A DNA stretch of 39,802 nt. It comes from Bacteroidia bacterium. GTDB taxonomy: Bacteria; Bacteroidota; Bacteroidia; Flavobacteriales_E; Vicingaceae. Below the pieces are notes generated by a model. That model worked only from the letters and a program-made list of their open reading frames with translations. It ran no database searches and was not told where the DNA came from. Position numbers and translations under genes: made by a program. Each line of letters starts with the position of its first letter. The stretch's first letter is position 1. Below are positions 1 through 39,802 of this stretch, in pieces. The DNA lies in assembly GCA_030426475.1 (NCBI GenBank), contig JAUHYR010000016.1:1-39802 (forward strand). The letters run 5' to 3'.

Positions 1-382
<382 letters not shown>

Positions 383-431
383 AACGTTCAATTTCTTCCT
401 TTTAAATGTCATATAAATAGAACTAAAGATT

Positions 432-540
<109 letters not shown>

Positions 541-543
541 TTT

Positions 544-575
544 AAAAAGCCTCAACTTTGTTGGGGCTTTTTTTG
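544..575 (+). terminator. Rho-independent terminator of the rRNA operon
   Basis: An A-rich arm followed by GCCTCAAC, a short TTTG loop, GTTGGGGC and a run of seven Ts forms a strong hairpin with a U-tract. It sits directly after 5S rRNA and closes the rRNA operon. Confidence 0.88.
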
Positions 576-602
576 TTTCCAAAAAATAAGTTAATTTGTT
601 GC

Positions 603-1142
603 ATGTATGCTATTATAGACATAGAGACTTGTGGAGGTAAATTCAATGCTGTTAATGGAAGAATAACAGATATTTGCATTTTAATTCATAATGGGTTCGA
701 AGTAGTTGAAAAATATTCGACTTTAGTAAACCCTGAATGTTATATTTCATCTTTTTATACTCAATTAACAGGGATTACAAATGAAATGGCATCGGACGCT
801 CCCAAATTTTATGAAATAGCTAAGAAGATATGGGAAATAACTGAAAACAAAGTATTTGTGGCGCATAATGTAAGCTTTGATTATAATTTTATTAAAAATG
901 AATTTGCAGCCTTAGGTGCAAATTATGAAAGGGATACCCTTTGTACTGTGAAACTTAGTAGAAAGCTTTTGCCGGGTTATGGCTCTTATAGTTTAGGTAA
1001 TCTATGTGGTGATTTATCCATTAAAAATCATGCAAGACATAGAGCCGAAGGTGATGCTGTTGCAACGGCTGAATTATTTAATATACTTTTGGCAAAACAA
1101 AATAAAATGCCTTTGTTCCAACAAGCAAATACAAGAAAATGA
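603..1142 (+). CDS. DEDDh-family 3'-5' exonuclease (DnaQ epsilon-like)
   Basis: A 179-residue single-domain exonuclease of the DnaQ/epsilon fold, predicted to remove nucleotides from 3' ends with two metal ions. The visible catalytic set is D6-x-E8 (ExoI, IDIET), HNVSFD with D93 (ExoII), and H146/D151 in HRAEGDA (ExoIII). The order and spacing match DEDDh enzymes. The reading frame opens further upstream at a TTG inside the rRNA terminator; I chose the ATG at 603 because the conserved domain begins right there. In many Bacteroidota this domain is fused to a GIY-YIG nuclease, but here it stands alone. Its stop overlaps the next start (ATGA), so the two are translationally linked. No promoter of its own is obvious between terminator and start. 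Which polymerase or repair pathway it serves cannot be told from sequence. Confidence 0.85.
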   Translation: MYAIIDIETCGGKFNAVNGRITDICILIHNGFEVVEKYSTLVNPECYISSFYTQLTGITNEMASDAPKFYEIAKKIWEITENKVFVAHNVSFDYNFIKNEFAALGANYERDTLCTVKLSRKLLPGYGSYSLGNLCGDLSIKNHARHRAEGDAVATAELFNILLAKQNKMPLFQQANTRK

Positions 1143-1822
1143 AGTTAGCTGGAAAAATAGCCTTAAATTTTATTGAGTTTATTTTTCTTTTTTTGTTTCT
1201 ATATATTATTGCCGGAATAACACTCCCTTATATTTGTATAAATGATGATTTTAAGGAATGTGAAAATGATTGTACTGCAATTTACTTATTAACTAATGGA
1301 GTTCATACTGACTTAGTTTTACCTATAAAAAATAGTTATTTTGATTGGACAAAATATGTGAACACACTTGACACAAAATCTAAAAAAACAAATGTTAATT
1401 ATGCTTCTTTTGGTTGGGGAGATAAAGGTTTTTATCTTGAAACACCTACATGGGCAGATTTAAAAGTGAGTACTGCAATAAAAGCGATGTTTTATTTAGG
1501 CTCTTCTGCCATGCATGTTACCTTTTATGAAGAAATTGAGTTGAATAGTAGGTGTGTACGAATTAAGGTCAACAAAAAAACGTATTTAAAAATAGTTGAG
1601 TATGTGAAATCAAGCTTTATATTAAAAGAAAAGCAGTTTGACAAAATAAATGCTCCAACGTATGGAAACAATGATGTTTTTTATGAGGCAAAGGGTAGGT
1701 ATAGTTTTTTTTATACATGTAATACATGGACAAACAATGCCTTAAAAGCAGGAGAACTAAAGGCTTGTTTATGGACTCCTTTAGACAAGGGAATATTTTA
1801 TCATTATAAAAAATTAGATTAA
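1139..1822 (+). CDS. DUF2459 (TIGR02117-like) membrane-anchored protein
   Basis: A 227-residue protein with one N-terminal hydrophobic segment (about residues 9-31) followed by an exported domain. The family motifs NGVHTDLVLP, FGWGDKGFYLETPTW and SAMHVTF are readable and match DUF2459, a family of unknown function found in Proteobacteria and Bacteroidota and sometimes called urease-region hypothetical. The conserved His/Asp and a late Cys (in FFYTCNTWTNNAL) resemble NlpC/P60-type papain-fold arrangements; that is only an inference. It begins with an ATGA overlap with the exonuclease gene, so they are co-transcribed. A short A/T-rich gap then separates it from the desaturase. The function is unknown. 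Confidence 0.78.
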   Translation: MKLAGKIALNFIEFIFLFLFLYIIAGITLPYICINDDFKECENDCTAIYLLTNGVHTDLVLPIKNSYFDWTKYVNTLDTKSKKTNVNYASFGWGDKGFYLETPTWADLKVSTAIKAMFYLGSSAMHVTFYEEIELNSRCVRIKVNKKTYLKIVEYVKSSFILKEKQFDKINAPTYGNNDVFYEAKGRYSFFYTCNTWTNNALKAGELKACLWTPLDKGIFYHYKKLD

Positions 1823-1864
1823 ACTTTTTTAGTATCTTTAGCTTCGGAATTTTTAATATTTTTA

Positions 1865-2947
1865 ATGAAAGCTGTACGATTTGCAAGGGATACTCAAGGA
1901 GATTTTATTTTTACATTGAGACAAAGGGTTAACGAATATTTCACCAATAACAAAACAACAATTCACGGAGACACACAATTAGTTATTAAAACAATTGCTC
2001 TATTAACTATTTATCTCCTTCCTTATTTTTTAATGATATTCGGAGTAATAACTCACCCTTGGTTAATATTTGTTTCATGGATAGTTATGGGTGTTGGAAT
2101 GGCAGGATTAGGTTTAAGTGTAATGCATGATGCTATTCACGGGTCATATTCTAAAAACCCAAGAGTAAATAAATTTATTGGAAATATAATTTATTTAATT
2201 GGTGGAAATGCCGCTAATTGGAAAATACAGCATAATAGACTTCATCATTCATTTACTAATGTTGATGGTATGGATGACGACATTAATGTTGGCTTTTTAA
2301 TGCGTTTTTCTCCCAATCAAAAAAAATACAAACTACATAAATATCAGCATCTTTATGCTTGGTTTTTATACGGCTTTTTAACTCTTTCATGGATTACATC
2401 TAAAGATTTTTTACAACATTTTAAATACAAAAAACAAGGCTTAACCAGAGGAATGGGTGGAGATAATAAACTCTTAACCGAGCTAATTATATGGAAGGTA
2501 ATTTACTATGCATTTATACTTATTCTACCATTAATATTTATTCAAGCACCTATTTGGGTAACTTTAGTATCATTTTTAACAATGCATTTTGTAGCTGGGT
2601 TAATTTTAAGTTCTGTTTTTCAACTAGCTCACGTTATGCCTACTTCAGAATATCCTATTCCTGATGAAAAAGGCTCTCTAGAAAATACCTGGGCTATTCA
2701 TCAAATGCTTACTACTGCTAATTTTTCTGAAAAAAGCAATATTCTTTCATGGTATGTGGGCGGTTTAAATTATCAAATAGAACACCACTTATTCCCTAAT
2801 ATATGCCATGTTCATTACAAAAAGATTTCTAAGATTGTAAGAGAAACTGCTAGAGAATATCAGCTTGAATATTACAGCCAGAAAAACTTTGTGATAGCAT
2901 TATGGAATCATGCTAAAATGCTAAAACAACTGGGAACTGCCGCTTAG
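1865..2947 (+). CDS. Fatty acid desaturase (acyl-CoA/acyl-lipid desaturase family)
   Basis: A 360-residue integral membrane di-iron desaturase, inserting a double bond in acyl chains with O2 and electrons from a ferredoxin or cytochrome b5-like donor. The three histidine boxes are intact: HDAIH (88-92), HNRLHH (123-128) and QIEHH (about 304-308). The Q in the third box is typical of front-end and linoleoyl-CoA-type desaturases. Hydrophobic segments at about 45-85, 105-115 and 205-255 flank the boxes as expected. No cytochrome b5 domain is fused, so an external electron donor is needed. The stop codon abuts the msrB start with no intervening base. Regiospecificity cannot be decided from sequence. 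Confidence 0.88.
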   Translation: MKAVRFARDTQGDFIFTLRQRVNEYFTNNKTTIHGDTQLVIKTIALLTIYLLPYFLMIFGVITHPWLIFVSWIVMGVGMAGLGLSVMHDAIHGSYSKNPRVNKFIGNIIYLIGGNAANWKIQHNRLHHSFTNVDGMDDDINVGFLMRFSPNQKKYKLHKYQHLYAWFLYGFLTLSWITSKDFLQHFKYKKQGLTRGMGGDNKLLTELIIWKVIYYAFILILPLIFIQAPIWVTLVSFLTMHFVAGLILSSVFQLAHVMPTSEYPIPDEKGSLENTWAIHQMLTTANFSEKSNILSWYVGGLNYQIEHHLFPNICHVHYKKISKIVRETAREYQLEYYSQKNFVIALWNHAKMLKQLGTAA

Positions 2948-3340
2948 ATGAGTTACCCTAAAGAAAAATCTGAAAGGGAGTGGAAAGAACAACTTAGTTC
3001 TGAAGAATATAGAATTTTAAGAGAAAAAGGTACTGAAAGAGCCTTTACAGGAAAATATGATATCCATTTTGAAAATGGAACTTATTCTTGTAAAGGTTGT
3101 GGCACTAAGTTATTCACATCAGAAAGTAAATTTAATTCAGGTTGTGGTTGGCCTTCATTTGATAACGAAATAAAAGAAGGAATCATAGAAAAAAGGCTGG
3201 ATAAATCTCATGGAATGATACGAACTGAAATTGTTTGTAGCCAGTGTGGAAGTCATTTAGGGCACTTGTTTGATGATGGACCAACAGACACCGGTTTAAG
3301 ATATTGCGTAAATTCTGCCTCACTTCATTTTGAAAAATAG
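2948..3340 (+). CDS. msrB: Peptide-methionine (R)-S-oxide reductase MsrB
   Basis: A 130-residue MsrB that reduces methionine-R-sulfoxide in proteins back to methionine. The structural zinc site is formed by two CxxC pairs, C48/C51 and C97/C100. The catalytic cysteine is C120 in LRYCVNSASL, and C66 in SGCGWPSF is the likely resolving cysteine. Length matches stand-alone MsrB. No signal peptide is present, so it acts in the cytoplasm. It starts on the base after the desaturase stop, so translational coupling is likely. The thioredoxin-fold DUF255 gene follows 30 bases later. Confidence 0.94.
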   Translation: MSYPKEKSEREWKEQLSSEEYRILREKGTERAFTGKYDIHFENGTYSCKGCGTKLFTSESKFNSGCGWPSFDNEIKEGIIEKRLDKSHGMIRTEIVCSQCGSHLGHLFDDGPTDTGLRYCVNSASLHFEK

Positions 3341-3370
3341 ACTCTCTCCTATTTTATCATAAATAAAGAC

Positions 3371-5392
3371 ATGCATAAACACACTAATTTATTAATTAAA
3401 GAATCTTCACCCTATTTACTACAACACGCTCACAACCCTGTGGACTGGCATCCTTGGGGAGAAAAAGCACTTCAAAAAGCTAAAGCAGAAAATAAGTTAA
3501 TTATTATTAGTGTAGGCTATTCAGCTTGTCATTGGTGCCATGTAATGGAACATGAAAGTTTTGAAGATAAAGAAGTAGCTAAGTTAATGAATGAACACTT
3601 TGTATGTATTAAAGTAGATAGAGAAGAACGACCTGACATTGACAAGATTTATATGACCGCAGTACAATTAATGACAGGAAGTGGTGGCTGGCCATTAAAT
3701 TGTTTTGCATTACCCGATGCCAGACCTGTTTACGGAGGAACTTATTTCCCTAAAAAAAGCTGGATACATATTTTGCAGTCTATTAATGATGAATTCAAAA
3801 ACAACCCGGATAAGTTTAGTGAATATGCCACCAACTTAACAGAAGGAATAAAGCAATCAGAGTTAATTGAGATAAACAAATCAGAGGAGTCTTTTAAATA
3901 TTCTACCGTACAGAAAATGGTTGAAAGCTGGAAAAAAAGCTGGGACAACATAGAAGGTGGCCCGAGCAGAGCTCCAAAATTTCCAATTCCAAACAATTAT
4001 GAGTTTTTGCTACAATACTCTCATTTAAGTAATAATGAAGAAAGTAGAAAACATTTGGGATTGACCTTAGATAAAATGGCAATGGGAGGAATTTATGACC
4101 ACATTGGCGGAGGATTTGCCAGATATTCTACTGATGCTTTATGGAAAATTCCGCACTTTGAAAAAATGCTTTATGATAATGCACAATTAGTTAGTTTATA
4201 CAGTCAGGCATTTTCCTACACAAAAAATGAAGATTATAAAAGAATAGTTACGCAAACTTTGGTTTTTGTAGAAAAAGAATTAACAGACAAAATAGGAGCA
4301 TTCTATTCTGCATTAGATGCTGATACTGAAGGAGAAGAAGGGAAATATTATGTATGGAAAAAAGAAGAGTTAGAAAATATTCTGGGAGAAGATTACAACT
4401 GGGTAAAAGATTATTACAATATAAATTCAAACGGGTTTTGGGAACACAATAACTATATTCTACTAAAAAGAGAAAGCGATAATAATTTTGCTGAAAAGAA
4501 AAATTGGAGTGTAGCAGAACTTCATAAAAAAGTGGATGAAGTCAATCTAAAATTATTAAGCCAAAGAGAAAAAAGAGTTAAACCCGGTTTAGACGACAAA
4601 ACGTTAACCTCCTGGAATGCACTAATGTTAAAAGCTTACGCTGAAGCATATCAATACATTGGCAACAAAAAATATTTAGACGCTGCATTAAAAAATGCTG
4701 AGTTTATTTTAAAAAACCAGATTGTTGATAATGGTAAAATACTCCATTCCTATAAAAATGGGAAAAGCTCAATTAATGGTTTTTTAGAAGACTATTGCTT
4801 TACGATTGAAGCCTTTATTAAATTGTATGAAGTAACATTTGATGAGAAATGGTTACATGAAGCCAAAAAAATTGCTGATTATACCATAAAAGAGTTTTAT
4901 GAAGAAAATAGCGGTATGTTTTACTTTACTGCCAATTCAAGTGAGCAATTAATTTCCAGAAGTTTTGAATTAAGCGATAATGTTATTCCTTCTTCCAATT
5001 CATCAATTGCTAAAGGATTATTTTTATTAGGTAAATATTTTGACGATAAAGACTATCAAAAAAAATCTGAGCAAATGCTTAAAAATATTCTAGAACAAAT
5101 GCCTAGTTATGCTTCAGGATACTCCAACTGGGGAATATTATTGTTGTGGAATACTAAACCGTTTTATGAAATAGCAATTACAGGAAAATCAGCAAATGAT
5201 TTGAGAAATGAACTCAATAAAAATTACTATCCAAACCTGATTTACTTAGGTTCGGAAAAAGAAAGTAACCTCAGTTTGTTAGAAAATAAGTTTGTAGATG
5301 GCAAAAGCAGAATTTATGTTTGTATTGACAAATCATGCAAACTTCCAACTAATAAAGTAGAAGAAGCAAAAAGTCAGATTATTTTTAAATAA
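3371..5392 (+). CDS. DUF255 thioredoxin-domain protein (YyaL/SSP411 family)
   Basis: A 673-residue protein with an N-terminal thioredoxin-like domain (about residues 5-165) and a long alpha/alpha-barrel region resembling N-acylglucosamine epimerase/six-hairpin glycosidase folds. The family signature [18 protein letters not shown] is at 13-30 and the CxxC active site is C53-H-W-C56. [10 protein letters not shown] and [13 protein letters not shown] are other hallmarks of the family. Length is typical. The biochemical role of this widespread family is not settled; a redox or sugar-related function has been proposed. It sits between msrB and two secreted proteins, with only 2 bases to the next gene, in what appears to be one operon. 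Confidence 0.86.
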
Positions 5393-5394
5393 TA

Positions 5395-6288
5395 GTGAAT
5401 AAATTATTATTACTAGGGGTTATTGTTTTTTCGGGTGCTCTTCATTCTCAAATATTGGACATGAGCCTTGAGTTAAAAGGGAAACCAAGTTTCTTTGATG
5501 CCAACTTTATCGAAAAAAACAAAATTGTAAAAATCACAGAAAAAATCTCGCTTAAAAGAGAAGGTGAAAAAATGCTTTTCACCAAAAAACAAAACATTTT
5601 CTGTTTTGATTCAATAGGTACACTAAGCACCAAAATTCATTTAATACCCAAAGCACATGAACTGGGAATAGACTCATTTTACACCTACTTTAGGCATTAT
5701 CCAAACAAACTCATTGCAGAAAAAAGAATGAATGATAGAGATGGATATTATTCCTATGTGTATGAATATAACGACAAAAATCAGCTAAAAACCATTACTT
5801 ATTATAGAGAAGTAAAACCGGATACTAACCTTATAAAACCGATAGAAAAATTAATTATTTCAAAAGAAATATTTGGATATGAAAATCCAAGTTCAGCCGA
5901 ACAAAAGACTCTATTTTATAATACAGCCGGAAAAGTTTATAAAGAAAAAATAAGCCAGTATGACCAGTATGGTTATTTAAAAAGAGAATATACCTCATTT
6001 ATTATTGGGAGTCACAAACATGAATTGACCTATGCTTACGACAATTTAGGAAGGTTATCTGAAAAAACTGAAATGGTCAGGGCTTTTGAAAAAAATGAAA
6101 CTAAGTGGTATTATAAGTATGACCAAATTGGTAATATCATTGAGGAGATAGTTTATAAAAACGGAAAAGAATTTGAGTTGATACAATATCTTTATGACAA
6201 AAATTTATTACTTAGTGCTAAGTTAATTAAAGAACATCACTCCAACGTAATTAATATTTATCAATACCAATACGAGTTTAAAAACTAA
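5395..6288 (+). CDS. Secreted YD/RHS-like repeat hypothetical protein
   Basis: A 297-residue protein starting at GTG, chosen because it gives a clear signal peptide (NKLLLLGVIVFSGALHSQ) and lies 2 bases after the preceding stop. The mature part has repeated Y-x-Y-[DN]-x2-[GN]-x-[IL] strands such as YEYNDKNQLKTI, YAYDNLGRLSEK and YKYDQIGNIIEE. These resemble YD/RHS-type beta-strand repeats common in Bacteroidota surface proteins. No toxin domain or membrane anchor is visible. The stop overlaps the start of the LRR gene (TAATG), implying coupled translation. Its function is unknown; a periplasmic or surface structural role is an inference. Confidence 0.7.
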   Translation: MNKLLLLGVIVFSGALHSQILDMSLELKGKPSFFDANFIEKNKIVKITEKISLKREGEKMLFTKKQNIFCFDSIGTLSTKIHLIPKAHELGIDSFYTYFRHYPNKLIAEKRMNDRDGYYSYVYEYNDKNQLKTITYYREVKPDTNLIKPIEKLIISKEIFGYENPSSAEQKTLFYNTAGKVYKEKISQYDQYGYLKREYTSFIIGSHKHELTYAYDNLGRLSEKTEMVRAFEKNETKWYYKYDQIGNIIEEIVYKNGKEFELIQYLYDKNLLLSAKLIKEHHSNVINIYQYQYEFKN

Positions 6289-7931
6289 TGCGATTATTCA
6301 TTTTATTTTGCTTCATTACCAATATACTTCTAGCCCAAAGTGAAGAAAGCTATTTTGATGCACTTTCCCCACACCCTTATTTTTCTGATATTGATGAAGC
6401 ACTCAAACAAAAAGATGAAGTCTATAACTTAGATTTACGCAAGCAAAATTTAAAACAATTTCCTGAAGAAATTTTATCATTTAAAAACCTGCAAATACTT
6501 TTTTTAGACAGTAATCAAATTAAAAAAATACCCGATGAAATTAATCAGCTATCCAAATTAAAAGTTCTTGGATTAGGGCATAATCAAATAAAAAAAGTTC
6601 CTTTCCAAATTGGCAGATTATATGATTTAAGGTTGCTTTACCTTAATTCCAATAACATTCAAGAATTACCAATAGAGATATTCGATTTAGAAAAATTAGA
6701 AGGCCTTTATCTTGAAAAAAATGAATTGACTGTCATTCCTAAGGAAATTGAAAAATTAAAACAACTAAAGTTACTTTGGTACACCGATAATAAAATTGAA
6801 ATTTTACCCAAAGAACTAGGAGAATTACAGTTCCTAAAAAGCTTTGCTGCCACAAACAATTTTATCAAAAGAATCCCTGATGAATTATTTAATGCTACGG
6901 AACTGGAAAAACTGTTTTTGTCACAAAATCAAATTTCAAAAATTCCGGAAAATATTTACCAACTGAAAAAGCTAAATACTCTCCTACTCGACTTTAATAC
7001 TATCAAGGAAATTCCTACTTCTATCGGAAGCTTACAGCAACTAAAAACCATGTATCTGTCTGATAACTTAATTACAGAAATTCCAGAACAAATTGGCAAC
7101 TTAAAACAACTACAGTTTTTAGCATTGAGTAATAATAAATTAAAAACACTGCCTAATGAAATTGGCAATTTGCAAAATCTTAAAACACTAGCTTTACGAA
7201 ATAATCCGTTGGACTCTATTCCAACATCAATTATACATTGTAATCAACTCACCGAACTTTTCCTAAATGGAGTAGTTTTTAAAAATTATCCTTCTTTTAT
7301 TTATGACTTAGAACTAAAAAGCGTAAAAGTAGTAGGTGTAATTTGTCCGGTTGATTATAAAGAAATAAGTCAAGAAGTACGAAAAATAGATGGCAATTAT
7401 TACTATCCAAAATTATTGAGATATTATCTGGCGCTTGATTATCCTCTCACTACATCTGAATATCGATATCTGTATTATGGTTATGTATTTCATAAAAACT
7501 ATCAACCACTAGAACCAAGTAAAGATGAAATACAATTTTTTGAATACATTAAAACCGATAAAGTTGCCGATGCCATAAAACTTGGTTATACATTATTGGA
7601 AAACGAACCAGCCAACCTTGATGTAGTAGCTAACTTAAGCAACCTACTTTTAATTAGCGGAAATCCTAGTAAATGTAATATTCTAAAACAACACTATTTT
7701 GGCTTATTAAGTGCTATAGAATCTTCCGGAGACGGCTTACAAAATGAAAATGCCTTTCATTTAATTTTTCCAAAAGACCAATATCAGGTTTTGTTTAGCA
7801 GAGGTTTAGAAAAAACAAAAAGCGATTTAGAAACTTTAACTGAAAAAGTTATGGTAAAAACCCCTAACTCCTACAACATAGAAGCTTTATACTTTGATAT
7901 TTCTTACCCAATTTCTTTTGGGGTAAAGTAA
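6288..7931 (+). CDS. Secreted leucine-rich repeat protein
   Basis: A 547-residue exported protein. A signal peptide (about residues 1-17, ending LLAQ) precedes about 12-13 tandem 23-residue leucine-rich repeats spanning roughly residues 45-345. Examples are LQILFLDSNQIKKIPDEI and LKVLGLGHNQIKKVPFQI. The consensus LxxLxLxxNxIxxIPxxI is the bacterial typical/SDS22-like class. Residues 345-547 are a non-repeat helical region of unknown function. No type IX sorting tail or lipobox is visible. Start and stop overlap the YD-like gene upstream (TAATG), so the two probably act together. LRR arcs usually bind protein; the partner is not evident. Confidence 0.83.
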   Translation: MRLFILFCFITNILLAQSEESYFDALSPHPYFSDIDEALKQKDEVYNLDLRKQNLKQFPEEILSFKNLQILFLDSNQIKKIPDEINQLSKLKVLGLGHNQIKKVPFQIGRLYDLRLLYLNSNNIQELPIEIFDLEKLEGLYLEKNELTVIPKEIEKLKQLKLLWYTDNKIEILPKELGELQFLKSFAATNNFIKRIPDELFNATELEKLFLSQNQISKIPENIYQLKKLNTLLLDFNTIKEIPTSIGSLQQLKTMYLSDNLITEIPEQIGNLKQLQFLALSNNKLKTLPNEIGNLQNLKTLALRNNPLDSIPTSIIHCNQLTELFLNGVVFKNYPSFIYDLELKSVKVVGVICPVDYKEISQEVRKIDGNYYYPKLLRYYLALDYPLTTSEYRYLYYGYVFHKNYQPLEPSKDEIQFFEYIKTDKVADAIKLGYTLLENEPANLDVVANLSNLLLISGNPSKCNILKQHYFGLLSAIESSGDGLQNENAFHLIFPKDQYQVLFSRGLEKTKSDLETLTEKVMVKTPNSYNIEALYFDISYPISFGVK

Positions 7932-7935
7932 TTTA

Positions 7936-8340
7936 CTACCACACAAACTCTACTATTTGTTTTAGTTCCTTATTTAAACTTAAAGCTACCGGACAGTTTA
8001 AAGCCGCAACTTTCAGCATATTTTTTTGCTGGTCGGTATAATTATGTTTTCCCATAGTAATGGTAATTCTCACCTCCTCTACCCTTCTTGGATTTGAAGC
8101 CATTATTTTTTCAATTTCAGCAGATGTTCCTTCAATGCTAAAATTATTTTTATTGGCATTAATTCCCATAATACTTATCATACAAGCAGCTAACGAAGTA
8201 GCTAGTAAATCTGTAGGAGAAAAAGCCTCCCCCTTTCCATGATTATCTTTAGGCGCATCTGTAATTAATTGATTACCTGACTGAAGGTGAGTAGCTTCTG
8301 TTCTCAGTTCGCCTAAATAGTTAATTTTCATTTTAGTCAT
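7936..8340 (-). CDS. OsmC/Ohr-family peroxiredoxin-like protein
   Basis: A 134-residue cytoplasmic protein of the OsmC/Ohr fold, a thiol-dependent peroxidase family reducing organic hydroperoxides. The two reactive cysteines are C53 (SLAACMISIMG) and C116 (ALNCPVALSL). FSPTDLLATSLAAC is the family signature. Length fits the YhfA/OsmC-like subgroup, so the substrate is not certain. Two in-frame ATGs are three codons apart at the N-terminus; I kept the first. It is convergent with the LRR gene (4-bp gap) and divergent from the gene at 8444. It complements the methionine-sulfoxide repair gene upstream thematically, but is a separate transcription unit. Confidence 0.85.
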   Translation of the reverse strand: MTKMKINYLGELRTEATHLQSGNQLITDAPKDNHGKGEAFSPTDLLATSLAACMISIMGINANKNNFSIEGTSAEIEKIMASNPRRVEEVRITITMGKHNYTDQQKNMLKVAALNCPVALSLNKELKQIVEFVW

Positions 8341-8426
8341 GATATTGATTTTATTGGTTCGTTTATACTTTTAAAGCACAAGAAAACGTTTCTTAGTTTT
8401 TGTTTACGTACAAGGTATATAATTCG

Positions 8427-8434
8427 TACATTTG
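8427..8434 (+). promoter_or_regulatory. Possible -7 promoter element TACATTTG
   Basis: TACATTTG fits the Bacteroidota -7 consensus TAnnTTTG and lies 9 bases before the ATG at 8444. The nearest TTTG upstream (8399-8402) is 24 bases away, longer than the usual spacer, so this is tentative. If used, the leader would be only a few bases long. Confidence 0.3.
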
Positions 8435-8443
8435 TTTTTGAAA

Positions 8444-9190
8444 ATGCAAAGATACATCATTGCCATACTATTCGGGTTAGTTCCATTCTTTAATTATTCG
8501 CAAGATATTGTTTTTGATGATGGTAGAACCATTTTTTCATCTGAAATGGCAGGCGGAGCATTTATACACTCCGGTGGATGGGGTGTAAACTTCAGGTATG
8601 GGCAATATAAAGGTGCATTTAAAAAACTGGTATATGAAGGTGAATTAACCGGTATGCGTCATCCAAAAGAAATAAAAACCTATAACCCTGTTTTAGATAA
8701 TAACCTTAGAGGATATTATTATGGCAAAAAAAATTCTCTCACATTATTGAGAGGTTCTGTCGGTTATCACAAATCTATTTATAGTAAGCAAAACAGTAAA
8801 GGAGTTGAAGTAAATTATTTAGTACATGGTGGATTAACTCTAGGTTTTTTAAAGCCGGTTTATCTTACTATTGGTACTCCCGGTCGTTCAGATTCCTATA
8901 GAGAAGAAAAATATGACCCGGAAAAACACAATACGGGAAACATTATTGAAAGAGCTCCATGGTATTATGGAATGGACGGAATGAAAATATTACCTGCCGG
9001 ATATGCCAAGTTTGGACTTAATTTTGAATACGCCACTGAATCAAAAAACATTAAAGCCCTTGAAGTGGGAACTATGTTCGATGTTTTCCCAAAACCAGTT
9101 GAAATAATGGCAAATACCAGAAACAGACAAGTTTATTTTTCTCTTTATTTGAATTTATTAATTGGTTCAAAAAAATCTTACGGACAATAA
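8444..9190 (+). CDS. Probable outer-membrane protein of unknown function
   Basis: A 248-residue exported protein. I chose the ATG at 8444 over an upstream in-frame TTG because a signal peptide ([19 protein letters not shown]) starts there. The mature part alternates polar and aromatic residues (for example [29 protein letters not shown]), as in small outer-membrane beta-barrels. It contains a conserved-looking [13 protein letters not shown] loop near the middle. The barrel assignment is inferred from pattern only; I do not recognise a named family. The stop is 1 base before the lipoyl synthase start, so the two are probably co-transcribed. Confidence 0.66.
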
Positions 9191-9191
9191 T

Positions 9192-10073
9192 ATGGAAAGT
9201 GTAGAAGGAACTATTGTAAAAGAAGAAAAGAAATTTCAAAAAAAACCCGACTGGCTAAGAGTAAAACTTCCCATTGGGGAAGAATTTGCCAAAGTCAGAA
9301 ACATTGTTGATAAACATAAATTACATACCATTTGCCAAAGTGGAAATTGTCCAAATATGGGAGAATGCTGGGGAGCAGGAACGGCAACTTTTATGATTTT
9401 AGGAAATATTTGTACCCGTTCATGCGGGTTTTGTTCTGTTGCCACAGGTAAACCACTTCCGGCAGATTGGGGTGAGCCAATGAGAGTAGCTAACTCAGTA
9501 AAACTAATGAAAGTAAAGCATTGTGTTATTACTTCTGTAGATAGAGATGACTTGGAAGATGGAGGATCTGAAATTTGGGCGCAAACTGTAAAAACCGTTA
9601 GAGAAGTTAGTCCCACAACCACTATGGAAACATTAATTCCTGACTTTAAGGGCGAATGGCACAATTTACAGCGAATAATTGATGTTGCTCCGGAAATTGT
9701 ATCTCATAACCTAGAAACAGTAAGAAGATTGACCAAACAAGTAAGGATACAGGCAAAATATGATAGAAGCTTAGAAGTTTTAAGAAGATTGAAAGAAGGC
9801 GGTATGAAAACCAAAAGTGGTGTAATGCTAGGGTTAGGAGAACGAGAAGATGAAGTACTTGAAACCATGGAAGATTTGAGGACTGTCGGTTGTGATGTAC
9901 TAACCTTAGGACAATATTTACAACCAACACTAAAACATTTGCCTGTAGCAGAATTTGTTAAACCCGAAGTATTTAAAAAATACAAGGAAATCGGTCTACA
10001 AATGGGGTTCAGGTTTGTAGAAAGCGGTCCATTAGTTCGCTCCTCTTACCATGCTGAAAAGCATTTATTTTAA
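9192..10073 (+). CDS. lipA: Lipoyl synthase
   Basis: A 293-residue radical-SAM enzyme that inserts two sulfurs into protein-bound octanoyl chains, the last step of lipoate assembly for 2-oxoacid dehydrogenases and the glycine cleavage system. The auxiliary 4Fe-4S cluster cysteines are C48, C53 and C59 ([14 protein letters not shown]). The radical-SAM CxxxCxxC is C74, C78 and C81 (CTRSCGFC). The C-terminal RSSYHAEK supplies the conserved serine ligand. The frame extends upstream to a TTG overlapping the previous gene, but the ATG at 9192 gives the normal length. No lipB is seen nearby. Confidence 0.96.
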
Positions 10074-10223
10074 CCGATGATAAAAAAAATAAGACCGTTC
10101 CTTAAAAAGAGCCTATAAAAACACAATATTTTGTGGAATTTAGTCAAGTTAATTTTAGGATAATTTTAAGAGTATTCTTAATTTAACGCCCAATTACAAA
10201 TAAAAAAAGATAAAACATTGATT

Positions 10224-13094
10224 ATGAATAGATTGTTACTTGGTGTTGCTGGTTTAAGTTTACTTACTGGCGCTGTAGTCTTAAATCAGATGAATTCGTC
10301 AGAGCAAACATCTGTCTATCAACCTAGATTAAGTACTGAAGAGGCCGGACTAAACGGACATATAGAGTATTTGAAAAAACTTAGAGCAAATCCTGCTACT
10401 GGAGAAGTTAGTATGGATGAGTACATGAAATCATACTATGACGTATTAAAAATGCCTAAAGGAAAAGCACTAGGAATTTCATGGGAAAACATGGGACCTG
10501 ATGACGTAGGTGGGAGAACTAGAGCATTCTTAATTGATAAAACTGATCCTAATAAATTTTGGGCAGGAAGTGTTGGTGGAGGTTTGTTTTACTCAACCAC
10601 TAAAGGAGCTTTTTGGAAACCACTAGATGACCAAGCTGACAATCTTGCTATTTCAGGTATAGCTCAATTAGACAACGGAAGAATTTTTGTCGGAACAGGC
10701 GCAACATTTGAAAATGCAGGTGGTACCGGAGGAAGCGGTTCTATTGGTGCCGGGCTTTATGAAGTAACAGGAAACACGTTAACACAAATAGTAGGTTGTG
10801 CAACTATTCCATGCAACAGTACAGCCGGTGATTACGGATATATTAATGATTTAGACGCTATAGGAAATAAACTTTATGTAGCCACAAATAGAGGTTTAAG
10901 AGTTTTTGACTTTAACCAAACTGTTGATTTTGTTAGTAATCCGTTTAACCCAATTGAATTAACTCCTGGATTACCTTTAACATCTCAATGCCAATCATTA
11001 AGCACACATACAGATGGTACAGTTGCAGCATCTTTTGGTGGTTCAGTTTATGTTTCTACCACTCAAGGTTCTTTTGGTTCTTTTGTTAAATCTCAAGCTT
11101 TATCGGGTGCTAGCAGAACAGAAGTTGCTATTGCACCTTCCAATTCTAACTATATTTATACGGCATCTTCTGCTGGTAATAGCTGTTTAAATGCAATTCG
11201 ACAATCTATTGACAAAGGAGCTACTTTTACCATAATTGGTCCTGCAGGAGGTTCATTTGATCCTTACGCAAATCCAGGCGTAAACTGTCAGGGTGGATAT
11301 GATAATACAATTGCAGTAAATCCTAAAAATCATAAATTTATTATTGTAGGTGGGGTTCATTTATGGAAGTGGGTGCAAAGTACCGGTCCCGGTATTGGTC
11401 AGTGGACTCAAGCTGCGTTAACTCAACCTGACATACCTCAAAATATTTACTACGTTCATGCAGATAAACACAGAATTGTATGGCCTGACTCATCTACTGT
11501 TTATGTTGCTTCAGATGGTGGTATAGGACGTTCAACAGATGCAGGTAACACATGGACAACTATGAACTTTGAGTATAATGTAACACAATTTTATAGTGTT
11601 GCTACTAATGCTATTGCATGGTATGGTGGTGGTGCACAAGATAATGGATCAAGAATCACCGCCCCTGGCTTAACTAATTCAACTCCAAAAGGTTCTTTTG
11701 AAATTATGGGAGGTGACGGTTTTGACTTTGATTTTGGAAATCTCAATCCTATTGCATTCGCAACACTATATAATGGTGTTATTAGCAGGTTTGAAAGTAA
11801 TGGTGCCGGTGGTAGTATTTGGGATGCAGAGCTTGCTGCTCTTTGTGGAACCGGAAGCTGCGCTCCTTTTCATACTGTTATCAGATATTGGGAGTCATTT
11901 AACAATCCTAACTCAAAAGATTCTGTTGATATCATAGCCTCTCAGAATTACGCTCCTGGCGCTCAAATCACCTATGCATGTGCTCACACTGATAGTATTA
12001 CTTTTACAGCTACTCTTCCATCGGGTGCAAATCAAGGCGATACATTAAGACTTCCTGACTATGCCCAATCTAGATTAGCATTTAATACAACTTCTGGTGG
12101 CTCTAAAATATGGCTATTAAGAAGTGCCGGAAATCTTCAAAAAACCCCTGAATGGGATTTAATTGGTGATAATGCTAATTCTTCTCCTGATGCATATAGT
12201 GGAACAGCAGAGTGTATGGAATTTTCTGAGGACGGTAATCACCTTTTCATTGGAGCAGGTGGTAATGTTTACAGATTTTCAGGTTTAAATAATGCCTATG
12301 ATTCTGCCTCTACAGATATCAGGAGTGGCGTGAGTACAATAACATGTACTAGAATAGGTTCCTTCTCTGGTAGAGTAGTAACGGGAATTGCTGTTGATCC
12401 TAATAATGCTAACAACTTAATTGTTACATTAGGTCAGTATGGACAATCAACTTACGTTTATAGAAGTACTACCGGAACTACTGCCACCGGAACTGCAGGA
12501 ACGTTTGCCGCTATTCAAGGATCGGGTTCAACTAGATTACCAAATATGCCTGTTTACGATGCGGTAATTGACCAAACAGATAAAAACAAAGTTTTATTAG
12601 GAACTGAGTGGGGAGTTTTTGGAACAAGTAACGCTTTCTCAGGAACACCACAATGGTCTGATGAAGGTATGTCTCATGTTCCATGTTTTGAAATAAGACA
12701 GCAAACTCTTAGCTGGAAATACGCATGGAATCCTCAGGAAATTGTGGTAGGTACACATGGAAGAGGAATATGGAGAACTAGCAGCTTAGTAAGTGTAAAA
12801 GATAATACACAAACTAATATTTCTAACTCATTAGTAAGCGAAATTAAAGTTTATCCTAACCCAATGGTAAACAATGGTACAATTGCCCTTAACTTAGTTA
12901 ATCAATCTAACAAAGGAGTAATTAAAGTTTACAACATTAATGGTGCAGTAGTTAAAACTATTGAAACAGGTTTCTTAGCGAAAGGAAATCATAAATTTAA
13001 CCTTGACGTTAATCAATATCCTACAGGTTCTTATATTGTAGTATTTGAAGGTGAAACTGAAAAAGCTTATGCTAAGTTTGTAAAAACAAACTAA
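10224..13094 (+). CDS. Secreted BNR/VPS10-like beta-propeller protein with type IX sorting tail
   Basis: A 956-residue secreted protein. The start is the ATG at 10224 (an in-frame TTG lies 6 bases upstream). Residues 1-20 form a hydrophobic export signal. Residues about 90-860 carry glycosidase-hydrolase-like BNR/Asp-box repeats such as RSTDAGNTWTTM and SIDKGATFTII, arranged as in WD40/VPS10-type propellers. The last ~85 residues (VYPNPMVNNGTIALNL to the end) form a type A C-terminal sorting domain, with the PNP motif and a final G-x-Y-x2-x-F segment, for export by the type IX system and attachment or release at the surface. The organism must therefore have a T9SS elsewhere. It is a single-gene unit with its own terminator. 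The ligand or substrate is unknown. Confidence 0.86.
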   Translation: MNRLLLGVAGLSLLTGAVVLNQMNSSEQTSVYQPRLSTEEAGLNGHIEYLKKLRANPATGEVSMDEYMKSYYDVLKMPKGKALGISWENMGPDDVGGRTRAFLIDKTDPNKFWAGSVGGGLFYSTTKGAFWKPLDDQADNLAISGIAQLDNGRIFVGTGATFENAGGTGGSGSIGAGLYEVTGNTLTQIVGCATIPCNSTAGDYGYINDLDAIGNKLYVATNRGLRVFDFNQTVDFVSNPFNPIELTPGLPLTSQCQSLSTHTDGTVAASFGGSVYVSTTQGSFGSFVKSQALSGASRTEVAIAPSNSNYIYTASSAGNSCLNAIRQSIDKGATFTIIGPAGGSFDPYANPGVNCQGGYDNTIAVNPKNHKFIIVGGVHLWKWVQSTGPGIGQWTQAALTQPDIPQNIYYVHADKHRIVWPDSSTVYVASDGGIGRSTDAGNTWTTMNFEYNVTQFYSVATNAIAWYGGGAQDNGSRITAPGLTNSTPKGSFEIMGGDGFDFDFGNLNPIAFATLYNGVISRFESNGAGGSIWDAELAALCGTGSCAPFHTVIRYWESFNNPNSKDSVDIIASQNYAPGAQITYACAHTDSITFTATLPSGANQGDTLRLPDYAQSRLAFNTTSGGSKIWLLRSAGNLQKTPEWDLIGDNANSSPDAYSGTAECMEFSEDGNHLFIGAGGNVYRFSGLNNAYDSASTDIRSGVSTITCTRIGSFSGRVVTGIAVDPNNANNLIVTLGQYGQSTYVYRSTTGTTATGTAGTFAAIQGSGSTRLPNMPVYDAVIDQTDKNKVLLGTEWGVFGTSNAFSGTPQWSDEGMSHVPCFEIRQQTLSWKYAWNPQEIVVGTHGRGIWRTSSLVSVKDNTQTNISNSLVSEIKVYPNPMVNNGTIALNLVNQSNKGVIKVYNINGAVVKTIETGFLAKGNHKFNLDVNQYPTGSYIVVFEGETEKAYAKFVKTN

Positions 13095-13115
13095 TAGTTA
13101 AATAATTATTTTATT

Positions 13116-13145
13116 AAAGGCAGTCTTTTACGACTGCCTTTTTTA
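13116..13145 (+). terminator. Rho-independent terminator
   Basis: GGCAGTC (13119-13125), a six-base loop and GACTGCC (13132-13138) form a perfect 7-bp stem extended by A/T pairs and followed by a T run. It ends the transcript of the type IX-secreted protein and separates it from gap. Confidence 0.88.
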
Positions 13146-13165
13146 TTTTCGTAAAAAATTAAAGC

Positions 13166-14147
<982 letters not shown>

Positions 14148-14150
14148 CAA

Positions 14151-14921
14151 TTATCCTTCATATTTTTTAAGTAATAATTCTTTACCGTCAAAAACGGCAT
14201 AGTTACATTGTGTCATCCATTCTCCTAGATTAATGTAACGACTGTCATCTCCAATCTTAATGTCCAGTGCTAAGTGCCTATGTCCAAAAATAAAATAGTC
14301 AAAATGTTTTTCTTTGATTTTGTTTTTACAAAACTGAACTAACCATTCGTTTTCTTCTCCTAAAAATTTTTCATCCTTTGCCATATTAACCGCTCTACTT
14401 TTTCCTGAAAAATAGTCTGCCAAACCAATACCAAAGTTTGGATGTAAACGGGCAAACAACCACTGACATACTTTACTTGAAAATATCTTTTTTAAGAATT
14501 TATACTTGTGGTCACCTGGACCTAAACCATCTCCATGACCAATATAAAAGCTCTTTCCATTATAAATTCTTTCTATTGGTTTTCTGTAAAGTGTTGCTCC
14601 TATTTCTTTTGGTAGATAGTTAAAAATCCACATATCATGATTTCCGGTAAATAGATAAAGTTTTATTCCTTTATCAGAAAGTTCCGCCAGCTTACCTAAT
14701 AACCTCACATAGCCTTTAGGAACAGCTTTTTTGTACTCAAACCAAAAATCAAATAAATCACCTACCAAATAAATTTCAAAGGCATCTTTTTCGATTTCAG
14801 TCAGCCACTTCACTATTTTCTTTTCTCTTAATAAGCTGGTTTCATAATTAGGAGCACCTAGGTGAAAATCAGAAGCAAAGTATATCTTTTTATCGGCAGG
14901 TATCTGAATATTAGTTGACAT
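14151..14921 (-). CDS. lpxH: UDP-2,3-diacylglucosamine diphosphatase LpxH-like
   Basis: A 256-residue calcineurin-like metallophosphoesterase, predicted to convert UDP-2,3-diacylglucosamine to lipid X in lipid A synthesis at the inner face of the inner membrane. The five metal-binding blocks are present: SDFHLG (D18, H20), VGDLFDFW (D55), TGNHD (N94, H95), IGHGDG (H129) and FGHRH. The FDFWFEY and GNHD blocks favour LpxH over generic phosphatases. It lies 25 bases downstream of the M1 peptidase gene on the same strand and is probably co-transcribed with it. It is convergent with gap. Confidence 0.85.
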   Translation of the reverse strand: MSTNIQIPADKKIYFASDFHLGAPNYETSLLREKKIVKWLTEIEKDAFEIYLVGDLFDFWFEYKKAVPKGYVRLLGKLAELSDKGIKLYLFTGNHDMWIFNYLPKEIGATLYRKPIERIYNGKSFYIGHGDGLGPGDHKYKFLKKIFSSKVCQWLFARLHPNFGIGLADYFSGKSRAVNMAKDEKFLGEENEWLVQFCKNKIKEKHFDYFIFGHRHLALDIKIGDDSRYINLGEWMTQCNYAVFDGKELLLKKYEG

Positions 14922-14946
14922 TGATTTCTATTGCTTTCGCCTGAAA

Positions 14947-17946
14947 TTACATTTGGAAATTTCGAAGCATTTTAAATGGTTTTATTTTATTCAGATGTAA
15001 AGTAAATCGTATTTTTTCTGCGTAAGTGAGGCTACCCAAGTCACTGGATAAATAGATTGGAAAGTATATCTGAAATACATCTCTCACAACCGTTAATTCT
15101 GCCCCAAAATGATAAATTGGCTCGCTTACTTCATCTACCAAATCACCGGATGAATCGACAATTTCATTAGCTGCAATGGCAAAATCACCATATATAGCCA
15201 CAGGCACTTTTGGAAGAGCTGCTTTTATATTAATAGCATTCAACCATCTGTTAACATAAGAAAAGGTATTAGTAAATTGCTTAAACCCACCTTCATTAAA
15301 AACCATTTGCTGGCTTAAAACTCCATTGGTCTCATTTCTTCCCAGCAATAAATTATCAAACTTGTAATCGCTATTACCTGCAACACCAAGATTAAATCTG
15401 GCATCGGCATTATCGTTATATAAAAAGCGACCGATATAAAACCTTACATCAACACCTGTCCGTTTCTTTTTATACTTAAACAAGAAATCTGCTTCTATGC
15501 CTGCTTTTACAAAATCTGCTCCCTGTTCTACATTAAGAGTAGCATGGTAAGGATTAACCGCATCTCTGCTTTCAATATTAAACTTTAAGTCATTTACATA
15601 ATAATCTATTGAGCCTAAGTTATATTTCTTATTCGCTAAATCATAAATCTCCGTTTCTTGTTGAACAAATACATATCTGTAGTTTATTGAGTAATCTAAT
15701 CTTCTTCTCGGATTTCTTTTATTAAAAAGAAAGTCCATGCCCGGAGCTACTTTATTATAATTTAAAGGAGTATTATAATTATACTGGTTAAAACGTTGTG
15801 CATCTAAAGTTAAATCAATATGCTCAAACAATTTTTCAGGATAAATATGATAAGTAGCAGAACCAAGTCCCACAACATCAGAGCTTCCAAATCCATACAT
15901 CGGCATTACAGAATACTCAAATCTTTTAGAAGGAAAAACAGTGTTGTAAAATGCAATACCTGCCATAAAATTATCGTAAGCATTATACCCAACGACAGGA
16001 GTGAAAAACAATTGTGTTCTGTCAGGGTTTTCTATACTTCCTAAAAACTGAAGTCGCAATGGTTCCGTTCGTTTAAATATTCCTTTGGTCTTTAGCGTAT
16101 TGTTATTCTGATTGATTTCAGGAATTACATATTCCCCATCAATTTTAAGCTTTTTATAATCCCCCTTGGGAAACTTTACCCAAGTAGTTTTATCCGTTAA
16201 CGGTTCATACCAAATAGTGTTAATTACAGAATCTTTTGTCATGGAAGAAATAGAAAAAGGGCCGTTTACCTCTCCCTTATTTTTAATTTTTACCAAATAA
16301 TTCTCTGGATTTGCTGTATCTTTTTTTGCTCTTCTAATTGAGTAATCAATCGTTTTGGTAGTAGGGATAATTTCCTTAAAAATCCATTTTAAGTCCTTTC
16401 CGCTTGTTTCTTCAAATACTGCTTGTAAATCATCAGGTTGAGGATGTTTAAATTTCCATTTTTCGAAATACGCCTGCATACATTTGTCAAAAAGTTCCTC
16501 TCCTAAATAGCCTTTCAGATAATCAAAAACGATGGCAGACTTCATATAAACTATTGCTCCGTAATTAATATCGGTATAATCTTCAGAAGGAAAATCCATA
16601 GGCTGATCCTGGCATTTTCTGGCACTAAACAAGTATGCATATTGTCGCATTGCTTTGTGAGGGTAATGGCTAACATTAAGTGTTTTAAAAGGAAATCCTG
16701 AAACATCTCTGGTTCCTAAAAGGTTGCTATTTGGGTATTTGGTTTGAATATATCTCATCTCATTAAAGGAGTTAATTCCTTCATCCATAAACGCATGGTC
16801 ACGCTCATTACTTCCTAAAATGCCATAAAACCAATTGTGACCAACTTCATGCATGATTACCGTTTCCAAAGAAAATGCAGTGCCCGACTGACCAATAACC
16901 GTAATATTCGGGTATTCCATTCCTCCGCCTGCACTCAAAGCTCCATCCACAGCCGTAACATGATTGTATGGGTAATCACCATTCCAAAGCGAGTAGTAAT
17001 AAGTTGCATCGTTAATATATTCAATACTATTTTTCCAAAGGTCAGCCTCATTATTGGTAAACATTGCCCAGGTAGTAACCTTTCTTTTGGAGTGAGGCAA
17101 TTCCACCTCTCCTTTCAATACATGATATCTTTTATCTGCAAACCAGGCAAAGTCATGCACTTTTTCCTGATGAAAATGCAATGTCTTTTTTTCAGCAGAT
17201 GATTTTGGAAAGCTCATATCATTCGGAAATGATTTTATTTTGGCTGTAGAGTCTGCTTTAGCATTCAACCATTCCAGCTCTTTCTCTCCATTTACTAAAT
17301 CGCCTGTGGCACCAACTACGTAGTTTTTTGGAGTGGTAATATATACGTCATACGTACCATATTCGGAGTAAAACTCACCCTGATTTAAATAAGGCATTTC
17401 ATGCCATCCGTTTTTGTCATAAACAGCCGGTTTAGGATACCATTGTGTTATTTGATACTGTTGGTCGATATGCCCTAATCTTGAGTAAATTCCCAAAGGG
17501 ATTTTTACTTTAAACGGTGTTGAGATTTTAATGGATTGGCCGGGTGCTAAATTTTGATTTAAGTAAACTCTACAGATATCAATGTCGTTTTCATACACCC
17601 AGCTTAATTTGTTTCCTTCTGTAGTAAAATCTATTTTATCAATATATCCTCTATCGTTTTCGTCAGAGTAATAAAAATTAGTTTCTCCCGATTCATATAA
17701 CTGCTTTGCAAGTGCCGTTTCATCATTTTTATAGGCATTAGGCCATAAATGAAAGAAAAGATACTCTAATGTTTCCGGTGAGTTATTTGTGTAATCAATG
17801 GTTATACGCCCGTTCAACGTATGATAAACATCGTCCAACTCCACATGAATTTCATAATTTACCTCTTGCTGAAAGTATTCTTCCTTTTTCTGGGCAAAAG
17901 AAAATACAAATGAAAAAGTAAGGAGAAGTAAAACAAATATTCGCAT
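14947..17946 (-). CDS. M1-family metallopeptidase with barrel-like C-terminal region
   Basis: A 999-residue exported zinc aminopeptidase of the M1 (gluzincin) class. The signal peptide spans about residues 1-19 (FSFVFSFAQ). An N-terminal saddle domain (25-240) is followed by the catalytic domain with GGMEYP (341-346, GAMEN-like exopeptidase motif), zinc site HEVGH (366-370) and the third ligand E389 in MDEG. After about residue 640 the sequence changes to alternating aromatic/polar strands (FFTPVVGYNAYDNFMAGIAF, DYSINYRYVFVQ and others). It ends in a strand plus charged turn, suggesting an outer-membrane beta-barrel. This makes it much longer than classical M1 enzymes. It would place the peptidase at the outer membrane, which is my inference. 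It leads a two-gene unit with lpxH. Confidence 0.84.
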   Translation of the reverse strand: MRIFVLLLLTFSFVFSFAQKKEEYFQQEVNYEIHVELDDVYHTLNGRITIDYTNNSPETLEYLFFHLWPNAYKNDETALAKQLYESGETNFYYSDENDRGYIDKIDFTTEGNKLSWVYENDIDICRVYLNQNLAPGQSIKISTPFKVKIPLGIYSRLGHIDQQYQITQWYPKPAVYDKNGWHEMPYLNQGEFYSEYGTYDVYITTPKNYVVGATGDLVNGEKELEWLNAKADSTAKIKSFPNDMSFPKSSAEKKTLHFHQEKVHDFAWFADKRYHVLKGEVELPHSKRKVTTWAMFTNNEADLWKNSIEYINDATYYYSLWNGDYPYNHVTAVDGALSAGGGMEYPNITVIGQSGTAFSLETVIMHEVGHNWFYGILGSNERDHAFMDEGINSFNEMRYIQTKYPNSNLLGTRDVSGFPFKTLNVSHYPHKAMRQYAYLFSARKCQDQPMDFPSEDYTDINYGAIVYMKSAIVFDYLKGYLGEELFDKCMQAYFEKWKFKHPQPDDLQAVFEETSGKDLKWIFKEIIPTTKTIDYSIRRAKKDTANPENYLVKIKNKGEVNGPFSISSMTKDSVINTIWYEPLTDKTTWVKFPKGDYKKLKIDGEYVIPEINQNNNTLKTKGIFKRTEPLRLQFLGSIENPDRTQLFFTPVVGYNAYDNFMAGIAFYNTVFPSKRFEYSVMPMYGFGSSDVVGLGSATYHIYPEKLFEHIDLTLDAQRFNQYNYNTPLNYNKVAPGMDFLFNKRNPRRRLDYSINYRYVFVQQETEIYDLANKKYNLGSIDYYVNDLKFNIESRDAVNPYHATLNVEQGADFVKAGIEADFLFKYKKKRTGVDVRFYIGRFLYNDNADARFNLGVAGNSDYKFDNLLLGRNETNGVLSQQMVFNEGGFKQFTNTFSYVNRWLNAINIKAALPKVPVAIYGDFAIAANEIVDSSGDLVDEVSEPIYHFGAELTVVRDVFQIYFPIYLSSDLGSLTYAEKIRFTLHLNKIKPFKMLRNFQM

Positions 17947-17987
17947 AATTGAATTATTAAGCTGCTAAGATAAGGTTTTCATTAAAC

Positions 17988-18014
17988 AAAAAAGCCGAAG
18001 CAATTGCTCCGGCT
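17988..18014 (-). terminator. Rho-independent terminator for the DUF4476 gene
   Basis: Read on the minus strand, AGCCGGAGC, loop AATT and GCTTCGGCT form a 9-bp stem with one G-T wobble, followed by six Ts. It lies 20 bases past the stop of the gene at 18034 and upstream of the M1 peptidase, separating the two transcripts. Confidence 0.83.
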
Positions 18015-18033
18015 ATACCCTAGTATATGTATG

Positions 18034-19038
18034 TTATCGGTTGATATGTTGATTTAATTCATCAATAGATGTTTCAAAATCAAAGGCATCGTTTACCTTA
18101 TAGTAATTACCAATATCATAGGTTCTGCCGTAAGCATATTTAGCATACTCTAACCTTGAAGCTTCAAAGCTAAAGGTTTGCATAATTCCTTTTACCTGAG
18201 CAGACGTTAAACAGTTAGAATTAGTAATTTGCTTTGCCATGGTAAGCTTGCTGTCTTCAAAAGATTTAGCATTGATAGAGTTCAAAGCAGACTGATAATC
18301 TGTTTCGCTCATTGGCCAAGGACAACCAATCGGGCCGCTATATCCCGGCATATTGTAGTGAGTTGGTTCATCCACATACACAGGGTCAGAAACAATTTCA
18401 AGACTTGGCTCGGTAGTGGAAACTCCCGTAGAAGTGGTAGTTGAACTGGAAGAGCTAACAACTGTTGTTGATGTAGTGGTAGTTGTAGAGTTCATACCAC
18501 CCATATTATCATTTACATTCACGTTTACATTCATTCCCACTCCATTCATATTCATTCCTACATTTACATTATCTGAAGTACCTGTTGAAGTTTCGGTTAC
18601 TGTAGTTGTTGTTTCAGTAACTACTACTTGTGTTGGTTGTGCAGGAACTGTGGTGTAATGTACAACTGTTTGAGTAGGTGGTGCAGGCGGTGCCTGAGCA
18701 ATTGGTACCATACTTAAAACTCTCATCACATATTCTTCTTTCTTATTTTTCTTTATGCTATAAGAAATTTCTTGCGGACCGTTTTCCGGAGTTAGGTAAA
18801 TAGTTTTATCCAGCTCCGGTAATTTTTGATTTTCAAAAATCACTTTTGCCTTATAGTTACCCATAGGAACATCAGGTATTCTAACATTGGTTTGATAATC
18901 GGCATTTTGAAGAATACCGTTTAAAACCACTTGAAACCTATCGCCATCCTGATTAAAGAAAATTAAGTTTGAATTTTGTGCCGTTAAAGCCATTGAAGAA
19001 ACGAAGGCAATAACAAAAAGAGTAAGTATTTTTTTCAT
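18034..19038 (-). CDS. Exported DUF4476 protein with low-complexity linker
   Basis: A 334-residue exported protein. Signal peptide residues 1-20 end in LTAQ. Residues 22-100 look like a small beta domain (VVLNGILQNADYQTNVRI, VPMGNYKAKVIFE) resembling PEGA-like folds. Residues about 115-220 are low complexity, with P/T/V-rich then M/N/V/G-rich and T/S-rich tracts. The C-terminal ~95 residues match DUF4476: FEDSKLTMAKQ, NCLTSAQVKGIMQTFSFE, RLEYAKYAYGRTYD and NYYKVNDAFDF. DUF4476 is a Bacteroidota family with no assigned biochemical role. The gene stands alone with its own terminator. Confidence 0.8.
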   Translation of the reverse strand: MKKILTLFVIAFVSSMALTAQNSNLIFFNQDGDRFQVVLNGILQNADYQTNVRIPDVPMGNYKAKVIFENQKLPELDKTIYLTPENGPQEISYSIKKNKKEEYVMRVLSMVPIAQAPPAPPTQTVVHYTTVPAQPTQVVVTETTTTVTETSTGTSDNVNVGMNMNGVGMNVNVNVNDNMGGMNSTTTTTSTTVVSSSSSTTTSTGVSTTEPSLEIVSDPVYVDEPTHYNMPGYSGPIGCPWPMSETDYQSALNSINAKSFEDSKLTMAKQITNSNCLTSAQVKGIMQTFSFEASRLEYAKYAYGRTYDIGNYYKVNDAFDFETSIDELNQHINR

Positions 19039-19111
19039 ATTGGGTTGATTTTGAAGTTCAAATTAACAACAATAAATATTGTGCCAAAATAATTTTAACA
19101 GATAATTCAAT

Positions 19112-19945
19112 CTAAATTTCACTAAAAGAAAACGATTCTTTAAATCTTACGCCTTTTTCGGTATGTTGAACTGTGCAGCACTCGTTTACCGAATCATGTT
19201 CAAAGAATAAAATGTATTCTTTATCAGCTGCTTCATTTAAAAATTTTCCTTTTTCATCTAAAGTTAAAAGCGGTCGAGTGTCATACCCCATAACATAAGG
19301 CAAAGGAATATGACCGACAGACGGCAATAAGTCCGCCATAAATACAAGTGTTTTGCTTTTGTACTGAATATGCGGAATCATCATGGCATCGGTGTGACCG
19401 TTAACATACAACAAATCAAACGCATCAAATTTTTCTTTATCCACAAACTTTAACTGTCCCAATTCGTGCATGGGCATAATGTTTTCTTTTAAGAAAGAAG
19501 CCTTTTCTCTGGCGTTGGGTTCGGTTGCCCATTTCCAATGGTCGCTGTTGCTCCAGTAAGTGGCATTTTTAAATGTAGGTTCAAACTTTGTTTTGTCGTT
19601 ATTCCATTTAATTCCTCCGCCACAATGGTCGAAATGTAAGTGCGTTAAAAACACATCTGTAATATCATCTTCCGAAAAACCTTTTTCGTTTAATGATTTT
19701 TTTAGCGAAACATCTCCATGCAAATAGTAGTGGCTAAAAAACTTTTCCGATTGCTTGTCTCCTATTCCGTTATCAATTAAAATTAAACGATTACCATCTT
19801 CAATTAAAAGGCAACGCATGGCCCAGGTACACATATTGTTTTCATCGGCAGGATTGGTTCTGCTCCAAAGTGTTTTAGGTACTACTCCAAACATTGCTCC
19901 TCCGTCTAACTTAAAAAAACCGGTATTGATTACGTGTAAGTTCAT
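19112..19945 (-). CDS. MBL-fold metallo-hydrolase
   Basis: A 277-residue metallo-beta-lactamase-fold hydrolase. The metal motif THLHFDHCGG is near residues 95-104, a downstream histidine is in NGHTDAM, an Asp in FMADLLPS, and a final His in FFEHDS completes the dinuclear zinc site. No signal peptide is seen, so it is cytoplasmic. The arrangement resembles the quorum-quenching lactonase/AttM-like and glyoxalase II-like groups, but the substrate cannot be deduced. It is a single gene. A TAnnTTTG-like element lies just upstream at 19971-19978. Confidence 0.83.
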   Translation of the reverse strand: MNLHVINTGFFKLDGGAMFGVVPKTLWSRTNPADENNMCTWAMRCLLIEDGNRLILIDNGIGDKQSEKFFSHYYLHGDVSLKKSLNEKGFSEDDITDVFLTHLHFDHCGGGIKWNNDKTKFEPTFKNATYWSNSDHWKWATEPNAREKASFLKENIMPMHELGQLKFVDKEKFDAFDLLYVNGHTDAMMIPHIQYKSKTLVFMADLLPSVGHIPLPYVMGYDTRPLLTLDEKGKFLNEAADKEYILFFEHDSVNECCTVQHTEKGVRFKESFSFSEI

Positions 19946-19970
19946 AATTGTTCATTACTGATTATTAGCT

Positions 19971-19978
19971 CAAAGTTA
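19971..19978 (-). promoter_or_regulatory. Possible -7 promoter element TAACTTTG
   Basis: Read on the minus strand, TAACTTTG fits TAnnTTTG and lies 26 bases upstream of the MBL-fold gene start. No TTG/TTTG is seen at the expected -33 distance; instead the upstream side is the first copy of the 29-bp direct repeat. Tentative. Confidence 0.35.
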
Positions 19979-20004
19979 AAAATTTACGGCTTTAAAGCTT
20001 TAGT
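19976..20004. repeat. 29-bp imperfect direct repeat, copy A
   Basis: This copy contains AAAAATTTACGGCTTTAAAG followed by CTTTAGT. It matches copy B at 20422-20450 at 26 of 29 positions in the same orientation. It includes the 10-bp palindrome GCTTTAAAGC. The two copies bracket about 417 bases that hold the A-tract array. Confidence 0.75.
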
Positions 20005-20090
20005 GAATGAACACTATTATGATATAAAACAGCATCCTTTTTATATTTCCTTATAGAAATTTTACATTGCTTAGCTAGTTCCGAACAAGG

Positions 20091-20330
20091 TCGTTCATCA
20101 AAAAAGTAGGTCGGTTCATGTAAAAAGTATGAACGTTGGTGTAAAAAGTATCAAGCTTCATATAAAAAGCATGAACGATGATACAAAAAGTATCAAGCTT
20201 CGTACAAAAAGCATGAACGTTGATACAAAAAGCATCAAGCTTCATATAAAAAGCATGAACGATGATGCAAAAAGCATCAAGCTTCATGTAAAAAGCATGA
20301 ACGTTCATGCAAAATACATGACAAGGGGGC
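20091..20330. repeat. Tandem 21-bp repeat array with phased A5 tracts and hairpin-forming units
   Basis: A5 tracts begin at 20101, 20122, 20143, 20164, 20185, 20206, 20227, 20248, 20269, 20290 and 20311: eleven positions with exact 21-bp spacing (the last tract is A4). Each unit is a 5-bp arm, A5, a second 5-bp arm, and a 6-bp joint that alternates mostly between AAGCTT and AACGTT/AACGAT, so the higher-order period is 42 bp. Arms are self-complementary, e.g. GATAC/GTATC at 20180-20194 and GATGC/GCATC at 20264-20278. A 16-bp perfect palindrome sits at 20295-20310. The outermost units are degenerate. A 21-bp period equals two helical turns, so the A tracts face the same side and should curve the DNA. 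No protein assignment is supported. Confidence 0.92.
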
Positions 20331-20421
20331 TTAAATTATGCCAAAATGGCAGAAAAACCCCTGATAAAGCACTTTTAACGATTTAATACCTATTTTTAAC
20401 TTTCTCGCGTCCGCTTGTGAG

Positions 20422-20450
20422 ATAAAAATTTACAGCTTTAAAGTTTTAGT
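20422..20450. repeat. 29-bp imperfect direct repeat, copy B
   Basis: This copy contains AAAAATTTACAGCTTTAAAG followed by TTTTAGT and matches copy A at 19976-20004 (26 of 29). Sequences outside both copies are unrelated, so the similarity is confined to the 29 bp. The 589-base interval 19946-20534 has no convincing gene besides these repeats and the array. Confidence 0.75.
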
Positions 20451-20485
20451 ATTTGCTAAAAACCATTTAACTTCGGTAACTAATG

Positions 20486-20511
20486 TTAGAAGTAATTAAA
20501 ACTACTTTTAG
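20486..20511 (+). promoter_or_regulatory. Leader hairpin upstream of the orphan gene
   Basis: TTAGAAGTA (20486-20494), an 8-base loop and TACTTTTAG (20503-20511) can form a 9-bp stem with two G-U pairs, ending 23 bases before the ATG at 20535. There is no T run, so it is not a terminator. It could be an mRNA leader structure or part of the promoter region; the sequence does not decide. Confidence 0.35.
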
Positions 20512-20534
20512 CTTTTGTTGGCGGTTATTTAAAA

Positions 20535-21632
20535 ATGAAGAAACTCACTACTATCATATTGACCTTTATCCCGTTATTAATTTGTGCTCATCAAGACAGA
20601 TATTTCACTTATGAATACGATAATGTGACCATAAGATTTAAAACAGGGTTTTTCTTCGAAGAGATAAACAACGTAAAAATCATTGGGCAATATGCTGCGA
20701 CCCTTTCTGACAGATTAGATTATAAAAAACCAATCCTATTAGACTTTATACATGATTATGGACATTCATATAGAGGCAACACTTATAGTTTTCTTAGTAT
20801 CGGCTTAGAAGAATACAAAGTAGTAAGCTACTATGTGCAAAAGTATGATAGTTTATTGGACGAAAACGTTTATCAGATGGTTCCTTCCGACTCAATAGAT
20901 TTCATTAAAGATGTAGAGAAACAAGTTTACTCAATACCAGGATTTAATGAGAAGGAAAGTATTGTAATAAGACAATTTGCTTCTCATTTCAATATTAGAG
21001 AAACATTGAATCTTCTTTCATATGCTCTTACCAATCAAAATGATGTTCGGAAAAAATCTCGATCTCACACTCTATCTAGCTATTTAAGTAACATGTATTA
21101 CGCTTTTGAGTCTGTTCCAAGCGGCATTGTTGATTCTTTAAAATCGGCTAAAATTCAACTCGTTGAAAGTGTATTAAATACCAAAGTATATTGTGAAGTT
21201 GATTCGATAAACCGTAACCAACTTTATTACTCTTATTTCGCCCAAAATGGTAAGTATCAAATATTCGCCTCAATACACGACAAAGAAATATTGCTAGATA
21301 CTCTTGCACAGGTTTATTCATTAAACCCATGGGAATACATGCCAGAAGTACTTTTCGTCTTCGAGACAACTAATCAGATGAGAAGCTACAGTGTAGATAC
21401 TTTTATGGATAATGATGTTAAAAGATCAAGAAAACACCGAATAGAAATTGACCCATACGAGTTTGTAAGAAGTATAAATATAGATTGGCTTGGAGGTGAC
21501 ATTTACTTAATCGACTACAATAACGGTTTTGAATGGTCTCCAGTAAAAAGGCTGATCTATCTCGAAAATGATGATGTAATAATTGATGAATTTGAAGAAT
21601 TTATAGACTCTTACAGAAAAGAAAAAAAATAA
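20535..21632 (+). CDS. Secreted hypothetical protein (no recognised family)
   Basis: A 365-residue protein with a signal peptide (MKKLTTIILTFIPLLICAHQ). The mature part is mixed alpha/beta with many Tyr, Asp and Lys residues and no motif I recognise. There is no lipobox in proper form, no transmembrane segment after the signal, and no type IX tail. The C-terminus is acidic then basic (DEFEEFIDSYRKEKK). It lies immediately after the repeat array and direct repeat B, has no operon partner, and is followed by 172 bases before mpl. Its isolation beside repeats suggests an accessory or recently acquired gene, but this is inference. Confidence 0.62.
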   Translation: MKKLTTIILTFIPLLICAHQDRYFTYEYDNVTIRFKTGFFFEEINNVKIIGQYAATLSDRLDYKKPILLDFIHDYGHSYRGNTYSFLSIGLEEYKVVSYYVQKYDSLLDENVYQMVPSDSIDFIKDVEKQVYSIPGFNEKESIVIRQFASHFNIRETLNLLSYALTNQNDVRKKSRSHTLSSYLSNMYYAFESVPSGIVDSLKSAKIQLVESVLNTKVYCEVDSINRNQLYYSYFAQNGKYQIFASIHDKEILLDTLAQVYSLNPWEYMPEVLFVFETTNQMRSYSVDTFMDNDVKRSRKHRIEIDPYEFVRSINIDWLGGDIYLIDYNNGFEWSPVKRLIYLENDDVIIDEFEEFIDSYRKEKK

Positions 21633-21804
21633 AAACTACCTCCAATAATCGCTACAAAACATGCCCTTAGGGATACGCACCATAAACTAAACATTACCGA
21701 AAACTCCTTTTAAACTCTATTTCAACACTCCCCATTTAACAATTTGTTTTTAAGCTGATGTAAGTTTTCATTTATAAATGCTTACTTGCTTTAAATAAGT
21801 AAAA

Positions 21805-23163
21805 ATGAGAGTTCATTTTATTGCCATTGGCGGAAGTGCCATGCACAACCTAGCTATAGCACTACATAAAAAAGGATTTGAAGTAAGCGGTTCGGATGAT
21901 GAAATCAGAGAACCGTCTAAAAGCCGTTTAGCCAAACATGGTATTTTGCCCGATACTATTGGCTGGCATCCTGAAAAAATAAGCAATGAACTGGATGCCA
22001 TTATTCTGGGCATGCATGCCAGAATTGACAATCCCGAACTCATCAAAGCAAAAGAATTAGGCCTTAAAATTTATTCTTACCCGGAATATATTTATGAGCA
22101 ATCGAAAGACAAAAAGCGAATTGTGGTAGGCGGTAGTCATGGAAAAACCACCATTACTTCCATGATTTTACATGTGCTTCAAAAGCAAAACATGGCGTTT
22201 GATTATATGGTTGGTGCTCAACTGGAAGGCTTTGACACCATGGTTCAACTTTCTGATGCGCCCATCATTGTAATTGAAGGGGATGAATACCTCTCCTCTC
22301 CTATTGACAGGCGACCAAAGTTTCATCTTTATCAACCGCACTTAGCTATACTTAGCGGCATTGCCTGGGACCACATCAATGTATTTCCCACTTTTGAAAA
22401 TTATGTAGAGCAGTTTTCTATTTTTATAGATACCATTGACTTTGATAATGGAGGAAAATTATTTTTCTCACAAAACGATACTACGTTGAATGAACTAGTA
22501 AAATCAAAGCAACAAGAAAATGCCATACCTTACAATTTGCCTGAGTTTTATATTGAAAATGGCATTACTACCATTACTCACAATGGAAAAAAATATGCGC
22601 TGGAAGTTTTTGGTGAACACAATTTACGAAACATTGAAGCTGCCAAAAACATTTGCAAAGAGTTAGGAATACCTGAAGATGATTTTTACACTTCCATTAC
22701 TTCGTTTAAAGGTGCCAACAAACGCCTTGAACTCTTGGCAAGAACCGACAATAAAATTGTGTATTTAGATTTTGCACATTCTCCCTCTAAGTTAAAAGCT
22801 ACTTCACAGGCCGTAAAGCAACAGTATGACGGCTATAAAATAATTGCGGTTTTTGAGCTACATACATTTAGCAGTTTAAATGCTGAGTTTTTGGAAGAAT
22901 ATGCGCATTGTCTGGATATGCCCGATGAAGCTATTGTTTACTTTAACCCACAAACCATCGCACATAAAAAATTAGCAGCCATTACTAACGAACAAGTTAA
23001 AAATGCGTTTGCCAGAGAAGATTTAAAGGTATTGACACATACAGATGAAATCAAAAATTACTTATCTCAAGTAAAAGACGAAAAAGTAGTTTTCTTGTTA
23101 ATGACTTCAGGAAATTTTGGTGGAATGAATCTTAATGAATTAGCTAATGGGTTAATTGGGTAA
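21805..23163 (+). CDS. mpl: UDP-N-acetylmuramate:L-alanyl-gamma-D-glutamyl-meso-diaminopimelate ligase (Mpl)
   Basis: A 452-residue Mur-ligase-family enzyme that attaches recycled murein tripeptide to UDP-MurNAc, using ATP, in cytoplasmic peptidoglycan recycling. The Rossmann-like N-terminal domain starts MRVHFIAIGGSAMHNLA. The ATP P-loop is GGSHGKTT (109-116). EGDEYLSSPIDRRPKF and AILSGIAWDHINVFP are characteristic of Mpl rather than MurC. The C-terminal domain begins near residue 310 (LDFAHSPSKLKAT). It is convergent with the minus-strand rho group. Confidence 0.88.
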   Translation: MRVHFIAIGGSAMHNLAIALHKKGFEVSGSDDEIREPSKSRLAKHGILPDTIGWHPEKISNELDAIILGMHARIDNPELIKAKELGLKIYSYPEYIYEQSKDKKRIVVGGSHGKTTITSMILHVLQKQNMAFDYMVGAQLEGFDTMVQLSDAPIIVIEGDEYLSSPIDRRPKFHLYQPHLAILSGIAWDHINVFPTFENYVEQFSIFIDTIDFDNGGKLFFSQNDTTLNELVKSKQQENAIPYNLPEFYIENGITTITHNGKKYALEVFGEHNLRNIEAAKNICKELGIPEDDFYTSITSFKGANKRLELLARTDNKIVYLDFAHSPSKLKATSQAVKQQYDGYKIIAVFELHTFSSLNAEFLEEYAHCLDMPDEAIVYFNPQTIAHKKLAAITNEQVKNAFAREDLKVLTHTDEIKNYLSQVKDEKVVFLLMTSGNFGGMNLNELANGLIG

Positions 23164-23187
23164 TTAGACAATGAGATAATTCAACAA

Positions 23188-23652
23188 TTAACTAATACTT
23201 TCAAATGATTTAATCACTTTCAATATTTCACTTTTATACAACTTAGTACTAAAAAACTCTTCCTTCCCTGATTTTAATTTAATTTTAATAATGTTTGATG
23301 ATGAACCTTGAAACAAAACATCTTCAACTAAATCTTTTCCTAAATCAAGTTCACCCTCTAATATTAAACTATCTACCTCATCCAGAGTAAATGCTTTATC
23401 TTTGGTGTATATATCAAAAAAGTATCTTCTTCTAAAGATTATTTTATCTTTTGAAATAATTATTTCTTGTGTGGTTATTAAAACACTGCTAATAATAAGT
23501 ATTGAATAAATAATTGTTAAAGCAACAGAATTAAGGGGAATCTTAAAATAAACAACCACTCCAAAAATTAGACACAACAATCTAATTGACCATGCCTTTA
23601 TTAAATTATAAAAACCAAAGTAAGTTTTATATAATGGCTGTTCTAATTTCAA
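23188..23652 (-). CDS. Small membrane protein with PH-like C-terminal domain
   Basis: A 154-residue protein with two hydrophobic segments (about residues 20-38 and 42-60) forming a hairpin in the membrane. A beta-rich cytoplasmic tail follows (IIISKDKIIFRRRYFFDIY, NIIKIKLKSGKEEFFSTKLY), resembling bacterial PH-like domains. No family name can be assigned with confidence. It starts 4 bases after the stop of the DUF4199 gene and is the last gene of the rho operon. The function is unknown. Confidence 0.68.
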   Translation of the reverse strand: MKLEQPLYKTYFGFYNLIKAWSIRLLCLIFGVVVYFKIPLNSVALTIIYSILIISSVLITTQEIIISKDKIIFRRRYFFDIYTKDKAFTLDEVDSLILEGELDLGKDLVEDVLFQGSSSNIIKIKLKSGKEEFFSTKLYKSEILKVIKSFESIS

Positions 23653-23656
23653 AAAA

Positions 23657-24247
23657 TCATTTCTTATATCCCGGAAACTTACGGATAAAAAATGCCGTCA
23701 TGGCAGAGTAAATTAATCCTAAAAACATGAGCCACATTAAGGTAAGGGTAAACTGTTGCGTTGGATTAAAAAAGATATGAAAACCAGAATAAAACTTTTT
23801 ATACTGATTAATTGCCTCATCTTTTGCGGCAACAATTTCCTGCATTTTTTCGGCAGGCAAATCTTTTGTCATTGCTTCTTTGTAGGCAATCGCCTTTTGC
23901 ATGACATCTTCTTCAAAGGGCTTAATATTATCCGCAAATTTAATTTCAAAGAAATCAGGGTCTATTCTTGAATAATAGTAATACGTAAACACACCCACTA
24001 TAATGGCAAAATAAGTAGCTACACTTAATCCCGCTTTAAAGTCTTGTTGGTAAGTAGTAGTCGCTTCTGATTTTATTTTAAACTGACGAATTCCAAAGAA
24101 AACCGCAATTAACATGATTAACATGTATATCATAAAGATATAACGCTCCATACCACCATGTTGAGCATCCATTGCAAAAACAGAAAGCTTTAAAACTAAT
24201 GCCGCCAAAGCAGCATATACGGCAACTGAAAGAGAGGATTTTAACAT
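23657..24247 (-). CDS. DUF4199 membrane protein
   Basis: A 196-residue protein with four predicted transmembrane helices (about residues 5-25, 35-53, 72-92 and 163-187). A charged periplasmic or cytoplasmic loop between helices 3 and 4 contains DPDFFEIKFADNIKPFEEDV. The layout, FKAGLSVATYFAIIVGVFTYYYY and the C-terminal FFIRKFPGYKK fit DUF4199, a Bacteroidota family of unknown function. It lies between rho and the small PH-like membrane gene with 4-bp gaps on both sides. Confidence 0.73.
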   Translation of the reverse strand: MLKSSLSVAVYAALAALVLKLSVFAMDAQHGGMERYIFMIYMLIMLIAVFFGIRQFKIKSEATTTYQQDFKAGLSVATYFAIIVGVFTYYYYSRIDPDFFEIKFADNIKPFEEDVMQKAIAYKEAMTKDLPAEKMQEIVAAKDEAINQYKKFYSGFHIFFNPTQQFTLTLMWLMFLGLIYSAMTAFFIRKFPGYKK

Positions 24248-24251
24248 AATA

Positions 24252-25955
24252 TTACGAATTCATAGAGGCTAAAAACTCGTTGTTATCTTTAGTCTTACTC
24301 ATTCGGTCTTTAATGAATTCCATTGCTTCCAACGAATTCATATCACCAATATGGTTTCTTAAAATCCACATACGCTGAGTAACTTCTTTAGGTAATAATA
24401 AGTCTTCTTTTCTGGTTCCTGATGCAATGATATCAATAGCAGGATAAACTCTTCTGTTTGATAATTTTCTATCTAACTGAAGTTCCATGTTACCGGTTCC
24501 TTTAAATTCTTCAAAAATTACCTCATCCATTTTAGAACCTGTTTCGGTTAATGCAGTAGCCAAAATAGTTAACGAACCGCCATTTTCAATTTTTCTGGCA
24601 GCACCAAAGAAACGTTTTGGCTTGTGTAATGCATTTGCATCTACACCACCCGATAATACTTTACCTGATGCAGGTGAAACAGTGTTGTATGCTCTTGCTA
24701 GCCTAGTAATTGAGTCTAATAAAATTACTACATCATGCCCGCACTCTACCATTCTTTTTGCTTTTTCTAAAACGATGTTGGCTAATTTCACGTGCTTATC
24801 AGCCGGCTCATCAAAGGTTGAAGCCACAACTTCCGCATTTACACTACGCGCCATGTCTGTTACCTCTTCCGGTCGCTCATCAATCAATAACACAATCATG
24901 TAACACTCAGGATGATTGTAGGCAATAGCATTTGCGATTTCTTTTAGTAAAGTAGTTTTACCTGTTTTCGGTTGCGATACAAACAAACCTCTTTGACCTT
25001 TTCCAATTGGAGTAAATAAATCAATTACTCTACTTGCCAAGGTTTGATTTGGGTGGTCTAGTGTAAATTTTTCTTCCGGGAAAAGTGGTGTTAAATATTC
25101 AAAAGGAATTCTTTCTCTCACTACATCCGGTTTGCAATTGTTAATTGCTTCTGCTTTTAATAGCGGGAAATATTTTTCTCCCTCTCTTGGAGGACGAATA
25201 CTTCCTTTAACTGTATCACCTGTTTTTAGTCCTAATAATTTAATTTGAGATTGAGAAACGTAAACGTCATCAGGTGAGTTTAAATAGTTATAATCAGACG
25301 AACGTAAGAAACCATAACCATCAGGCATAATTTCTAAAACGCCTTCTACAATAATGATATCATCAAAATTATATAGTGGTTCAGCATGTTTAGATTTATC
25401 ATGATGATGTCGTTTATCACCATTATTTGAATTACCGTTGTTGTTATTGTTATGCTTATTTGATGGAGCCGAAGGTTTGTCAGCTTTATTACCATCATTC
25501 TTAGAATCTTCAGCTTTAGGTTCTGCCTCTTCTTTTTTTGCCTCAGCTTTTGGAGATTCAGCTGTAACTTCCTTTTTATCCTCCTTAGGAGCAGTAAACT
25601 CTTTCTTTTCCTCTACCTTTTTAGGCTCAGCTTTTTTCTCTTCTTTTTGAGGCGTATCCGCTTTTTTAGAACTATCATCGCTAAACAGTTCGGGTTGCTT
25701 TTTTGAAGCTTCAACCTTTTCTACTTTCTTAATTCTGGTTCTTTTTTTCTTTTCTTCAGGTTGCTCCTGATTTTCGTTTTCTGTATTCATATTTTTTGTA
25801 ATAGACTGAACAACCTTTGGGTTTGCAGCTTGTTCGTCAAGTATTTTAAAAACTATTTCTTGTTTTTTTAGGTCTTTTGTTTGGATTCCAATTTGTTGAG
25901 CAACATCTTTCAACTCAGACAACTTCATCTGGTTCAACTGGGATATGTCAAGCAT
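24252..25955 (-). CDS. rho: Transcription termination factor Rho with long charged insertion
   Basis: A 567-residue hexameric RNA-dependent ATPase helicase that terminates transcription. Residues 1-45 are the Rho N-terminal helical domain ([20 protein letters not shown]). Residues about 52-190 are a Lys/Glu/Ala-rich stretch ending in Asn/His-rich sequence, predicted to be disordered. The RNA-binding cold-shock-like domain ([20 protein letters not shown]) follows at about 193-275. Walker A ([11 protein letters not shown]) is near 325-335 and Walker B ([16 protein letters not shown]) lies further on. E. coli Rho is about 419 residues, so the extra length is nearly all in the insertion, a feature known in Bacteroidota Rho. 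It is first in a three-gene minus-strand operon. Confidence 0.95.
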
Positions 25956-26265
25956 GATTTAATTAATAAGATATAAGGTTAACGATAGAAATTATATAAA
26001 AACATTAAGTAAAGTTGATTTGAAAAAGATAAAAGCGGAAAAAAATATTGATTTCTGTGCTTTTGTGGTGCAATAATACGAATAATTTTTATTTAACTAC
26101 CGCTATTTTCGTTTTTTTTAACACCTCTCTTGAAAAGTATTCTAATCTACTGAAAAACAATATGATTTAACCATTAAAATTGTTTAAAATCAATGCTATC
26201 AATTTTTTACCGAATCCAAAAAAAAGGCGACATTTGTAGCCTATTTTTAAACTAAAAATTAAAAA
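25956..26265. other. Divergent intergenic region between rho and pckA
   Basis: This 310-base AT-rich region separates divergent starts. It should hold both promoters. On the minus strand TATCTTTT near 26025-26035 is one base off TAnnTTTG for rho, and on the plus strand GACATTTG (26229-26236) is one base off for pckA, 29 bases before its ATG. Neither has a clear TTG at the -33 distance. I see no ORF, riboswitch or repeat. Confidence 0.4.
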
Positions 26266-27879
26266 ATGAACGAATTTGGATTAAAAGCAGATAATGCTTC
26301 GATAAGTAAGTACGGATTAGGAAACGTTGCGGCAGCCTACTGGAATCTAGACCCTTCTGAATTAATAGAAGATACTATTTTAAGAGGCGAAGGCTCTCTT
26401 TCCAGCACAGGAGCATTAGCTATTGAAACCGGAGAATTTACCGGAAGAGCTCCAAAAGACCGATATGTGGTAAAAGATGATGTTACTGCAGATAAAGTAT
26501 GGTGGGGAGATGTAAACATTGCCTTTGATGCCGATAAATTTGATGCACTTTACAACAGAGTTACCGCTTACCTTTCAGGTAAAGAAGTGTATGTAAGAGA
26601 TGCTTACGCTTGTGCGGATAACGATTACAGGCTTAACATCAGAGTAATTACAGAAACGCCATTTGCTAATCTGTTTTGCTACAATATGTTTTTGCGACCT
26701 AAACAAGAAGAAATTAAAAACTTTAACGAAGACTGGACGATTGTTGCTGCTCCGGGTTTTAAAGCAACTCCCGAGATTGACGGAACCAAGAACCACAACT
26801 TTGCCATTCTAAATTTTAAGAAAAAGACGATTTTAATTGGCGGAACAGGTTATACCGGAGAAATGAAGAAAGGTATTTTCTCAGTATTGAACTTTGTTTT
26901 ACCGACCGAAAGAAACGTATTATCAATGCACTGTAGTGCGAATATTGGAAAAGATGGAGATACAGCCATCTTTTTTGGTTTATCAGGCACAGGAAAAACT
27001 ACCCTTTCCAGTGACCCAAACAGAAGGTTGATTGGAGATGACGAGCACGGCTGGGCAGAAAACTCTGTATTTAACTTTGAAGGTGGTTGTTATGCAAAAA
27101 CTATTAATCTTTCTGCCGAAACCGAACCACAAATTTACGGAGCCATTAAATATGGTGCATTGTTGGAAAACATTGCATTTAAAGAAAACTCTAAAGAAGT
27201 AGATTATGATGATGCCACCATTACACAAAACACCCGTGTAAGCTATCCTATTCACCATATCGATAACATAGTAGAACCTTCAGTAGGTGATATTCCTAAA
27301 AACATTTTCTTCTTAACTTGTGATGCATTTGGAGTTTTTCCTCCTATCTCTAAGTTAAGTCCTGCACAAGCTATGTACCACTTTATCTCGGGTTACACTG
27401 CTAAAGTAGCTGGTACAGAAGCAGGAATTACAGAGCCAACTACTACTTTTTCGGCATGTTTTGGAGCACCATTTTTACCGTTACACCCATCTAAATATGC
27501 TGAAATGCTAGGCGAGAAAATGAAAAAACATCAGGTAAGAGTTTGGTTAATTAATACGGGATGGTCCGGTGGTGCTTATGGTACAGGTAAAAGGATGAAA
27601 CTACCTTTAACCAGAGCTATGATTACTGCTGCATTAGAAGGGAAATTAGACAATGTTGAGTTTGAAAAGCATCCTATTTTTGGATTAGACATGCCAACTA
27701 CCTGCCCTGATGTTCCAACTGAAGTATTAAACCCAATTAATACCTGGGCAGACAAAGCAGCATACGAAAAAACAGCTAACAGCTTAGCAGAAAAATTTGT
27801 AAAGAATTTTGAAAAATATGCTGAAATAGCCAACGATGAAATACTATCGGGAGCACCAAAAGTAGCTGCCAGCGTATAA
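26266..27879 (+). CDS. pckA: Phosphoenolpyruvate carboxykinase (ATP)
   Basis: A 537-residue ATP-dependent PEPCK, converting oxaloacetate and ATP to PEP, CO2 and ADP in gluconeogenesis. TGEFTGRAPKDRY (substrate-binding arginine), the kinase-1a P-loop GLSGTGKTT (about 238-246), kinase-2 LIGDDEHGW and RVSYPIHHI are all present, as is the adenine-binding region near SGYTAKVAGTE. Length is normal for the ATP class. Strong conservation and cytoplasmic location are expected. It pairs metabolically with GAPDH in the reverse glycolytic direction. Confidence 0.97.
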   Translation: MNEFGLKADNASISKYGLGNVAAAYWNLDPSELIEDTILRGEGSLSSTGALAIETGEFTGRAPKDRYVVKDDVTADKVWWGDVNIAFDADKFDALYNRVTAYLSGKEVYVRDAYACADNDYRLNIRVITETPFANLFCYNMFLRPKQEEIKNFNEDWTIVAAPGFKATPEIDGTKNHNFAILNFKKKTILIGGTGYTGEMKKGIFSVLNFVLPTERNVLSMHCSANIGKDGDTAIFFGLSGTGKTTLSSDPNRRLIGDDEHGWAENSVFNFEGGCYAKTINLSAETEPQIYGAIKYGALLENIAFKENSKEVDYDDATITQNTRVSYPIHHIDNIVEPSVGDIPKNIFFLTCDAFGVFPPISKLSPAQAMYHFISGYTAKVAGTEAGITEPTTTFSACFGAPFLPLHPSKYAEMLGEKMKKHQVRVWLINTGWSGGAYGTGKRMKLPLTRAMITAALEGKLDNVEFEKHPIFGLDMPTTCPDVPTEVLNPINTWADKAAYEKTANSLAEKFVKNFEKYAEIANDEILSGAPKVAASV

Positions 27880-27916
27880 TTTGTAAAAATTATTAGCACA
27901 ATTAAATAATTGGCAT

Positions 27917-27924
27917 TAACTTTG
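27917..27924 (+). promoter_or_regulatory. Candidate -7 promoter element TAACTTTG
   Basis: TAACTTTG matches TAnnTTTG and lies 35 bases upstream of the ATG at 27960. The -33 region has only TTAG (27892-27895, 21-base spacer). It suggests that the cysteine-rich gene can be transcribed separately from pckA. Confidence 0.42.
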
Positions 27925-27959
27925 ATAAACTTTTAACACAAACAATTAAAATAAACACC

Positions 27960-28349
27960 ATGAAATCTATATTAAAATTATCATTCTTTGTTGCTCTAAT
28001 GGCAGGATTTGCCTTTGCAGGTAATGCACAAACTGCTACTACTAATTCAAGCAGCGAAACTAAAACAGAACACAAATGTTCTAAAGACTCTAAAAAAGCA
28101 TGTTGCAAAAAGGGAACAGCAACTGATGCAAAGAGCATGTCAAAAGCTGATGCAAGCCACAAATGTGAGCCGGGATGTACTAAAGCATGTTGCGCTAACA
28201 AAGAAAAAGTTGATCCTGCAACAGGAAGCTCAACTAATGAAATTGGCGGTGGTACAAGAAAAATTGCTATTACTGAAGAAGGAGTTCCTGCTGTAAACGA
28301 GCAAGCTACTCCAACTAAAGCAGCTTCTACTACGCCTAAAGAAAATTAG
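27960..28349 (+). CDS. Small exported cysteine-rich protein, possible metal binder
   Basis: A 129-residue exported protein. The signal peptide covers about residues 1-24 (GFAFAGNAQ). Two copies of a His-Cys motif follow: HKC-x7-CC (H38, C40, C48, C49) and HKC-x3-C-x3-CC (H67, C69, C73, C77, C78). The C-terminal 45 residues lack cysteine. Spaced His and vicinal Cys suggest binding of a thiophilic metal such as copper or zinc, or disulfide-based structure; this is an inference, not a family match. It follows pckA by 80 bases, has a candidate promoter and its own terminator. Confidence 0.75.
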   Translation: MKSILKLSFFVALMAGFAFAGNAQTATTNSSSETKTEHKCSKDSKKACCKKGTATDAKSMSKADASHKCEPGCTKACCANKEKVDPATGSSTNEIGGGTRKIAITEEGVPAVNEQATPTKAASTTPKEN

Positions 28350-28365
28350 TAACTACTATTTATTA

Positions 28366-28395
28366 AAAAAGCCTCACAAATTGTGGGGCTTTTTT
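28366..28395. terminator. Bidirectional rho-independent terminator
   Basis: Six As, GCCTCAC, a short AT loop, GTGGGGC and seven Ts form a hairpin with U-tracts readable on either strand. It lies between the convergent cysteine-rich gene (+) and phoH (-) and can serve both. Confidence 0.86.
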
Positions 28396-28400
28396 TATTG

Positions 28401-29735
28401 CTATAACAACTCGTTCGCCAAATTAGCTAATTCAGAACGTTCTCCTCTTTCTAGTTTTACATGAGCAAACAGCCTATTACCTTTTAGCTTATCTATTAAA
28501 TAAGAAAGTCCGTTACTTTGGGCATCTAAATAAGGTGTATCAATTTGGTAAACATCACCTGTAAATATAATTTTAGTTCCCTCTCCTGCTCTGGTAATAA
28601 TTGTTTTTACTTCATGAGGCGTAAGATTTTGGGCTTCATCAATGATAAACATAATGTTAGAAAAGCTTCTACCTCTTATGTAAGCCAACGGTATAATCTT
28701 TAATTTCTCATCTTTTTCAAGCTCATCAATTAGTTTACTTTTCTTCTCATTTTCTTTGTATTGGCTCTTAATAAACTTTAAGTTATCAAAAAGCGGTTCC
28801 ATATACGGACGTATTTTATCATCTACATTTCCGGGTAAGAAACCTAAATCTCTATTACTTAATGGAATGATAGGTCGAGCCAAAATAATCTGGTCGTAAT
28901 TGTTTCGTTGCTCTAATGAACCCGCTAAAGCCAACAATGTTTTACCTGTACCTGCAACTCCTTGCAAACATACCAATCGGATATCTGGATTCATAATGGC
29001 ATGTAAGGCAAAAGCCTGCTCAGCATTTTTAGGTTTAATACCAAAGGAATAGGTTTTCTCTACTCTGTCTACTCTATCTTCAAAGGGATTGTAATATGCT
29101 AAGGTAGAAGCTGTACCATTTTTTAAAATGTAAAAGCGGTTATTTATTTTTTCTTCACCTAAAAAACTGGTGTCTTCAATAAAGTTTTTACGAAATATTT
29201 CATTGATGATTTCAGAGTCTAAATTCTCAATGTTAGAAATACCCTTTTGTAAATCTATGGCTTCATTTACCTTTCCTGTTTCATAGTCTTCCGCAGGTAA
29301 ATTTAAAGCTCTGGCTTTTAAGCGAAGGTTAATATCTTTAGATACCAATACCACTTCCGTTGTTTTTTCTTCTGCGGCTATTTGAAGAGCGGCATTAATA
29401 ATTTTGTGATCGTTTTTAGTTTTATCAAAGACCTTTTCAGCATCTACTTTTAGCTTGCCGCTAGGTATTACAATTTTTATTCTTCCTAAATCAGCTTCGC
29501 CAATCTTTATCCATTTATCCAGCACTTCATCTTCAGTGATATTATCTAAAAAACGTATCACCTCACGTGCCGAATAGTTTTTGGTATCGCTACCAATCTT
29601 AAACTTATCCAGTTCTTCTAAAACTGATATTGGAATGGCTACATCGTTTTTTTCAAAGGAAATTAGTGCGTTGTGATCATGTAAAAGGACTGAAGTATCT
29701 AACACGTAGATTCTTTTCTTCTTGGTTTTAACCAT
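28401..29735 (-). CDS. PhoH2-type PIN-PhoH ATPase
   Basis: A 444-residue two-domain protein. The N-terminal PIN ribonuclease-like domain (about 5-150) begins YVLDTSVLLHD with D13 as a likely catalytic acid, and has SVLEELDKFK and VLVSKDINLRLKA as later acidic motifs. The C-terminal PhoH ATPase/helicase domain has Walker A GVAGTGKTLLAL (259-270) and Walker B FIIDEAQNLTPHE. This architecture is called PhoH2, for which RNA unwinding and cleavage have been described in other bacteria. It is a single minus-strand gene ending at a bidirectional terminator. Confidence 0.91.
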   Translation of the reverse strand: MVKTKKKRIYVLDTSVLLHDHNALISFEKNDVAIPISVLEELDKFKIGSDTKNYSAREVIRFLDNITEDEVLDKWIKIGEADLGRIKIVIPSGKLKVDAEKVFDKTKNDHKIINAALQIAAEEKTTEVVLVSKDINLRLKARALNLPAEDYETGKVNEAIDLQKGISNIENLDSEIINEIFRKNFIEDTSFLGEEKINNRFYILKNGTASTLAYYNPFEDRVDRVEKTYSFGIKPKNAEQAFALHAIMNPDIRLVCLQGVAGTGKTLLALAGSLEQRNNYDQIILARPIIPLSNRDLGFLPGNVDDKIRPYMEPLFDNLKFIKSQYKENEKKSKLIDELEKDEKLKIIPLAYIRGRSFSNIMFIIDEAQNLTPHEVKTIITRAGEGTKIIFTGDVYQIDTPYLDAQSNGLSYLIDKLKGNRLFAHVKLERGERSELANLANELL

Positions 29736-29853
29736 GCAATTTGAATTTTAGCCAAATTATTAAATCCTTTGAGTGGTTTGATGAATTTAAAAATCAGTTT
29801 TCAACACAAGAATGTTATCATAAAAACTACTTTTACAGGCAAAAGAAACCAAG

Positions 29854-30696
29854 GTGAAATATTCGGGAATAATATATATGCTGATAGCATCTGTTTGCTT
29901 TACATTGGTAAATACTTGTGTAAAGTTTCTACATCATATTCCCGCCCATGAGTTAGTATTTTTTAGGTCAGCCATCAGTTTTGTCATTTGCCTGTATTTT
30001 GTAATAAAGTATAACCTTCCATTTTTTGGAAACAATAAAAAATGGCTGGCATTAAGAGGTTTATTTGGATGTTTTTCATTGGTATTATTTTTTGTTACCA
30101 TAAAAAACTTGCCACTTGCCAGTGCAACTACTATTCAATATCTATCACCTATTTTTACCATTATTATTGCACTTTTTCTATTTAAAGAAATTGTAAAACC
30201 AGTTCAATGGCTATTTTTCGCGATTGCTTTATTAGGTTGCTTTTTAATTAAAGGATTTAATAATGATATTTCGTTTACTTATATTTTCTTAGGCTTATTT
30301 TCAGCCTGTTTATCAGGTTTTGCTTATAATGCCATAAAGATGTGTGCAAGTACTGACCATACGATTACTATTGTAATGTATTTCCCAATGATTGCACTAC
30401 CAATAATGGGTGTTTGGTGCTTGTTTGATTGGGTAATTCCTGTAGGAAAAGACTGGTTATTATTACTTGCCATGGGCATTTTTGTGCAAATTGCACAAGT
30501 ATGTATGACTAAAGCCTTGACTTCTTCCGCTACGTCATTAGTAATGCCTCTTAAATATTTAGGAGCAATTTATGCTTTTTTAGTAGGCCTATTTTTATTT
30601 GATGAGCGACTAGAATGGATAAGTATTGCCGGAATTTTATTGGTAATAGTTGGTGTGCTTACCAATACATTAATTAGGAGAAAAATAGTCGGCTAA
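29854..30696 (+). CDS. EamA-family (DMT) transporter
   Basis: A 280-residue inner-membrane permease with about ten hydrophobic helices in two EamA repeats, roughly residues 1-135 and 145-275. Typical landmarks are VFFRSAISFV, LPLASATTIQYLSPIFT in repeat one and KALTSSATSLVMPLKYLGAIY in repeat two. The start is GTG at 29854; I see no better in-frame ATG upstream. The substrate is unknown (members export amino acids, nucleobases or other metabolites). Its last 4 bases overlap the end of the convergent DUF4924 gene. Confidence 0.87.
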   Translation: MKYSGIIYMLIASVCFTLVNTCVKFLHHIPAHELVFFRSAISFVICLYFVIKYNLPFFGNNKKWLALRGLFGCFSLVLFFVTIKNLPLASATTIQYLSPIFTIIIALFLFKEIVKPVQWLFFAIALLGCFLIKGFNNDISFTYIFLGLFSACLSGFAYNAIKMCASTDHTITIVMYFPMIALPIMGVWCLFDWVIPVGKDWLLLLAMGIFVQIAQVCMTKALTSSATSLVMPLKYLGAIYAFLVGLFLFDERLEWISIAGILLVIVGVLTNTLIRRKIVG

Positions 30697-31253
30697 TTTT
30701 TTGATTCGGAAGAAAAGTCCAGTTTACCGCTATACAATTCCTTATATTTTAAAGATAGCATCGCCATTAGCTTAGAAATAGATTTAATCGCTTCTTCCGT
30801 ATTTTCACTGACTTGCTTTTTCTTTAAACGAAGCATTAACACTCCATACAACGCTACTAAACAAGTATGAACATCGTTTTGCTTTTTGTGCTCTGCTTTT
30901 GCCATTAAGAAGGTAATGTGCTGCTTAGCATCATCATAAACTGCAATGTACTTTTTATCCTGAATTGTGGTAAGTAAGGTTTGGTGAAGAAACTCTAACT
31001 CGGCAATCAAATCATGAATAAATGATAAATGACCTTGCTCTTGAATTTCTTCACTACGCATTTGGTCAACAAGCCCGTCATACCACTTTTGAATTTTAAT
31101 TCGGGTAGCTCCATCCACATCAAAAGAATCGACAATACTTTCTTTAATAAGAGATTTATCAAAGTTTAATGAACGGATAATGTCTTCAATCTGCCACATG
31201 TACAACAGATATTCAACAATGTTTTCTTTTTTCTTTTGTTCAGCAATTATCAT
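30693..31253 (-). CDS. DUF4924 protein
   Basis: A 186-residue, mostly helical cytoplasmic protein. The N-terminus IIAEQKKKENIVEYLLYMWQ is characteristic of DUF4924, a Bacteroidota family of unknown function. No enzyme motif is visible. Its ATG overlaps the stop of the OmpH-like gene (ATGA on the minus strand), so it is translated downstream of it. Its 3' end overlaps the convergent transporter gene by 4 bases. Confidence 0.75.
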   Translation of the reverse strand: MIIAEQKKKENIVEYLLYMWQIEDIIRSLNFDKSLIKESIVDSFDVDGATRIKIQKWYDGLVDQMRSEEIQEQGHLSFIHDLIAELEFLHQTLLTTIQDKKYIAVYDDAKQHITFLMAKAEHKKQNDVHTCLVALYGVLMLRLKKKQVSENTEEAIKSISKLMAMLSLKYKELYSGKLDFSSESKN

Positions 31254-31879
31254 TTCTTTGCTTCTTTCTCTTTATTCTTTTGCTCGTTGTATCTTCTGTT
31301 TAAGCCTTCTAATATTTCATCGGTTACATCCAGGCTATCGTTTGCATATAATACCACCGCATAATTTAAAATATAATCTATTTCTCTGTCTTGTTTATAC
31401 TCGTCTAAAAAGGCATTGATTTCTTCTTTGATTTTTTTATCTAGATTACTCATTTCCTCTGCAAAGCTGTTAGAGTATCTTTCTTGTAACTGATATAACT
31501 CCTGCTCTTTCTTTTGTAATTCTGCTCCTATTTGTGCACGTTGAATATCAGTCATGTATTTAGCATCCTCTTGGGCTTTCATAAACTCTTGCTCTAATTG
31601 CTTTTGTTTAGAAGCTAATTGCGCTTCATAACTTCTCTGTTTTTCTTCTAATTTTTTTACTGATTCTTGTTGAAGTTCATATTTATCAGAAAGAGTATCA
31701 AAATGAACATACATAATACGAGAGGCCTTTAAAGAAGAAATATCTATTTTTTGTTTTTCTTTTTTAGGTTCGGCTTCACCTGGATTATCACAAGATGATT
31801 TTAAGGAAAAGTGTAAATAAAACAATACAGTAACAGCTATAGTTAAAATGGCATTAAGTGCTAGTGAAATATTTTTCAT
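31250..31879 (-). CDS. OmpH/Skp-like periplasmic protein
   Basis: A 209-residue protein with one N-terminal hydrophobic segment (about residues 5-25) acting as an uncleaved anchor or signal. A Lys/Glu/Gln-rich coiled coil (about 65-150) resembles the tentacles of the Skp/OmpH chaperone. The short beta segment SRIMYVHFDTLSDKY before the coil and DYILNYAVVLYANDSLDVTDEILEGLNRRY after it match the Skp body. Skp holds unfolded outer-membrane proteins in the periplasm. CDNP near residue 30 is not a convincing lipobox. It is the first gene of a pair with DUF4924. Confidence 0.83.
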   Translation of the reverse strand: MKNISLALNAILTIAVTVLFYLHFSLKSSCDNPGEAEPKKEKQKIDISSLKASRIMYVHFDTLSDKYELQQESVKKLEEKQRSYEAQLASKQKQLEQEFMKAQEDAKYMTDIQRAQIGAELQKKEQELYQLQERYSNSFAEEMSNLDKKIKEEINAFLDEYKQDREIDYILNYAVVLYANDSLDVTDEILEGLNRRYNEQKNKEKEAKK

Positions 31880-31905
31880 GTGTTTATTTTAAAGTGTTAA
31901 TTTGG

Positions 31906-31943
31906 TCACATGGAACTCCCTTAATAATTATACCACTATGTGA
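31906..31943. repeat. Inverted repeat upstream of the OmpH-like gene
   Basis: TCACATGG (31906-31913) pairs with CC (31933-31934) and ATGTGA (31938-31943) with a small bulge. It lies 27 bases before the minus-strand ATG and would be in the 5' leader. It may be an mRNA hairpin or an operator; neither is established. Confidence 0.35.
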
Positions 31944-31986
31944 GATATTCTTTATCATGATCGTTTCATGTGTTTAAATTAGTTTG

Positions 31987-31994
31987 CAAAGGTA
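31987..31994 (-). promoter_or_regulatory. Candidate -7 promoter element TACCTTTG
   Basis: Read on the minus strand, TACCTTTG fits TAnnTTTG. It lies about 108 bases upstream of the OmpH-like gene, implying a long leader that would include the inverted repeat at 31906-31943. The -33 match is poor. Confidence 0.35.
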
Positions 31995-32040
31995 TTAAAT
32001 TGCAGTTAGTTAATTAAGTTATTAGATAATTGAGGTGATT

Positions 32041-32271
32041 TTACTTTACTACTTCTAGCCATTTTTTAGAGATAGAAGAAAAATCAGGAGCAAAAGAATC
32101 TATCCATTCTTTGGTGATTTTAGCTTTTAATTGTTCTAAAGAAATATCTGTTTCTGAAATTTTACATTCAATGGCGTAATCTTTAAACTCTACTTTTACC
32201 AAATATTTTTGGTTGTAAGAATGTATAGATACTCTACAGTGCGGATGAGAAATGGTTTCAACTAATCGCAT
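32041..32271 (-). CDS. Small conserved-looking hypothetical protein downstream of folD
   Basis: A 76-residue cytoplasmic protein. The frame continues upstream into folD, but I place the start at the ATG 32271-32269 because it is 8 bases after the folD stop and the extension would be an out-of-frame reading of folD. Sequence such as KYLVKVEFKDYAIECKIS suggests a small beta-sheet followed by helix (LEQLKAKITKEWIDSF). I recognise no family. It is the last gene of the folD transcript. Confidence 0.6.
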   Translation of the reverse strand: MRLVETISHPHCRVSIHSYNQKYLVKVEFKDYAIECKISETDISLEQLKAKITKEWIDSFAPDFSSISKKWLEVVK

Positions 32272-32279
32272 AGATTTCT

Positions 32280-33164
32280 TTAGCTCTCCGCTACAAGAGA
32301 TTTTAACTTTACAGATTGTAAGGTGTTTAGTAATAGTGAAGCAATAGTCATTGGACCAACTCCACCCGGGACAGGAGAAATATGTGAACAAAGTGGTGCT
32401 ACTTCATCAAATTTTACATCTCCTACCAATCTAAAACCATTCTTTTTTGAACTGTCTTCTATTCTATGCATGCCCACATCAATTACCACAGCACCTTGCT
32501 TTACCATTTCTTTAGTTACAAATTCAGGTTTACCAATAGCGACAATTAATATATCTGCTGATTGGGTAATCTCTTTCATATTTTTTGTTCTGCTATGTAA
32601 TAAAGTAACGGTAGCATTTACATCTTTTCTTGACATTAAAATACTTACCGGTGTACCTACAATGTTACTTCTACCCATTACAACACAATGTTTACCTTCT
32701 GTTTCAATATTGTTTCTTTTAAGCATTTGAATAATTCCGGCTGGTGTGGCAGGTAAGAAGCAAGGTAAGCCTAAAATCATTTTTCCCAAGTTAACGGGAT
32801 GAAATCCATCCACATCTTTTTCAGCCAAAATAGCTTGAGTAACTTTATCTTCATCGATATGATCAGGCAAAGGAAGCTGAACAATAAAACCGTCAATATC
32901 TTGATTGTTATTTAACTTATCTATTTCACTCAACAAGTCATTTTCAGAAATATCTGCAGAAAGTTTTATTAAAGTAGACTTAAAACCTACTTTTTCACAG
33001 GCTTTTACTTTGGCGTTGACGTAAGTTAAACTGGCTCCATTATCACCAACTAAAACAGCCGCAAGGTGCGGTTGTTTTTCACCTGAACTAATTAAAGTTT
33101 TTACTTCACCAGCAATTTCTTCTTTGATTTGGTTCGATAGTTTTTTTCCGTCAATTAATTCCAT
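32280..33164 (-). CDS. folD: Bifunctional methylene-THF dehydrogenase/cyclohydrolase FolD
   Basis: A 294-residue enzyme of one-carbon metabolism that converts 5,10-methylene-THF to 10-formyl-THF through NADP-dependent oxidation and hydrolysis. Conserved blocks are [17 protein letters not shown] (catalytic Tyr/Lys), [24 protein letters not shown] (dinucleotide binding), and [15 protein letters not shown] near the C-terminus. Length is standard. It starts 9 bases after the ffh stop on the same strand, so it shares the ffh transcript. Confidence 0.96.
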
Positions 33165-33173
33165 AGTTAAAGT

Positions 33174-34517
33174 TTATCTTGGCATATTAGGCATGTTCTT
33201 CATTTGCTGCATCATCTTAGCCATGTTTTGTTTATTCCCCATCATCTTCATCATTTTTCCGGTTTCGTTAAACTGTTTGAGCAACTTATTCACATCTTGA
33301 ATAGACCGACCACTACCTGCAGCAATTCTTTTTCTTCTATTACCGTCAATCAATTTTGGGTTTTCTTTTTCTTCGGGAGTCATAGAAAAAATAATGGCTT
33401 CAATATGTTTAAACGCATCATCATCAATATCTATGTTTCTAACTGCTTTGCCAACACCGGGTATCATACCTAGCAAATCTTTCATGTTACCCATTTTCTT
33501 AATCTGCTTGATTTGGTCTAAGAAATCATTAAAATCAAACTGATTTTTGGCAATTTTCTTTTTGAGTTTACGTGCTTGCTCTTCGTCAAATTGTTCCTGG
33601 GCTCTTTCCACTAAACTTACCACATCACCCATTCCCAATATCCTATCTGCCATACGACTAGGATAGAATACATCTATAGCTTCTAACTTTTCCCCAGTAC
33701 CTACAAACTTAATGGGTTTGTTCACTTCTGCTTTAATAGAAAGTGCGGCACCGCCTCTAGTATCACCGTCTAACTTAGTTAGAACAACTCCATTAAAATC
33801 CAATCTGTCGTTGAACGCTTTGGCAGTATTAACAGCATCTTGCCCTGTCATGGAATCCACCACAAAAAGAGTTTCGTCCGGCTTAATTGCCTTCTTTACT
33901 CTTTCAATTTCATCCATCATTTCTTCATCTACTGCCAAACGACCGGCTGTATCGACAATTACTACGTTTAATGATTTGCTTTTAGCATGTTTAATAGCAT
34001 TTTCGGCAATACTAACAGGGTTTTTATTCTCCTTTTCAGAATAAACTTCAACACCTATTTGTTCGCCAAGAACATGCAACTGGTCAATAGCGGCAGGACG
34101 GTAAACGTCACCTGCAACGAGTAATACATGTTTTCCTTTTTTGCTTTTTAAGTACTTGGCTAGTTTACCTGAGAATGTGGTTTTACCTGAACCTTGTAAA
34201 CCTGAAATTAAAATTACCGCAGGATTAGATTTTAAATCAATTTGTGATTCACTGCCACCCATTAAACGGGCTAGCTCATCATGCGTAATCTTGGTTAATA
34301 ATTGTCCTGGTGAAATAGATGTTAATACATTTTGCCCAAGAGCCTTTTCTTTAACGGTATCTACAAAATCTTTTGCAATATTATAATTGACGTCAGCATC
34401 TAATAATGCACGTCTTATCTCTTTCATGGTTTCGGCAACATTTATTTCTGTTACCTGTCCTTGACCTTTTAAAACCTTTATGGCACGTTCTAACTTATCC
34501 GATAAATTCTCAAACAT
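33174..34517 (-). CDS. ffh: Signal recognition particle protein Ffh
   Basis: A 447-residue SRP54 GTPase that binds signal sequences of nascent membrane proteins and, with 4.5S RNA and FtsY, delivers ribosomes to the translocon. Domain N is about 1-95. Domain G has P-loop GLQGSGKTT (106-114), DTAGR and TKLDGDTRGG. The Met-rich M domain ends in MMKMMGNKQNMAKMMQQMKN. Length is standard. It has a good -7 element just upstream (34542-34549) and leads a folD-containing transcript. Confidence 0.97.
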   Translation of the reverse strand: MFENLSDKLERAIKVLKGQGQVTEINVAETMKEIRRALLDADVNYNIAKDFVDTVKEKALGQNVLTSISPGQLLTKITHDELARLMGGSESQIDLKSNPAVILISGLQGSGKTTFSGKLAKYLKSKKGKHVLLVAGDVYRPAAIDQLHVLGEQIGVEVYSEKENKNPVSIAENAIKHAKSKSLNVVIVDTAGRLAVDEEMMDEIERVKKAIKPDETLFVVDSMTGQDAVNTAKAFNDRLDFNGVVLTKLDGDTRGGAALSIKAEVNKPIKFVGTGEKLEAIDVFYPSRMADRILGMGDVVSLVERAQEQFDEEQARKLKKKIAKNQFDFNDFLDQIKQIKKMGNMKDLLGMIPGVGKAVRNIDIDDDAFKHIEAIIFSMTPEEKENPKLIDGNRRKRIAAGSGRSIQDVNKLLKQFNETGKMMKMMGNKQNMAKMMQQMKNMPNMPR

Positions 34518-34541
34518 TTTCTTTTCTTTTTGAAAGGATTA

Positions 34542-34549
34542 CAAAGATA
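34542..34549 (-). promoter_or_regulatory. Promoter -7 element TATCTTTG for ffh
   Basis: Read on the minus strand, TATCTTTG is an exact fit to the Bacteroidota TAnnTTTG element. It lies 25 bases before the ffh ATG in the argS-ffh gap. The -33 region is T-rich rather than TTG. Confidence 0.5.
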
Positions 34550-34578
34550 TAAAATTAGTTGCTTCTATGTAAGAAATC

Positions 34579-36363
34579 CTACATTCTACCAGGTGCCTGA
34601 ATGCCTAATAATGCCAAAGATTGCTGAATAATAGTGGCCACTTTTTTTGAAAGCTGTAATCTAAACTTTTTAACTTCCTCATTCTCTTCTTTGAAAATAG
34701 GCAAAGCTTGATAAAAGTGATTGTAGGCTTTTACTAACTCATAAGTATAGTTAGCAATAATTGATGGACTGTATTCATTACATGATTGTTTTACAGTTTC
34801 AGGATAATCGTAAATCAATTTTATAATTTCTTTTTCAGAGGTGTCAAAAACATAATCACCTAAACTCACTTCATCAATGAAAAAATCAGCTTTACGTAAT
34901 AATGACTGTATTCTTGCATGTGTATATTGAATAAAAGGACCTGTATTTCCATTAAAATCAATTGATTCGGCAGGATTAAACAACATTCCTTTTCTTGGAT
35001 CAACTTTTAAAATAAAATATTTTAACGCACCCATTCCTATAGTTTGATACAACTTTTCTTTTTCTTCTTCCGAGCAATCGTCCAACTTCCCTAATTCTTC
35101 TGAAGTAGTTTTTGCCGTCTTTACCATTTCGTCTATTAAATCATCGGCATCTACTACCGTTCCTTCACGAGATTTCATTTTTCCTTCTGGCAATTCTACC
35201 ATACCGTAAGACAAATGATAACATTCTTTTGCCCAATCATAACCTAATTTACTTAAGATTAAAAACAATACTTTGAAATGATATTCCTGCTCATTACCCA
35301 CCGTATAAATCATTTGATTGGTAGAAGGAAAATCTTCTGAACGTTGAATAGCTGTACCAATATCTTGTGTCATATAAACGGAGGTTCCGTCAGAACGCAA
35401 CAGTAGTTTTTGGTCTAAGCCATCAGCAGTTAAATCACACCAAACTGAGCCATCTTCTTTTTTGTAAAATACATTTTTCTGTAAGCCGATTTCAACTGCT
35501 TTTTTTCCTAGTAAATAGGTTTCGGATTCGTAATAAAATTTATCAAAATCTACCCCAAGTTTTTTATAGGTAACATCAAAACCCTCATATACCCAGCCGT
35601 TCATGGTTTTCCATAAGTCAACAACTTCTTTGTCTCCGGCTTCCCATTTACGCAACATTTCTTGTGCTTCTATAATAGCCGGAGCATTTTTTTCAGCTTC
35701 TTCTTTTGATTTTCCGGCTTCCATTAATGACTTAATTTCAGCTTTATACATCTTATCAAACTCCACATAATACTTTCCCACCAAATGGTCGCCTTTTATT
35801 CCCGAAGATTGAGGCGTTTCGCCATTTCCCATTTTTTTCCATGCTAACATGGATTTGCAAATGTGAATACCTCTGTCGTTTACCAAGTTTACTTTTTTAA
35901 CATAATGTCCGTTAGCTTTCAAAATTTCAGCTACAGAAAAGCCTAATAGATTGTTACGAATATGACCAAGATGTAAAGGTTTATTGGTGTTGGGTGAAGA
36001 GTATTCCAGTAAAATAGTTTTTCCTGAGGCATTAGCTGCAAAGCCATATTTTTCAGAGGTATATATGCTATTGAAAAAAGTTGACCAATACTTATCAGAA
36101 ATAGATAAATTCAAAAAGCCCTTTATCACATTAAAGTCAGAAACTTCTTCAACTTTTTCTTTAAGATATTCCCCTATTATTTCGCCTGTTTTTTCAGGTG
36201 AATTTTTTGATACTTTTAATAACGGAAAAGTAACCAGTGTAATATCTCCTTCAAACTCTTTCCTGGTTTTTTGAAGCTGTATAAGATTATCATTCACATC
36301 AGCTTGAAAAAGCGACTGAACCACTTTTTTTATTTCAGCATTTAAAAGAGTTTCTATTTGCAT
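34579..36363 (-). CDS. argS: Arginyl-tRNA synthetase
   Basis: A 594-residue class I aminoacyl-tRNA synthetase charging tRNA-Arg. The N-terminal Add1 domain (about 1-100), HIGH-like HLGH (131-134 in NTNKPLHLGHIRNN), KMSKS-like GKMKSREGT, and the DALR anticodon-binding domain ending ALLGIQAPGRM are all visible. Length is standard. Its start lies 1 base after the arginase stop, so the two form one operon linking arginine use for translation and arginine breakdown. Confidence 0.96.
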   Translation of the reverse strand: MQIETLLNAEIKKVVQSLFQADVNDNLIQLQKTRKEFEGDITLVTFPLLKVSKNSPEKTGEIIGEYLKEKVEEVSDFNVIKGFLNLSISDKYWSTFFNSIYTSEKYGFAANASGKTILLEYSSPNTNKPLHLGHIRNNLLGFSVAEILKANGHYVKKVNLVNDRGIHICKSMLAWKKMGNGETPQSSGIKGDHLVGKYYVEFDKMYKAEIKSLMEAGKSKEEAEKNAPAIIEAQEMLRKWEAGDKEVVDLWKTMNGWVYEGFDVTYKKLGVDFDKFYYESETYLLGKKAVEIGLQKNVFYKKEDGSVWCDLTADGLDQKLLLRSDGTSVYMTQDIGTAIQRSEDFPSTNQMIYTVGNEQEYHFKVLFLILSKLGYDWAKECYHLSYGMVELPEGKMKSREGTVVDADDLIDEMVKTAKTTSEELGKLDDCSEEEKEKLYQTIGMGALKYFILKVDPRKGMLFNPAESIDFNGNTGPFIQYTHARIQSLLRKADFFIDEVSLGDYVFDTSEKEIIKLIYDYPETVKQSCNEYSPSIIANYTYELVKAYNHFYQALPIFKEENEEVKKFRLQLSKKVATIIQQSLALLGIQAPGRM

Positions 36364-36364
36364 T

Positions 36365-37312
36365 TTAGTCAGGAAATTTACTTTCTAATTTTCGGGTTGT
36401 ATTTTTTAAAATCATGAAGGCGGTACGAGCCATAATGTTTTTTTCGTCAAGTGTTGGATTGATTTCAACCATTTCAAAACAACAAACTTTACCGGAATCA
36501 ATAATCCTATCAATAATTCTAGTACATTCTTCGGGAGTGAAACCGTTAGGAACGGGAGTTCCTGTTCCGCCTGAAACCAAGTCACAATCCATACTATCTA
36601 CATCAAAAGAAATATAAATAATATCACATTCAGACAATCTATCTAAAGACTCATCTACCACTTCGTCTATTCCTCTTTGTCGAATAGTATCTACAGTATA
36701 ATTTTTAATTCCCAGTTTTTTAATGATAAAATCTTCTTGTCTTTCTGTGTCTCTCACTCCCATAAAAACAAGGTCTTCCGGTTTTAAAAACGGACCGCCT
36801 TCTTTTAGCTCTTCCCAAATTTGTTTTGTGTTATCATCAATATTATTGCTGGCTACTTCTTTATTATCTATTCCCAAAGCAATTGCTACAGGCATACCAT
36901 GCATATTACCGGATGGCGTAGTGTAAGGCGAATGAATATCTGCATGCGCATCAATCCAAAAAACACCAAGACGTTTATTGGGATTTGCCTTTTTTATTCC
37001 CTGAATAGTTCCACCTGCTGAAGCATGGTCTCCGGCAATAACCACCGGAAAGTTACCTTCAGTAATTACATTAGCTACTTTATCTATGATAGAATCATAA
37101 AGGTCATTTAACCCCTCAATGTATTTTGCATACGGATGCTTTACGTTATCATAAAGCAAGTCATTTCTGTCTTTTACTTCAACAATGTCATATTTCCCAA
37201 AAAAATAATCTCTGAGATTTAATGAAGCAACTCTTAATGCATCAAACCCCATGCTTGAACCTCTCGTTCCGGCAGCTATTTCAGAATCATTTCGTACTAA
37301 TTTTATTTTCAT
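36365..37312 (-). CDS. Arginase-family (ureohydrolase) enzyme
   Basis: A 315-residue ureohydrolase, most like arginase, which would hydrolyse arginine to ornithine and urea. I chose the ATG at 37312 over one 7 codons upstream because the family N-terminus (KIKLVRNDSEIAAGTRG) begins there and the candidate promoter would otherwise lie inside the gene. Dinuclear Mn ligands are H96 (AGDHAS), D121, H123 and D125 (WIDAHADIH) and SFDVDSMD later. Agmatinase or formimidoglutamase activity cannot be excluded. It is upstream of and nearly abuts argS. Confidence 0.85.
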   Translation of the reverse strand: MKIKLVRNDSEIAAGTRGSSMGFDALRVASLNLRDYFFGKYDIVEVKDRNDLLYDNVKHPYAKYIEGLNDLYDSIIDKVANVITEGNFPVVIAGDHASAGGTIQGIKKANPNKRLGVFWIDAHADIHSPYTTPSGNMHGMPVAIALGIDNKEVASNNIDDNTKQIWEELKEGGPFLKPEDLVFMGVRDTERQEDFIIKKLGIKNYTVDTIRQRGIDEVVDESLDRLSECDIIYISFDVDSMDCDLVSGGTGTPVPNGFTPEECTRIIDRIIDSGKVCCFEMVEINPTLDEKNIMARTAFMILKNTTRKLESKFPD

Positions 37313-37330
37313 GTTCAATAAAAATACGGA

Positions 37331-37360
37331 CAAAGTTAATTTAATTCAAAATAAGCCAAA
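37331..37360 (-). promoter_or_regulatory. Promoter for the arginase-argS unit
   Basis: On the minus strand TTTG (37360-37357), an 18-base spacer and TAACTTTG (37338-37331) match the Bacteroidota -33/-7 pattern. The -7 element is 18 bases before the ATG at 37312, leaving a short leader. Confidence 0.52.
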
Positions 37361-37371
37361 GTTTTAGCCGG

Positions 37372-37401
37372 TTTGAGTTTTACTAAATAATAATATATTT
37401 G
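37372..37401 (+). promoter_or_regulatory. Promoter for the exported lipoprotein gene
   Basis: TTTG (37372-37375), an 18-base spacer and TATATTTG (37394-37401) match the Bacteroidota -33/-7 pattern on the plus strand, 16 bases before the ATG at 37418. The spacer equals that of the divergent arginase promoter. Confidence 0.55.
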
Positions 37402-37417
37402 TGGGTGCTGATTTAAA

Positions 37418-38125
37418 ATGATGAGAATAACCAAAACTTTTTCAAGCCTTTTTTTTACGGCTATTTTATTTTTTTTAGTGACATCATGTGACAAACTGAT
37501 AAGTGACGGAAGAGTGAATGAGGGGGAAATTGAGTTTGATGTTACCTACCCAAAAATGAGTTCAGATAACTTTATGATTGATGTTTTACCTGATAAAATG
37601 CTACTTACTTTTCAGGAAGAAAGGTATGTTACTGAAATTGCGGCAGGAATGGGAATGTTTAGAACAAACTTTATGTCGGATGCCGATAATATGGAGCTTA
37701 CCCAATTGGTTAAACTGTTAAACAAAAAACATAAACTCACACTAAATAATGAGGGTGTGAAAGAGATGCTGGAAAAAAGTCCAAAATATACCGTTGAGTT
37801 TACCAATGAAACGAAAGAAATAGCCGGCTATAAATGTAAAAAAGCCAACATCACTACATCTGATGATGAAAAATTCAGCGTATTTTACACAGAAGATATT
37901 AATATAAAAATACCCAACTGGGCTACTCCATACCATGAGATTAATGGTGTATTATTAGAATATCAAATGGAGAAGTATGACTTATGTATGAGGTTTACGG
38001 CCACTAATGTAACTACCGTTGAAGTAGAGGATGAGGTATTTGAAAACTTTCAGGATTACGAAGAAATTTCTGAGCAAGAAATGGACGAAAAGCTATCCGA
38101 AATATTTGAAAGCTTTAACCAATAA
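37418..38125 (+). CDS. Exported lipoprotein, DUF4412-like
   Basis: A 235-residue predicted lipoprotein. The signal ends in a lipobox FLVTSC with the cysteine at residue 24. Two ATGs in a row open the frame; either may be used. The mature part shares the segment ETKEIAGYKCKKA and overall layout with the next gene, so the two are paralogues. Members of this group are annotated as DUF4412 in Bacteroidota, with no known function. The C-terminus is acidic. It is divergently transcribed from arginase. Confidence 0.74.
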   Translation: MMRITKTFSSLFFTAILFFLVTSCDKLISDGRVNEGEIEFDVTYPKMSSDNFMIDVLPDKMLLTFQEERYVTEIAAGMGMFRTNFMSDADNMELTQLVKLLNKKHKLTLNNEGVKEMLEKSPKYTVEFTNETKEIAGYKCKKANITTSDDEKFSVFYTEDINIKIPNWATPYHEINGVLLEYQMEKYDLCMRFTATNVTTVEVEDEVFENFQDYEEISEQEMDEKLSEIFESFNQ

Positions 38126-38165
38126 TACCATCAAAACAATAGTTATACCTTTTATGGAATAATTG

Positions 38166-38196
38166 TTGACAGGTAATATCAACTATTTTAATTTTA
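38166..38196 (+). promoter_or_regulatory. Possible promoter for the second DUF4412-like gene
   Basis: TTG (38166-38168), a 20-base spacer and TAATTTTA (38189-38196, 7 of 8 to TAnnTTTG allowing the last base) lie 22 bases before the ATG at 38219. Weak but correctly spaced. Confidence 0.32.
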
Positions 38197-38218
38197 CAAC
38201 AACTTAAAAACAAATATT

Positions 38219-38869
38219 ATGAAAAAAATTCTGGTAAGCGCACTTTTAGTAATAGCTTCAAGTGTTGGTTTTACACAAAACTTTGAAGGAACAATTACAT
38301 TTGGTATTGAATATGTGGATTTACCTGATGAAATGGCCGCTTATGAATCAATGATGCCGAAAGAAATGAGTTATAAGTTTAAAGACGATATGGCTAAAAT
38401 GATTCAACCCAGTGCTATGGGACAAACGGTTATGATTCATAACGGAAAGACCGACAAAACTACCCTTTTAATGGATTTAATGGGTAGCAAATATGCAATG
38501 GAAGCAGATAACACCAAGAAAAAAGATGAAACAGTAAAACCAACCGTAACCGTTTTAGATGAAACGAAAGAAATAGCTGGGTATAAATGTAAAAAGGCAG
38601 AAATAACGATAGTAGGTGAAGATGGTGAAGAGCAAAAACTTACTGTTTATTACACCCCTGATCTTGCTGTTCAAAAATTTGGTCAAACTGATATTGAAGG
38701 CTTAGATGGTTATCCGTTAGAATACGAAATAGAAAAAGAAGGTATGATTATGAAGCTTACGGCTAAAGAGGTAAAAAAAGAAAAAATATCTAAAGCTGAA
38801 TTTGATATTCCAAAAGATTACCAAAACATTACTGAAGAAGAGCTTAAAGCCATGTTTGGAGGCAAATAA
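38219..38869 (+). CDS. Exported DUF4412-like protein
   Basis: A 216-residue exported protein with a cleavable signal (KKILVSALLVIASSVGFTQ) and no lipobox. NFEGTITFGIEY at the mature start and DETKEIAGYKCKKAEITI in the middle fit DUF4412-like proteins. It is a paralogue of the lipoprotein upstream (same ETKEIAGYKCKKA block) but is soluble or loosely attached. It has its own candidate promoter and is followed by a terminator. The function is unknown. Confidence 0.77.
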   Translation: MKKILVSALLVIASSVGFTQNFEGTITFGIEYVDLPDEMAAYESMMPKEMSYKFKDDMAKMIQPSAMGQTVMIHNGKTDKTTLLMDLMGSKYAMEADNTKKKDETVKPTVTVLDETKEIAGYKCKKAEITIVGEDGEEQKLTVYYTPDLAVQKFGQTDIEGLDGYPLEYEIEKEGMIMKLTAKEVKKEKISKAEFDIPKDYQNITEEELKAMFGGK

Positions 38870-38886
38870 TATTAATAAATTAAAGT

Positions 38887-38918
38887 AAAAAGCCCAATCG
38901 GATGATTGGGCTTTTTTT
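38887..38918. terminator. Bidirectional rho-independent terminator
   Basis: AGCCCAATC (38891-38899), loop GGAT and GATTGGGCT (38904-38912) form a perfect 9-bp stem with As before and seven Ts after. It terminates the plus-strand DUF4412-like gene and can also serve the convergent gene at 38927. Confidence 0.9.
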
Positions 38919-38926
38919 GTCAAAGT

Positions 38927-39196
38927 TTATTTATTTTTTCTACGTTCCTCAATTACCGATTGTTGAGATTGCTTTGCTGTATTTTCTTTTTTAGACGCCT
39001 TAGCACTGGTAATTGTATGGCCAGAATTGATATCACTACTCATCTCCATAATTGTAGAATCTTTTTTTACCTGACTCTCTTCATTAAATAGTTTAGTTGG
39101 TTCATTAATCTTATTTGATACTGATTCTGTTTTTGTTTGAGAAAAAGCACTACATGAAATTAAAAGTAGAATTGAGCTTATATATATTTTTATCAT
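38927..39196 (-). CDS. Small exported hypothetical protein
   Basis: An 89-residue protein with a signal peptide (IKIYISSILLLISCSAFSQ) followed by a Lys/Ser/Glu-rich, probably disordered tail ending in EERRKNK. A cysteine lies in LLISCSAFSQ, but cleavage after AFSQ is more likely than lipidation. No family is recognised. It starts 4 bases after the stop of the collagen-like gene and is probably its operon partner. Confidence 0.6.
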   Translation of the reverse strand: MIKIYISSILLLISCSAFSQTKTESVSNKINEPTKLFNEESQVKKDSTIMEMSSDINSGHTITSAKASKKENTAKQSQQSVIEERRKNK

Positions 39197-39200
39197 ATTA

Positions 39201-39802
39201 CTAATTATTTATAACCTGCAATAACAGAACTCCCTGTAAGACAGATGTATTTCCGGCACTAACGGTTGCATTTGTCCCTCCGTTCATTCTAGCTCTTACG
39301 TCAAAAGTATAGGTTCCAGGTGTTACGGCTACATACACTCCTGATGACCAATACCCTATCTGATTTGTAAGGGTTGAAGAATTATTTACAGTAACTCTTT
39401 TAAATCCACCACCAGAACTAGAAATAACTAAAGCACCATTTTGATGAATTGCAATATCTACTGTAGAATTACCTGTTGTTAAAGCAGATTGAGTCTGAAT
39501 TCCACCATCAGTATAAATATAAATAATTGCATTTGTTGTTACATTAACTGTTTGAGTCAAACCCGGAATAACTTGAAACGTAGGAAAGGCAGGTGGTGTT
39601 ATTGAGCCCGTGCCTTGGTTGAAGTAAGTATTATTATACAAACCTGCAGGACCAGTAGGACCAGTTGCTCCGACAGCTCCGTTTGCGCCTGTTGGACCAG
39701 TTGCACCATTTGTTCCGTTAGCTCCAGTCGGACCTTGAGGGCCAGTAGTTCCGTTTGCTCCCGCAGGGCCAGTTGGACCTTGTGCTCCGGTAGCACCATT
39801 TG
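39201..39802 (-). CDS. Collagen-like (Gly-X-Y) repeat protein, C-terminal part (cut by window edge)
   Basis: The minus-strand frame is open to the window end, so the N-terminus lies beyond it. From the edge it encodes 17 consecutive Gly-X-Y triplets ([18 protein letters not shown] and so on), rich in Pro and Thr as in bacterial collagen-like proteins. After the last triplet comes [13 protein letters not shown] and about 130 residues of beta-rich sequence ending in LLLQVINN. This is likely a globular head that nucleates trimers, somewhat C1q/phage-head-like; the comparison is by pattern only. The full length and any signal peptide cannot be seen. Confidence 0.82.

Follow-up and report, generated by a model that had tools for sequence, protein, structure and literature searches.

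A phased 21-bp intergenic array in a Bacteroidia genome is probably a lineage-specific satellite of the constant-size kind

A class of bacterial satellites with units of 20-21 nt is reportedly defined across bacteria in a J. Bacteriol. paper of 2020 (JB.00229-20). Tandem repeats of 20-21 nt, constant in size, variable in sequence and non-coding, were described in many bacterial groups by Subirana and Messeguer (2021, PMC8161180), as species-specific families of which several occur per genome, some as doubles of 40-41 nt, with a short motif common to every unit and without a known function. The satellite length equals two helical turns, as the authors noted, and they suggested either that a protein polymerises on the repeats and requires a constant step, or that the repeats are transcribed as small RNA (PMC8161180). 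The array considered here is like these satellites in having a 21-nt unit (with 42-nt doubles), many copies and a length of two helical turns, and in being non-coding. It is unlike the satellites as detailed in that paper for Bacillus in its Bacteroidia-like host, in carrying an A5 tract in each unit and in the near-palindromic form of the unit; the last two features are not general even within this genome. The original prediction had known of no named element with this design, a view that the satellites already described, of constant size (20-21 nt) and variable sequence, do not bear out.

Comparison can also be made with REP/BIME elements and their RAYT (Y1_Tnp) transposases, which the array resembles as a set of short intergenic palindromes in dispersed copies. 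Its units, however, are strictly tandem, whereas REP palindromes lie scattered and owe their spread to a transposase. Y1_Tnp (PF01797) was present in six of the seven other genomes searched and was not found in this genome (97.7% complete), and membership of the REP/RAYT system therefore fails. Plasmid iterons and partition sites, such as the 43-bp repeats of F sopC, are tandem, dyad-bearing and bound on one face of the DNA, and the array shares with them a tandem arrangement of dyad-containing units whose length is close to two or four helical turns. It differs from them in being chromosomal, with three copies at unrelated sites, and no replication or partition gene was found among its neighbours.

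The window, that is, the whole stretch of DNA analysed, comprises 39,802 nt of contig C16 from a source genome of 2.87 Mb in 139 contigs. Within it the array occupies positions 20091-20330 (neither strand assigned), 240 bp without an indel, as a leader unit followed by ten 21-bp units that alternate as a 42-bp higher-order unit, in 21-bp steps with no slippage. Tandem Repeats Finder (TRF) returned a period of 21 at 20114-20308 (9.3 copies) and a period of 42 at 20115-20314 (4.8 copies), both with 0% indels, and self-identity was 0.72 at lag 21 and 0.89 at lag 42, as against 0.33 at lags 20 and 22. Eleven A5 tracts in exact 21-bp phasing had been predicted; the phasing held, but the count did not, as ten A5 tracts are present on the + strand (20101-20294; starts at 20101 + 21n for n = 0-9, namely 20101, 20122, 20143, 20164, 20185, 20206, 20227, 20248, 20269 and 20290) and the eleventh, at 20311, reads AAAAT. 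The first tract is an A6, from 20100. AAAAA is kept in every unit except the last, an AANNTT-like core lies between the tracts, and the consensus unit is TTSATRY-AAAAA-GYATSAA, with odd and even units alternating between CAT..ATG and GAT..ATC. At the left end, on the + strand, the leader CGTTCATCAAAAAAG (20092-20106) is common to the paralogous copies on contigs C89 and C85.

The position of the array is intergenic and non-coding, and a protein-coding reading of the frame 20129-20386 was rejected on inspection of the units, since differences from the C89 copy are mostly non-synonymous. To its left, on the - strand and pointing away from it, is a gene for a metallo-beta-lactamase-fold protein (19112-19945; PF00753, E = 1.1e-12), conserved in 30 of the 31 genomes searched, the window's own counted. 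To its right, on the + strand, are genes for a 365-aa protein without a Pfam match (20535-21632) and for a Mur ligase family protein (21805-23163), and the products encoded near the array are an MBL-fold protein, DUF4476, an unknown protein and the Mur ligase family protein. In six relatives, one of them from another family, the Mur ligase and metallo-beta-lactamase genes are arranged divergently next to each other, 112-177 bp apart and with no array; here 1.86 kb (19945-21805), holding the array and the gene of the 365-aa protein, separates them. A 31-bp direct repeat flanks the array on the + strand (19974-20004 and 20420-20450, 446 bp apart), and the rest of the genome holds no strong copy of it; being only 90% identical, and too long, it is unlikely to be a target-site duplication. 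At the start of the contig (1-541) the 3' end of a 23S rRNA gene is followed by 5S rRNA, an assembly break at an rRNA operon.

A search for further copies across this genome and its relatives, a check of the kind that the original prediction had proposed, yielded two paralogues in the genome but no credible match among 45 further genomes from the family. The first, C89:10796-10985, is 87% identical to the window array and in register with it from the first unit (unit 0), with 25 differences in 190 bp among which loss of pairing is commoner than gain; the second, C85:572-655, is truncated. TTTCCTCCYAAAACCATCATCGTTCATCAAAAAAGCATG is common to the C89 and C85 copies, and only its last part is kept in the window array. 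No significant intergenic match was obtained among the 45 family genomes, and a weak match in one relative (G029) was rejected as the coding end of a helicase gene. Phage and plasmid collections gave no match, nor did viral contigs searched by pattern, and pattern searches of the genome collection gave chance-like matches only, besides a Bacteroidetes MAG (L071) with a 21-bp array of its own.

Across the class, the pattern A5-N5-AANNNT occurred in 46 of 395 genomes, about as many, judged by eye, as matched the reversed control; the design is thus not evidently commoner than the control, and no conserved design across the class is claimed. Similar-looking 21-bp arrays, with an A-tract followed by an AANNTT-like core, were seen in G138, G304, G126, G175 and G308, often more than one per genome, which demonstrates no more than the recurrence of 21-bp arrays within the class. 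BLAST matches in G138 and G304, both members of a single other genus, look similar and were set aside, their E-values being inflated by shared periodicity. In the source genome itself, further arrays of 21/42 bp, of unrelated sequence and some without any A-tract, were noted at L138:7573-7872, L148:8359-8686, L159:10616-10904, L179:11963-12390, L186:12383-12679 and L124:5020-5270. As a separate observation, a 21-bp array of G138 (L075:4923-6260) adjoins a Y1_Tnp gene among REP-like palindromes (GTAGTTTCAAACTAC), and downstream in the same region (L075:10425-11792) are long arrays of composite repeats of 101-156 bp (TCTCACAGACCTGCCCGTATCAGGCGGGTG...).

Within the source genome, an autocorrelation scan for periods of 15-69 was run on sixty stretches (889 kb, 31% of the genome), most of them picked by contig number and blind to content. 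The five strongest non-coding arrays in this 0.89-Mb sample (match at least 0.61) all have a period of 21 or 42 and lie on C5, C15, C117, C133 and C32 (50616-50904), the one on C5 being within a stop-to-stop frame at a contig end and judged non-coding. Coding arrays of the sample have periods of 27, 51 and 69, and a further 21-bp array, on C55, was found by pattern. By eye, the sequences of these other 21/42-bp arrays are unrelated, and often without A-tracts. For the arrays of the genome as a whole, the gene flanks are divergent (C16, C117 and C32, the C32 entry being a separate 20-bp array), convergent (C85, C15 and C133) or tandem (C89 and C55). When 400 kb of two relatives of the same family was scanned, only coding arrays were obtained and none that was non-coding with a 21/42 period.

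The most probable identity of the window array is an intergenic satellite, specific to its lineage, of the class with a constant size (20-21 nt) and a variable sequence. This identification rests on the unbroken 21/42 register, on the recurrence of the sequence and its leader at two further intergenic sites, on unrelated arrays with the same step, and on arm drift that is not compensated. What distinguishes such satellites was found here: a regular unit of 20-21 nt (or 40-42) in at least four copies, a non-coding location, a family confined to its species when compared with 45 other family genomes, a short motif in each unit, and several unrelated arrays of the same length in one genome (C5, C15, C32, C55, C117 and C133 besides C16, C89 and C85). 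Against this identification stand weak arrays with other periods (C14, 22 bp, match 0.54; C63, 64 bp, match 0.56), in a genome sampled at 31%. The array is a real and ordinary member of a published, unexplained kind, and of the possibilities raised in the original prediction the expansion-prone satellite was supported, since the genome carries several non-coding 21-bp arrays that are specific to the lineage, this one among them. Arrays of this sort would lengthen through slippage or through unequal exchange, and copying would spread them.

A neutral minisatellite is itself a form of the satellite explanation, and departs from it only on the point of whether the register is read by anything. 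To the proposal that the 21-bp size reflects a mutational process, with slippage or strand exchange favouring two turns and no cellular function, we give even weight. The absence of the array from 45 other family genomes, its presence where relatives have nothing, and the free drift of the paralogues (25 differences in 190 bp, pairing more often lost than gained) all favour it. Taken alone, however, neutrality fails to explain why unrelated non-coding arrays have one period, or why no such array was found in the sampled relatives. Within the satellite identification, a function in which a protein reads the register or the shape of the DNA matters is possible but doubtful. The feature retained may be the two-helical-turn step, which would place every unit on the same face of the DNA, where bends could add, or where a nucleoid-associated protein of low sequence specificity might bind, or polymerise, in register.

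The phased A5 tracts would make the DNA of the window array strongly curved, and an element acting through such curvature has been considered: tracts repeated every two turns might produce a large bend in a divergent promoter region, serving as an upstream bend or as a nucleoid-protein site. The vector sum of A-tracts, taken at 10.5 bp per turn, is larger for the array than for any other 210-bp stretch in the window, and the ten tracts add completely. The predicted end-to-end ratio of the array in a wedge model with literature parameters is 0.51, in the lowest 1% of the window, whose mean is 0.84. The arrays on C89 and C55 are similarly phased and also have a low predicted ratio, and the window array does lie between divergent genes. 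However, the C5 and C117 arrays have the 21-bp step without any A- or T-tract of 4 or longer, the wedge model gives no unusual bend for those on C5 and C15, the C85 paralogue lies between convergent genes and the C89 paralogue between tandem genes, and the same divergent gene pair is array-free in relatives. A curved-DNA element thus seems unlikely, its bend being a prediction from literature wedge parameters. Since C5 and C117 share the step without A/T tracts, bending cannot be what keeps the period. Of the curved platform first envisaged, the exact phasing and a strong predicted bend survive for this array, but not a role for the bend as keeper of the period; the constant feature among the arrays is the 21-bp register, not the bend.

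The arms of the units, as predicted, are near-complementary around the A5 tract, with 53 of 70 possible pairs Watson-Crick and a further 9 G-U. A second dyad centre (AAGCTT or AACGTT) also exists, 10.5 bp away, but it is not independent evidence, because one dyad together with a 21-bp translation forces such a centre. Consensus dyad symmetry of the array was moderately above that of column-permuted units (p=0.0145), and over 25 arrays it likewise exceeded column permutation (Fisher p = 3e-8), with the reservation that some of these are interrelated or were found by patterns that may favour dyads; the same test on five other arrays of this genome gave 1.3e-3. Covariation of the arms, which had drawn interest in the original prediction, did not stand. 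Pairing within units (90/126 Watson-Crick) showed no excess over 3' arms dealt among units (p=0.39) or dealt inside the odd and even classes (p=0.97), and in twelve arrays from six genomes, among them C16 and C89, with the best axis used for each, no clear excess appeared (p 0.06 to 1.0), the ten further arrays adding no covariation. Unit by unit between the C16 and C89 copies, 18 arm pairs have changed, 15 of them on one side only, with pairing lost in 8 and gained in 4, and a compensatory change from pair to pair occurred in only one of the 18. The example originally given, GATAC/GTATC versus GATGC/GCATC, comes from units 4 and 8, and units 3, 5, 6 and 7 mix these states, with A-C mispairs. 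The sole survivor of the claim is the odd/even alternation of CAT-ATG and GAT-ATC, which suggests a single ancient double change that was amplified along with the 42-bp unit. As the arms drift without compensation, the pairing of the hairpins seems to be left over from the founding unit and not to be a maintained fold.

A structured non-coding RNA, in which the array is transcribed into a functional rod or chain of hairpins, is accordingly very improbable. Folding on both strands, one of the checks proposed at the outset, did give values well below shuffles (z = -8.6 for the + strand and -8.3 for the - strand), and in the arms of the two full copies G-U pairs outnumber A-C (16 versus 9), a mild skew. 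Near-palindromic arrays fold well on both strands without selection, however, which accounts for the strong folding here, and the covariation part of that check failed in C16 and the other arrays tested, with the single compensatory change between paralogues. The sister array on C5 folds worse than shuffles (z +2.5), and an Rfam search of the window returned 23S and 5S rRNA only and nothing at the array. A reading as tandem intrinsic terminators on the - strand, each a palindrome then T5, is also highly unlikely: the last inter-tract palindrome GCATGAACGTTCATGC (20295-20310, - strand) followed by TTTTT does fit a terminator, and on C89 there is a similar site downstream of a gene that stops 11 bp short of the array, but this is the only terminator-like site in the array, with one qualifying site per array and 1 found against 1.4 expected by shuffling in 19000-21700, transcription of both neighbours runs away from the array, so that no window gene reads into it, and only for the C89 and C85 paralogues, not for C16, is the T-rich strand downstream of a gene end.

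In summary, the interesting part of the locus is the step shared across unrelated sequences, not hairpin covariation, and the question that it poses is why unrelated bacterial satellites share one length. This genome is well suited to that question, with five strong 21/42-bp arrays in one third of it, with and without A-tracts, so that the step can be separated from curvature. It is conceivable, though we think it rather improbable, that the 21-bp register as such is read by a nucleoid protein of this lineage, one that binds or polymerises at sites on one face and two turns apart and has low sequence specificity, with the unrelated arrays as interchangeable docking platforms in which only the step is selected. 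If one protein bound all the arrays, this would be a new way of organising the nucleoid; if none did, their size would need to be explained by a mutational mechanism.
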